Under the pieces are notes generated by a model that was not told where the DNA came from, did no database searches, and saw only the letters and a list, made by a program, of their open reading frames with translations. Source: Clostridia bacterium (GTDB lineage Bacteria; Bacillota; Clostridia; Oscillospirales; CAG-272). From it: a stretch of 50,901 nt of DNA. The stretch spans positions 71,257 to 122,157 of the forward strand of contig JAGBCA010000001.1 of the NCBI GenBank assembly GCA_017938205.1, in the 5' to 3' direction. Both the position numbers and the translations under genes were made by a program. This document shows positions 1-50,901 of the stretch, one piece after another; position 1 is the stretch's first letter, and each line of letters starts with the position of its first letter.

Positions 1-2898
1 ATAATTTCCGACGTCGGAGGGCATAAACTCGCTATAGGAATACACCGTGACGTTTTGCAAGATCTCGTTTTGCTGGCCGATAAGGATCTCGTCATACGCC
101 TCGTGCGTGCCGTAATAATAGATCCTTCCGAGCGAGGTGCAGCCGGAGAATGCACCCGTGCCCATCTGCAAAAAGCCTGCAGGCATCACAACGCTTTCAA
201 GCGCGGAACAGTCACCAAAGGCAAAATCACTCAATATCTGCACGCTTGCGGAGAACGTGATATGCTTCAGAGAGGTGCAGCTTTTGAAGGCTTCAATTCC
301 GATCGTGCGCACACCCGCTCCGAGCGTAACGCTCGTGAGCCTGCGGCAGTTCCAGAACGCGCCGTCACCGATGATAACGACGCTATCGGGGATCACGATG
401 GAGCGAAGCTGGTTACAACCGTTGAAGGCAAACATTCCGATTTCCTTCAGCTTACTGCCGAGAGTCACGCTCGTCAGCCTCGAGCAGCCGTAAAACGAAT
501 AGCCGCCAAGCGTCAGAAGGCCGTCCGGGAGAGCAACGCTCGTGATCCTCTTGCAGGCAGTGAAGGCGTTCCAGCCGATCTCTGTCAGCGTGCTCGGCAA
601 CGAAAGGCTCGTGATCGGATAGTTCTCAAAGGCAAAACCGCCTACCTTCGTTACGCCCTCGGGGATCACAAGCGCCGTCAACAGCGTTCCGCCCACGTAA
701 AGCGATGTAGTTCCCTTCCAGATGGGATTGGCACGCGCATCCTCAAACGTAATGCCGCACCAGGTAGGAATATCCGTAGTATAAACGCTCGTGATATTAT
801 AGCAACCGTCAAAGGCCTTTGCTCCGACCGTCTTCAAGGACGCAGGGAGCGTAAGGGTGGTGATCTTCGAGCAGCCGTTGAAGGCCTGCGTGCCGATCCG
901 CACGAGGCTGCTCGGAAGCGGAATGGAAGCTAAGAGCTTGCAGTTTAGGAAGGCGTAGTCACCGATCTCGGTCACGTCCTCCGAAAGGTCCACGGCGGTA
1001 AGCGCCGTGCAGCCCGAGAAGGCGTTGACAGGTACTACGGTGATCTTGCTGCCAAGCTCTACCGTTTGCAGAGCCGTGCAGCCAAAGAAGGCCTCGCTCC
1101 CAAGCGCGCCCACGGAATCGGGAACGGACAGCGCGGCAATTCCGCTGCATCCGTAAAAGGCAGAATTTCCGATGCTTTCAAGCCCCTCGGCGATCTCTAT
1201 GCTCGTGAGGCTGATACAGTTATAAAAGGCAAAATTTCCAATGCCCTTCACGCCGCTCGGTATAATAAGCTTCTCCACAATTGAGTTGTTAAGATACAAC
1301 GTAGCGCCCGCAAACATAGGGTTTGCGGTATTATTTGCAAACAAAACTTTGCACCAGGATGCAACATCCTCGATATAAACACTCTTCAGAAGGTCACAGC
1401 TAACGAATGCCGATGCGCCAACGGATGCAACGCTTTTCGGAATTGCAATGCTCGTAAGGCCAAGACAGTTATAGAATGCGGATGCACCGATGGATGGCGT
1501 TCCGTCGCAGAGCGTAACGCTCGCAAGATTTTCACAGCCGTAGAACGCATAGTCTCCGAGCGCCGCATTTCCCGTCACGATCACATCGCTTAAAACGGCA
1601 GGAACGGCGGTGGCATTTCCCGAATAATTCGATGCACCGAAGAGATAACCGATAAAGGTATTTTGCGTTTTACTGCCGCCGACGAAGGGCACGGTCAGCG
1701 ATCGGATCGCTTGGCAACCCTCAAAGGCACCTGCTCCGATCTCGGTCACGCTGCCGGGCAGTGTCACGCTCGTGAGCTTTCCATAGCCTGCAAAGGTATT
1801 GGTATGTACCTTCGTTACCCCTGCGGGGACGGAAAGATCCGTAACGAGCGTCTCACCAAGGTAGAGGCTTTGCGCGGTGGACAGCGGGTTTGCCGAGGGG
1901 GCCTTGAAATCAATGCCGCAGAATGAGGAAATATCCGAAACGTATACGGCGGAAAGCGCGGTACAGCTTGCGAAGGCCGCATCCGCGACCGTCCGAAGTC
2001 CGTTTCCGAGCGTTACGCTCGCAAGCGCCGAGCAACCGCTGAACGCATTCTCTCCGATTGCCGTCACGCTATCGGAGACCGTCAAGCTCTTAATGCCCTT
2101 AAAGCCATGGAACGCCATGGCGCTGATCGCGCTTACATCCTTTGGAACATAAACATTCGTTGTATAGCTGCCGCCAAGATAAAGCTTTTCCGCAAAGAAA
2201 AGCGGGCTTGCGCTTTCATCCGCAAGCGTGACCTTGCACCAAGAGGAGAGACTGCGCAGATGCACGTTTTCGATCGCCTCACAGCCGAGGAACGCTTCCT
2301 TTGCGATCGTGGATACGCCCTTGCCCACGGTTACGTCCTTCAGTGCCGTACAGCCCGAAAACGCCTTGCGGCCGATCGTGGTAACGCCGTCTCCGATCTG
2401 AACGCTCGTAAGCGCCGTGCAGCCCTCAAAGGCCGAAACGCGAACGGCCGATACGCTGTCGGGGATCACGATGCCCGTAAGCGCCGTGCAGCCCTCAAAG
2501 GTAGAAAGATCGATCAGCGTGACGCTCTTGCCAAGCGTCACATTCTTGAGTGCCGTACAGCCTAAAAACGCCTTATTGCCAATATCCGTCACGCTATCGG
2601 GGATCACGATGCTCTTGATCGCGGTGTTTCCCGAAAAAGCCTCGGCGGCGATCTCGGTCACGGCCGCCCCCTCAAAGGTGGCAGGGATCACGATCTCCGC
2701 AGAAGGCTCCGCCTCACCGAGCGAAACCGCGTAAGTCCCGTCCCACCGCAGGGTATATACAAGCCCCTGCGCATCCGTTCCCACCTGCGTTTGCGGCGTG
2801 ACGCCCCCTTGCGTTCCGCCAATGGCACAAGAGCCAAGGCACAGCAAAGCGCAAACCGCAAGACACGAGAAAAGCACCGTTGTTATGCGTTTTTTCAT
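1..2898 (-). CDS. BspA-like leucine-rich-repeat lipoprotein (C-terminus beyond window)
   Basis: This is one uninterrupted minus-strand frame of 966 codons running off the left edge, so the C-terminus is missing. The start ATG at 2898 follows GGAG by 8 bases. The first 24 residues form a lipoprotein signal peptide (basic start, hydrophobic core, lipobox L21-G22-S23-C24), so the mature protein should be anchored outside the membrane. The rest is about 23-residue LRR_5 repeats of the kind xxIGxxAFxxCxxLxSVxLPxSV. Four short modules with a W/F-C-K/G core (Cys near residues 221, 327, 516 and 714), each followed by an ANP-like stretch, break up the array. Such proteins are known as surface adhesins or scaffold proteins; the ligand cannot be inferred. 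It has its own promoter and is divergent from alaS. Family call is sure; function is not. Confidence 0.93.
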   Translation of the reverse strand, partial: MKKRITTVLFSCLAVCALLCLGSCAIGGTQGGVTPQTQVGTDAQGLVYTLRWDGTYAVSLGEAEPSAEIVIPATFEGAAVTEIAAEAFSGNTAIKSIVIPDSVTDIGNKAFLGCTALKNVTLGKSVTLIDLSTFEGCTALTGIVIPDSVSAVRVSAFEGCTALTSVQIGDGVTTIGRKAFSGCTALKDVTVGKGVSTIAKEAFLGCEAIENVHLRSLSSWCKVTLADESASPLFFAEKLYLGGSYTTNVYVPKDVSAISAMAFHGFKGIKSLTVSDSVTAIGENAFSGCSALASVTLGNGLRTVADAAFASCTALSAVYVSDISSFCGIDFKAPSANPLSTAQSLYLGETLVTDLSVPAGVTKVHTNTFAGYGKLTSVTLPGSVTEIGAGAFEGCQAIRSLTVPFVGGSKTQNTFIGYLFGASNYSGNATAVPAVLSDVIVTGNAALGDYAFYGCENLASVTLCDGTPSIGASAFYNCLGLTSIAIPKSVASVGASAFVSCDLLKSVYIEDVASWCKVLFANNTANPMFAGATLYLNNSIVEKLIIPSGVKGIGNFAFYNCISLTSIEIAEGLESIGNSAFYGCSGIAALSVPDSVGALGSEAFFGCTALQTVELGSKITVVPVNAFSGCTALTAVDLSEDVTEIGDYAFLNCKLLASIPLPSSLVRIGTQAFNGCSKITTLTLPASLKTVGAKAFDGCYNITSVYTTDIPTWCGITFEDARANPIWKGTTSLYVGGTLLTALVIPEGVTKVGGFAFENYPITSLSLPSTLTEIGWNAFTACKRITSVALPDGLLTLGGYSFYGCSRLTSVTLGSKLKEIGMFAFNGCNQLRSIVIPDSVVIIGDGAFWNCRRLTSVTLGAGVRTIGIEAFKSCTSLKHITFSASVQILSDFAFGDCSALESVVMPAGFLQMGTGAFSGCTSLGRIYYYGTHEAYDEILIGQQNEILQNVTVYSYSEFMPSDVGNY

Positions 2899-2954
2899 TG
2901 ATTTTTCTCCTCGCTATTCGTATGCATGCATTTTTCGCATAAATGTTCATTGTA

Positions 2955-2983
2955 AGTATAGCACAGTTTGTAAAAAAAGTAAA
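2955..2983 (-). promoter_or_regulatory. sigma-A promoter of the LRR lipoprotein gene
   Basis: On the minus strand, TTTACT (2978-2983) and TATACT (2955-2960) are separated by exactly 17 bases. The transcript would start near 2948, about 50 bases before the ATG. Confidence 0.7.
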
Positions 2984-3078
2984 TAAGGAGAAAAGAACAA
3001 ACGCGCGCACATTTGTAAAAAATATATAAACGCACGCCTTTGCGCAACAAAGGGCAGCCCACGCTTTGGTTTTTCCTC

Positions 3079-3107
3079 TTGACACGCGCGCAAAATATGT
3101 GTATAAT
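3079..3107 (+). promoter_or_regulatory. consensus sigma-A promoter of alaS
   Basis: Perfect TTGACA (3079-3084), a 17-base spacer and perfect TATAAT (3102-3107). The resulting leader is only about 50 bases, too short for a T-box riboswitch, so alaS seems to be expressed constitutively. Confidence 0.88.
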
Positions 3108-3164
3108 ATTAAGTTAGGAAAATATGTTACTTCGGCACTTTTTCTGCCGATCGGAGGTTTTTTT

Positions 3165-5783
3165 ATGAAATGGACGTCACTCAACGAGCTGAGAGAAAAA
3201 TTTCTCTCCTATTTTGAGAGCCGCGGGCACGTGCGCCTGCCGAGCTACTCGCTCGTTCCCAACAACGACAAATCCCTGCTCCTGATCAACTCGGGCATGG
3301 CGCCGATGAAGAAGTTCTTCACCGGGGAGGACACCCCTCCCGGAACGCGCGTTTGCACCTGCCAGAAGTGCATTCGTACCCCCGACCTTGACCGCGTGGG
3401 ACACACGGCGCGCCACGGCACGTATTTTGAGATGCTCGGAAACTTCTCCTTCGGAGATTACTTCAAGGACGAGGCGATCCCGATGGCGTGGGAATTTCTG
3501 AACGGCGTTCTCGAGATCCCTAAGGATCTGCTCTGGCCCTCGGTTTATGAAGAGGACGATGAGGCATACGCCATCTGGAGAGACAAGATCGGCATTGACG
3601 AGAGCCACATCGTTCGCCTCGGCAAGGCGGACAACTTCTGGGAGCACGGCACCGGCCCCTGCGGCCCCTGCTCCGAGATCTATTTTGACCGCGGCGAGGC
3701 CTACGGCTGCGGCAGTCCGGACTGCAAGCCCGGATGCGACTGCGATCGCTTCATGGAGATCTGGAACAACGTATTCTCTCAGTTTGATAACGACGGCAAG
3801 GGCAACTACACCGAGCTGAAGCAGAAAAATATCGACACGGGCATGGGCCTTGAGCGTCTTGCCTGCGTAATGCAGGGTGTGGACAACCTCTTTGAGGTGG
3901 ACACCGTGCGCCGCATTCTTGACACGGTTTGCTCCATTGCGGGCAAGACCTACGGCAAGGACAAGGAAAACGATATTTCCATCCGCGTGGTGACCGACCA
4001 TATCCGTAGTGCTACCTTTATGATCTCGGACGGCGTGATCCCCTCCAACGAGGGTAGAGGCTACGTGCTTCGCCGCATTCTCCGCCGCGCCTGCCGCCAT
4101 GGCAAGCTTCTCTCCATTGAGAGAAAGTTTTTGCCTGAGCTCTGTGAGATCGTGATCGAGCAGAACGAGGGCGCATATCCCGAGCTTGCCGAAAAGGCAG
4201 AATATATCCTTAAAGTGATCAACCTTGAGGAGGACCGCTTCCGTCAGACGCTGGATGCAGGTCTTGCCATGCTTTCAAAGAAGCTCGATGAGCTTTCCGC
4301 CGAGGGTGCAAAGGCGCTTTCGGGCGCGGAGGCCTTCAAGCTTTACGATACCTACGGCTTCCCCGTGGATCTGACGCGTGAGATCGCCGCCGAGGCAGGC
4401 ATTGCCTTGGACGAGGAGGGCTTCACCGCGCTGATGAACGAGCAGAAGGCGCGCGCACGCGCCGCAAGAGGCAATATTTCGGGCTGGTCGAAGGATTCGC
4501 TCGGTGCGCTTGCATCGCTTTCGAAAACCGTATTCTTCGGCTATGAGAGCCTTTCCTGCGAGGCCAAGCTTCTTGCCATCCTCGTGGACGGCGAGAGCAC
4601 CGAGAGCCTTTCCGAGGGAGAGGCGACCCTGGTATTTGACCGCACCGTATTTTACGGCGAGGGCGGCGGCCAGGTGGGTGACAAGGGAACGATCTCCCTT
4701 GGCGACACCCTTCTTACCGTAACAGACACAAAGAAAACCGACGGCGTTTACCTGCATATGGTAACGCTTGAAAACGGAAGCATCCGCGTTGGAGATACAC
4801 TGACGCTTTCCGTGGATGGCACGCGCCGCGCCGCCATTGCCCGCAACCACACGGCGGCACACCTTTTGCAGAGTGCTCTGCGTTCCGTTCTCGGTACGCA
4901 CGTGAAGCAGGCAGGCTCGTACGTGGACGAGCACGAGATGCGCTTTGACTTCTCGCATCTCTCGGCCATGACGGCAGAGGAGCTTGCAAGGGTTGAGGCG
5001 CTCGTAAACGAGGCGATCCTTCTCGCCGAGCCCGTCACCACCACCGTGACGGATATGGAGGGTGCAAAGGCACTTGGTGCGATCGCCCTCTTTGATGAAA
5101 AATACGGCGACAGCGTTCGCGTGCTTAAGGCAGGCAGCACGAGCACCGAGCTTTGCGGCGGTACGCACGTGCAGAACACGGGCGCGATCGGTCTATTTAA
5201 GATCACGGCAGAATCCTCCGTGGCGGCAGGTGTTCGCCGCATCAGTGCCGTAACGGGACTTGGCGTTCTTTCTTTGCTTGCAAGCAAGGATGCGCTGCTC
5301 ACAGAGGCGGCGAAGGAGCTCAAATGCCAAAACGCAGCAGACGTTGCCAAGAAGGCCTCCGCCCTGCAGGCAGAGCTCAAGGAGGCAAAGCGTACCGCAG
5401 AATCCCTGCAGGCAAAGCTTGCCAATCAGAAGCTCGAGGGGCTTCTCTCCTCCTTTGAGAGCGTGAAGAACTTCCGCGTTCTGACCGCAAAGCTTGAAAT
5501 GCGCCCCGATGCGGTACGCGGTCTTTGCGACACCGTGAAGGCAAAGGAGCCGATGGGCGTTTGCGTATTCGCCGTTGTGAACGAAGGCAAGCTGAACTTT
5601 GTTGCCGCGGCAGGTGCCGAGGCCGTAGGGGCAGGCGCACACGCAGGCAAGATCCTCTCCGAGATCTCCGTGATCTGCGGCGGCAAGGGCGGCGGCCGTC
5701 CCGACAATGCAATGAGCGGCGGCAAGGATCTTGATAAGATCGACGAGGCGCTTGCAAAGGTAAAAGAGATCCTGGCAAGATAA
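3165..5783 (+). CDS. alaS: alanine--tRNA ligase
   Basis: AlaRS charges tRNA(Ala) with alanine in the cytoplasm and hydrolyses mischarged Ser/Gly-tRNA. The 872-residue product has the class II catalytic core at the N-terminus (MKWTSLNELREKF..., then the HTARHGTYFEMLGNFSFGDY region), an insert with Cys pairs (YGCGSPDCKPGCDC), the editing domain with zinc ligands HTAAH starting at H562 and CGGTH at C664/H668, and a C-terminal coiled coil plus a Gly-rich tail. The length matches the family. The ATG at 3165 is preceded by GGAGG with a 7-base gap; an upstream in-frame start at 3066 lies inside the promoter and is rejected. The gene is monocistronic, between a consensus promoter and a rho-independent terminator. 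It points towards oriC, opposite to the expected fork direction. Confidence 0.98.
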   Translation: MKWTSLNELREKFLSYFESRGHVRLPSYSLVPNNDKSLLLINSGMAPMKKFFTGEDTPPGTRVCTCQKCIRTPDLDRVGHTARHGTYFEMLGNFSFGDYFKDEAIPMAWEFLNGVLEIPKDLLWPSVYEEDDEAYAIWRDKIGIDESHIVRLGKADNFWEHGTGPCGPCSEIYFDRGEAYGCGSPDCKPGCDCDRFMEIWNNVFSQFDNDGKGNYTELKQKNIDTGMGLERLACVMQGVDNLFEVDTVRRILDTVCSIAGKTYGKDKENDISIRVVTDHIRSATFMISDGVIPSNEGRGYVLRRILRRACRHGKLLSIERKFLPELCEIVIEQNEGAYPELAEKAEYILKVINLEEDRFRQTLDAGLAMLSKKLDELSAEGAKALSGAEAFKLYDTYGFPVDLTREIAAEAGIALDEEGFTALMNEQKARARAARGNISGWSKDSLGALASLSKTVFFGYESLSCEAKLLAILVDGESTESLSEGEATLVFDRTVFYGEGGGQVGDKGTISLGDTLLTVTDTKKTDGVYLHMVTLENGSIRVGDTLTLSVDGTRRAAIARNHTAAHLLQSALRSVLGTHVKQAGSYVDEHEMRFDFSHLSAMTAEELARVEALVNEAILLAEPVTTTVTDMEGAKALGAIALFDEKYGDSVRVLKAGSTSTELCGGTHVQNTGAIGLFKITAESSVAAGVRRISAVTGLGVLSLLASKDALLTEAAKELKCQNAADVAKKASALQAELKEAKRTAESLQAKLANQKLEGLLSSFESVKNFRVLTAKLEMRPDAVRGLCDTVKAKEPMGVCVFAVVNEGKLNFVAAAGAEAVGAGAHAGKILSEISVICGGKGGGRPDNAMSGGKDLDKIDEALAKVKEILAR

Positions 5784-5831
5784 GCGAAAGCACGAAAAAA
5801 ACGAGCTAAGGCTCAGCCGATCAATTATTTA

Positions 5832-5863
5832 AACGCAGGGGTACAATATCCCCTGCGTTTTTT
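5832..5863 (+). terminator. rho-independent terminator of alaS
   Basis: A perfect 10-bp stem AACGCAGGGG/CCCCTGCGTT with an 8-base loop runs into a T tract, 48 bases after the alaS stop. Confidence 0.88.
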
Positions 5864-5871
5864 GTATAACG

Positions 5872-5898
5872 AAAACCCCGTCATGGTAGCGGGGTTTT
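5872..5898. terminator. second hairpin, possibly a bidirectional terminator
   Basis: Stem AAAACCCCG (5872-5880) and CGGGGTTTT (5890-5898) with a 9-base loop. It has A/T arms on both sides, so it could act in either direction; a backup terminator after alaS is the simplest reading. Confidence 0.55.
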
Positions 5899-6133
5899 AC
5901 GGGGGCTATGCCCGAATTTGCAATACCGCCCGCTAAGCGAGTGGAGGATCGTGTTGCTTCATCCGCCGAGGCCGTTACAGCATCGCTCAGGGAGTTCACA
6001 CATAACATTGTAGGGAAAGGCCTCCGGACTGTACATTTTCACACGAAGATCCGGAATTTTGCCCCTGCGCTTTTGGGAGATATTTAAGCGGATTTTTTAA
6101 GTTATCAAGAAACTATTTTTTGAAATTTTAATA

Positions 6134-6151
6134 TGTAAATTATTGTTTACA
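6134..6151. repeat. 18-bp near-palindrome TGTAAA-N6-TTTACA
   Basis: TGTAAATTATTGTTTACA, with 6-bp arms and a 6-base centre. It is related to the copies at 12512 and 46973 and occurs in the same type of T-rich non-coding setting. Confidence 0.6.
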
Positions 6152-6393
6152 TTAAAAACGCTTTTTAAGATAAAAAACAGCCGTTTTTTGCTATATTTTA
6201 CCAAATTTGAGGCGTTTTTGTGGGTTTTTGCTTTATCCCTTGAATTTCTTTTGTACGCGTTTGATTTTTTCTTGATTTTTTTTGCATCAAGATCTGTTTT
6301 ATTGAATTTTTTCATTAAAAACACTGATTTTTTTGTATTTTTCTCATGTTTTTCTAAAAAATTTTCGTAAAATACTAAAAATCCGTTTTTTTG

Positions 6394-6419
6394 AATTCGC
6401 AAATAATTGTTTGCGAATT
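6394..6419. repeat. 10-bp inverted repeat, variant of the TGTAAA-N6-TTTACA motif
   Basis: AATTCGCAAA (6394-6403), centre TAATTG, TTTGCGAATT (6410-6419): perfect 10-bp arms. The AAA-N6-TTT core is the same as in the 18-bp motif, but with GC outer arms. No T tract follows, so it is not an obvious terminator. Confidence 0.55.
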
Positions 6420-6579
6420 ACGGTATTTTCAACCCGTTTTTTGCAAAATATTTCATTTTTAAAAATATCTCTGAGGCGATTTTGCAAATTTTGCGTTTTT
6501 TCGCGTTTTTCGTGCCCAAAGAGAGGTCAAAACGGAGCGGATTTTTGCCAAAAAATCAAAATTTCATGCAAAAATTTCA

Positions 6580-6597
6580 TGTTAACTATTATTTTCA
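6580..6597. repeat. diverged copy of the 18-bp motif
   Basis: TGTTAACTATTATTTTCA differs from the copy at 12512 at two positions and shares the centre CTATTA exactly. Confidence 0.5.
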
Positions 6598-6674
6598 TTT
6601 TGCGTTATTTTTCTTGCCGAAAAGATACGCAAATTTAATCCCCAAAAAAACAATTGTCAAACTGTAAATTTGAT

Positions 6675-6713
6675 AAAAAAAGAAGCACACCGAGCAGATG
6701 TGCTTCTTTTTTT
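6675..6713. terminator. strong terminator after the histidine phosphatase gene
   Basis: A 15-bp A/T-flanked stem (6675-6689 with 6699-6713, core GAAGCACA/TGTGCTTC) and a 9-base loop. It lies 16 bases past the stop of the minus-strand gene at 6729 and reads as a terminator on both strands. Confidence 0.85.
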
Positions 6714-6728
6714 AAACGGAGCATTCGA

Positions 6729-7370
6729 TCATTCAAAGCGTGTAACACCAACATCGGCAAGATGCCCGTCCTCTGAATAGCGAACGAGTGAAAGCTTACC
6801 GTTTTCATACGATAGTGTAGTGATCGATGCATTGGTCGGGAAGGGAAATTCCTTTCCTACGCGCTCAGGCGGCATACCGATGATCTTCGCAACCGCCGCG
6901 CGAAATATACCCGCATGGCCGCCAATCAGAAGTGTTTCTCCAAGATGCTTTTCTCCAAGGGCCAGGAGTGTATTTATAACGCGATCAGCCGCATCCTGCA
7001 CGTATTCGCCCTTCGGCGGCGTAGAAAGCGCAAAATTCGCCCGCCAAAGCTCCCAAAACGTATATGGCCAGCGATGTACGATATCCTTAATAAACATTCC
7101 TTCCCATAATCCAAGGTAGATTTCCCTCAGATCATCCAGGCACTGAACCGCTAAACCACGGTGCAAAGCGTGGGGAATCACCGTATTTTTTGCGCGAATC
7201 AGGGGCGAGGAATACACCGCATCAATATGTAAGTCCTTCATATATTCAAAGGTCGCCGCAGCTTGCAGATAGCCAAGCTCGGATAGATCAAGATCCGTGT
7301 GACCAAGCGTGCGATTTTCAAGATTTCCAATGCTTTGTCCGTGCCGAACAAGATAAAAGGTTGTTTTCAT
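6729..7370 (-). CDS. histidine phosphatase family protein (phosphoglycerate mutase-like)
   Basis: The 213-residue product opens with the branch signature LVRHGQS (RHG at residues 9-11, His10 the phospho-acceptor) and has the second conserved histidine in the GGHAGIFRA region. Arg, Glu and the late His complete the known phosphatase pocket. The size is that of cofactor-dependent phosphoglycerate mutase-like phosphatases (CobC/PhoE/GpmB group), which act on small phosphate esters; the true substrate cannot be read from sequence. It is a single-gene unit with its own TTGCAA/TATACT promoter and a strong terminator. A glycolytic mutase role is possible but less likely than a broad phosphatase role. 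Confidence 0.9.
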   Translation of the reverse strand: MKTTFYLVRHGQSIGNLENRTLGHTDLDLSELGYLQAAATFEYMKDLHIDAVYSSPLIRAKNTVIPHALHRGLAVQCLDDLREIYLGLWEGMFIKDIVHRWPYTFWELWRANFALSTPPKGEYVQDAADRVINTLLALGEKHLGETLLIGGHAGIFRAAVAKIIGMPPERVGKEFPFPTNASITTLSYENGKLSLVRYSEDGHLADVGVTRFE

Positions 7371-7440
7371 TTAAGCTTCGCTTTCTGATTTTATGCGTTT
7401 TATGCAGCCATAATATATACGGCCGCTTTTCGATAATAGT

Positions 7441-7469
7441 AGTATACCATATGCACGCTGTTTTTGCAA
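7441..7469 (-). promoter_or_regulatory. sigma-A promoter of the histidine phosphatase gene
   Basis: On the minus strand TTGCAA (7464-7469), a 17-base spacer and TATACT (7441-7446), about 70 bases upstream of the ATG at 7370. Confidence 0.7.
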
Positions 7470-8554
7470 CTGCTTTCAAGTAAAAGTTAGCAAATTTTAT
7501 AATTACCATCCATCACCGCGTAAATCAATGTGGAATCCTTATTATAGAGCATTTTGATGCAAATTCCCCACATATTCGTTGTATTTGCATGGATTTAAGC
7601 TCACATTCTCCACAAAATCACCACAAATCGATTTTTTATAAAGCAAAAAGAACACCTCGCCCCACCGTTTAATTCTAATTTGAAAATTCAGACTTACTGT
7701 TTTCAAGAAAAAACTTCTTTAAAAATAAGCGAAAGCATCTAACAGATCTTTGTCGTAACAGTCGAATTTATATCGTATTTTTTACGATTTCTCTGTAGCA
7801 TAGACGGTTAGATCATATAATTATCACCTTATATATAAAGGTTTTGCCACTCATAACGCAACCGAAATTTTCGTGTTCGTACTTTTTACAATTTAAATAT
7901 TCAAAAAACAATAAAATAGGGCATAAATCACCCGAGCAATTGAGTAATTGCCATTATTTTCCATTTTTAGTAAATTCAAGCAATTTTGAACGAAATTTAT
8001 ACTGTAGAAAAGGACAATAAACCGCACAGCCAAGAGAATAAACAAGCAATAGAAGCTCCGAGAGGCTATATATAAATATAATTCAACCTTTGTTTCCGTC
8101 AACAACAATGCAAACACAAGCAAAAACCGGGAAATTATCAAAATCAGGCACTATTTTGCATCATTATTTGCTAAAAGTAGAAAGATTTGCTTTATTTTCG
8201 CCCAAAATACATCTATTTGTTTGGAAATAAGGTTGTTTTGCGCAAATTATCATGCTCTCCTTCAAAAAAAGCACAGAAAAAGGAGCTTATTTATCACTGT
8301 ATTGCTTTTAATTATCCGGATCGATGTCAAAAAGAACAAAACAAATCATCTATATCCCCGCATTGATTATATAAATTCATTATTTTCAGAAACCATATCA
8401 ATTATATATAATTCATATGCAGTTTAACACAGATTATACAAGACGATAGTGCTTTAACACGCCTCCGGAGGGCATTTTTAAGTTTTTTTCAATCTAAAAT
8501 ACACATTTGAAGCTTATTTTAGGTTATTTTTGCTTATAAAAAGCCATCTTTTAT

Positions 8555-8570
8555 TGTTTCACGTGAAACA
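8555..8570. promoter_or_regulatory. parS site 1
   Basis: TGTTTCACGTGAAACA, identical to the 16-bp Firmicutes parS consensus bound by ParB/Spo0J. Confidence 0.96.
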
Positions 8571-8653
8571 TTCGGCATTTTAATACAAACATCGTAGGCA
8601 ATCAATCATTTGTAACCTTAGAATTAAGCTCGAATTATATGTAATCCGTACGA

Positions 8654-8669
8654 TGTTTCACGTGAAACA
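8654..8669. promoter_or_regulatory. parS site 2
   Basis: A perfect TGTTTCACGTGAAACA; the palindrome extends by 3 bp on each side (CGA/TCG). Confidence 0.96.
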
Positions 8670-8856
8670 TCGCATAGATAAAAGAAAATTGAATATAATC
8701 GAACAATTATAAGTGAAACTACGGCATATGGAGCTATTTCTTCGCAATTATATGAAAAACAAAGGAAATAATACGGTTTGCGCTCAAATGCAGCAACATT
8801 TCATTGCACCTCCCTCTGTGTCAAAGCGATGGCCGAGCACTTGCGCCATATAGCAA

Positions 8857-8872
8857 TGTTTCACGTGAAACA
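8857..8872. promoter_or_regulatory. parS site 3 (inside a 30-bp perfect palindrome)
   Basis: A perfect 16-bp parS whose symmetry extends to 30 bp (8850-8879, outer arms ATAGCAA/TTGCTAT). Confidence 0.96.
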
Positions 8873-9224
8873 TTGCTATTAAATAAGGATATAAGCAAGT
8901 TTAACGCGGGCTATATCACAAAATACCGCTCAAGTACTGATATTTATCAGGCTTTATACATATCTCAAATAAGACACAACATTGGTATTATTTTGGCCCG
9001 ATCCTTGCAATTCTCCGCAAAAATATCTCTATTTATACCATTTCCGCGCACAAATAATGCAACGCAACACATTTTGGTTTAACTTTTATGTAATATTTGC
9101 ATGTATTTTATAATCCATGCTTGATTCTACTACGTGCAATGATTGATCCGGCATTCAGCAGCCCCAATGCATCAAAACCTCGTCATATGATTTATATTCT
9201 ATTTATATTCTATTCTACTTACAA

Positions 9225-9240
9225 TGTTTCACGTGAAACA
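9225..9240. promoter_or_regulatory. parS site 4
   Basis: A perfect TGTTTCACGTGAAACA, 59 bases upstream of the parA -35 box, so ParB spreading from it could affect parA transcription. Confidence 0.96.
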
Positions 9241-9298
9241 ATTCATAAATTTAGATTTAACCAAGTATTACTTTTTTACAAATATTTACGTGAAATTA

Positions 9299-9327
9299 TT
9301 GACTTTTTCGATGTTTTATGGCATAAT
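9299..9327 (+). promoter_or_regulatory. sigma-A promoter of parA
   Basis: TTGACT (9299-9304), a 17-base spacer, CATAAT (9322-9327). A small hairpin TGGCG/CGCCA (9356-9371) lies in the leader just before the GGAGG ribosome site. Confidence 0.65.
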
Positions 9328-9384
9328 TATATATATAATAAATAATGTGAGATTCTGGCGTTTTTACGCCATTTTGGAGGTTTT

Positions 9385-10146
9385 ATGGGTAAAATTGTGT
9401 CCTTTTCCAATCAAAAGGGCGGCGTGGGAAAAACAACCTCCTGCGTAAACTTGGCGGCACAGATTGCCGCAAAAGGCAAAAAGGTTCTCATGATCGATAT
9501 GGATCCGCAGGGAAATGCCACAAGCGGCCTCGGAATTTCAAAATCCAAGATTAAAAAGACCATTTATGACGTAATCATCGGTCATTGTGAGATGGACGAA
9601 GCCATCATCAAGAGCAGCTTTAAGAATCTTTGGGTCGTTCCGGCGACGATTGACCTCGCAGGCGCCGAATTGGAGCTTTATGAGCTCTCCGAGGACGATA
9701 ATTTTGCAAAGCTCGCGGTGGATAGCGTTAAAGAGCGGTTTGACTACATATTTATTGACTGTCCGCCCTCTCTTGGAATGCTTACGGTCAAGGCACTTTC
9801 GGTTTCTGATGGCATTGTGATCCCCATGCAATGCGAATTTTACTCTCTTGAGGGTATGTCGCAGCTTCTGAATACCGTAAAAACCATCCGCAGGCTCTAT
9901 AATCCTGAGCTACGCGTGGTTGGAATTCTTCTCACGATGTATAACGGACGCCTTACGCTGACGGGACAAGTTGTTGCAGAGCTGAAAAAGTATTACGCAG
10001 AGCAGCTTTTCAAGGTGCCGATCTCCCGTTCGGTTCGTCTTTCCGAGGCTCCGGGCTACGGTGAACCAATCTGCTATCACGATCCCTACGGCAAAGGATC
10101 TCTTGAATATGCAGCCGTTGCAAAGGAATTGATGATGCGCATTTAA
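9385..10146 (+). CDS. parA: chromosome-partitioning ATPase ParA/Soj
   Basis: ParA/Soj is a DNA-binding ATPase that works with ParB-parS in origin segregation and, in Bacillota, regulates DnaA. The 253-residue product has the deviant Walker A KGGVGKTT (11-18), the Walker A' motif DMDPQGNAT, Walker B FDYIFIDCPPS, and the family C-terminal signature with PISRSVRLSEAPGYG. The start ATG at 9385 follows GGAGG by 4 bases. It is followed by parB after 473 bases of AT-rich DNA, a wide gap for a pair that is often overlapping. It is transcribed towards oriC. Confidence 0.97.
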   Translation: MGKIVSFSNQKGGVGKTTSCVNLAAQIAAKGKKVLMIDMDPQGNATSGLGISKSKIKKTIYDVIIGHCEMDEAIIKSSFKNLWVVPATIDLAGAELELYELSEDDNFAKLAVDSVKERFDYIFIDCPPSLGMLTVKALSVSDGIVIPMQCEFYSLEGMSQLLNTVKTIRRLYNPELRVVGILLTMYNGRLTLTGQVVAELKKYYAEQLFKVPISRSVRLSEAPGYGEPICYHDPYGKGSLEYAAVAKELMMRI

Positions 10147-10605
10147 TCCAAGTGCTGAATTTATTCGTTTTTAGAAGAAAAAAACACGCTTAAATTGCGT
10201 TTATCGAGGCAAAAAATCAAAAATACAAAACAATCCGCGCAATCAATCATAAACGCAAGCAAAAACGCGCTCGAACTGCGTTATTTCTAAGCAATACGTT
10301 ATTTCTAAGTAAAAAAGATAATGTTTCAAAAGCAATTGTGCAACCAATCATAAATACAAACACAAAAACGCAAAGAATTCGCGTATTGAAGGTGCTTTTT
10401 AAAAAAACATTTTGTTCGTCTGTATATTTCATAAACGCTTTTTTCACTATCATCGTATCTTTTTATCAATATCACTAATTTCCATTAAATTCAAAGATTT
10501 TATACCAAAAATACCATTTAAATTACTAAAATCCAACGCACCTTCAAGTAAATTGATATTAAAATTTGGTAATTATTTCCATTTTTACATAATTTTAAAG
10601 GATAT
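10147..10605. other. AT-rich parA-parB intergenic region with degenerate repeats
   Basis: No gene seen. It contains two copies of CGTTATTTCTAAG (10279-10291 and 10297-10309) and two diverged copies, roughly 100 bases apart, of a segment around CAATCATAAA (near 10239 and 10345). No terminator or clear promoter for parB was recognised. Confidence 0.5.
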
Positions 10606-10619
10606 AAGGAGACATCGAT

Positions 10620-11507
10620 ATGCCAAGAAAGAAAAATAGCGGCCTTGGCCGCGGCTTGGATGCCATTTTTTTAGACAATTCTCTCGCTGAAGAGGAAAAT
10701 GCGAACGAAGGTAAGGTAATTTCGCTTAAGCTTTCCCTGATTGATCCCCGTGCAGACCAGCCGAGAAAGAATTTTGACGAGCAGGCTCTGCAGGGTCTTG
10801 CGGATTCTATCCTTAAAAACGGCGTTTTTCAGCCGATTTTGGTACGAGAATACGGCGAAGGACGCTATCAGATCATTGCAGGCGAACGCCGCTTCCGCGC
10901 AAGCAAAATGGCAGGCCTTTCCGAGATTCCTGCCCTTATTTTGGACAAGGATAACCAAAAAACGGCACAAATTGCCCTGATTGAGAACATTCAGCGCGAG
11001 GATCTGAACCCCGTGGAGGAGGCAATGGCCTACCGCTCGCTTGCCGACGAATACAATATGACCCAGGAGGAGCTTTCCGCCGAGGTTGGAAAGAGCCGCA
11101 GCGCGATCGCAAACGCAATGCGCCTTTTGGATCTGCCGGATGAGGTTCTTGCCCTGGTTGCAGGCGGCGCATTGAGCGCAGGCCACGCAAGAACGCTTCT
11201 CGGTGTGAAGGACAAGGCAAATATGCTCCCTCTTGCCAACGCTTGCATCGAAAAAAGCTGGTCTGTGCGCGTTTTAGAGGAGGAAGTGAAGCGTATCAAC
11301 CGTCCGATCCGCACGGAGCAGCCCAAAAAAGAAGCGCCCCTCGTAGATTATCAGCGCGAGCTTGAGCTGAACCTGCAGCGTCATTTTGGCCGCCAGGTAC
11401 GCATCAAGGGCAGTGGAAAAAAGAAATGTCTCTGCTTCTTCTATGAGGACAACATGGATCTTACCGAGCTTTTGGATGCTCTTTGCGGCGAAGATTTTGC
11501 AAATTAA
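10620..11507 (+). CDS. parB: chromosome-partitioning protein ParB/Spo0J
   Basis: ParB loads at parS, binds CTP and spreads as a sliding clamp; it also recruits SMC. The 295-residue product shows a short N-terminal ParA-interaction segment (KKNSGLGRGLDAIF), the CTP-binding ParB/Srx domain with GERRFRA (88-94) and ENIQREDLNP (122-131), a helix-turn-helix at about 148-170 (MTQEELSAEVGKSRSAIANAMRLL) that would read the parS half-site, and a C-terminal dimerisation domain. ATG at 10620 follows AAGGAG by 8 bases. Four matching parS sites lie 1.4-2.1 kb upstream. Confidence 0.97.
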   Translation: MPRKKNSGLGRGLDAIFLDNSLAEEENANEGKVISLKLSLIDPRADQPRKNFDEQALQGLADSILKNGVFQPILVREYGEGRYQIIAGERRFRASKMAGLSEIPALILDKDNQKTAQIALIENIQREDLNPVEEAMAYRSLADEYNMTQEELSAEVGKSRSAIANAMRLLDLPDEVLALVAGGALSAGHARTLLGVKDKANMLPLANACIEKSWSVRVLEEEVKRINRPIRTEQPKKEAPLVDYQRELELNLQRHFGRQVRIKGSGKKKCLCFFYEDNMDLTELLDALCGEDFAN

Positions 11508-11577
11508 AGCAAAAACTGCATTTTTTCTCCAAAAATAAGCAATCCGCCCTTAAATTTTCGCAAAAAGGATGCCTCAT

Positions 11578-12180
11578 ATGCAATTTTTAGAAAACATACT
11601 GTCCCTCAATTTAAAGGACTACGGAGGCGCAGATCTTCCCATAGGCCTTATTCTCCTTTGTGCCTTCCTTGGGATGATCTTCGCCACGATTGTCATACAA
11701 TACACGAATGCGCTGATCTACCGCACCGTTAAAGCCCTAATGCGCCACAAGGCCACAGATCCCGAGAGCGCGAAGGATCTGAAAGCGCTTGGTCTTTCCG
11801 ATCACAAGCGCATTCTGTTCGCTCTGTGGCACGAAAATTCGATGCTCATGCGTTTTCTTGCCGTCGCACCGAAGGATGAGCCTGCAGAAGCAGAAAAAGC
11901 CTCAGAAGAGGCAAAAACAAGCGATGAGCCTCCTGCCGAAAAGGCAGAAAACAAAGCCCCCGAGAAGAAGATCACCGCAAAAGACCGAAGAAAAGAAAAA
12001 ACGGAAGCCCTTCTTGCCACGCGCTACTATCTTTCACCCACCTATGCCGACCGCGCCAAGGAAATCCTTTCCGGCAACGAGGACACGCTATGGCATACCG
12101 TTGGCTACTGTGCGCTTTTCGTCCTTCTTTTCATCGGACTTGCGTGGCTTTTGCCCATGATACTGCCGATCATTATGTAA
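11578..12180 (+). CDS. uncharacterised membrane protein downstream of parB
   Basis: The 200-residue product has two predicted membrane helices, at about residues 20-45 and 177-199. Between them lie a conserved-looking cytosolic stretch (YRTVKALMRHKATDPESAKDLKALGL) and a low-complexity Glu/Ala/Lys/Pro linker (about residues 97-145). No known domain is recognised. The ATG at 11578 is chosen over the ATG at 11569 because the AAAGGA ribosome site sits 8 bases from the former and directly abuts the latter. It follows parB by 70 bases without a terminator between, so co-transcription with parAB is likely; a link to segregation is only a guess from position. Confidence 0.75.
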   Translation: MQFLENILSLNLKDYGGADLPIGLILLCAFLGMIFATIVIQYTNALIYRTVKALMRHKATDPESAKDLKALGLSDHKRILFALWHENSMLMRFLAVAPKDEPAEAEKASEEAKTSDEPPAEKAENKAPEKKITAKDRRKEKTEALLATRYYLSPTYADRAKEILSGNEDTLWHTVGYCALFVLLFIGLAWLLPMILPIIM

Positions 12181-12182
12181 AC

Positions 12183-12226
12183 AAAAAAGTACAAGCCTCC
12201 CATATTGGTGCTTGTACTTTTTTTAT
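12183..12226 (+). terminator. terminator of the parA-parB unit
   Basis: A 14-bp stem AAAAAAGTACAAGC/GCTTGTACTTTTTT (12183-12196 and 12210-12223), immediately after the stop codon, with a T tract. Confidence 0.9.
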
Positions 12227-12511
12227 TTTTGTTTTTTCTTCGTTTTTCCACCTTGAAAACGGCATTTTTAAAGGATCTCTGTGCAACCTGCGGTTTGCTT
12301 TTCCCGTCTTTTTTGCCAAAATAGCGCATTTTTAATTTTTAATTTAAAATCATAAAAATTATAAACTTTTGTAGCAAAAATCGCACAAAAAACGCAAAAA
12401 TTACGGTGTTTTCGAGTAAAAACACGACACGTTTCACATCTTATTTTAAGCATAACCCGCAAAAACACTTCATTTTTATCAAAAAACCAGAAAAATTACA
12501 GCATTTTTTCA

Positions 12512-12529
12512 TGTAAACTATTATTTACA
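12512..12529. repeat. 18-bp near-palindrome, reference copy
   Basis: TGTAAACTATTATTTACA. Its inner 16 bases recur exactly, in inverted orientation, at 46974-46989. Confidence 0.65.
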
Positions 12530-12564
12530 CGCGTTTTTCTCTTAAAAAGTACGCTTTTGTAGAA

Positions 12565-12601
12565 AAAAACCGTGTTTTTAAGGCTTAAAAACACGGTTTT
12601 T
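12565..12601. terminator. 37-bp near-perfect palindrome, bidirectional terminator
   Basis: Arms AAAAACCGTGTTTTTAAG and CTTAAAAACACGGTTTTT are perfect 18-bp complements around one central base. A/T-flanked on both sides and lying between convergent genes, it can stop transcription in both directions. Confidence 0.75.
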
Positions 12602-12693
12602 CAAGGTATTATTTTTTTGAATTTTTGAATAAAAAGGAAGATTTCTTGCTTTTGAATCTTGCTTATGTCCAAAAGTGCTTTTCTATGTGCGTT

Positions 12694-13329
12694 TTATCTG
12701 TATGCAAGACCGATCGCCACGTTTCCCAGGGGAAGAAGTGCAGTATCACACGCGGAGCAAAGCTCGCGCAGGCGCGGAAAATCGGCAAAGCCGCCGCCCG
12801 TCATCTTCATGATCGCCTCTGCGCGCACGTAGTCACAGAGAAAAGAGGAGGGCGTACCGAAGGGATGCGCGGGAGAGAAATCCACACCCTCTCTCTCTGC
12901 ATGGGCCATCTGAAATTCAACTTCGGGCTCGGCCTTCCGATACGGTGGCACGGGGGTGAGAAAGCGGCGGCGAACGCGAGAGGCCGTTACAGGGTTTGGC
13001 TCAGTTTGAATATCCACGCCGAGCTCGGAAAAATCCTTTGTCATCGCGATGCAGACAAATCCGCTGTCATGCGAGATGGAAAAGGCAGGTCCGCCCTCAA
13101 TATAGGGCTTGCCGAGATCCGTTACACGAAGCTCGGGGATCGGTGCACCGTATTCTTTTCTGTATAGGGCATCCAGCACAAGATGCGTCATCAATCGATA
13201 CGCGCGATACTCCTTTCTTTTCGGTTCCATGATACGGTGCTGTGCAGCACTGTCCTGCATTTCAAAAAAATGTGCAAAGGCACTTGCCCCAAGGAGGGGA
13301 CGCACGTCCCCATAGACTACTTTTATCAT
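12694..13329 (-). CDS. 4'-phosphopantetheinyl transferase (Sfp-type)
   Basis: This enzyme moves phosphopantetheine from CoA to a serine of carrier proteins. The 211-residue product has the Sfp-family order of motifs: GKPYIEGGPAFSISHD (73-88), GVDIQ (104-108; usual GVDIE, with the Mg-binding Asp kept), and YVRAEAIMKMTGGGF near residue 170, matching the W-x-x-K-E-A-x-x-K signature with Trp to Tyr and Lys to Arg changes. No polyketide or peptide synthetase gene is nearby, so it may serve fatty-acid ACP or a remote cluster. It follows rnj by 65 bases on the same strand and may share its transcript. Confidence 0.85.
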   Translation of the reverse strand: MIKVVYGDVRPLLGASAFAHFFEMQDSAAQHRIMEPKRKEYRAYRLMTHLVLDALYRKEYGAPIPELRVTDLGKPYIEGGPAFSISHDSGFVCIAMTKDFSELGVDIQTEPNPVTASRVRRRFLTPVPPYRKAEPEVEFQMAHAEREGVDFSPAHPFGTPSSFLCDYVRAEAIMKMTGGGFADFPRLRELCSACDTALLPLGNVAIGLAYR

Positions 13330-13394
13330 TTTTAAAACTTTGCTCCAAAAATCAAACGAGGGTGAAAAAATACAATCAAAATGGTTTAAGCCGT

Positions 13395-15410
13395 TTATAA
13401 GTCCATGATGATTGGTAAAATCATGGGCTTTCTTTTTGTTTTCTTGAAAATGAATTTTGCAAGATCGTCGCGGATCTTGGATTTTATTTCTGTGAAATCA
13501 TACATTCCACGGCTGAGGCATCCGTCAAGCGATTCGGCGACCACGCGGCGCGCATCGAACATCAGCTCCTCGGACTCCTTCACGTATACGAATCCGCGGG
13601 AAACGATATCCGGCCCGGACATAATGAGGCTCTCCGAAAGATCCACCGTGGCAACGACCACCACAAGTCCGTCCTCGGATAAGTGCTTTCTGTCGCGCAA
13701 AACAACGCTTCCGATGTCACCAACGCCCGAACCGTCCACCAGCACCTTGCCGGAGGGGACAGTGCCCTTGAAGGCAGCCTTATCCGCCGTGATCTCCAAA
13801 ACCTTGCCTATATCCGAAAGAAAGATGTTGGATGGCGGGATGCCCATAAACTCCGCGATCTCCTTGCCGGCGTAAAGATGTCTTGCCTCTCCGTGGATCG
13901 GCATATAGTATTCGGGGCGCAGAAGTGCCATAAGAAGCTTGATCTCCTCGCGGCAGGCGTGTCCCGAAACGTGGACGTCCTCCACAGAATCGTTTACGAC
14001 CTTCACGCCGCCCTGAACCAAAGCATTCACGATCTTGCCGATCAGCTTTTCGTTGCCGGGAATGGCGTGCGCCGAGAGCACCACGACGTCGCTCGATGCG
14101 AGCTTCACGTCTCTGTGCTCCGAGAATGCAATACGGTAGAGCGCAGACATCGGCTCTCCCTGGCTGCCCGTGGTGATCAGGGTGATCTGCTCTGGCTTGT
14201 AGCGCTTGATCTCGGAAATATCAATGAGAACGCCGTCCGGCAGATCCATATAGCCAAGCTCGGAGGCCGCGCCGATAATATTGATCATGCTGCGGCCAAG
14301 CACCGCAACCTTCCTTCCGTGGCGGTGGCTTGCGTTGATGATCTGCTGCACACGATGCACGTTGGAGGAGAAGGTGGCAATGATCAGCCGACGATCCTCA
14401 TACTGCATGAAAATACGCTCCAGCGAGCTTCCAACGGTGCGCTCGGAGGGGGTAAAGCCCGCTCTTTCCGCATTCGTGGACTCGCAAAGAAGGAGCTTAA
14501 CGCCTTCCTTTCCAAGCTCACCGATGCGCGTAAGATCCATGATCTGCCCGTCAATGGGAGAAACGTCCAGCTTAAAATCTCCGCTGTGATACACCACGCC
14601 GAGCGGCGTATGGATCGCAAGCGCACAGGCATCCGCGATCGAATGATTGACGTGGATAAATTCCACGCGCATATCTCCCGCGTTCACCGTCTCGCCCGAC
14701 TCCACCGTGCGAAGCTCGGGACGGAAGGGCAATGCGTGCTCCTCAAGCTTTCCCTCAATGATCCCGAGCGAGAGCTTCGTTCCGTAGATCGGAACGCGCA
14801 GCTGTGCCAGGACGTAGGGAATGGCACCAATATGGTCCTCATGGCCGTGCGTAATAAAAATACCGCGCACGCGATCTGCATTCTGCTGAAGGTAGGAAAC
14901 GTCCGGGATCACAAGATCGATGCCGAGCATCTCGTCATCCGGAAAGGCAAGACCGCAGTCCACGACCACGATGTCCTTTTCGTATTCGATGACGGTCATG
15001 TTTTTTCCGATCTCCATAAGGCCGCCAAGGCACATAACGCGCAGCGTTCCCTGCGGCTTTTTTGCCGCCTTCGTTCTGCGCAGGCTCTTTCCTTCGCGAT
15101 ATGCGGAGGAGCGCGCCGAGTCCATCCTGGTTTCCGCTCTTTGGATCGGATGCACCTGTGTGCTCCGTTTGGTCTGTGAAGCACCTAAACCTGTTTTCGG
15201 GCTCTTTTTGCCCGTCCGCTTATGCACCGGTGCAATCGGATTTTCTATCATCTCGCCCGGCTGTGCTTTTCTTTTTTCATATTGCTTTTTTTGGTGCGAT
15301 TGGGATGCTTGCACACCCACACGCGCCTTTTTTTGCATGCCGAGACGGTTTTTATTTTTCTCGGCCGATGTAAGATCCTTTTGTTTTTCTTTATTTTTTT
15401 CCTTTGTCAA
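13395..15410 (-). CDS. rnj: ribonuclease J
   Basis: RNase J is a 5'-to-3' exonuclease and endonuclease in Bacillota mRNA turnover. The 671-residue product has a metallo-beta-lactamase core with HGHEDH (about 188-193), a beta-CASP domain (TFSSNVHRVQQII, then LSAHAIPGNE) and a C-terminal domain ending FIFKKTKRKPMILPIIMDL. The catalytic core starts only around residue 121. Before it lies a Lys/Arg/Gln-rich, low-complexity extension, plausibly an RNA-binding or disordered tail. The start is chosen as TTG at 15410, which follows GGAG by 7 bases; the upstream ATG at 15467 has no ribosome site. Weak promoter elements (TTGCAT at 15466-15471, TATAAT at 15441-15446, spacing 19) precede it. Confidence 0.93.
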   Translation of the reverse strand: MTKEKNKEKQKDLTSAEKNKNRLGMQKKARVGVQASQSHQKKQYEKRKAQPGEMIENPIAPVHKRTGKKSPKTGLGASQTKRSTQVHPIQRAETRMDSARSSAYREGKSLRRTKAAKKPQGTLRVMCLGGLMEIGKNMTVIEYEKDIVVVDCGLAFPDDEMLGIDLVIPDVSYLQQNADRVRGIFITHGHEDHIGAIPYVLAQLRVPIYGTKLSLGIIEGKLEEHALPFRPELRTVESGETVNAGDMRVEFIHVNHSIADACALAIHTPLGVVYHSGDFKLDVSPIDGQIMDLTRIGELGKEGVKLLLCESTNAERAGFTPSERTVGSSLERIFMQYEDRRLIIATFSSNVHRVQQIINASHRHGRKVAVLGRSMINIIGAASELGYMDLPDGVLIDISEIKRYKPEQITLITTGSQGEPMSALYRIAFSEHRDVKLASSDVVVLSAHAIPGNEKLIGKIVNALVQGGVKVVNDSVEDVHVSGHACREEIKLLMALLRPEYYMPIHGEARHLYAGKEIAEFMGIPPSNIFLSDIGKVLEITADKAAFKGTVPSGKVLVDGSGVGDIGSVVLRDRKHLSEDGLVVVVATVDLSESLIMSGPDIVSRGFVYVKESEELMFDARRVVAESLDGCLSRGMYDFTEIKSKIRDDLAKFIFKKTKRKPMILPIIMDL

Positions 15411-15575
15411 ATGATTATCTCCATTTCTTTCATTATAGAAATTATAGACGAACGCCGTTTCTTTCATGCAAGATGCGGCGCGAAATTTCTGCTTTAAAAA
15501 TATTTATTTTGCCAATAAAACTATTCAATGCACACTTTTCTTTTCGTTTTTTTCGTTGCCTCAAAGGCAGAGGAA

Positions 15576-15609
15576 GGGGCGGATCTCGACGAAAAACCGC
15601 CCCGTTTTT
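15576..15609 (+). terminator. hairpin with plus-strand T tract
   Basis: Stem GGGGCGG/CCGCCCC with a 14-base loop then GTTTTTG. It is oriented as a terminator against plus-strand (antisense) transcription, because the genes on both sides are on the minus strand. Confidence 0.45.
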
Positions 15610-15703
15610 GTAAAGAAGTATTTTCAATTTTTCGCATTTTTGCCAAATGGGCGCAGAATGCCCTGTCGGCCAAAATTTCTTTTTCCGACGCTATTTTTGT
15701 TTT

Positions 15704-15721
15704 TACAAACTATAATTTACA
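15704..15721. repeat. diverged copy of the 18-bp motif
   Basis: TACAAACTATAATTTACA, three differences from the 12512 copy, again in a T-rich gap. Confidence 0.45.
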
Positions 15722-15751
15722 AAAAAACTTGCGTTTTTGTAAAAATATTTT

Positions 15752-16315
15752 TTATTTTCTGCCGAAAAGACGACCAAAGAAGCCGCCCTTCTTGTCATCC
15801 TTCTTTTCTGCAGCGGGTGCAGAAACGGAAACCAGCTCAACCTCAGGCTCCTTCTTTGCTGCGGGAGCGGGGGCAGGTGCGGGCTCTTCCTTTGCTACGG
15901 GAGCAGGAGCGGGCTCAGCCTTCGGAGCAGGAGCCGCCTTGGGAGCAGGTGCTTCCTTCTTCTTGTTCAGGCCAAGGAGCTCTCTGCGGATCTCATCGTC
16001 ATCCATGGGCTTGAATGCAGGCTCTGCCTTGGGAGCGGGTGCTGCCTTGGGAGCGGCAACGCCATCCTCTGCCTTGGGCTTTCTCTTTCTCTTCTTCTTC
16101 TCGGGAACGATCACCTCGTAGCTCTCATCGAGCAGATCATCAATCGAAATTCCGAAAAGAAACTTGATTTCCAGAAGCTTGGAAACCTCGGGGTAGGACT
16201 GGCCGCATTCCCACTTATAAACAGCCTGGCGAGAAACGCCGACTGCGCTGGCAAATTCATCCTGCGTAAGTCCTTTCAGTTTTCTGAGCTTGACAATTTT
16301 TTCCTTGAACGTCAT
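15752..16315 (-). CDS. XRE-family helix-turn-helix protein with Pro/Ala/Lys/Glu-rich tail
   Basis: The 187-residue product has a standard N-terminal helix-turn-helix (about 5-60: KLRKLKGLTQDEFASAVGVSRQAVYKWECGQSYPE). A short conserved piece follows, then a basic patch KKKRKRKPK, and about 100 residues of Ala/Pro/Lys/Glu repeats. The tail holds a DDDEIRRELLGLNKKK helix and ends in GGFFGRLFGRK, which looks like a small amphipathic or docking tip. The HTH implies DNA binding; the long flexible tail suggests a scaffold or tethered regulator. It sits between a lipoprotein gene and rnj on the same strand. Two 27-bp repeats in its upstream region are candidate operator sites. The target is unknown. 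Confidence 0.85.
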   Translation of the reverse strand: MTFKEKIVKLRKLKGLTQDEFASAVGVSRQAVYKWECGQSYPEVSKLLEIKFLFGISIDDLLDESYEVIVPEKKKRKRKPKAEDGVAAPKAAPAPKAEPAFKPMDDDEIRRELLGLNKKKEAPAPKAAPAPKAEPAPAPVAKEEPAPAPAPAAKKEPEVELVSVSAPAAEKKDDKKGGFFGRLFGRK

Positions 16316-16375
16316 GCGAAAAATCCTCTCTTTTATATGTATTTTTTAGGGGAAACAAAATAATAAAATGTGTAA

Positions 16376-16402
16376 TTTTCGGTCTCACTGAATATGACCT
16401 TT
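16376..16402. repeat. 27-bp direct repeat, copy 1 (putative operator)
   Basis: Identical to 16443-16469 except for one base. The core is TTCGGTctcACTGAA followed by TATGACC. It lies 61 bases upstream of the XRE start codon. Confidence 0.7.
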
Positions 16403-16442
16403 GGAAAAGTGGTAGATTTGTGGGAAAATCGTCGTTAAATCT

Positions 16443-16469
16443 TTTTCGGTCTCACCGAATATGACCTTT
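16443..16469. repeat. 27-bp direct repeat, copy 2 (putative operator)
   Basis: Contains the perfect inverted repeat TTCGGT-CTC-ACCGAA. Copy spacing is 67 bases. It ends 7 bases before the stop codon of the lipoprotein gene, so it could alternatively be a small 3' RNA structure. Confidence 0.7.
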
Positions 16470-16475
16470 TCCGCC

Positions 16476-17141
16476 TCAGTAGTGGGTGGCATAGCTTGCA
16501 CCATGCAGCCTCCATCCACCCGTCTCCTCGATCAGATCGACGGTAAACGGACGGGTCTTTTGCTCTCCGTTCTTTCCGGTGGTCTTCACCTTCAAGGTTA
16601 CGGTGATGACCTCACCCTCCACGTCCGTAACGGACATGCCCTCGTAAATATACTCCACGCTTTTCGTGTTTTCATATATATTTCTTGTGCCGGTATAGAC
16701 CATAAGATCGTCCGTGGCGCCCGTTTCTTCATTTTTGACCGATTGATAATACCGCGCGTAGGAAACGATGCCCTCGTCTCCCGTGATATTCGTAAGGCAG
16801 GTGGAAACGATCCAATTGTATCCCGTCTCACTGAATACCTCGCGGGTCTTTTTCTTTAAGGTTTCAACGTCCTTGATGCCGTATTCCGCCTCTAAGGCTG
16901 CAAGATGCTCATTATCTGCGGGGAGGTAGCCCTTGATCTCGGCATTTTCATCCTCGGGCATCTGATAGCGGATGCCTGCGCCCCAATAGATCTCATTGAG
17001 GATCAGACTCTTTTGGATCAGCTGCTCGGCGGCGGCTACCACCTCGCTCTCCACGTACTCGCGGTCCTTTTCCTTGCAGGATGCAAGCGTGGGAAGCATC
17101 AGACAAAGGCAGAGAAGAAGAATAAAAAATTTACTCCTCAT
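16476..17141 (-). CDS. predicted lipoprotein downstream of gyrA
   Basis: The 221-residue product begins with a lipoprotein signal peptide (MRSKFFILLLCLCLMLPTLASC; lipobox LASC, Cys22), so it should be membrane-anchored on the outer face. The mature part is mixed alpha/beta with no domain I recognise; it includes VEGEVITVTLKVKTTGKNGE, which resembles a small NTF2/DUF-like beta-sheet domain, an inference only. The start at 17141 overlaps the last 11 bases of gyrA, which suggests translational coupling to the gyrase transcript. Longer upstream starts would lie inside gyrA and lose the signal peptide. Confidence 0.75.
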   Translation of the reverse strand: MRSKFFILLLCLCLMLPTLASCKEKDREYVESEVVAAAEQLIQKSLILNEIYWGAGIRYQMPEDENAEIKGYLPADNEHLAALEAEYGIKDVETLKKKTREVFSETGYNWIVSTCLTNITGDEGIVSYARYYQSVKNEETGATDDLMVYTGTRNIYENTKSVEYIYEGMSVTDVEGEVITVTLKVKTTGKNGEQKTRPFTVDLIEETGGWRLHGASYATHY

Positions 17142-19719
17142 CACCGCTCTCCTCGATCGCTTCGTCATCGGCGGGAAGGTGCGCATCCTCCTTATCGGGT
17201 GCATCCTCGATCGCTTCCTCGTCAGAAAGCGAAATTTCTGCGTTTTCTGCCTCTGCGCTCTGCTTTTCAATCTCCTCCTCACGCTCAAGACGTGCGAAGT
17301 TGATGATAGTGCTGCCCTCGGCAAGGCGCATCACGATAACGCCGGATGCGGTTCTGGAATACAGATTGATGCCCGAAACGGGGATACGGATGATCGTGCC
17401 CTGATCGGTGATCATCATAACGTCATCCTCCTCGGAAACCGAGGCGATGGAGCAAAGCTTACCGCTCTTCTCGGAGATCTTATGGCAGGCAACGCCGTGA
17501 CCGCCGCGGTTTTTCATCTCGCGGAAATCGTCGAAGGGCGTTCGCTTACCGTAGCCGCCCTCGGTGATGGTGAGCAGGTCCTTGCCCTCCTCGACCATGG
17601 CAACGCCGACAACGTAGTCGCCCTCGGCAAGCGTTATGCCGCGCACGCCGCGTGCGGTTCTGCCCATGCAGCGCACGTTTTCCTCGCAGAAGCGAACGGC
17701 AGAGCCCTCGCGCGTTGCAAGGATCAGGTTTTCGCCGCCCTTGGTGTGGCGAACGAAGAGAAGCTCATCCTCCTCGTCCAGGCGGATCGCGATCTTACCG
17801 CCCTTACGCTGATATGAAAAATCGGTAAGAAGGGTTCTCTTGATAACACCCCTCTTCGTTACCATCGTGAGGTATTCGTTCTCGGCAAAGCCGTTGACGG
17901 AGATGATCGAGGTGACCTTTTCGTCCTTTTCCACCTCCAAAACGTTCACGATGCTCGTGCCCTTTGCGGTACGGGAGGCCTCGGGAATACGGTAGGCCTT
18001 CTTACTGTAGACCTTACCCTTATTGGTAAAGAAGAGAAGCAGGGAGTGGCTGTTCGTTACGAGAATGTTCTCAACGAAGTCCTCCTCCTTTGTCGTCATA
18101 CCGATGATGCCCTTGCCGCCGCGGTTCTGCGCGGTATAGGTATCCGCTCTCTGGCGCTTGATATAACCGGTATTGGACATGGTGATCACGCAGGAATGGC
18201 GCTCGATCAGATCCTCAAGATCGATCTCCTCGGTCGCCTCCACGATCTCGGTGCGGCGCTTATCCGCAAATTTATTCATGATCTCGGTGAGCTCTTCCTT
18301 CAGAATATCCTTCACCTTTTCCTCGCTGTCAAGAATGGAGCGAAGCTCCTCGGTGAGGGTGACGAGCTTTGCAAGTCTTTCCTCCACCTTCTCTCTTTCA
18401 AGGCCGGAAAGCTTACCGAGCGTCATCTCCACGATGGCCTGCGCCTGCTCCTCGGAGAGTGCAAAACGCTCCATTAAAGCGGTCTTTGCCGCGGGAATGC
18501 TCTCGCTTGCCTTGATCAGGGCGATCACCTCATCAATATTATCGATCGCGATCTTATAGCCCTCAAGAATATGCATTTCGCGCAGTGCCTTATCGAGGTC
18601 AAACTGCGTTCTCTTTACGATAATGGATTTTTGGAATGCGATGTATTTATCGAGGATCTGGCGCAGGGAAAGGATCTTCGGCTCACCGCCGTCGATTACA
18701 AGCATATTGACGGAGCAGGTATCCTGCAGCTGGGTGTATTTATACAGCTGATTCAAGATGACCTCGCCGTTTGCATCCTTGCGGTATTCGATCACGATAC
18801 GCATACCGCCTCTGCCGGATTCGTCACGCAGAGCGGTGATGCCCTCGATCTTCTTTTCCTTAACGAGATGGGCAATGGACTCAACGAGCATCGCCTTATT
18901 GACCATGTAGGGGATCTCGGTGAAAACGATGGATTTATGCTCGTCGTCCACCTTACCTCTTGCACGCACGTACACGCGACCCTTACCGGTCTCATAGGCA
19001 TCGCGGATGCCCTTCGTGCCGTAAATGATCGCGGCGGTGGGGAAGTCCGGTCCGTGGATGATCTGCATCAGATCGTCCGTCGTGCATTCGGGATTTTCGA
19101 TACGGAAGATCACACCCTCGATCACCTCTCTAAGGTTATGGGGCGGAATGTTTGTTGCCATACCGACCGCAATGCCCACCGAGCCGTTGACCAAAAGGTT
19201 TGGAAATCTTGAGGGAAGCACCTGCGGCTCGTCACGCGTGTTATCAAAGTTTCGGGTCATGGGAACGACCTTTTTTTCAATATCCCGCATCATCTGATCC
19301 GCGATCTTACTCATTCTTGCCTCGGTATAACGGTAGGCAGCGGCGCCGTCTCCGTCCACGTTACCGAAGTTTCCGTGGCCCTCTACGAGAGGAACACGGA
19401 GTGAGAAGTCCTGCGCCATACGAACCATGGACTGATATACGGCGGCATCACCGTGCGGATGGTATCGACCGAGCACGTTACCGACCGTGGTTGCGGATTT
19501 GCGGAAGGGCTTATCGTAGGTCAGATGATCCTCGTACATTGCGTAAAGGATCCTTCTTTGACCGGGCTTCATACCGTCTCTGACGTCAGGCAGGGCGCGG
19601 GAGGTGATAACGCTCATAGAATACTCTATAAACGCGCTTTTCACTTCCTTTTCCATGTCTGCATCTTCAATTTTCTGCAGAGGAAATTCTATATCTTGAC
19701 TTTTATACGTATGTTCCAT
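17131..19719 (-). CDS. gyrA: DNA gyrase subunit A
   Basis: GyrA cuts and rejoins DNA during supercoiling. The 862-residue product has the catalytic core with RYTEARM (active Tyr131), the conserved HPHGDAAVYQSM loop (87-98), and a C-terminal beta-pinwheel with the GyrA box QNRGGKG (usual Q-R/K-RGG-R/K-G, second residue changed). The C-terminus is an acidic tail. Adjacent gyrB confirms gyrase rather than topoisomerase IV. In the quinolone-resistance region, Ala92 and Gln96 stand where E. coli has Ser83 and Asp87, the two residues that hold the drug's water-metal bridge. It follows gyrB by 47 bases in the origin operon. Confidence 0.97.
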   Translation of the reverse strand: MEHTYKSQDIEFPLQKIEDADMEKEVKSAFIEYSMSVITSRALPDVRDGMKPGQRRILYAMYEDHLTYDKPFRKSATTVGNVLGRYHPHGDAAVYQSMVRMAQDFSLRVPLVEGHGNFGNVDGDGAAAYRYTEARMSKIADQMMRDIEKKVVPMTRNFDNTRDEPQVLPSRFPNLLVNGSVGIAVGMATNIPPHNLREVIEGVIFRIENPECTTDDLMQIIHGPDFPTAAIIYGTKGIRDAYETGKGRVYVRARGKVDDEHKSIVFTEIPYMVNKAMLVESIAHLVKEKKIEGITALRDESGRGGMRIVIEYRKDANGEVILNQLYKYTQLQDTCSVNMLVIDGGEPKILSLRQILDKYIAFQKSIIVKRTQFDLDKALREMHILEGYKIAIDNIDEVIALIKASESIPAAKTALMERFALSEEQAQAIVEMTLGKLSGLEREKVEERLAKLVTLTEELRSILDSEEKVKDILKEELTEIMNKFADKRRTEIVEATEEIDLEDLIERHSCVITMSNTGYIKRQRADTYTAQNRGGKGIIGMTTKEEDFVENILVTNSHSLLLFFTNKGKVYSKKAYRIPEASRTAKGTSIVNVLEVEKDEKVTSIISVNGFAENEYLTMVTKRGVIKRTLLTDFSYQRKGGKIAIRLDEEDELLFVRHTKGGENLILATREGSAVRFCEENVRCMGRTARGVRGITLAEGDYVVGVAMVEEGKDLLTITEGGYGKRTPFDDFREMKNRGGHGVACHKISEKSGKLCSIASVSEEDDVMMITDQGTIIRIPVSGINLYSRTASGVIVMRLAEGSTIINFARLEREEEIEKQSAEAENAEISLSDEEAIEDAPDKEDAHLPADDEAIEESGDEE

Positions 19720-19766
19720 TGGAAGCGTTTTCCTTTCTTAATGCAAAGAATTGTTTGCAAAATCTA

Positions 19767-21707
<1,941 letters not shown>

Positions 21708-21995
21708 TTACTTTTCCTCTCCGAGGGATGCAAGGCTGATCTGCGCTCTTTCCCTGAGTCCCGCAGGGGATATGCGGGAGAGACGGAGAGAAAAGGGAGA
21801 GGCATTGCCGGCTTCATTTTCTATTAAAAGAAAGCTTCTCGGAAGATCCGTGTCCTCATATTCCACAAGTCCCTTTTCTTCCATTTGATTGATAAATCTC
21901 TTGGTGTGTGAGGAGACCGTGGCAGTATCCAGATCGAAAATTCCTATAATATTTTTTTGCTTAACGCTTTTTTTATTACCGATATGTAAATACAT
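21708..21995 (-). CDS. remB: RemB/YaaB-type extracellular matrix regulator (DUF370)
   Basis: The 95-residue product begins MYLHIGNKKSVKQKNIIGIFDLDTATVSSHTKRFI, the DUF370 signature. The family includes B. subtilis RemA (a DNA-binding regulator of biofilm genes) and YaaB/RemB, whose gene lies between recF and gyrB exactly as here. After residue ~50 it is divergent and includes a Ser/Arg-rich end. The role of this origin-linked member is poorly known. Same strand as recF (27-base gap) and gyrB (21-base gap), so it is part of the origin operon. Confidence 0.9.
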   Translation of the reverse strand: MYLHIGNKKSVKQKNIIGIFDLDTATVSSHTKRFINQMEEKGLVEYEDTDLPRSFLLIENEAGNASPFSLRLSRISPAGLRERAQISLASLGEEK

Positions 21996-22022
21996 ATTGT
22001 CATTTCGTCACTTTTTTGTTAT

Positions 22023-23129
22023 TTAAGTTACTTGTGGAGTAAAAATACCATCTGCTACCTGTATCAGCCCCTCGGAGAAGGAGGCGATCTCCTTTTTCTC
22101 GCACGAGGTTATGATGATCTGCCTTTCTCCTCTTCTTGAAAGAAGATACGCACGGCGGCGCTCATCCAGCTCGCTTAAAACGTCGTCAAAGAGAAAGACG
22201 GGATATTCACCCGATAATTCAAGACAAACCTCACCCTCCGCAAGCTTCAGGGCAAGCACAACGCTTCGCTGCTGTCCCTGCGAGGCAAAGGCTCTTGCAC
22301 GGCGGCCGTTGATCAATATCTCCATATCGTCCCGCCCGATACCGAAGAGCGTTCCCATATTCGCGGCCTCGCGCGCAATATCTCTGACGAAGAGATCATA
22401 ATACGCCTCCTTGATCTTCTCAAGGTCGTCTCCATCGTAATTTACGTCACATTTATAAACGAGAGAGAGAGATTCCTTCTCGTCCGAGATCTCCTGCATG
22501 GTGATCCTTGCGTGCTTTTCAAGCCGCTTGATATAGTCTCTGCGCTCAAGATAGATGGGTGCGGCGTATTCCGCAAGGGATCTTGACCATGCGTATATCT
22601 CGTTCATATCCACGGCCATCCCCTTGCCCATCATGCGCAAAAGACAGTTTCTCTGCTCCAGGGCACGCTTATAATTGGTATAAGCGGAAAGATAATAGGG
22701 CTTGCATTGGCAGATCGCAACGTCAAGAAACGAGCGCCGCTCCTCCGGCCCGTCCTTCACAAGACCTAAATGATCCGGGGTGAAGAGAACGGCGCGAAAG
22801 CTGCCGATCATTTCTGCCGCACGGTCGATCTTGTATCCGTTTTTCATTCTGCGCCGCTCGCCGCCGTGCACCGTATAGGAGAGACTTTCCTCTCCCATCC
22901 GCGTTTCGAACACGATCTCGGCACGGAAGCCCTCGCATCCAAAGCGGATGAGGTCGCTCTCCTTTGCCTTTCGGAAGGATTTTCCTCTTGCAAAAAGATA
23001 GATTCCCTCAATGGCGTTCGTTTTTCCCTGCGCGTTGCTGCCGAAAAGGAGATTCACGCCGTCATGAAACTCGATCGAGGTCTCCTTTATATTGCGCAGA
23101 TCTCTTGCGTAAAACTTTTTCAGCCTCAT
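22023..23129 (-). CDS. recF: DNA replication and repair protein RecF
   Basis: RecF is an SMC-like ATPase that helps load RecA at gaps. The 368-residue product has Walker A GSNAQGKTN (30-38), the ABC-type Q-loop/LDVAICQ region, and the C-terminal signature plus Walker B QGQQRSVVLALKLAEG and FLFDDVLSELDERRR. Its ATG overlaps the dnaN stop by 4 bases (ATGA), so translation should be coupled. The small S4-domain gene yaaA, usually found between dnaN and recF in Bacillota, is absent here. Confidence 0.97.
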   Translation of the reverse strand: MRLKKFYARDLRNIKETSIEFHDGVNLLFGSNAQGKTNAIEGIYLFARGKSFRKAKESDLIRFGCEGFRAEIVFETRMGEESLSYTVHGGERRRMKNGYKIDRAAEMIGSFRAVLFTPDHLGLVKDGPEERRSFLDVAICQCKPYYLSAYTNYKRALEQRNCLLRMMGKGMAVDMNEIYAWSRSLAEYAAPIYLERRDYIKRLEKHARITMQEISDEKESLSLVYKCDVNYDGDDLEKIKEAYYDLFVRDIAREAANMGTLFGIGRDDMEILINGRRARAFASQGQQRSVVLALKLAEGEVCLELSGEYPVFLFDDVLSELDERRRAYLLSRRGERQIIITSCEKKEIASFSEGLIQVADGIFTPQVT

Positions 23130-24280
23130 TTCTCGCTGTTCATGCGAACGGGAAGAACCATATAGTAGAAGGAAGACTTTTCATCCTCCTCGTAGGGCTC
23201 GATGGTGATGGCCTGCGTTGCCCCCTTCATGGTGATCCGCAGGGTCTCGCCCTCTGCCGCCTTCACGCTGTTGATAAGATAACGGCAGTTGAAGCCGATC
23301 TCAAGATCATTCCCCTCATGCGTGCAGTCCATCTCGTCGTATACCTTTCCGTTTACGGAAACGGAGGTGAGAGAAAGGCTATTGCCCTCAACGCCGAGCT
23401 TCACATAGCTTCTTCCGCTGCCCTGGATCTTTTCCTCGGCAATGATATTGGCTCTTTCAAGACCGTCAAGAAGTCTTTCCTTATCCACGGTCAGGAAAAT
23501 ATCGTTTTCTCTCGGAAGCATACGGTTATAGTCGATATACTCGCTCTCGATCGTTCTCGTAAAGAACACGATGTCCTCCACGCGCAAAATCGCGTGCTTT
23601 CTCGAAAGATAGAAGCGAACGCGGCTCTCCTCGTCCTCGGAAAGGATCTTCGTTATCTCGCCGAGCGCGTGTCCGGGAATGATAAAGGAGACCTCGCCTG
23701 CCATATCTCTTCCAAGCTTTTCGATCTCGGTCTTTTCCTTGCAGATCGAAAGGGTATATCCGTCGCAGGAAACGAGCTCCAGCGCATCGTCCGTGATCTT
23801 GAAGAAGCAGCCGCAAAGCATCGGGCGGTTATCCATCTCCGCCACGGAATGAACCACCTTGCCGATCATCTTCTTCACGAGCGAGGCATCGATCTCAAAG
23901 CCTCTTTCGGTCGTCAGCTCAGGCAGGTTCGGAAACTCCGCGCCGGGGATCGCAAAGATAGAGAAGGTGGATTTTCCGCAGGTCAGCGTGCAATTGCAGT
24001 TTTCACCGATGTCAAAGGTAAGCTCGTCATCGGGCATAACGCGGATGGTCTGATACAGTCTCTGCGCATTGATGATATAGCGGCCCTCGCGCTCAATATC
24101 CACCGCATCGATCATAGCGCGTACGCCCTTATTCATATCGTAGGTGGAGATACGGATCCTGCCCTCCAGCGTTTCAATCAGAACGCCCTCGATCGAGGCG
24201 ATCGTATTCTTATTGGAAACCGTTCCCATTGCGGGGGCAAGCTTATTCATAAATTCTGACTTATGTACCGTAAATTTCAT
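23126..24280 (-). CDS. dnaN: DNA polymerase III beta sliding clamp
   Basis: The beta clamp tethers DNA polymerase III. The 384-residue product begins MKFTVHKSEFMNKLAPAMGTVSNKNTI and shows the three-fold clamp layout, with the C-terminal end VLPVRM typical of the protein-binding cleft. Length is near the family norm (366-380). It starts 310 bases after the dnaA stop, and that gap holds the predicted replication origin. recF overlaps its stop codon. Confidence 0.97.
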   Translation of the reverse strand: MKFTVHKSEFMNKLAPAMGTVSNKNTIASIEGVLIETLEGRIRISTYDMNKGVRAMIDAVDIEREGRYIINAQRLYQTIRVMPDDELTFDIGENCNCTLTCGKSTFSIFAIPGAEFPNLPELTTERGFEIDASLVKKMIGKVVHSVAEMDNRPMLCGCFFKITDDALELVSCDGYTLSICKEKTEIEKLGRDMAGEVSFIIPGHALGEITKILSEDEESRVRFYLSRKHAILRVEDIVFFTRTIESEYIDYNRMLPRENDIFLTVDKERLLDGLERANIIAEEKIQGSGRSYVKLGVEGNSLSLTSVSVNGKVYDEMDCTHEGNDLEIGFNCRYLINSVKAAEGETLRITMKGATQAITIEPYEEDEKSSFYYMVLPVRMNSEK

Positions 24281-24299
24281 TTTTATGTTTCCTTTTTAA

Positions 24300-24590
24300 T
24301 TTTGATCGTTTTTAAGCGGCGGCTACCCTTCGTTTATCCAAGTCTGTTGAAACGAAAAAGAGAGAGAAGAGAGTATTATTAGGTAGCTGTTGTAGTAGTA
24401 GGGTCGGTGGAAAATGTGGAAAAGTCAAAAAAGGCTTGTACCGTCTGTGTTTTTCGGCTGAAAAATCTCCACACGAGGCGGTGGAAAAGCTGTGGAATCG
24501 TTGTCCGAAGTTTTCCACCGAAAAATCCACATACTTTTCCACATTTTAACTGCAGAGTTTTCCACCGTGTTTTCCACAAAGGAGATTTTT
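24300..24590. other. predicted chromosomal replication origin oriC (dnaN-dnaA intergenic)
   Basis: This gap contains six exact TTTTCCAC(A/C) words plus three looser DnaA-box-like 9-mers within 173 bases. Minus orientation: 24406-24414, 24415-24423, 24480-24488 and (TGTGGAATC) 24491-24499. Plus orientation: 24511-24519, 24523-24531 (AAATCCACA), 24535-24543, 24558-24566, 24570-24578. On the dnaN side lies a DnaA-trio candidate (24393-24401) next to GGG and a box. The classic TTATCCACA is not present; these boxes differ from it by one or two bases. Placement and order (dnaA, boxes, trio, dnaN) match B. subtilis. Confidence 0.87.
24393..24401 (+). promoter_or_regulatory. DnaA-trio element of the unwinding site
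   Basis: Plus strand TAGTAGTAG, read 3'-GATGATGAT-5' away from the boxes, continuing as the imperfect triplets GTT-GTC-GAT. A short GC stretch (GGGTC) separates it from the first DnaA box at 24406. This is the geometry described for bacterial DnaA-trios. Confidence 0.7.
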
Positions 24591-25970
24591 TTATCCCTTG
24601 ATCTGCTTAATAAGGGCGTTGATCTCGGCGTGTGCGTTTTTCTTCGTCTTGATCTCGATCTCCACCTTTTCAATGGAGGACATGATCGTTGTGTGGTCGC
24701 GGTTGAAGATCTGGCCGATGGTCTGCAGCGGCAGAGAGGTCATATTTCTCACGATATAGATCGCAACGTGCCTTGCCTTTGCAATGTGATCCTGGCGCTT
24801 CTTGGATTTGAGATCCTCGGGGCGCAGGCCGTTTTTCTTTGCCACCACGGAAATGATCTTATCCACCATCACGTCCGGCGGAATGCTGTCCGGGGCGATG
24901 ATGGAAATAATGCTTTCAAGCTTTTCCTTTGTAAGCCCGCCGCCCGACATGGTGCGCAGAGCGCCGATGCGCTTGAGAACGCCCTCGATCTGTCTTATAT
25001 TGTTTTGAAGCCTCTCGGCCATATAGTTGATCAGCTCGTCGTCCAAGGTGATACCCATATCTGCGCTTTTTTTGCGGATGATCGCAAGACGAAGCTCAAA
25101 GCTCGGGGGCTGCACGTCTGCAATGCAGGCACCCTCAAATCGGGTGCGAAGACGGTCCTCAAGAGGCTGGATCTCGCGCGGAGGACGGTCCGAGGTCAGA
25201 ATGATCTGCTTATTGGCCTCGTAAAGTGCCGAGAAGGTGTGGAAAAACTCCTCCTGCGTGCTTTCCTTGCCCGCGATGAACTGAATATCGTCGATCAGAA
25301 GAACGTCCGCTCTGCGGTATTTTTCCTTGAAGGAAACGGTGGAGCCCGTGGAGATTGCCTGGATCAGCTCGTTGATGAAATCCTCGCTCTTCTTATAAAC
25401 GATGCGAAGATGCGGGCTGTTTTTCTTTATGTAGTTGACGATGGCGGCAAGCAGGTGCGTTTTGCCAAGACCGCTGTCACCGTATATAAACAGGGGATTA
25501 TAGGTGGTCGGCTCGTGCGCGACCGCAAGACACAGAGAAAGCGCAAATTCGTTGGAATCACCCCTGACGAAGTTATCAAAGGTATATCCGTCCAGCACGC
25601 TGCTTGCACTGTCGGGGGAGAGAAGCCGATTAAATTCGGCGGCACGCGCGTTCTTCGTTTCCTCACTCTCCTGCCGCTTTTCAAAGAGCGTCACCGGCTC
25701 GGGAAACTCCTCGTCCTCGCCGATAAATTTGAAGATCGGATCCACCTCAAAGCCGATCACTGAGGTGAGAGCCTCCTTCACAACGTCGGAATACTTGGTG
25801 GCGAGAATATTTTTCTTTAACTTTGAGGGCGTGGTAAAGATCGCTTCCTTATCCGTCAGCTCCACGAGAGTTAACTCCGAAAACCAGACTGCAAAAACAG
25901 AATCCGTGTAGCCCAGCTTCTCCTGAATGATGGGAAAGGCGGCATCCATGATATTTTTGAGCTCGTCCAT
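24591..25970 (-). CDS. dnaA: chromosomal replication initiator DnaA
   Basis: DnaA binds the origin boxes and melts oriC. The 459-residue product has domain I (about 1-85), a variable linker, the AAA+ domain with Walker A GDSGLGKT (164-171) and Walker B VLLIDDIQF, and domain IV with the DnaA-box-reading signature RDHTTIMSSIEKVE near the C-terminus. ATG at 25970 follows a GGAG ribosome site. A TTGCTT/TATAAT promoter lies upstream. The oriC cluster is immediately downstream, before dnaN. Confidence 0.98.
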   Translation of the reverse strand: MDELKNIMDAAFPIIQEKLGYTDSVFAVWFSELTLVELTDKEAIFTTPSKLKKNILATKYSDVVKEALTSVIGFEVDPIFKFIGEDEEFPEPVTLFEKRQESEETKNARAAEFNRLLSPDSASSVLDGYTFDNFVRGDSNEFALSLCLAVAHEPTTYNPLFIYGDSGLGKTHLLAAIVNYIKKNSPHLRIVYKKSEDFINELIQAISTGSTVSFKEKYRRADVLLIDDIQFIAGKESTQEEFFHTFSALYEANKQIILTSDRPPREIQPLEDRLRTRFEGACIADVQPPSFELRLAIIRKKSADMGITLDDELINYMAERLQNNIRQIEGVLKRIGALRTMSGGGLTKEKLESIISIIAPDSIPPDVMVDKIISVVAKKNGLRPEDLKSKKRQDHIAKARHVAIYIVRNMTSLPLQTIGQIFNRDHTTIMSSIEKVEIEIKTKKNAHAEINALIKQIKG

Positions 25971-26029
25971 CGATATTCTCTCCTCTCTTTTTTCGAACCT
26001 TGTACGGCTTATACTATAATATATAGTAT

Positions 26030-26058
26030 ATTATAACATATATTATAAAAAAAAGCAA
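26030..26058 (-). promoter_or_regulatory. sigma-A promoter of dnaA
   Basis: On the minus strand TTGCTT (26053-26058), a 17-base spacer, TATAAT (26030-26035), in a strongly AT-rich stretch. No clear DnaA box overlaps it, so autoregulation by DnaA is not evident. Confidence 0.72.
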
Positions 26059-26122
26059 GAATTTTTTAAAAAAAATAATACTGTTCTTTACATCGGAAAA
26101 GATAAGGAAAAAATACAATTGT

Positions 26123-26488
26123 TTACATTCGTTTTGGTGAGGAGCGGAAGAAAAAAGCGGCAATGCAGGCAAAGAGAAGCGCGGCGGAAATACCGGCCGC
26201 ACCGGCCGTTAATGGTCCCGTGAGAATGCCGAGTGCACCCATTTCCGATACGGCCTCTTCAACGCCCTTGCCGAGCACCGCACCGAAGCCGACGAGCGGC
26301 ACGCTGATGCCGCAGCCGAAAATTTCTTTGATAGGATCAAAGATCCGAATGGCCTGCAAAAATACGCCGAACACCACGGCAAAAACCAGAATGCGCGGCG
26401 GCATAACCGCAGTTTTGTCAATAATTATTTGCACAATGACGCATAAAATACCGCCGAGAAGAAAAGCAAGCAAGGATTTTACAAGCAT
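26123..26488 (-). CDS. spoVAE: stage V sporulation protein AE
   Basis: SpoVA proteins form the inner-membrane channel that moves dipicolinic acid into the forespore and out during germination. The 121-residue product is almost entirely hydrophobic (about four membrane segments) and contains the family-typical GCGISVPLVGFGAVLGKGV and TGPLTAGAAGISAALLFA stretches. It starts 3 bases after the spoVAD stop (stop at 26492), so the two are coupled. The spoVAC-AD-AE order is kept, but AC is separated from AD by about 1 kb. Confidence 0.88.
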   Translation of the reverse strand: MLVKSLLAFLLGGILCVIVQIIIDKTAVMPPRILVFAVVFGVFLQAIRIFDPIKEIFGCGISVPLVGFGAVLGKGVEEAVSEMGALGILTGPLTAGAAGISAALLFACIAAFFFRSSPKRM

Positions 26489-26491
26489 GAT

Positions 26492-27496
26492 TTATACCTC
26501 TCTTTCAATCAAAATACCGTGCGCAATACCGAAAATGTTGTTTTTTTGCAGGGTGCTTTGCGGGCTCATCAGCGCACCCGTGGAGAAAAAGAGAATGCGC
26601 GAAAGCTCGCCTCTTTCTAACATGGGAAGAAAATGGCAGGCAAGAAGGGAAGCCGAGCATCCGCAGCCCGAGCCGCCGCTGTGGCTGTCGCTGTGCTTCG
26701 GATCGTAGATCAGACTGCCGCAGTCTTTATGCTTTTCTCCGAGAGAGATCCCCTCCTCGGCAAGAAGCGCACAAAGAAGCCTTGACCCCGTGCGCCCGAG
26801 ATCTCCCGTGATCACGAGGTCGATCTCCGATAAGGGATGCGCACCGTCACGCAGATAGGCGAGAATACTGTCCGCCGCCGCAGGCGCCATGGCCGCGCCC
26901 ATATTGGATGCATCGGTGATCGCGCCGTCGATCAGGCGGCCGACGATGCCCTCCGTGATCTTCACCCTTCCTCTTTTGCCGAGAACGAAAGCCCCTGCCG
27001 CCGTTGCCGTCCATGCCGCGCTCGGTGTGCGCTGACCGCCGTATTCAAGAGGCAGGCGAAATTGCCGCTCGGCCGCCGCGTTGTGTGAGGAGGTCACCGC
27101 CGCACCCCTTTCAAACGGGCCGTGGGAAAGCGCAAGAGAGAGGCATAAAAGGCTCTCCGCACAGGTCGAGCACGCGCCGTAGAGCCCAAGGTAGGGAAGC
27201 CCGAAGGTATAAAGCCCCAAGGCACTTGCCACGCATTGATTTTGCAGGTCTCCCGCCACGAGCAGGGAAAGCGCGTGCTCCGAAAGTCCGCTTTTTTTCA
27301 GAGCAAGCGAAAGGCAGAGCCTCTGCATCTCTCCCTCGGCGTTTTCAAAGCTCTTTTGCCCGAATGCACCGCTCTCGTCAATATGGTCGTAAAGGTGTCC
27401 GAAGGGACCCTCCCCCTCCTCTCTTCCGCCAACGGCGGCAAAGGAAAGAAAGTACGGGGGATCAATAAACGGGATCACGCGGCTGTTCTCTTTCAT
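26492..27496 (-). CDS. spoVAD: stage V sporulation protein AD
   Basis: SpoVAD is the dipicolinic-acid-binding, thiolase-like SpoVA subunit. The 334-residue product has the thiolase-fold landmarks LYGACSTCAESL (Cys in the position of the thiolase nucleophile), TSSHNAAAERQFR and GDLGRTGSRLLCALL, and ends with a Gly/Cys-rich HSGGSGCGCSASLLACHFLPML. The length fits the family. ATG at 27496 has AGGAAG upstream. A forespore (sigma-G) promoter is expected but I could not find a convincing one in the 85 bases before the divergent gene. Confidence 0.93.
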   Translation of the reverse strand: MKENSRVIPFIDPPYFLSFAAVGGREEGEGPFGHLYDHIDESGAFGQKSFENAEGEMQRLCLSLALKKSGLSEHALSLLVAGDLQNQCVASALGLYTFGLPYLGLYGACSTCAESLLCLSLALSHGPFERGAAVTSSHNAAAERQFRLPLEYGGQRTPSAAWTATAAGAFVLGKRGRVKITEGIVGRLIDGAITDASNMGAAMAPAAADSILAYLRDGAHPLSEIDLVITGDLGRTGSRLLCALLAEEGISLGEKHKDCGSLIYDPKHSDSHSGGSGCGCSASLLACHFLPMLERGELSRILFFSTGALMSPQSTLQKNNIFGIAHGILIEREV

Positions 27497-27532
27497 ATAA
27501 GTCTTCCTTTTTTAATTGATATGTAAAAGCAC

Positions 27533-27561
27533 TTTACAAACGATAAAAACGGTGATACAAT
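27533..27561 (+). promoter_or_regulatory. sigma-A promoter of the TIM-barrel gene
   Basis: TTTACA (27533-27538), a 17-base spacer, TACAAT (27556-27561). The -35 is also the right arm of TGTAAA-N5-TTTACA (27522-27538), a possible operator. Confidence 0.6.
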
Positions 27562-27581
27562 AAAAGAAAAAAGGTGTTTTT

Positions 27582-28442
27582 ATGGAAGAGAGAAAAATAG
27601 GCATCTCGGTCGGAAACGGCTACCGCGTTCCGACGAGTGAGCTCGTAAAGCTTCTTGGAAAGATCGGCTTTGGCGGCATCGCGCCCTCCATGCCGCTGGA
27701 TGGGTCTGAATTTGATATAGAGGGCATTGTAAAAAGCGCAAAAGAATGCGGTCTTTCGATCCCCTTCGTGCACGCGCCGTTTTTGAACGCCGCCGCCCTC
27801 TGGCAGGATGCGGGAGAGAAGGGATCGCTCGGAGAAGAGGAGATCCTTCGCGGACTTGCGCTTTGCCATCGGTACGAGATCCCCTCTCTGGTGGTGCACG
27901 CCTGGATCGGCTTTTTTCCGTCGGATGGACCAACGGCGCTCGGTTTTGAAAGAATGGACCGTGCGGTGCGCGCCGCGGAGAAATACGGAGTTTCCATGGC
28001 GCTTGAAAACACCGAGGGAGAGGAATATCTCGATGCGCTCCTTTCACGCTACGAGGGGAATGCGAGCGTGGGCTTCTGCTTTGACAGCGGCCACGAGCAG
28101 TGCTATAACCGCGGAAGGGATCTTCTTTCGCAGTACGGCGACCGTCTGCTTGTCACGCATCTGAATGACAATCTCGGCATCAGCGACCCTAAGGGAAGCA
28201 TTTCACCGATGGACGATCTGCACCTTCTGCCCTTTGACGGCATCATCGATTGGGAGAAAACCGCGAAAAGGCTTGCCGCCTCCCGTCTGCCCGAGATATT
28301 GAATTTTGAACTGAACATTGTATCAAAGCCCGGCCGCCACGAAAACGATGCGTACGAAAAAATGACCTACGAGCAGTATTTTTCGGAGGCCTTTCGGAGA
28401 GCGGAGCGCATTCGTGCGAGCATCGAATGCGCAATGAAATAG
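27582..28442 (+). CDS. sugar phosphate isomerase/epimerase-like TIM-barrel protein
   Basis: The 286-residue product fits the xylose-isomerase-like TIM-barrel superfamily (AP endonuclease 2 fold). It has strand-end acidic or histidine residues expected to bind a divalent metal: VVHAWIG, MALENTEGEEYLDALL, VGFCFDSGHEQCYNRG, LLVTHLNDNLG, ILNFELNIVS. Such enzymes isomerise sugars, inositols or hydroxypyruvate; the substrate is not identifiable. It is oriented against the flanking spoVA genes and divides them. The last codons (GCA ATG AAA TAG) form part of the hairpin-rich repeat that follows, so the repeat may have set the present C-terminus. Confidence 0.82.
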   Translation: MEERKIGISVGNGYRVPTSELVKLLGKIGFGGIAPSMPLDGSEFDIEGIVKSAKECGLSIPFVHAPFLNAAALWQDAGEKGSLGEEEILRGLALCHRYEIPSLVVHAWIGFFPSDGPTALGFERMDRAVRAAEKYGVSMALENTEGEEYLDALLSRYEGNASVGFCFDSGHEQCYNRGRDLLSQYGDRLLVTHLNDNLGISDPKGSISPMDDLHLLPFDGIIDWEKTAKRLAASRLPEILNFELNIVSKPGRHENDAYEKMTYEQYFSEAFRRAERIRASIECAMK

Positions 28443-28545
28443 ATCCCTGCGGGGTTCGTGAAATGCTTGCGAGCATAAAGGCTTTATTTCATTGCGAGCA
28501 AAGCGAGATATTTATGATGTGTCTGACACATTATTTCATTATAAA
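28434..28545. repeat. hairpin-punctuated repeat array with spacer word ATTTCAT/ATGAAAT
   Basis: Short stems (CCC-TGC-GGG, ATGCT-TGCG-AGCAT, ATAAAG-G-CTTTAT, TTGC-GA-GCAA, ATGTGTC-T-GACACAT) alternate with the word ATGAAAT on the left and ATTTCAT on the right. The build is the same as the arrays at 35829 and 39902, but the spacer word is different. It overlaps the end of the TIM-barrel gene and abuts the end of spoVAC. Confidence 0.7.
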
Positions 28546-28551
28546 TTTGAT

Positions 28552-28998
28552 TTAAAACAGCGAAACGATCCAGAGGATCACACCGTAGAGCATGGCGGCG
28601 AGCGTGCCGTAAACGATCACGGGACCGCAAACGGTGAACATCTTGTTGCCAACGCCCATCACGTAGCCCTCGCTTTTCGCATCCATCGCAGGGGAGACCA
28701 TTGCGTTTGCAAAGCCCGTCACGGGCAGGAGCGTGCCCGCGCCCGCAAAGCGTGCGATCCGATCGAAAATGCCGACGGCCGTGAGACAGGCGCTGAGAAA
28801 GATAAGCGAAACCGTCACGAGCGTACCGGCCGCTTTTTCATCGAGCCCGAGATACCCGTAGAGAAAGAAAAGCCATTGCCCGAGAAAGCAGATCAGCCCA
28901 CCCACGAAAAAGGCGCGCACGCAGTTTTTAAAGCAAGGGGATTTTGGCGAAAACCGTTTGATCATCTGCTTGTATTTTTCATTTGTGTGAAGCGGCAT
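28552..28998 (-). CDS. spoVAC: stage V sporulation protein AC
   Basis: SpoVAC is the mechanosensitive channel-like subunit of the spore DPA channel. The 148-residue product has a soluble N-terminus (MPLHTNEKYKQMIKRFSPKSPCFKNC), then three to four membrane helices with the conserved GAGTLLPVTGFANAMVSPAMDAKSEGYVMGVGNKMFTVCGPVIVYG region, which is diagnostic. The ATG at 28998 follows AAAGGAG and gives the typical start; longer frames add an unrelated hydrophobic stretch. It should be made in the forespore together with spoVAD-spoVAE 1 kb further along the same strand, although another gene lies between. Confidence 0.92.
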   Translation of the reverse strand: MPLHTNEKYKQMIKRFSPKSPCFKNCVRAFFVGGLICFLGQWLFFLYGYLGLDEKAAGTLVTVSLIFLSACLTAVGIFDRIARFAGAGTLLPVTGFANAMVSPAMDAKSEGYVMGVGNKMFTVCGPVIVYGTLAAMLYGVILWIVSLF

Positions 28999-29021
28999 TT
29001 TCTTCTCCTTTATAATAAAAG

Positions 29022-29079
29022 CGGACAGAATGTAAACATAACCTTTCAAAATAGAGGTTATTTATCTACATTCTGTCCG
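29022..29079. terminator. two-tier hairpin between the 29.1-kb gene and spoVAC
   Basis: Outer stem CGGACAGAATGTA/TACATTCTGTCCG (13 bp) and inner stem ATAACCT/AGGTTAT (7 bp). TTTTTT follows on the plus strand and CTTTT on the minus strand. It likely isolates the minus-strand membrane operon from spoVAC. Confidence 0.7.
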
Positions 29080-29113
29080 TTTTTTATGTTTTTATTCAAA
29101 TAAAATATGTTGC

Positions 29114-29515
29114 TTATTCGTCTTCGTTCAGAAGCATCTGCATATCGTTTTCAACGTTTTTTGGAAGCCCAAGCTGACGAACGATACCGATCACACCCGT
29201 AATAACGGGAACAAAGCACAAAAACCATCCGATCACGCAAGCGATAATTTTGCTCGTCCAATCTCCATCGGAGAAGCTGACGGAAAGCATATCGTTTTCT
29301 TTTCCGGAAAGCATTGCGCTTGCGGTGATGCTTTGTCCCAATCCGAGAATCGTGTTGATGCCGCCGCATCCCTTGCTGATCTTGATCTTCACGTTCTTTT
29401 TCATTTTAACCACGTTTGCGGTGTAGCCCTCTGCCTGATATTTTGCTGCGACCTCCTCCGCAAAATTTGCGAGATCAAAGTTTTCGGATACATTTGCCAT
29501 GAAATTGTTTGCCAT
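29114..29515 (-). CDS. small uncharacterised protein with a C-terminal membrane segment
   Basis: The 133-residue product has a soluble alpha/beta N-terminal half (FAEEVAAKYQAEGYTANVVKMKKNVKIKIS), a Gly-rich loop (GCGGINTILGLGQS), a hydrophobic helix pair (about 92-117: IIACVIGWFLCFVPVITGVIGIV) and a short acidic tail. I do not recognise a family. Its ATG has AAGGAG 10 bases upstream. It is the last gene of the minus-strand set that starts at the operator near 30950, 39 bases after the DUF2752 gene. Confidence 0.7.
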   Translation of the reverse strand: MANNFMANVSENFDLANFAEEVAAKYQAEGYTANVVKMKKNVKIKISKGCGGINTILGLGQSITASAMLSGKENDMLSVSFSDGDWTSKIIACVIGWFLCFVPVITGVIGIVRQLGLPKNVENDMQMLLNEDE

Positions 29516-29554
29516 TTTTTTGTTTCTCCTTATGTTTTTTTGTTTTTTATTGTT

Positions 29555-29920
29555 TTATTCAAAAAGAATGATAAACCAACGGATAAAGAATAGAGTTACC
29601 GATGCAAAAAGAAGTATGTTTTCGGTTTTTTTGCTAAAATGCACATAGCGGCGCAACAGCTGATACAGTGCCCAAAAAATGGGAATGGGAAAGAGACAGT
29701 TGTAGTAAACAGCAGTACGAAAATCCAAGCGAAGCAGAGCCTTGCAGGCACGCGTCATTCCGCATCCGGGGCAGGGAATATGAAAAAGATAATAAAAGGG
29801 ACATATATAGGTTCCGCTTGCGATCCAAAGAATCAAGCCGAGAATACAAAGATTCGTGAAGAAGGAAAGAGGAGAAAAGCCTTTTTCCTTCTTTTGTTTT
29901 TCTCTTTTTTGCATATTCAA
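29555..29920 (-). CDS. DUF2752-family membrane protein
   Basis: The 121-residue product contains the DUF2752 signature HIPCPGCGMTRACKALLRLDF (Cys50, Cys53) between hydrophobic helices, with a third and fourth helix at the C-terminus. The family is widespread and of unknown function. Translation could begin at TTG 29920, whose TTGA overlaps the stop of the upstream gene, or at ATG 29914; the ribosome-site distance favours the TTG. It is co-oriented with a larger membrane protein upstream. Confidence 0.85.
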   Translation of the reverse strand: MNMQKREKQKKEKGFSPLSFFTNLCILGLILWIASGTYICPFYYLFHIPCPGCGMTRACKALLRLDFRTAVYYNCLFPIPIFWALYQLLRRYVHFSKKTENILLFASVTLFFIRWFIILFE

Positions 29921-30906
29921 AAGCGAAAGCCTCTTTTTCCAAGACCGTGATTTTTTACGGATTTATTATAAAAGAAATTATAAAGCGGGAGCGTGAGGAT
30001 CTCTTGTACGAATTTTTTAAGAAGCTCGGACAAATACAGTAAAAACAATGCAATCAGTACCGATAGAACAGAACGGAAAAACAGCTCGTACGAAGGAATA
30101 GGAGTATAGATGTGCAAGAGTCTTGATCCGATCTGCCAGATGAGAAACGTATTTATAAACTGAAATACAACGTCGATCAAAAGGATAATAAAAACGCGAA
30201 GCCCGCGAATATCGTGTGCGTTTTTAAGAACTTTGGCTGTATAAAGCGTGCTCTTTTTTGAAGACAAAAACAGAGAGCGACTCAGAAAGATCACGTGCAA
30301 GGCAAAGGAAAAAAGAAACACGAGTAAGTAGGCAAGCTTTTGATGCTGCGGCGATACGAAGTCTTCAAGAACCGAGAGGCAGAGATTTGAAAAGCAATAC
30401 GATCCGAATGTCCAGAAAACGCAAACGATCCCAAATGCAAAATCTACAGCCTTTCCGGAAAACGGAATCAAAAATCTGTTGAGCCTTGAAAGAGCGAAAA
30501 AAGCGAGAGCCGCTAAGGAGGCGCGGGCAATGTCCTTAAAGAGCAAGGGGAGATATTCCGTAAGAGCCAATTGAAATTTTCCGTTTCCTAAAGAGACGAA
30601 AAGATCGGCAATTTGCGAAAAAACGCCTCCGTGATCCTCCACCAGCAGATCAAAAAGCTCGTGAAACGGAATGCAATCCAGAAGCTCTGTTACCCATCTT
30701 GAAAAAACGACCCAAGCATCTGCGTTTTCATTAAGAAGAGATTGGATAAGACCTGCGTTCCCAAACAAAAAATCGTTGATCCCAACGCAAAGGATGGCAA
30801 ACTCCAAGGCAAATGTGCCAAAGATCTGGTAAACGAATAAGAATTTTAAGAAAGGGGTTAATAAGCGTAAAATAAAACTAAGAGCGGTTTGATCTGCTTT
30901 GTTCAT
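29917..30906 (-). CDS. uncharacterised multi-pass membrane protein
   Basis: The 329-residue product has roughly six hydrophobic helices (near 10-45, 125-150, 155-185, 190-215, 240-275, 280-305) and a basic C-terminus. No family recognised. The ATG at 30906 is preferred over the one at 30915 because the latter directly abuts the AGAGG ribosome site. The promoter overlaps the operator palindrome at 30957-30979, so the divergently encoded XRE protein is the likely repressor of this gene and of the two that follow. Confidence 0.75.
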   Translation of the reverse strand: MNKADQTALSFILRLLTPFLKFLFVYQIFGTFALEFAILCVGINDFLFGNAGLIQSLLNENADAWVVFSRWVTELLDCIPFHELFDLLVEDHGGVFSQIADLFVSLGNGKFQLALTEYLPLLFKDIARASLAALAFFALSRLNRFLIPFSGKAVDFAFGIVCVFWTFGSYCFSNLCLSVLEDFVSPQHQKLAYLLVFLFSFALHVIFLSRSLFLSSKKSTLYTAKVLKNAHDIRGLRVFIILLIDVVFQFINTFLIWQIGSRLLHIYTPIPSYELFFRSVLSVLIALFLLYLSELLKKFVQEILTLPLYNFFYNKSVKNHGLGKRGFRF

Positions 30907-30942
30907 ATGGATCATCCTCTGTCAGTCGTTTCGACATTTTCT

Positions 30943-30979
30943 ATTATAGTACAAATATTTACTAATGTCAATAGTAAAT
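30943..30979 (-). promoter_or_regulatory. consensus promoter with -35 inside an operator palindrome
   Basis: Minus strand TTGACA (30966-30971), 17-base spacer, TATAAT (30943-30948): a perfect promoter. The palindrome ATTTACTA-N7-TAGTAAAT (30957-30979) brackets the -35 box, and a third ATTTACT follows at 30982-30988. This is the layout of a repressor site. Confidence 0.85.
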
Positions 30980-31035
30980 TTATTTACTTGATATAATTTG
31001 TTTAAGAATATTTAAAATAATGCGTGAGGTGAAAA

Positions 31036-31239
31036 ATGAATTATATAAAACGCATGAGAGATTTGAGAGAGGATCACGATAAAACGCAGCAGCAGATCGC
31101 TGAAATCCTCGGCACGTCACAAACGATGTACGCAAGATACGAAAGGGGAGCAAACGAGCTGCCGATCCGTCATTTGCTCACTCTGTGTGCATATTATCGC
31201 GTAAGTGCGGATTATTTTCTCGGTATATCGGATCGTTAA
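31036..31239 (+). CDS. XRE-family transcriptional regulator (67 aa)
   Basis: The protein is essentially one helix-turn-helix domain (MRDLREDHDKTQQQIAEILGTSQTMYARYERGANELPIRHLLTLCAYYRVSADYFLGIS) with no effector domain, like small phage- or plasmid-type repressors. Its ATG follows GAGGTGA. It faces the membrane-protein operon across about 130 bases that hold the operator palindrome. A TATAAT at 30992-30997 may serve its own promoter, with a poor -35. Repression of the divergent operon and of itself is inferred from this layout. Confidence 0.88.
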   Translation: MNYIKRMRDLREDHDKTQQQIAEILGTSQTMYARYERGANELPIRHLLTLCAYYRVSADYFLGISDR

Positions 31240-31294
31240 AAGAGCATCCCTCGTTTGTTCGGCGGTGCTATCTTTCAAAATAATAAGAAATCTC

Positions 31295-31323
31295 TTGACT
31301 TATTTTTGATTTTATATTATAAT
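31295..31323 (+). promoter_or_regulatory. sigma-A promoter of ileS
   Basis: TTGACT (31295-31300), 17-base spacer, TATAAT (31318-31323). The leader is about 45 bases, so there is no T-box riboswitch. Confidence 0.82.
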
Positions 31324-31372
31324 AAATTGTTAATATAACATCAGCGACTTTCTAAAGGAGATTTTTGCAATC

Positions 31373-34300
31373 ATGGCAGAGATTTACTCTAAGGTTTCCG
31401 CGAATCTGAATTTCGTGGAAAGAGAAAAGGCAACCAAGGCCTTTTGGGAAACGGCCGGCATCTTTGAGAAGAGCATCAAGATGCGCGAGGGCTGCGACAA
31501 CTATACCTTCTATGACGGACCTCCCACGGCAAACGGCAAGCCCCATATCGGCCACGTGCTGACGCGCGTGATCAAGGATATGGTTCCGAGATACCAGACG
31601 ATGAAGGGCAAGAGAGTTCTTCGTAAGGCAGGATGGGATACCCACGGTCTGCCCGTAGAGCTTGAGGTTGAGAAGATGCTCGGCATCGACGGAAAGGATC
31701 AGATCGAGAGCTTCGGTCTTGCACCCTTTATCGGGCACTGCAAGGAGTCGGTCTGGAAGTATAAGGGAATGTGGGAGGATTTCTCCGGCACCGTTGGCTT
31801 CTGGGCGGATATGAACGATCCTTACGTTACCTATACCAACGACTTTATTGAGTCCGAGTGGTGGGCACTGAAGAAGATCTTCGATCAGGGTCTGCTTTAC
31901 AAGGGCTTCAAGATCGTTCCGTATTGCCCCCGCTGCGGCACCCCGCTTTCCTCGCACGAGGTTGCGCAGGGCTATAAGGCCGTAAAGGAACGCTCCGCGA
32001 TCGTGCGCTTTGCCTGCAAGGGCGAGGATGCGTACTTCCTCGCGTGGACGACCACGCCCTGGACGCTTCCCTCCAACGTAGGTCTTTGCGTGAACCCCGA
32101 GGACACCTATCTCAAGGTCAAGGCCGCGGACGGATATACCTATTATATTGCCGAGGCTCTTGCAGACAGCGTGCTTGGCTCGCTTGCCAAGGACGGCGCA
32201 CCCGCCTACGAGGTGCTTGAAAGCATGAAGGGCGCATCTCTTGAGCATAAGGAATACGAGCCTCTCTTTGCCTGCGCCGGTGAGGTTGCCGCAAAGCAGA
32301 AAAAGAAGGGATTTTTCGTTACCTGCGATTCCTACGTAACGATGTCCGACGGTACGGGTATCGTTCATATCGCGCCTGCCTTCGGTGAGGATGACAGCCG
32401 CGTTGGTAAGAAATATGACCTTCCTTTCGTTCAGTTTGTGGACGGAAAGGGTAACATGACCGCAGAAACGCCTTATGCGGGTGTTTTCGTGAAGAAGGCA
32501 GATCCGCTGGTTCTCGCCACCCTCGAAAAGGAGGGCAAGCTCTTTGCCGCTCCCAAGTTTGAGCATGATTATCCGCACTGCTGGCGCTGCAACACGCCTC
32601 TGATCTACTATGCGCGCGAGTCCTGGTTCATTCAGATGACCGCTGTGCGCGATAAGCTTCTTGCAAACAATGCCACCGTCAATTGGATCCCCGAGAATAT
32701 CGGTAAGGGAAGATTCGGCGATTGGCTTTCCAACATTCAGGACTGGGGACTTTCGCGTGACCGTTATTGGGGAACGCCCCTGCCCATCTGGCAGTGTGAC
32801 TGCGGCCACCGCCACGCCATCGGCTCGATCGCAGAGCTGAAGGAGATGTCCTCGAATTGCCCCGAGGATATTGAGCTGCACCGCCCCTTCATCGATGCCG
32901 TTACCATCAAGTGTCCTGCCTGCGGCGGCGAGATGAAGCGCGTTAGCGAGGTAATTGACTGCTGGTTTGACTCGGGCTCCATGCCCTTCGCCCAGTGGCA
33001 CTATCCCTTTGAGAATAAGGAAATGTTCGACAGCCAGTTCCCCGCAGATTTCATCAGCGAGGGCGTGGACCAAACGCGTGGCTGGTTCTATTCTCTGATG
33101 GCGATCTCCACTCTGATCTTCGACTGTGCGCCCTATAAGAACGTTCTCGTTCTCGGCCACGTGCTCGATAAGGAAGGACAGAAGATGTCCAAGTCCAAGG
33201 GCAACGCCGTTGACCCGTTTGAGGCTCTGGAGGAGTTCGGCGCAGACGCCATCCGCTGGTACTTCTATTCCAACTCCGCACCCTGGCTTCCCAACCGCTT
33301 CTATCGCGAGGCCGTGGTAGAGGGACAGAGAAAGTTTATGGGAACGCTCTGGAACACCTATGCGTTCTACGTTCTGTATGCGAATATCGACGGCTTTGAT
33401 CCCACGAAGTACACCCTCGATAAGGCAGATCTTCCTGTTATGGATAAGTGGATCCTCTCGAAGCTGCAGTCCTGCGTGAAGGCAGTGGACGAGAATATGG
33501 CCGCCTACAAGATCCCCGAGGCGACCCGTGTGCTGGAGGGCTTTGTGGACGAGCTTTCCAACTGGTACGTGCGCCGCTGCCGCGAGCGCTTCTGGGTCAA
33601 GGATATGCCTGCCGATAAGGTAAACGCGTATATGACGCTTTATACCTCGCTCGTTACCGTTGCAAAGCTTTCCGCTCCCTTCATCCCCTTCATGAGCGAG
33701 GATATTTACAGAAACCTCGTTTGCTCCGTGGATAAAACGGCACCCGAGTCTGTGCATCTTTGCGACTTCCCCGTAGCGGATGAGGCGATGATCGATCCCT
33801 CTCTTGAAAGCAATATGGACGAGGTGATCGACGTTGTGGTTCTCGGCCGTGCTGCAAGAAACGCCGCCGCCATCAAGAACCGTCAGCCCATCGCAAAAAT
33901 GTACGTGAAGGCTGAAACGGCAGTAGAGGAGAGCTTCTTTCCCATCATCGCGGAGGAGCTGAACGTCAAGAGCGTTGTATTTACCGACAGCGTGAAGGAC
34001 TTCACCTCTTATTCCTTCAAGCCCCAGCTTCGTACGGTTGGCCCGAAGTACGGAAAGATCCTCGGCGGTATTCGCCAGGCACTCTCCGAACTGGACGGCA
34101 ATGCCGCAATGGCAGAGCTTGAGCAGAACGGCGTTCTGAAGCTCACCGTGGGTGACACCGTGGCAGAGCTGACGAAGGACGATCTTCTGATCGAGTCCTC
34201 GCAGATGCCGGGCTTTGAGTCTCTTTCCGACAAGGGAATCACGGTCGTTATGGATAAGAACCTCACCCCCGAGCTGATCGAGGAGGGTAACGTGCGCGAG

Positions 34301-34531
34301 CTGATCTCCAAGATCCAGACCATGCGTAAGGATAGCGGCTTTGAGGTGATGGATCACATCCGCATTTCTCTTTCGGGTGCAGAAAGCATGCTTGCCGTTG
34401 CCGAGCGCAACAAGGCTGAGATCTGCGAGCAGACCCTCGCCGAAAGCCTCACGCAGGGCGATGCGCTTGCGTTCTCCAAGGAATGGAACATTAACGGAGA
34501 GAAGGTTGTTGTATCCGTAGAGAAAATATAA
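31373..34531 (+). CDS. ileS: isoleucine--tRNA ligase, type 2
   Basis: IleRS charges tRNA(Ile). The 1052-residue product has the class I motifs HIGH (58-61) and KMSKS (604-608), a CP1 editing domain, and several Cys pairs (CPRCG, CWRCN, CDCG, CPACGG). The start MAEIYSKVSANLNFVEREKATKAFWE, the PTANGKPHIGHVLTRVIKDM stretch, GWDTHGLPVELEVEKMLGI and the long C-terminus mark the eukaryote-like type 2 enzyme rather than the ~930-residue type 1. Type 2 enzymes are commonly much less sensitive to mupirocin. ATG at 31373 follows AAAGGAG. Monocistronic, with its own promoter and terminator. Confidence 0.97.
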   Translation: MAEIYSKVSANLNFVEREKATKAFWETAGIFEKSIKMREGCDNYTFYDGPPTANGKPHIGHVLTRVIKDMVPRYQTMKGKRVLRKAGWDTHGLPVELEVEKMLGIDGKDQIESFGLAPFIGHCKESVWKYKGMWEDFSGTVGFWADMNDPYVTYTNDFIESEWWALKKIFDQGLLYKGFKIVPYCPRCGTPLSSHEVAQGYKAVKERSAIVRFACKGEDAYFLAWTTTPWTLPSNVGLCVNPEDTYLKVKAADGYTYYIAEALADSVLGSLAKDGAPAYEVLESMKGASLEHKEYEPLFACAGEVAAKQKKKGFFVTCDSYVTMSDGTGIVHIAPAFGEDDSRVGKKYDLPFVQFVDGKGNMTAETPYAGVFVKKADPLVLATLEKEGKLFAAPKFEHDYPHCWRCNTPLIYYARESWFIQMTAVRDKLLANNATVNWIPENIGKGRFGDWLSNIQDWGLSRDRYWGTPLPIWQCDCGHRHAIGSIAELKEMSSNCPEDIELHRPFIDAVTIKCPACGGEMKRVSEVIDCWFDSGSMPFAQWHYPFENKEMFDSQFPADFISEGVDQTRGWFYSLMAISTLIFDCAPYKNVLVLGHVLDKEGQKMSKSKGNAVDPFEALEEFGADAIRWYFYSNSAPWLPNRFYREAVVEGQRKFMGTLWNTYAFYVLYANIDGFDPTKYTLDKADLPVMDKWILSKLQSCVKAVDENMAAYKIPEATRVLEGFVDELSNWYVRRCRERFWVKDMPADKVNAYMTLYTSLVTVAKLSAPFIPFMSEDIYRNLVCSVDKTAPESVHLCDFPVADEAMIDPSLESNMDEVIDVVVLGRAARNAAAIKNRQPIAKMYVKAETAVEESFFPIIAEELNVKSVVFTDSVKDFTSYSFKPQLRTVGPKYGKILGGIRQALSELDGNAAMAELEQNGVLKLTVGDTVAELTKDDLLIESSQMPGFESLSDKGITVVMDKNLTPELIEEGNVRELISKIQTMRKDSGFEVMDHIRISLSGAESMLAVAERNKAEICEQTLAESLTQGDALAFSKEWNINGEKVVVSVEKI

Positions 34532-34655
34532 GGAAGGCTTCGATTTTCGGCAATCTTTCCCGATCTCTTCCACTCGACGTAGGTAACTACGCCTTCGGGT
34601 CGCGATCGAAAAAAACTTGCTCAAAAATTGCGCGCCTTCAGGTTTTTGCTTCAAG

Positions 34656-34694
34656 AATACGGTATATCTCGAAAGAGGTATGCCGTATTTTTTC
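34656..34694 (+). terminator. terminator downstream of ileS
   Basis: Stem AATACGGTATATCTC/GAGGTATGCCGTATT (two G-T pairs), GAAA loop, then TTTTTC. It lies 125 bases after the stop. Confidence 0.85.
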
Positions 34695-34837
34695 TTTTCA
34701 AGACGAAAAATACACGTTTCAATATATTTTTGCCTCCGGAAAATACACTTTTGCAAAAACCATGGAAAAAATGAAGATCTATCCCTGCTTGGAAAAAATA
34801 AACTTTTGAAAAAATTGTAACAAAAGGGCGGTTTTTA

Positions 34838-34866
34838 TTGACTTTCTTCGGCGTTTTCGCTACAAT
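34838..34866 (+). promoter_or_regulatory. sigma-A promoter of the VTT-domain gene
   Basis: TTGACT (34838-34843), 17-base spacer, TACAAT (34861-34866). Confidence 0.75.
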
Positions 34867-34930
34867 AATAATAAAGTGCTTTCGCAAAAAAATGCGCAGG
34901 CACGGACGTTTTAAGGAGTGTTACATAACG

Positions 34931-35701
34931 GTGATAAAAATTCAGAAAAAACACGTGCAGCTGCTCTTAAAGGGACTTTTGCTGATCGGCATTATGGTTG
35001 GGATCTCGCTGCTTTCCCTGCTGATCCTCTCGGCCTTCGGTATCGTTTCGTATAACGACGGGCTGCAGCTCAATATGCATCTCTTCGATGCGTTTATCAA
35101 CGCATGGTACGGATGGATTATTATCATCCTCGTGCAGATCCTTTTGACCTCGCTTCTGAGCGTGATCCCCGGCATTTCGATGGCGTTCATTCTTCTGCTG
35201 ACCTCTATCTACGCAAAGGCCTGGCAGGCGTTTCTGGTTGCCTTCCTCGGCGTTATGATCACGAGCTTCTTTCTTTATATTCTCGGCCGCTTCGGCGGAT
35301 ATGCGATCTGCAAGAAGCTGCTCGGCGAGGAGGACTGCGAAAAGGCACTCAACCTTCTCAACAAAGGCTCGTTTTTCTTCCCGATCATGATGATGTTTCC
35401 CATCTTCCCGGATGATGCGCTCGTTATGATCGCAGGAACGATGAAGATGAAGCTTGCTTGGTTCGTTCCGTCCATCGTGCTCGGCAGAGGCATCGGCATC
35501 GTAACTATCGTATTCGGCCTCTCGCTCGTGCCGTTTGATAAGTTCACCTCGATCTGGCATTGGATCTTGTTCATTGCCATCTGCGCCGTGCTGATCGCAC
35601 TTGTGTTCTTCCTTGCCTATCGCTTCAATAAGTATCTGACGAATAAGAAAAAAGTAAACGAAAGTGACGAGGAAGAGAAGGAGCCGTCCGTGCTCTCGTA
35701 A
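34931..35701 (+). CDS. VTT-domain (DedA/TVP38-like) membrane protein
   Basis: The 256-residue product has about six membrane helices with the VTT-type pattern around residues 70-190: a re-entrant segment SVIPGISMAFILLLTSIYAKAWQAFL, then FLGVMITSFFLYILGRFGG, and a later FPDDALVMIAGTMKM/VPSIVLGRGIGIV pair. The end is basic then acidic (KKKVNESDEEEKE). Members are linked to lipid scrambling or undecaprenyl-phosphate recycling. The GTG at 34931 is chosen because the only upstream in-frame start is inside the -35 box; AGGAG at 34914-34918 is 12 bases away, a long gap. Own promoter and strong terminator. Confidence 0.85.
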   Translation: MIKIQKKHVQLLLKGLLLIGIMVGISLLSLLILSAFGIVSYNDGLQLNMHLFDAFINAWYGWIIIILVQILLTSLLSVIPGISMAFILLLTSIYAKAWQAFLVAFLGVMITSFFLYILGRFGGYAICKKLLGEEDCEKALNLLNKGSFFFPIMMMFPIFPDDALVMIAGTMKMKLAWFVPSIVLGRGIGIVTIVFGLSLVPFDKFTSIWHWILFIAICAVLIALVFFLAYRFNKYLTNKKKVNESDEEEKEPSVLS

Positions 35702-35775
35702 AAAGGCAGATATTCTTCTATTTAAATTAAATATGAAACTCTATGGGCTAAGCCCAAACCCCTTATCACAAGCAG

Positions 35776-35825
35776 AAAGAGCAAACACGCAAGGCGAAAA
35801 AACCTTATGTGTCTGCTCTTTTTCT
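35776..35825 (+). terminator. long interrupted-stem terminator of the VTT gene
   Basis: AGAGCA/TGCTCT, then ACAC/GTGT, then AAGG/CCTT form a 14-bp stem with small internal loops, followed by TTTTTCT. Confidence 0.85.
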
Positions 35826-35828
35826 GTT

Positions 35829-36006
35829 AGTGAAGTTTTCGCTACCGCGAAAGTGAAGTTGTGCAGATGCAAGGCATCAAGCACAGTGAAGTTGCTCCCT
35901 AATGATCGCAGTGAAGTTAAGCTTGCCCACTTTGCCAAAGGCAAAACTACACTATCCGAAGGATAACTTCACTTACGAAGTAAACTTCACTTGCCCGTAA
36001 GGGCAA
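35829..36006. repeat. hairpin-punctuated repeat array with spacer word AGTGAAGTT/AACTTCACT
   Basis: Four AGTGAAGTT words (starts 35829, 35852, 35885, 35910) then two AACTTCACT words (35965, 35983). Between them lie small hairpins, each with its own stem: TTTCGC-TACC-GCGAAA, GATGC-AAG-GCATC inside GTGC/GCAC, TTTGCC-AAA-GGCAAA, TATCC-GAA-GGATA, TTAC-GAA-GTAA, TTGCCC-GTAA-GGGCAA. The spacer inverts from left half to right half, so the element as a whole is roughly symmetric. Confidence 0.85.
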
Positions 36007-36012
36007 ACTTAG

Positions 36013-36067
36013 TTAGCGTGATACTCCGTTAAGAGTATCACGCTAAGCGCAGTGCCCCTGCTTTTTT
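36013..36067 (+). terminator. 14-bp perfect hairpin plus small terminator
   Basis: TTAGCGTGATACTC (36013-36026)/GAGTATCACGCTAA (36033-36046), then GCAG-TGCCC-CTGC followed by TTTTTT. It closes the repeat array on the right. Confidence 0.6.
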
Positions 36068-36070
36068 CTT

Positions 36071-36649
36071 TTATATCTCTCCCGAGGCCTCCGGCGGCTC
36101 CGCGCCCGGCAAAATGGCAATGCCGTTATACACGCTTTCAAAGCAATCCGCCGTGTCCGCAACCTCCAGGCGCACGCCGAGGATCTTTATAAAGCGGGCA
36201 AAATCATAGGTATATGTGGAAAGCGGGCGGCGGAACACGTCGTCCGTTTGCGTGGCAACGAGGATATCCTCTCCGTCAAAGCCAACCACGAGAAGCGAAT
36301 GGTAGAAGCCCTCGCCCTCACGCCCAAGCTGGATCACATCCCCCACCTCCATTTCATCCGCGGCGCTTTCCTTGCCGTACGGCCCCACTCCCATGTTATT
36401 TATCATGAAATTATAAAAAAATTCCACACCTGTCCAGGAAGGAGAGCGGTCGTCGAGGCTTTTGTAATACCATCCGAAGGTTGGTGTTTCGTTCATTTCG
36501 CAGGCGCCCGCATAGATGCTTTGCGAAACAAAATTGGTGCAATTCCCACCGATGCCGCGAAAATTACCGAACAGCGGATTTTGTGAGAAAACCCATTTTT
36601 GCGCGTACCTCAGTGCCCGCTCTCTCTCATATGGCTTTGTTACCAGCAT
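36071..36649 (-). CDS. amidase-domain (Amidase_6-like) protein
   Basis: The 192-residue product matches the putative amidase domain seen in B. subtilis YhbB-like proteins: N-terminal YERERALRYAQKWVF, catalytic-looking GGNCTNFVSQSIYAGA (34-49, Cys37), a Trp/Tyr-rich middle (TFGWYYKSLDDRSPSWTG) and a histidine in FYHSLLVVGFDGEDILVATQTDD. This looks like an NlpC/CHAP-related papain fold. There is no signal peptide, so it should act inside the cell, or in the spore if expressed there. Promoter TTGCAC/TATAAT is divergent from guaA. Its substrate is unknown. Confidence 0.82.
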   Translation of the reverse strand: MLVTKPYERERALRYAQKWVFSQNPLFGNFRGIGGNCTNFVSQSIYAGACEMNETPTFGWYYKSLDDRSPSWTGVEFFYNFMINNMGVGPYGKESAADEMEVGDVIQLGREGEGFYHSLLVVGFDGEDILVATQTDDVFRRPLSTYTYDFARFIKILGVRLEVADTADCFESVYNGIAILPGAEPPEASGEI

Positions 36650-36681
36650 AAAACCGCCTCCTTTGAAAACAGATCATAGGC

Positions 36682-36711
36682 ATTATATGCATTTTTTTCT
36701 TCTCTGTGCAA
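36682..36711 (-). promoter_or_regulatory. promoter of the amidase-domain gene
   Basis: Minus strand TTGCAC (36706-36711), 18-base spacer, TATAAT (36682-36687). Confidence 0.62.
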
Positions 36712-36718
36712 AAAAATC

Positions 36719-36747
36719 TTGCAATTGCGCGCGCGTTGGTGTATAAT
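36719..36747 (+). promoter_or_regulatory. sigma-A promoter of guaA
   Basis: TTGCAA (36719-36724), 17-base spacer, TATAAT (36742-36747). The leader is about 55 bases, too short for a purine riboswitch with its own terminator. Confidence 0.72.
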
Positions 36748-36808
36748 GATGTGTATAATAAAAATGTAAAATTGCATACCGTCCGAAAACGGACGAAAGG
36801 AGACTTAT

Positions 36809-37810
36809 ATGGCAAACGAAAAAAGACCGGACACAATGGAAAGAATCACCACCAAGGCACTCGCAGATGCCTTTATCGAGGCAGAGGTTGCAAAGGTGCG
36901 CGCACAGGTGGGCGACAAAAAGGTTTTGCTCGCGCTTTCCGGCGGCGTGGATTCCTCCGTGGTTGCCGCACTGCTTATCAAGGCAATTGGCAAGCAGCTG
37001 ATCTGCGTGCACGTAAACCATGGCCTGATGCGTAAAAACGAATCCGAAAACGTGATCGAGGTTTTCAAAAACGGCTTGGATGCCAATTTGATCTACGTGG
37101 ATGCAACGGATAGATTTTTGAATCTTCTTGCAGGTGTTTCCGATCCCGAAAAGAAGAGAAAGATCATCGGCAAGGAGTTCATCGAGGTGTTTGCCGATGA
37201 GGCAAGAAAGCTTGAAGGCGTGGAGTTCCTCGCCCAGGGAACGATCTATCCCGATATTCTTGAAAGCATTAAGCAGGCAGAGGGCAAGAAGGCCGTCAAG
37301 TCCCATCACAACGTGGGCGGACTTCCCGAGGATCTTAAATTCTCGCTCGTTGAGCCGCTGAAATTCCTCTATAAGGATGAGGTACGCGTTGTCGGTGAGG
37401 CGCTCGGCCTGCCGCACGCCATGGTATACCGTCAGCCCTTCCCCGGCCCCGGCCTCGGCGTTCGCTGCCTCGGCGCGATCACGCGCGACCGCCTTGCCGC
37501 CCTTCGTGAGGCAGATGCCATCCTGCGCGAGGAATTTGACAAGTGCGGCCTCGCCGAGAAGGTTTGGCAGTATTTCGTCGTGATCCCCGACATCAAGAGC
37601 GTCGGCGTTAAGGACGACAGCCGCTACGAGGGCTGGCCCGCGATCCTGCGCGCCGTGAACACCAAGGACGCCATGACCGCCACCATCGAGCCCATCCCCT
37701 ACGACGTGCTCGCAAAGATCACCGCCCGCATCACCACAGAGGTTGACGGCATCAACCGCGTGCTCTACGACATTACCCCGAAGCCGACCGGAACGATTGA
37801 ATGGGAATAA
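36809..37810 (+). CDS. guaA: GMP synthase, ATP-pyrophosphatase subunit without glutaminase domain
   Basis: The enzyme aminates XMP to GMP. The 333-residue product has the PP-loop SGGVDSS (44-50), VNHGLMRKNE, the substrate region SHHNVGGLPEDLKF, RQPFPGPGLGVRCLG, and the dimerisation domain ending KPTGTIEWE. Typical bacterial GuaA is about 510 residues with an N-terminal class I glutamine amidotransferase domain; that domain is absent here, and upstream lies an unrelated minus-strand gene. It must use free ammonia or a partner encoded elsewhere, as in archaeal split GMP synthetases. ATG at 36809 follows AAAGGAG. The 3' side is a known integration hotspot in bacteria, and an accessory islet follows. 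Confidence 0.95.
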   Translation: MANEKRPDTMERITTKALADAFIEAEVAKVRAQVGDKKVLLALSGGVDSSVVAALLIKAIGKQLICVHVNHGLMRKNESENVIEVFKNGLDANLIYVDATDRFLNLLAGVSDPEKKRKIIGKEFIEVFADEARKLEGVEFLAQGTIYPDILESIKQAEGKKAVKSHHNVGGLPEDLKFSLVEPLKFLYKDEVRVVGEALGLPHAMVYRQPFPGPGLGVRCLGAITRDRLAALREADAILREEFDKCGLAEKVWQYFVVIPDIKSVGVKDDSRYEGWPAILRAVNTKDAMTATIEPIPYDVLAKITARITTEVDGINRVLYDITPKPTGTIEWE

Positions 37811-37867
37811 TAAACGCAAGTCGAAAAAGCCTTATATATCAAGGGTTTTCGGCACTTCAAACGGATT

Positions 37868-37887
37868 TTTGATACCGTTTTGATACC
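37868..37887. repeat. left putative attachment repeat of the accessory islet
   Basis: TTTGATACCGTTTT (37868-37881) is repeated exactly at 39782-39795. GATACC occurs twice here with an 11-base period (37871, 37882), as it does at the right end (39774, 39785). Confidence 0.6.
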
Positions 37888-37959
37888 AAAGAGAATAATA
37901 AACAACGGCAGGAATGTGAAAATTTTTGTCGTTGATTTATTGAAAATATCCATTTTGTG

Positions 37960-37988
37960 TTGACAAAACAGCATAAAAAGGATATAAT
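37960..37988 (+). promoter_or_regulatory. consensus promoter of the type III antitoxin RNA
   Basis: TTGACA (37960-37965), 17-base spacer, TATAAT (37983-37988): a perfect promoter, as expected for an RNA antitoxin that must exceed its toxin. Confidence 0.88.
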
Positions 37989-37993
37989 ATAAG

Positions 37994-38139
37994 TGCGGGT
38001 GTATCTCAGCCCTAAATGAGAAACTTACTAAGCGAACTTCTCTTGGTTCTTTCAAGAAAGTTACAAGTGAGTGTTTCGCTACTCAGAATGCGAAAGTTAT
38101 GTGATGAGGGCAAGGCACACTTGCCCTCATTTGCTTTTT
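37994..38139 (+). ncRNA. type III antitoxin RNA (ToxI-like), three pseudoknot units
   Basis: The transcript should start near 37994. Two full 36-base units (38021-38056, 38057-38092) open with AAA(C/G)TTAC; a 5'-shortened unit precedes them and AAAGTTA begins a third boundary at 38093. Each unit holds a 4-bp stem with an 8-base loop, and loop bases can pair with the unit's 3' tail. Unit 0: GGGT/GCCC, loop TCTCA with TGAGA. Unit 1: GAAC/GTTC, loop TCTTG with CAAGA. Unit 2: GAGT/ACTC, loop TTTCGC with GCGAAA. Stems and loops differ while pairing is kept. A terminator follows, then the toxin gene. The AAA at unit boundaries is a plausible ToxN processing site. Confidence 0.88.
38104..38139 (+). 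terminator. attenuating terminator between antitoxin RNA and toxin gene
   Basis: Perfect 11-bp stem ATGAGGGCAAG/CTTGCCCTCAT, 5-base loop, then TTGCTTTTT. It lies directly before AGGAGG of the toxin gene, the standard type III arrangement that limits toxin read-through. Confidence 0.92.
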
Positions 38140-38150
38140 AGGAGGACTCA

Positions 38151-38639
38151 ATGGACAACCTTAAGCTTTACGAAATTAACGGGAGCTATATTACATACCT
38201 CTCGGCGTATGCTCCGCATCTGTTTCAGAACAAGAAATCCGGGCAGAAGAACGAGAGAAAATATATCGGTATCGTTTTACATATCAACGGCTTCGATTAC
38301 TTCGCGCCGCTTTCCTCGTTCAAGGACAAGCATAGGATGATGAAGGAAGGACTCGATTTTATTAAGATCAAGGACTATGCCGTTATTAATCTGAACAATA
38401 TGTTCCCCGTACCGCTGAGTGAAGCAAAGTACGTTGATATAAGAAATGAGCGAGATCCTCACTACCGTGCGCTGCTTCTCGCCGAGTATCGTTATATTAA
38501 GTCCATTCAGGAGAAGATTTGGAAGAACGCGCAGAACGTTTATAAGATTAAAATCAAGGAGGGCGATGCTTCATCTCTCGCCAAGCGCTGCAACGATTTT
38601 CTTCTGCTTGAAAAGGCTTGCGCCGATTATATAAAATAA
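38151..38639 (+). CDS. toxN: type III toxin-antitoxin endoribonuclease, ToxN/AbiQ family
   Basis: ToxN-family ribonucleases cut mRNA and their own antitoxin transcript, and are held inactive in a closed complex with the antitoxin pseudoknots; several members give phage-abortive infection. The 162-residue product has the family signatures KLYEINGSYITYLS at the start, KYIGIVLHINGFDYFAPLSSFKDKH (38-61, including the Ser/Lys catalytic-loop region) and FIKIKDYAVINLNNMFPVP (70-88). Length fits. ATG at 38151 follows AGGAGG by 5 bases. Upstream lie the repeat RNA and its terminator. It is part of a small islet after guaA. Confidence 0.93.
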   Translation: MDNLKLYEINGSYITYLSAYAPHLFQNKKSGQKNERKYIGIVLHINGFDYFAPLSSFKDKHRMMKEGLDFIKIKDYAVINLNNMFPVPLSEAKYVDIRNERDPHYRALLLAEYRYIKSIQEKIWKNAQNVYKIKIKEGDASSLAKRCNDFLLLEKACADYIK

Positions 38640-38658
38640 ATATTTAAGAGGGGTTTCT

Positions 38659-39093
38659 ATGAATGATATAAAATGTTATATCAAAGACAAATTAACTGAA
38701 TTTAACGATAAATATAATGTAAAACACAAACTTGACAGTTGTTGGGGCAATGACAAAGATATGAAAAGACAATGGAAGCGAGATTGTGAAAATGTTCGGT
38801 TGCAGTGGCAAGATGTAAATTCGGTTTCAGATGTAAAAATGTATATCGAGCGATATGCTTCAATCGTCGAAAGATATCAGAACATTAGAGGCGTATACTT
38901 AGACTCTTACGATATGGATTTAGCATTGTATAGAGTCATTTCTGCTTTGCAAAAAATGGCACAATGTTATGACTATGAAGCACTTGGGTTTAATGGATGT
39001 AACAAAGAAGAAATAGATGCTTTGTTTGATAGATTATATCAAGTTTTTAATGATATGGAAGATGTTAACATTCGCCGTGCAATGCAAGATTGA
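38659..39093 (+). CDS. uncharacterised protein co-oriented with toxN
   Basis: The 144-residue product is predicted all-helical, rich in Lys, Asp, Asn and Tyr, with Trp at several positions (CWGNDKDMKRQWKRDCENVRLQWQDV). No family recognised. Its start lies 19 bases after the toxN stop, with GAGGGG as ribosome site, so it probably shares the toxin transcript. Base composition is clearly more AT-rich than toxN or the core genes, a sign of separate acquisition. It could be an accessory of the toxin locus or simple cargo. Confidence 0.72.
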   Translation: MNDIKCYIKDKLTEFNDKYNVKHKLDSCWGNDKDMKRQWKRDCENVRLQWQDVNSVSDVKMYIERYASIVERYQNIRGVYLDSYDMDLALYRVISALQKMAQCYDYEALGFNGCNKEEIDALFDRLYQVFNDMEDVNIRRAMQD

Positions 39094-39166
39094 AAAGAGT
39101 ATGGTGGATTATGAATAATCAAAATTAAGAATAAACAAAAATGATTTGATTTATTAGCAAAAACTC

Positions 39167-39195
39167 TTGTAATTATTCCGTTTTCATTGTATAAT
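39167..39195 (+). promoter_or_regulatory. promoter of the zinc-ribbon gene
   Basis: TTGTAA (39167-39172), 17-base spacer, TATAAT (39190-39195). Confidence 0.68.
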
Positions 39196-39220
39196 AAAGC
39201 GAACTGAAAAACTATGTTTT
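39189..39220 (+). repeat. 32-bp repeat, copy 1
   Basis: It begins in the -10 box of the zinc-ribbon promoter and matches 39727-39758 at 28 of 32 bases. Confidence 0.65.
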
Positions 39221-39264
39221 GAATTAAAAGCAAAACAATATTTTGCTTTAGGAAGGATGTAATT

Positions 39265-39657
39265 ATGGCTCTTATTAAGTGTCCAGAATGTGGAAAACAA
39301 GTTTCAAATCAAGCGAGTGCTTGTCCCAGCTGTGGTTATCCAATCAAAGGAGTTAATACTAACACCGCAAATATTCCAACAATGCTAAAATTTACTTCCA
39401 AAGATAGAAGTGCTAAATATGCTATTGTATGCGACGCTAAAACAGGTAAAGAATTGGCAAAAATTGACCGAGAAACAGCTCGCTCTATCAATATTACTAA
39501 ACCAACAGAAATTACATTTTGTGTGCGATTCTCTATGTTAATGTCATCAAATACTATTCATCATATCATTTATCCAGGAAAATGTTATGAACTCATGTAT
39601 TACAAAAAAACACTTACTTGGGATGTCGGCATTTCAGAGGTATCAGCAATTGTGTAA
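39265..39657 (+). CDS. small zinc-ribbon protein
   Basis: The 130-residue product has an N-terminal zinc ribbon (C6-x2-C9 and C20-x2-C23: CPECGKQVSNQASACPSCG), followed by a linker and a beta-rich domain of about 85 residues with no recognised family. No membrane segment. AT-rich composition matches the neighbouring 38659 gene. It has its own promoter and an AGGAAGG ribosome site. Zinc-ribbon plus unknown domain proteins are common cargo of mobile elements; function unknown. Confidence 0.75.
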   Translation: MALIKCPECGKQVSNQASACPSCGYPIKGVNTNTANIPTMLKFTSKDRSAKYAIVCDAKTGKELAKIDRETARSINITKPTEITFCVRFSMLMSSNTIHHIIYPGKCYELMYYKKTLTWDVGISEVSAIV

Positions 39658-39726
39658 CTGTAAAAAACAATAAACAATAAAATAATAAAAGCAAGAGAAA
39701 TATCAAGCAAGTATACTACACGTATA

Positions 39727-39758
39727 GTATAATAAAGCAAACAGAAAAAGTGTGTTTT
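39727..39758 (+). repeat. 32-bp repeat, copy 2, next to the right islet boundary
   Basis: 28 of 32 bases match the promoter/leader segment at 39189-39220. No gene follows before the putative attachment site, so this may be the promoter remnant of a lost gene. Confidence 0.6.
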
Positions 39759-39773
39759 TCGGGTGGTATTGGT

Positions 39774-39795
39774 GATACCAATTTGATACCGTTTT
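39774..39795. repeat. right putative attachment repeat of the accessory islet
   Basis: GATACC-N5-GATACC (39774-39790), with the exact 14-bp TTTGATACCGTTTT (39782-39795) shared with 37868-37881. Confidence 0.6.
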
Positions 39796-39901
39796 TTCGT
39801 AGACGCCATAGACGATGCGGAAAACAGCGGCCAAATTCCTCGAAAAACCGCGTGAAAAGACCTAAATTCACTCCATATAATGCTAATTTAAGCGAGTGGA
39901 A

Positions 39902-40070
39902 TGATTTTTGCTGTGCAAAAATCAACTATGATCGCCTACGGCGAGTTATGAGTTATGATACGCTTCGCGTAGTTATGATGCACCTGCGGTGCAGTTTAAA
40001 GTAACAAGGGCGATCATATCATAACGAGTGCGGAGCACTTTTATAACGTTTGGCGAGCCAAATTCATAAC
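39902..40070. repeat. hairpin-punctuated repeat array with spacer word GTTATGA/TCATAAC
   Basis: Small hairpins TGATTTTTGC-TGT-GCAAAAATCA, TCGCC-TAC-GGCGA, TACGC-TTC-GCGTA, TGCACC-TGC-GGTGCA, AGTGC-GGA-GCACT and TTTGGC-GA-GCCAAA are joined by GTTATGA words on the left and TCATAAC/TATAAC on the right. Same architecture as the array at 35829. Confidence 0.82.
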
Positions 40071-40078
40071 TCTAAACT

Positions 40079-40118
40079 AAAAAAGCGGCCCCGAAGCTTT
40101 ATTCCGGGCCGCTTTTTT
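40079..40118. terminator. terminator between the repeat array and hrcA
   Basis: AAAAAAGCGGCCC...GGGCCGCTTTTTT stem extended by GAA/TTC past one C-C mismatch, with T tracts on both strands. Confidence 0.82.
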
Positions 40119-40209
40119 GTTTATGCCCGCGAAAAAAGAAAAAATTAGCACTTTCAGCGCTTAACTGCAAATCTTAACAAAAAATTAAAATCTTTTTTTG
40201 CAAAAAGTC

Positions 40210-40238
40210 TTGACACATTAGAAAAAATAGAGTATATT
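40210..40238 (+). promoter_or_regulatory. sigma-A promoter of the hrcA operon
   Basis: TTGACA (40210-40215), 17-base spacer, TATATT (40233-40238). Confidence 0.78.
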
Positions 40239-40251
40239 ATAGTCACGAACG

Positions 40252-40278
40252 TTAGCACTCGCGAATGCCAAGTGCTAA
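40252..40278. promoter_or_regulatory. CIRCE operator (HrcA-binding site)
   Basis: TTAGCACTC-N9-AAGTGCTAA: the consensus 9-9-9 inverted repeat with one mismatch in the right arm. It begins just after the predicted transcription start, so HrcA binding would block hrcA-grpE-dnaK until heat stress. Confidence 0.94.
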
Positions 40279-40305
40279 AATTCGATCAAAAGAGAGGTGA
40301 GATGC

Positions 40306-41376
40306 TTGGAGGACAAACGGTTAACACCGAGAAAACAGAAGATCCTGCGCGCCATCGTGGATGCGCATATTCATCACGGCGAGCCGGTTGGCTCTAAATA
40401 TCTTGCTTCGGATATGCAGATCTCCGCTTCTCCCGCCACCATTCGTAACGAAATGGCGGATCTGGAGGAGATGGGTTACCTTGTGCAGCCGCACACCTCT
40501 GCGGGGCGCGTGCCGAGCGAGCTTGGTTATCGCTTTTACGTGGATGCTCTCGTCCGTCAGTACACTGCCACGCGCAGCGAGATCGACGAGATCAACGAAA
40601 AGCTGCGCTATAAGCTCACGGAGATGGACGAGATCCTCGCCGAGGTCTCCCGCCTGGCCGCCTCCTTCACGGATTATACGGGCATTGCCTTCAAGTCCGG
40701 TGCAGGGCAGGTCAGAGTGAACAAGTATGACAGCGTGTATCTCTCGGCAAGAGAGTTTCTGCTCGTCATGATGCTCAGCACGGGAACGGTCAAGACCAAG
40801 ACGATCCGTCTTTCCTTTGCGCTGACGCAGGAAGATCTGCGCCGCTTTACCGAGGCGGCAAACATCTATCTCACCAACCTCACGAGCGAAGGGCTTTCGA
40901 TGCCTGTGATCATGAAGCTCGAGGCCTTTATGGGGGCTGCGGGGGCGATCGTGCACCCTGCGGTGAAGGCCATTTACGAGGCGATGAGCGAGGTAGACAC
41001 GGCGGACGTCAAGGTGGACGGCGTAAACAAGCTTCTCAACTATCCGGAGTATTCGGACGTTTCGGAGCTGCGCGATCTTCTCGGCGTTTTAGAGGAAAAG
41101 GATCGGCTGATGGACGTGATCGCAACGCAGACCGTGGAGGAAAGCGACGGTATTCACGTTTATATCGGTGCGGAAAATTCCTCCGATGCGATGAAGAACA
41201 CCACGCTGATCTTCAAGGACGTTTATATCGGAGGCAAAAAGCTCTCCGTTGGCGTGATCGGGCCGAAGCGAATGAACTATTCCAAGGTGATCGACATGAT
41301 CAACCGCCTCGCCTTCGGGATCGACCGTATGTTTAATGAAGAGCCGGGGCTTCCCGAGCCGAAGGATAAGTATTAG
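40306..41376 (+). CDS. hrcA: heat-inducible transcription repressor HrcA
   Basis: HrcA binds CIRCE and represses class I heat-shock genes; GroEL helps fold it. The 356-residue product has an N-terminal winged helix (LTPRKQKILRAIVDAHIHHGEPVGSKYLA), the conserved SPATIRNEMADLEEMGYLVQPHTSAGRVPSELGYRFYVD stretch, and the C-terminal domain with IGAENSSDAMKNTTLI and GVIGPKRMNYSKVI. I choose TTG at 40306, about 5 bases after a strong GAGAGGTGAG ribosome site; the GTG at 40297 lies within that site. First gene of hrcA-grpE-dnaK, under its own CIRCE. Confidence 0.96.
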   Translation: MEDKRLTPRKQKILRAIVDAHIHHGEPVGSKYLASDMQISASPATIRNEMADLEEMGYLVQPHTSAGRVPSELGYRFYVDALVRQYTATRSEIDEINEKLRYKLTEMDEILAEVSRLAASFTDYTGIAFKSGAGQVRVNKYDSVYLSAREFLLVMMLSTGTVKTKTIRLSFALTQEDLRRFTEAANIYLTNLTSEGLSMPVIMKLEAFMGAAGAIVHPAVKAIYEAMSEVDTADVKVDGVNKLLNYPEYSDVSELRDLLGVLEEKDRLMDVIATQTVEESDGIHVYIGAENSSDAMKNTTLIFKDVYIGGKKLSVGVIGPKRMNYSKVIDMINRLAFGIDRMFNEEPGLPEPKDKY

Positions 41377-41387
41377 AAAGGGACACT

Positions 41388-41921
41388 ATGAAGGAAAATA
41401 AGAACGAGCCTCTGACCGAGGAGGCAAACAAGACCGCCGAGGCCGCAGAGGAAACGGCCGAGGCCGCGAAGGAGCCGACCGCAGAGGAGCGCATTGCCGC
41501 CCTGGAGGCCGAGCTGAAGGAAAAGAATGACCGCTATCTGCGCATGGCCGCAGAATACGATAACTTCCGCCGCCGCTCAAGAGAGGAAAAGGCCGCGACC
41601 TATGCGGATGCACTGGCCGATACCGTGGGCGAGCTGCTCCCGATCATCGACAACTTGGAGCGTGCCGCGATGTACGACGATGGCGAGAAGGTGAAGGAAG
41701 GTCTTGTGATGACGGCAAAATCCGTCTCTGCCGTGCTTGAAAAGCTCGGAGTTGAAACGGTTGGCGCCGTGGGAGAAACCTTTGACCCCAATCTGCATAA
41801 CGCCGTTTTCCACGTAGAGGACGAGAGCCTTGGTGAGGGCGAGATCGTAGAGGTGTTCCAAAAGGGATATAAAAAGGGAAACAAGATCATCCGTTTTGCA
41901 ATGGTGAAAACCGCAAACTGA
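41388..41921 (+). CDS. grpE: nucleotide exchange factor GrpE
   Basis: GrpE releases ADP from DnaK. The 177-residue product has a disordered Glu/Ala-rich N-terminus (about 1-40), a long coiled-coil helix (ERIAALEAELKEKNDRYLRMAAEYDNFRRRSREEK) and the beta-sheet head ending with GEIVEVFQKGYKKGNKIIRFAMVKTA. ATG at 41388 lies 11 bases after hrcA with GAAAGGG as ribosome site. Same operon as hrcA and dnaK. Confidence 0.96.
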   Translation: MKENKNEPLTEEANKTAEAAEETAEAAKEPTAEERIAALEAELKEKNDRYLRMAAEYDNFRRRSREEKAATYADALADTVGELLPIIDNLERAAMYDDGEKVKEGLVMTAKSVSAVLEKLGVETVGAVGETFDPNLHNAVFHVEDESLGEGEIVEVFQKGYKKGNKIIRFAMVKTAN

Positions 41922-41978
41922 TTTTTTGGTTTTCCAAAGGCAAGAGATTGCCGCGCACCGCTTGCAAAAAAGCAATAA

Positions 41979-43883
<1,905 letters not shown>

Positions 43884-43886
<3 letters not shown>

Positions 43887-43951
43887 TTGGATGGGTGTAT
43901 TTCGGTGAGAACGAAAATTCTCCCACAAAATCCCCTCCATCCAATCGCTGT
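43884..43951 (+). other. multi-tier hairpin starting at the dnaK stop codon
   Basis: Outer arms TGATTGGATGG (43884-43894 region)/CCATCCAATC (43942-43951) give a 10-bp stem, and inner arms GAGAA/TTCTC face each other across CGAAAA. No T tract follows, so an RNA-stability or processing element is more likely than a terminator. Confidence 0.6.
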
Positions 43952-44000
43952 GTGCGCAGACGGTATGATTTGTGCACATGGCCGGAAAGAAAGATAAGGG

Positions 44001-44053
44001 AAAGCAAAATTCGCGCTTTTTGTAAAGATTTATTTGCGAATTTTGCTTTTCTT
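44001..44053 (+). terminator. probable terminator between dnaK and dnaJ
   Basis: Perfect 14-bp arms AAAGCAAAATTCGC (44001-44014)/GCGAATTTTGCTTT (44036-44049) with a 21-base loop, then TCTTTG. The T-rich right arm suits a weak or partial terminator that would lower dnaJ relative to dnaK. Confidence 0.65.
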
Positions 44054-44117
44054 TGGGTAAGAACATAAATTTCAGACAAAAAGAAGAGCCGCATTGCGTG
44101 CTCTTTGAAGGATAAAT

Positions 44118-45257
44118 ATGGCAGATAAGAGAGATTACTATGAGGTCCTTGGGGTGCAGAAAAGCGCCTCGGAGGACGAGATCAAAAAGGCCTATCGCGT
44201 CTTAGCCAAGAAGTATCATCCCGACCTGCATCCCGGGGATGCAGAGGCCGAGGCAAAGTTCAAGGAGGCAAACGAGGCGTACGACGTGCTTTCGGATGCC
44301 GACAAGCGCGCAAAGTACGATCAGTACGGCCACGCCGCCTTTGATCCTGCCGCAGGCGGCGGCAGCGGCTTCGGCGGTTTTGGTGGCTTCGGCGGCTTTG
44401 GCGACTTCGATTTTGGGGACATCTTCTCCAATATGTTCGGTGGCGGCGGATCCTCGCGCAGCCGCGCGAATATGCCGATCGAGGGCGACGACGTGGCAAC
44501 CCGCGTCACCATCAGCTTTGAGGAGGCGGCCTTCGGATGCAAGAAGGAGGTTTCCTTCGCGCGCGTGGAGGAATGCGGCGAATGCAGCGGAAGCGGTGCG
44601 GCCAAGGGCACGAAGCCCGAGACCTGCCAGACCTGCCGCGGCACGGGCCGCGTAACGGTGCAGCAGCAAACCATGCTCGGCTATATGCAAACGCAGAAGG
44701 CCTGCTCGAATTGCCGCGGCACGGGTAAGATCGTGAAAACTCCCTGCAAAAACTGCAATGGCAAGGGATATATCAAGGTCAATAAAAAGCTGGACGTTTC
44801 GATCCCCGCGGGCATCGACTCGATGCAGCGCATCGTTCTGCGCGGACAGGGCTGCGCAGGCCGCAACGGCGGCACGAGCGGCGATCTGATCATTGAGGTC
44901 AGAGTGCGTCCGCACGACGTTTTCCGCCGTGAGGGCAATCACCTCTATTGCGAGGTGCCGATCACCTTTGCAGAGGCCGCGCTTGGCGCAGAGATCGACG
45001 TGCCGATCCTTGGCGGCAAGACCGAAAAACTCGAGATCCCCGAGGGAACGCAGACCGGCGCAAGCTTCACCCTGCGCGGTAAGGGTGTTGCGGATATCAA
45101 CACCAAGCGCCGCGGCGATCTGATCGTCACGGTGACCGTGGATACACCGCAGAACCTCTCCGCCGAGCAGAAAAAGCTGCTCAGGGATTTTGCAACCTCG
45201 CTTGGCGAGCAGAACAACAAAAAGAGCGCAGGCTTCTGGAAAAAGATCTTTAAATAA
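44118..45257 (+). CDS. dnaJ: chaperone DnaJ (Hsp40)
   Basis: DnaJ delivers substrates to DnaK and stimulates its ATPase. The 379-residue product has a J-domain with HPD (34-36), a Gly/Phe region ([23 protein letters not shown]), four zinc-finger repeats ([32 protein letters not shown]) and two beta C-terminal domains. All eight cysteines of a type I DnaJ are present. ATG at 44118 follows GAAGGA. No second CIRCE was found, so it likely depends on read-through from hrcA-grpE-dnaK or on an unrecognised promoter. Confidence 0.97.
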
Positions 45258-45262
45258 GAGAT

Positions 45263-45303
45263 AAAAATTGCGATATACCTTTTGGATATATCGCAATTTT
45301 TTT
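45263..45303 (+). terminator. terminator of dnaJ
   Basis: AAAAATTGCGATATA and TATATCGCAATTTTT form a 15-bp stem (plus CC/GG with one bulged A) followed by Ts. It also lies at the end of the convergent lipoprotein gene. Confidence 0.9.
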
Positions 45304-45305
45304 AT

Positions 45306-45938
45306 TCAGTTCCATTCCCGCTCGGCGGTGATGGAAGGAAGGTTTTTAAAAAAATCCGTTTCGGAGCTGAGCGATCTCAGATGCACGGTGATCCTTTTGC
45401 CCGTGATCTCTGCTACGGTGCCTTCGGCAGCAAGACGGCGAAAGGCTTTTCCGTTTTCGCCGCCGTGGGATACGAAATAGATCGCGTCTGTCACACAAAA
45501 GCGCTCGGCTTCGGCATCAATAAAGGAGAAACGGTATCCTCCGTCTGTTTTTTCGAAGGTTATATTTTCCTTAAGCGCCTCGATCGTGTTAGCACTTCTG
45601 TCAAATTTTGCGGGATAGGCTCCCTCGATCCTCACGCCATGATCGTCAAAGCTTCTTTTATATTTGAAGCCGATGGAAACGAAATCACCATCCTTTAAGA
45701 CGTACGCATCGTTTTCGTTTTCCTCGTATCCGTCAAAGCCCGCGTAGCAATGCTCGCTTTGCGGGATCTCGACCTCGCCGACGTCGGGGATATAAACGAC
45801 CAACCGACCGACTTCGGAAGAGAAGCGGATCACGCCGTAATACTGCTCGCGGCGGTAGCCGTCGCTGTGACAGCCGAGCATCGTGAGCAAGCAAAGAGCG
45901 GAGAGAAGGATAAGAGCGATGCGCTTGGCTTGTTTCAT
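45306..45938 (-). CDS. predicted lipoprotein, last gene of the minus-strand unit
   Basis: The 210-residue product starts with a lipoprotein signal (MKQAKRIALILLSALCLLTMLGC; lipobox TMLGC). The mature part is beta-rich with VGRLVVYIPDVGEVEIPQ, an acidic GYEENENDAY and ITGKRITVHLRSLS; no known domain is recognised. ATG at 45938 follows GGAGAG, and longer frames would drop the signal. It begins 23 bases after the AEC transporter gene and is probably co-transcribed. Confidence 0.75.
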   Translation of the reverse strand: MKQAKRIALILLSALCLLTMLGCHSDGYRREQYYGVIRFSSEVGRLVVYIPDVGEVEIPQSEHCYAGFDGYEENENDAYVLKDGDFVSIGFKYKRSFDDHGVRIEGAYPAKFDRSANTIEALKENITFEKTDGGYRFSFIDAEAERFCVTDAIYFVSHGGENGKAFRRLAAEGTVAEITGKRITVHLRSLSSETDFFKNLPSITAEREWN

Positions 45939-45961
45939 TTTTTCTCTCCTTTCGTTGCGGA

Positions 45962-46936
45962 TCAGAATATGCCGAGCAGGCGCAGGGCGTAGGTGCAGAG
46001 GAAGATCGTGAAGGCCGAGATAATGGTGGTGAAAACGAGGATCTGCCCTGCAAGGGCGTGATCGCCGTCCATTTCCTGCGCCATCGGCACGGTGGAAACC
46101 GCGAGGGGCGTTGCAAACAGCGCGATGAACACGGCGAAATGCCCGCTCTCGAAGCAGCCGAGCAGCAAAGCACCGCCGATGCCGAGGATCGGAACGATCA
46201 CGCAGCGCAGAAGAACGCCGATCGTGATCTGCCGCTTGAGCGCGGGGATCGCGGAAAACTCGAAGTTTGCACCGAGGCAAAGAAGGGCGATCGGAGTGGC
46301 AACGCCGGATAGATCATTGAGCACCTTATAAATGGGTGTGATATGCGTGAGGCGGAGACCGATCCCGAGATGCGAAAAGAGCATACGGCAAAGAAGCAAC
46401 AGGCAGCCGCAGGCAATGCCGAGGATCAATGGGTTTTTGAGAATGCCGAGAAGAATGCTCTTGTAGCTCGCCTTTTTGTCCGAAAACAGGGTGAGGCAGA
46501 ACACCGCAAGAATGTTGAAGACCGGGATCATAAAGGCGCTCATGATCGTGGAGAGGATCGCGCCCTCCTCACCGAAAAGCGCGGTGGCGAGCGGAATGCC
46601 GATCAGCGCATAATTGGAGCGGAAGATCGCCTGCAAAACAACGCCGCGCTGCGATCTCTCGGGCACGAGGCGGCAGATCGGCCACAGCATCACGAGAAAA
46701 AGCACCAGCAAAAAGCCGATCCCCCAAAGGATGTAGGAAAAATCGATGGTTGTGCCAAGCTCGATCTTGTATACGTTCAGCGCCAGCATGATCGGCAAAA
46801 AAACGCGGAACACGATCTTGTTCAATTGTGAGGCCACCGGCTTCGGCAAAAGCCCGATGCGCTTCAGAATATAGCCGAGAAGCACAAAGAGAACGATGGG
46901 GGCGATGGCGTTCAGGGCAAAAAGAAAATCTTGCAT
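45962..46936 (-). CDS. AEC-family transporter (auxin efflux carrier fold)
   Basis: The 324-residue product has about ten membrane helices in two repeats of five, with the family landmarks FVLLGYILKRIGLLPKPVASQLNKIVFRVFLP at the start and FRSNYALIGIPLATALFGEEGA in the first half, and GVATPIALLCLGANFEF in the second. Bacterial AEC proteins export or import organic acids such as malate or malonate; the substrate here is unknown. It lies 68 bases after the tandem paralogues and may move their substrate or product. Confidence 0.92.
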   Translation of the reverse strand: MQDFLFALNAIAPIVLFVLLGYILKRIGLLPKPVASQLNKIVFRVFLPIMLALNVYKIELGTTIDFSYILWGIGFLLVLFLVMLWPICRLVPERSQRGVVLQAIFRSNYALIGIPLATALFGEEGAILSTIMSAFMIPVFNILAVFCLTLFSDKKASYKSILLGILKNPLILGIACGCLLLLCRMLFSHLGIGLRLTHITPIYKVLNDLSGVATPIALLCLGANFEFSAIPALKRQITIGVLLRCVIVPILGIGGALLLGCFESGHFAVFIALFATPLAVSTVPMAQEMDGDHALAGQILVFTTIISAFTIFLCTYALRLLGIF

Positions 46937-46972
46937 TTTTTATCCTTTATTTTTTTGAAAAGTTGTGTTTTT

Positions 46973-46990
46973 GTAAATAATAGTTTACCA
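46973..46990. repeat. 18-bp near-palindrome, inverted copy
   Basis: TGTAAATAATAGTTTACC. Bases 46974-46989 are the exact reverse complement of 12513-12528. It lies in the 68-base T-rich gap between two minus-strand genes. Confidence 0.65.
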
Positions 46991-47004
46991 TTCTTTGTGT
47001 TTTT

Positions 47005-48171
47005 CTATATTTCGATCTCAAACGTGTCGTTCTCGGACGTGATCTCGTAGGTCTTGAAGTTCTTTTTCTCCTCATAGAGAGTAACCGTCGTGCCGGGAGT
47101 CGCAGAGGGGACGATGCCGTTTTTGAGGCTGATATAAAGTGGCGCTTTTCTTCCGCAATTTAAGGCGCGCGCCTCGGCAAGGTCGAAGCGATAACCCTTT
47201 TCGGTGCGTTCCGTCCTTGCGTAGTAATGGTAGAAGCCCTGTGCGGTAGCAAAGGCAATATCTCTTGCCATCATCGTGCCGAATTTTTCGGCCTCGCGAT
47301 TGTAAAACTCGATCCAGAGCGAAACGCATTCGGGATTCTTTCTCGGATTGAAGCGCAGAATGTTCGGCCAATGATACCCATGTCCCGCCATTCTCGGCTT
47401 TCCCTCCTCGTGGAAGGGTGGGAGCATCTCCACGGGATCGAAGTCGTAAACGTTCCATTTGGGGCTCTTGGGATATTTATAGGAGGCGTGCAGGCAGGGA
47501 AGCCCCTCCAGATTGAACATTGGCGGCTGCAGGTCGCAGAAGGAATCAAACCAATATTCGATGCCTGCCTCCTTTAGCCATTTTGCGAGGGGGCGCAGAT
47601 CCTCGGTCGCCGTGCCGCAGGTGCCGCCGGGCGCATCGAAGGTGCGGATTTTCTGACCGAAGCCCCAGGAATTGTAAATCTTGAAGAAAAGCTCCATGCG
47701 ACGGTCAAAATCCCATTTTTCCAAGGGGAGCGAGCGATCCAAGCCGTAAAGCTCCTTGGCGCGGAAAAATTCACTCTCATGGATGCGCTTTCCCTCGTCG
47801 GTATATGCGCCGTGGGAAACGCCGTGCAGAGCCAGCTCCATGTATTTCGCGTTGCACATATAATCGGCAAAGCTCTCCATTTTTTTGATATCGATCTCTG
47901 CCGCTCTGTTCCATCCCTCGGGATCGTGGGTGATGCCCTTTTGTCCGCGCAGGAGGTTATCCTTATCCCAGTCCATCATACAGACGTGGCAAAGGATCTT
48001 CTGATTGAAGGCCTTGCCGAGCATTTCAACGGCCTCGTAGTCCTCCATTGTGTGGTAGCGCGGTATGCCCGTGCGCGATTGCTCGCCCGAAAGGCGCATA
48101 TCGTTTCCTTTATCCCATGCAACGTCATCCAAACCGATCTGGATGGCAACGGGGATGATCATATTCTCCAT
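47005..48171 (-). CDS. tandem paralogue A, unrecognised (deacetylase-like barrel?)
   Basis: The 388-residue product has no signal peptide. It shares blocks with the next gene: VAIQIGLDDVAWDKG, TGIPRYHTMEDYEAV, DWDKDNLLRG, THDPEGWNRAAEI, a His pair HGVSHGAY, WDFDRRMELFFKIYNSWGF, a PGGT turn, YDFDPVE, and HWPNILRFNPRKNPE. The LDD and His-x3-His blocks resemble the metal site of NodB-type polysaccharide deacetylases, but I cannot place the family. The C-terminal 70 residues look like a beta domain (TPGTTVTLYEEKKNFKTYEI). The gene starts 21 bases after its paralogue's stop. Confidence 0.72.
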   Translation of the reverse strand: MENMIIPVAIQIGLDDVAWDKGNDMRLSGEQSRTGIPRYHTMEDYEAVEMLGKAFNQKILCHVCMMDWDKDNLLRGQKGITHDPEGWNRAAEIDIKKMESFADYMCNAKYMELALHGVSHGAYTDEGKRIHESEFFRAKELYGLDRSLPLEKWDFDRRMELFFKIYNSWGFGQKIRTFDAPGGTCGTATEDLRPLAKWLKEAGIEYWFDSFCDLQPPMFNLEGLPCLHASYKYPKSPKWNVYDFDPVEMLPPFHEEGKPRMAGHGYHWPNILRFNPRKNPECVSLWIEFYNREAEKFGTMMARDIAFATAQGFYHYYARTERTEKGYRFDLAEARALNCGRKAPLYISLKNGIVPSATPGTTVTLYEEKKNFKTYEITSENDTFEIEI

Positions 48172-48192
48172 AGTAAAAACCTTCTAAATTTT

Positions 48193-49368
48193 TCAAATAA
48201 AAATTTCAAAAACGTTTTCGTTATGCTTGATCTCATAGGTGTCAAAATCCTTATGCTCCTCGTAAAGCGTGAGCGTGGCACCGCCCTTTGCGGTCGGGCG
48301 AATGCCCTTCTTAAAGGAGACGTAGAGCGTGTCGGGATGGTGGGCGCTCTTTCTTGCCTTGGCTTCGGAGACGTCGAAGCGGTAGCCATCGGCGGTCTTT
48401 TCGATTCCCGTGTGGTGATGATAGAAGAGCTGATTGCCCGCAAAGGCGAGATCCTTTGAGAGCATCGTGCCGAACACCTCGGCCTCGGCCTTGAAATAAT
48501 CGATCCAGCGGCCGATGCTTTCCGCGTTGCGCTTCGGATAGTAGCGCAGAATGTTCGGCCAGTGCATCGAGAAGGTGGCAACGCCGCCGCGATTGTCGTG
48601 CGAAACGAAGTGGCCGAGCACCTCGGGATCAAAGTCATAAGAGTCCCAGGGCGGGCTTGCGAAGGTGCCGGGCATGGCGCCGCCGCTTGTCACGCAGGTA
48701 ACGCCGCTGACCGAGCGCACGGGATCCTTGAAGCAGTATTTGTTCGTCCAGTTGCGGATGCCGAGATCGTAAAGCCAACCTGCCAGCGTTTCGATGCCTT
48801 CAAGGTCACCGTACGTGCCGCCGGGGGAAACGAAGTTTTTGATCTCCTTTTTAAAGCCCCAGGACTTGTATATTTTGAAGAAAAGCTCCATGCGGCGGTC
48901 AAAATCCCACTTCGGGATCGGGCCGTCCTTTTCTATGCCGGGAACGGACGCTTTTGTATGGAAGAATTCATGCTCGTGGAGCATTTTGCCGTTTTCATCG
49001 TAACAGCCGTGAAGGAGCCCATGAATGGTGATGTCAAAGCTATCGGAGCTGTCCATCAGCGCGGCGTAGCGCTCAAATTCCTTGACGTTGATCTCGGCGG
49101 CTCTGTTCCAGCCGTAGGGATCGTGCGTGATGCCGACTTCTCCGCGCAGGAGATCGTCCTTATCCCAATCCGCGAGGCAAAGCGGAGTAACGATGCGCTG
49201 ACCGATGCCCTTGCCGAGCAGGTGCACGGCCTCGTAATCCTCGTAGGTGTGATAGCGCGGAATGCCCGTGCGCGTGGCCTGTCCCTTGTGATACAGATTT
49301 GCACCGTTGTCCCATCCGATGTCATCAAAGCAGACCTGCAAAGCGATCGGGATACAGATTCTGTCCAT
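48193..49368 (-). CDS. tandem paralogue B, unrecognised (deacetylase-like barrel?)
   Basis: The 391-residue product is a clear paralogue of the following gene along its whole length: IPIALQVCFDDIGWDNG, TGIPRYHTYEDYEAVHLLGKG, DWDKDDLLRGEVGITHDPYGWNRAAEI, HGLLHGCY, WDFDRRMELFFKIYKSWGF, SPGGTYGD, YDFDPE, HWPNILRYYPKRNAES, then a beta-rich C-terminus. No signal peptide. ATG at 49368 follows AAGGAA; the promoter at 49418-49446 serves it and probably the three genes after it. Function unknown; a cytoplasmic sugar-modifying or hydrolase role is a guess. Confidence 0.75.
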   Translation of the reverse strand: MDRICIPIALQVCFDDIGWDNGANLYHKGQATRTGIPRYHTYEDYEAVHLLGKGIGQRIVTPLCLADWDKDDLLRGEVGITHDPYGWNRAAEINVKEFERYAALMDSSDSFDITIHGLLHGCYDENGKMLHEHEFFHTKASVPGIEKDGPIPKWDFDRRMELFFKIYKSWGFKKEIKNFVSPGGTYGDLEGIETLAGWLYDLGIRNWTNKYCFKDPVRSVSGVTCVTSGGAMPGTFASPPWDSYDFDPEVLGHFVSHDNRGGVATFSMHWPNILRYYPKRNAESIGRWIDYFKAEAEVFGTMLSKDLAFAGNQLFYHHHTGIEKTADGYRFDVSEAKARKSAHHPDTLYVSFKKGIRPTAKGGATLTLYEEHKDFDTYEIKHNENVFEIFI

Positions 49369-49417
49369 TTGAAATTCCTTCTTTTCATATTTTTGTGCCT
49401 CTCGGCACAGCACTCTC

Positions 49418-49446
49418 AGTATATCACACCCGGGGAGAAAAGTAAA
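49418..49446 (-). promoter_or_regulatory. sigma-A promoter of the tandem-paralogue operon
   Basis: Minus strand TTTACT (49441-49446), 17-base spacer, TATACT (49418-49423). Confidence 0.7.
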
Positions 49447-49502
49447 CCCCTTTTCGTCTTACGAAAAACCGAATTTTTAACAAAAGATTTTTTTCTTGCT
49501 TA

Positions 49503-49531
49503 TTTACATACGCTTTTGTATATGATAAAAT
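49503..49531 (+). promoter_or_regulatory. promoter of the Gly/His-rich membrane protein gene
   Basis: TTTACA (49503-49508), 17-base spacer, TAAAAT (49526-49531). Confidence 0.62.
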
Positions 49532-49595
49532 ATAGGTAAGAGAGCGATTATCGATCGCTTTGATTCAGAAACTGTATTTTTAGGAGGATGTGCAT

Positions 49596-50603
49596 ATGGC
49601 AGGACCCGGAGGAGGCGCACGCGGAGGCGGCGGAGGCCGCGGCTTTGGCGGAGGCGGTGGCGGTAGCTTCGGAGGAGGCGGCGGCAGAGGCTTCGGCGGT
49701 GGAGGCGGATTCCACGGTGGACCGAGACCTCCGCATCATCACCATCATTACGGATGGGGCTGGGGATGGCACCGTCCGCATTACGGTTATTACGGTGGCG
49801 GCGGCTGCCTTGGCGGTCTGCTCGGCCTGATCCTTGCGCCCGTGATCGTGATCGTGATGGCGGCGGCACTCCTTTTCTTCTCGATCAGCAGTATGGTCAG
49901 CGATATTTCCACGGGCGGCTCGTATCAATGGGATGAGCGCGCCCTGCAGACCTATGCGGGGCAGCAGTATGATGCGATCTATACGAAGGAAGAGACCTAT
50001 AATGACAATATCATGATCCTCTTCCTTGCCGATAAGGAGAGCGATTACACCTATGCTTATATTGGCTGGACGGGTGATAATATTGCCGATGACGTGGACG
50101 TGATGTTCGGAAACGAAAGCACCACACTTGGCAGGGCGTTTGAGAGCTCCATGCCCGAAATGTTTGAAAATTCGCTTTCTAAGAACCTGCGCAGCGTGGT
50201 GCAGAAGATGCAGTCCGCCGTGCTCACGGTGGGTGATCGCTTCGTGGATGCCCCCACGGCTGAGGCGCAGGCACCGAAGTTCGTTAACAATTCCACCTTC
50301 GCTATCACGCAGGACACCGTGCAGAATGCGCTGAATGAGTTTTATGCACAAACGGGCATTTCCATGTCGCTCGTTGTGGCGGATATGGATGCCGTGTTTG
50401 AGAAGGGGCTGGACGGCTCAACGATCGTGATGCTCGTGCTCGGCGCAGGCCTTCTGATCCTGGCGATCGTGCTGATCGTGCGCGCCGTGAGAAACAAGAA
50501 AAACGGCGGCGGAAATAATGGCGGCGGGAATGGCGGATCGGGTACGAATTATAACGGTCAGGGCGATCCGAGGTATAATCCCTACAACAATATGCGCTTT
50601 TGA
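49596..50603 (+). CDS. Gly/His-rich two-helix membrane protein
   Basis: The 335-residue product opens with about 40 residues of GGGGRGFGGG-type repeats, then a His/Trp/Tyr-rich patch (PPHHHHHYGWGWGWHRPHYGYY), a membrane helix (about 71-97), a soluble domain of about 200 residues (WDERALQTYAGQQYDAIYTKEETYNDNIMILFLADKE...), a second helix (GSTIVMLVLGAGLLILAIVLIV) and a Gly/Asn-rich tail. The soluble part is reminiscent of TPM-type domains, but I cannot assign it. The His patch might bind metal. ATG at 49596 is 8 bases from AGGAGG; a GTG at 49590 is too close to that site. Confidence 0.82.
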   Translation: MAGPGGGARGGGGGRGFGGGGGGSFGGGGGRGFGGGGGFHGGPRPPHHHHHYGWGWGWHRPHYGYYGGGGCLGGLLGLILAPVIVIVMAAALLFFSISSMVSDISTGGSYQWDERALQTYAGQQYDAIYTKEETYNDNIMILFLADKESDYTYAYIGWTGDNIADDVDVMFGNESTTLGRAFESSMPEMFENSLSKNLRSVVQKMQSAVLTVGDRFVDAPTAEAQAPKFVNNSTFAITQDTVQNALNEFYAQTGISMSLVVADMDAVFEKGLDGSTIVMLVLGAGLLILAIVLIVRAVRNKKNGGGNNGGGNGGSGTNYNGQGDPRYNPYNNMRF

Positions 50604-50680
50604 CGGGCTGTCGCCTTTTGGCATCTTTTTTCGTTTTCTTCCTCTCGACGTAGATAAAAAACAATTCTTAAATAAAAAAA

Positions 50681-50717
50681 GAGGGTAGCTCAAGTTGCAA
50701 AAACTTGAGCTACCCTC
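50681..50717 (-). terminator. perfect 16-bp hairpin, minus-strand terminator
   Basis: GAGGGTAGCTCAAGTT/AACTTGAGCTACCCTC with a 5-base loop. The T tract (A run 50674-50680 on plus) is on the minus-strand exit side, so it should end a transcript coming from beyond the right edge. Confidence 0.8.
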
Positions 50718-50901
50718 GAATGCGTTAAGGGGATAGGGGGATTTGGAGCGAAAATTTTCGTTCTTCGAGGCGTGAGGCGTACAAAAGTACGTCGAGCCTC
50801 GAAAACGGAAATAGAAAATGACTAAAATTTGATGGAGAAATTCGCAGAATTTCAACCTTAGATCATATTTTTTAGCTCATTTATCAAAAAAAGTGAGTTT
50901 T
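50718..50901. other. hairpin-rich non-coding end of window
   Basis: No gene recognised. It holds nested stems TTCGAGGC/GCCTCGAA (50764-50771, 50796-50803) around CGTAC-AAAA-GTACG, and GAAATTC-GCA-GAATTTC (50837-50853). It may be a structured leader of a minus-strand transcript or part of another repeat element. Confidence 0.45.

Follow-up and report, generated by a model that had tools for sequence, protein, structure and literature searches.

Published and control ToxIN arrays consist of tandem copies of one antitoxin unit (92% match for an E. coli plasmid locus with the repeat finder TRF). The window analyzed here, the whole 50,901-nucleotide stretch of contig JAGBCA010000001.1 from a Clostridia bacterium, contains a related locus whose units, by contrast, differ by slot. 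What kind of system carries such an array, and why are its units unlike? We judge it probable that this is a ToxIN-type locus with a mixed three-pseudoknot antitoxin, in which a tolerant toxin reads features shared by all units and the interior of each slot is frozen. An earlier, sequence-only reading had proposed a type III toxin-antitoxin locus whose units differ in sequence and follow one pseudoknot plan, a proposal that our results support.

Architecture of the locus

At positions 37960-38639 (+) of the window a promoter is followed by three H-type pseudoknots, which a terminator separates from a ToxN gene; this is the promoter-antitoxin-terminator-toxin order expected of ToxIN. The individual features are as follows.

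37960..37988, + strand: sigma-70 type promoter, TTGACA-17-TATAAT, consensus match 12/12
37997..38021, + strand: pseudoknot unit 1 (type A); strict scan, and pair counts with both-sided changes in helices 1 and 2
38022..38033, + strand: linker 1-2, where processing is predicted; TTA (38025-38027) lies in its 3' overhang, and AAGC is the 5' overhang that follows
38034..38057, + strand: pseudoknot unit 2 (type B); strict scan, and pair counts with both-sided changes in all 4 pairs of helix 3 and two pairs of helix 4
38058..38068, + strand: linker 2-3; TTA (38061-38063), 5' overhang AAGT
38069..38093, + strand: pseudoknot unit 3 (type C); strict scan, pair counts, stem 1 covaries
38094..38101, + strand: 3' overhang of unit 3 (AAGTTATG)
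38103..38131, + strand: intrinsic terminator separating the array from the toxin gene; stem of 12 pairs, 5-nt loop, T-rich tail
38151..38639, + strand: ToxN/AbiQ-family toxin, 162 aa; PF13958, PDB and PADLOC matches
38659-39093: 144-aa protein after the toxin; no Pfam, PADLOC or NCBIfam match
39265-39657: 130-aa zinc-ribbon protein after the toxin

The promoter had been called a consensus one from the sequence, which the full match bears out; a similar promoter lies 5' of the array in close relatives. The terminator was likewise correctly placed, although with 12 pairs rather than the 11 bp first given. The assignment of the gene to the ToxN/AbiQ family also holds: the protein matches PF13958 with E=9.2e-47 (159.6 bits; cut-off 25) and the PADLOC AbiQ model with E=3.5e-38, and structural matches to ToxN (PDB 4ato, E=7.8e-20) and AbiQ (4glk, E=2.9e-9) are present. 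NCBIfam, searched with E up to 0.01, yielded no match for the toxin or the neighbouring protein. According to passages of PMC4627078, type III families are assigned by the toxin, and on PF13958 and PDB 4ato the toxin belongs to the ToxN family. The ToxN active site comprises K/R33, T/S52, S53 and K55, with residue roles given in passages of PMC8860590; the window toxin has R36, S55, S56 and K58 at these positions, as mapped by reading the PDB alignments. Among 27 aligned toxins R36, S56 and K58 are invariant and S55 is kept in at least 90%. For the toxin, three of six pairs gave a computable dN/dS, with values of 0.037-0.069; in one of the three, dS was saturated.

The three antitoxin units follow a common plan of a 4-bp stem 1, an 8-nt loop (3 + 4 + 1) and a 4-bp stem 2, the latter formed by the four loop nucleotides and an arm lying 5, 4 and 5 nt beyond stem 1 in units 1, 2 and 3, respectively. 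Cores measure 24-25 nt and linkers 11-12 nt, giving a unit spacing of 35-37 nt. Stem 1 of unit 1 pairs 37997-38000 with 38009-38012, loop 1 is GTA and stem 2 pairs 38004-38007 with 38018-38021, with a possible fifth pair 38008-38017. The corresponding elements of unit 2 are 38034-38037/38046-38049, TTC and 38041-38044/38054-38057 (possible fifth pair 38045-38053), and those of unit 3 are 38069-38072/38081-38084, GTT and 38076-38079/38090-38093. A scan with this strict plan over 5,000 dinucleotide shuffles of the array found three units in none, two in 1 and one in 187, compared with three in the native sequence. The plan of a 4-bp stem, an 8-base loop and a loop-to-tail pairing had been recognized in the sequence-only reading, whose count of 13 ungapped matches between two 36-base units is exact. 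Its division into two full units and one 5'-shortened unit, however, did not stand: three complete pseudoknots describe the array best, and the earlier register begins inside a linker. A point against the knotted reading is that a nested-only fold, which retains hairpin 1 and the terminator, prefers other pairings in the regions of units 2 and 3.

No two units share an exact match of more than 8 nt. In gapped alignment, two of the three pairs of units score better than shuffles (as high in 0 of 500 for units 1 and 3, and in 5 for units 2 and 3), whereas units 1 and 2 hardly do so (56 of 500). TRF reports no repeat in the window array even at score 30, so that the array lacks the tandem likeness by which such loci are searched for.

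The 5' neighbour of the locus is guaA, and the two small genes listed above lie 3' of it; the genome of the window holds one toxin and one exact GTATCTCAGCCC. Among the named loci, guaA stands upstream of the toxin in L039, L041, L043 and L045, and the two small genes recur in L039 and L041 only, 96-99% identical to those of the window. Because the small genes and the toxin (95-96%) of L039 and L041 are 95-99% identical to those of the window and guaA is only 85-87% identical, these comparisons suggest that the toxin and the two small genes form a cassette that was transferred and may move as a unit behind guaA. A search of the window for an attachment site revealed no same-strand repeat of the guaA end of at least 12 bases. 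At L011 (1-1108) a toxin remnant that contains a stop lies behind the guaA end, corresponding to the final portion of a ToxN gene (86% identity over 28 residues); a toxin once stood at the same site there. As a separate observation, the minus strand carries an Rfam Gut-1 RNA at 35941-36015 (50.6 bits; cut-off 50).

Conservation of three unlike slots

We compared the arrays of homologous toxins. A profile scan of genome contigs with an alignment of six toxins gave 124 relatives, 80 of which were kept; four overlapping genome searches yielded matches in 13 of 395 (family), 21 of 394 (order), 37 of 391 (class) and 16 of 398 (phylum). The toxin set held 137 distinct matches, of which 122 were full length with at least 200 nt upstream. 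In an IQ-TREE tree of these 122, whose bootstrap was not fully settled and whose midpoint root serves for drawing only, the window toxin falls into a group of 79 (support 98/97) that spans Clostridia, Erysipelotrichaceae, Treponema and Atopobiaceae; the Atopobiaceae include the record Olsenella sp. An270 on a 500-kb contig.

Tandem arrays of 25-60 nt were reported by TRF at 5 of the 79 loci within this group versus 37 of the 43 outside it, and at all five control plasmid systems (86-98% match), which include the AbiQ plasmid pSRQ900. A few outside loci (L020, L028 and L035) have partly mixed arrays, and TRF is silent at 6 of the 43, where at most two clear units are seen by eye; heterogeneity as such is therefore a matter of degree, and what distinguishes the group is only its fixed slots. 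A Fusobacterium plasmid ToxIN (L299:298-455) has three like units and an unlike fourth one before the terminator. Rfam gave no ToxI match for the window array with E up to 10 and none at gathering score in 13 further loci; as seven of these lie outside the group of 79, its silence is not special to the group.

Across the 79 loci the unaided scan found three units at 60, four at 1, five at 1, two at 9, one at 4 and none at 4. Scan and reading by eye together give 68 three-unit loci; the other 11, read by eye, have two units, one, or degenerate or no units in place of the three-slot array (two at L104, L105, L107, L110, L112, L114 and L115; one at L109). In L096 (2810-2958) the slot-3 pseudoknot keeps its stems, but its loop 3 is extended to 29 nt from the 5-6 nt found elsewhere; upstream of the L107 toxin the second unit has seemingly turned into a long hairpin (AACTTTGGA...TCCAAAGTT); and at L101 a stretch with roughly inverted ends, which may be a mobile element, occupies the expected array site before a shortened toxin frame.

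The group series, given as loop 1 and stem-2 arm, is GTA with TCTC in slot 1 (A), TTC with TCTT in slot 2 (B) and GTT with TCGC in slot 3 (C). Among 61 strictly parsed arrays, whose units had to pair to be counted, 51 show the A-B-C series, 50 of them exactly and one with a single-base difference in loop 1. Type A fills both slots 1 and 2 in seven (ATA with TCTC in six, GTA with TCTC in one), and in one of these, L097, the two copies are identical at the anchored positions. A shifted set is found in two Treponema arrays and another set in one, L007, which is the earliest-branching row of the group under the midpoint root and has a TCTC unit in slot 2 and a TCGC arm in slot 1 as well. In slot 3 all 61 arrays carry the arm TCGC. 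We claim the A-B-C series for Bacillota; Treponema and Atopobiaceae carry modified sets.

Units usually resemble their own slot at other loci more than their neighbours. In 42 loci with less than 90% toxin identity (mean 64%), same-slot identity between loci over 24 anchored positions was 0.863, 0.805 and 0.831 for slots 1, 2 and 3, as compared with between-slot identities of 0.662, 0.597 and 0.543 within one locus. Of the 126 units, 112 were nearer to their own slot elsewhere than to their best neighbour; the 14 exceptions come from eight loci, six of which have type A twice.

The folds themselves rest on comparison. In an alignment of 63 distinct arrays (189 units) that was not fitted to the structure, 99.7% of the 1,512 paired cells pair, 14 of the 24 pairs show, in one sequence or more, a change of both partners, and 112 cells carry both-sided changes versus 29 in shuffles; none of 500 shuffles reaches the native values for pairing, pairs changed or changed cells. 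When the structure is slid along the alignment, pairing falls to 38-59%. Further pair types were not exceptionally numerous, with counts as high in 42 of the 500 shuffles. These covariation counts are of sequences and not of events, and relatedness of the loci inflates them. Most change lies in stem 1, where slot 2 is changed at all four pairs; stem 2 is near-frozen. In slots 1 and 2 it has two changed pairs per slot, and slot 3 lacks any both-sided change, so that for unit 3 its near-invariance leaves covariation mute. The covariation first noted within the single array is thus borne out across 63.

A decaying array with chance hairpins could be suspected from the silence of TRF and from the alignment of units 1 and 2, which barely beats its shuffles; conservation and covariation across 63 arrays, together with the low toxin dN/dS in the three computable pairs, make this explanation exceedingly improbable. 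These data support the mixed array as a real and conserved trait.

Viral contigs were searched as well. The slot-1 RNA motif alone retrieved 14 stretches, seven with a multi-unit array and, in all seven, a ToxN frame; the other seven were single matches with neither array nor ToxN frame within the DNA examined. Phage-borne arrays without a toxin, that is, mimics, were thus absent from these 14 stretches. Unit order was A-B-C in L119, L164, L166, L167 and L173 and A-A-C in L165 and L176, which resemble each other. Searching viral contigs with the toxin itself returned no relative from a single sequence and one (L119) from the alignment A2. The unit-2 motif was too unspecific in viral contigs; among the matches listed for it, L164 alone, also in the slot-1 set, was inspected.

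A proposed reading of three different RNAs by one toxin

We infer the following course of events at the locus. The promoter would drive transcripts of ~145 nt, most of them stopping at the terminator, and read-through would supply the toxin message. On the comparative evidence, each unit folds as a ToxI pseudoknot with a 4-bp stem 1, a 3-nt loop, a 4-bp stem 2 and a core of ~25 nt. The ToxN RNase would cut the linkers, and the released units would hold the toxin, probably in a ring built of three toxins and three RNAs as in solved complexes. Passages of PMC8860590 give E. coli ToxI a 5' overhang of 4, a core of 25 and a 3' overhang of 7, with which the core and linker lengths of the window array agree. 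By this geometry linkers would be cut after about the seventh linker base, and cuts at the AAA beside stem 2 are therefore unlikely. The conserved linker element of the group is TTA; AAA is also held by the window linkers.

A single toxin would have to accept all three units, and the positions common to all slots are consequently the natural candidates for what it reads. U6 in loop 1 and the C9-G24 pair are invariant in 189 of 189 units. In the set of 42 loci, U8 and A25 are kept in at least 98% in every slot. Within the 3' overhang, T at +4 and A at +6 are kept in at least 93%, and 88-98% have G at the second base ahead of stem 1; position +5 of the overhang is T in 100% of slots 1 and 2 and mostly A in slot 3. 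In the E. coli complex, passages of PMC8860590 describe overhangs read base by base, a loop-1 A6 that contacts the toxin and knot ends that touch it. As the shared positions match contact positions of solved relatives, U6, U8-A25, C9-G24, the overhang T--A and the G before stem 1 plausibly make up the reading list by which one toxin could accept three RNAs. The proposal that each pseudoknot binds the toxin differently is unsupported as stated, given this match and the seven arrays with type A twice.

The knot interior, that is, loop 1 and the upper part of stem 2, differs between slots and is frozen within each, with stem 1 free to change in pairs. Most simply, the interiors would be frozen because loop 1 must fit stem 2, so that a change needs several simultaneous steps; the fit is not strict, since the loop ATA occurs both with TCTC and with TCGC.

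Why the units are mixed is a further matter, and several explanations compete with a tolerant toxin reading shared features. One is that unlikeness bars recombination or slippage between units and so fixes their number. The 8-nt maximum of exact matching between units, set against the TRF arrays seen at 37 of the 43 loci outside the group and in all five plasmid systems, fits this, as does the dependence of AbiQ defence on repeat number described in passages of PMC5772629. It predicts free drift within slots, however, and the frozen slot cores argue against a purely anti-recombination role; moreover, like-unit arrays persist outside the group, and slots 1 and 2 are alike in seven of 61. We hold this explanation to be possible at best.

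A second explanation is a division of labour, in which three non-interchangeable, ordered pseudoknots form an A-B-C ring, or provide distinct weak points opened singly by phage infection. In its ring form, each three-fold ring takes one unit of each type and one transcript supplies one ring. The kept slot order and cores (51 of 61), TCGC as the last arm throughout and three units at 68 of 79 loci are in line with such an arrangement, and passages of PMC4627078 and PMC8860590 report three RNAs in solved ToxIN complexes. Yet all units meet the same toxin, type A occupies two slots in seven of 61 arrays (identically at the anchored positions in L097), L007 has the TCGC arm also in slot 1, and some loci read by eye make do with two units or one. 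Type A twice and loci of two or one unit speak against a strict division of labour, and we regard both the general idea and the ordered ring as unlikely.

Third, the mixture might stop stem-2 arms from pairing across units during RNA synthesis. Over five positions the consensus arms pair best with their own partner (5/5 for A and B, 4/5 for C), and every cross pairing contains a mismatch or wobbles; B with A nevertheless pairs 5/5 if wobbles count, and outside the group arrays are as a rule homogeneous. In 11 of 42 loci slots 2 and 3 share the same stem-1 arms, versus 6.3 by permutation; avoidance of equal stem-1 arms is rejected on this count, which also speaks against a general avoidance of cross pairing. 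We consider this third explanation quite unlikely.

Arrays with type A twice and loci short of three units suggest that one unit can replace another; the frozen slot cores, on the other side, indicate that units seldom change. On balance we favour separately constrained, frozen knot interiors that one tolerant toxin reads.

Relation to known systems and meaning

The locus shares with ToxIN of P. atrosepticum, B. thuringiensis and E. coli the PF13958 toxin, the promoter-array-terminator-toxin order and tandem H-type pseudoknot units (three here, supported by covariation) with a 4-bp stem 1, a core of ~25 nt and a 35-37-nt spacing. It differs in its unlike units and at position 6 (numbered so that stem 1 begins at position 1), which is U in the window and the toxin-contacting A6 in E. 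coli ToxIN (passages of PMC8860590). With AntiQ-AbiQ of the Lactococcus plasmid pSRQ900 it has in common a homologous toxin and an array before the terminator; the pSRQ900 array, with 2.9 copies at 98% match, is unlike the mixed units of the window. CptIN of Eubacterium rectale resembles it in its type III logic, its pseudoknotted antitoxin units and its occurrence in Clostridia, but passages of PMC4627078 describe a 45-nt CptI unit and a heterotetramer, in contrast to the 35-37-nt units here. Membership in CptIN is rejected, given the PF13958 match, this unit length and the absence of any CptN-named chain among the 13 PDB matches obtained at E up to 1.

Passages of PMC8040213 propose HMP2_3156 (106 bp), HMP2_5421 and HMP2_14852, RNAs upstream of ToxN in Clostridiales and Leptotrichia, as possible ToxI. 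HMP2_3156 could correspond to the array described here; those passages say nothing of differing units. In passages of PMC8860590, PMC5086642 and PMC12804078, tandem repeats serve as a search or filter criterion. Since repeat likeness is a search criterion and not the basis of family assignment, we file the locus as a new variant of ToxIN.

A literature search over titles, abstract starts and passages, in which ToxIN was partly read as 'toxin' and was to that extent unspecific, returned no description of a slot-specific mixed antitoxin array. The main catalogue of such systems is that of Blower (2012), and mixed arrays could be listed there.

Taken together, three unlike repeats are invisible to a repeat finder, and a catalogue built on tandem repeats can thus overlook loci of this type. 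As one toxin must accept all three units, the shared positions list what the toxin may read, and the remainder what it may ignore. Slot swaps would bear on the interchangeability of the units, on ring assembly and on phage defence, a function that we assume for this locus from its toxin family.
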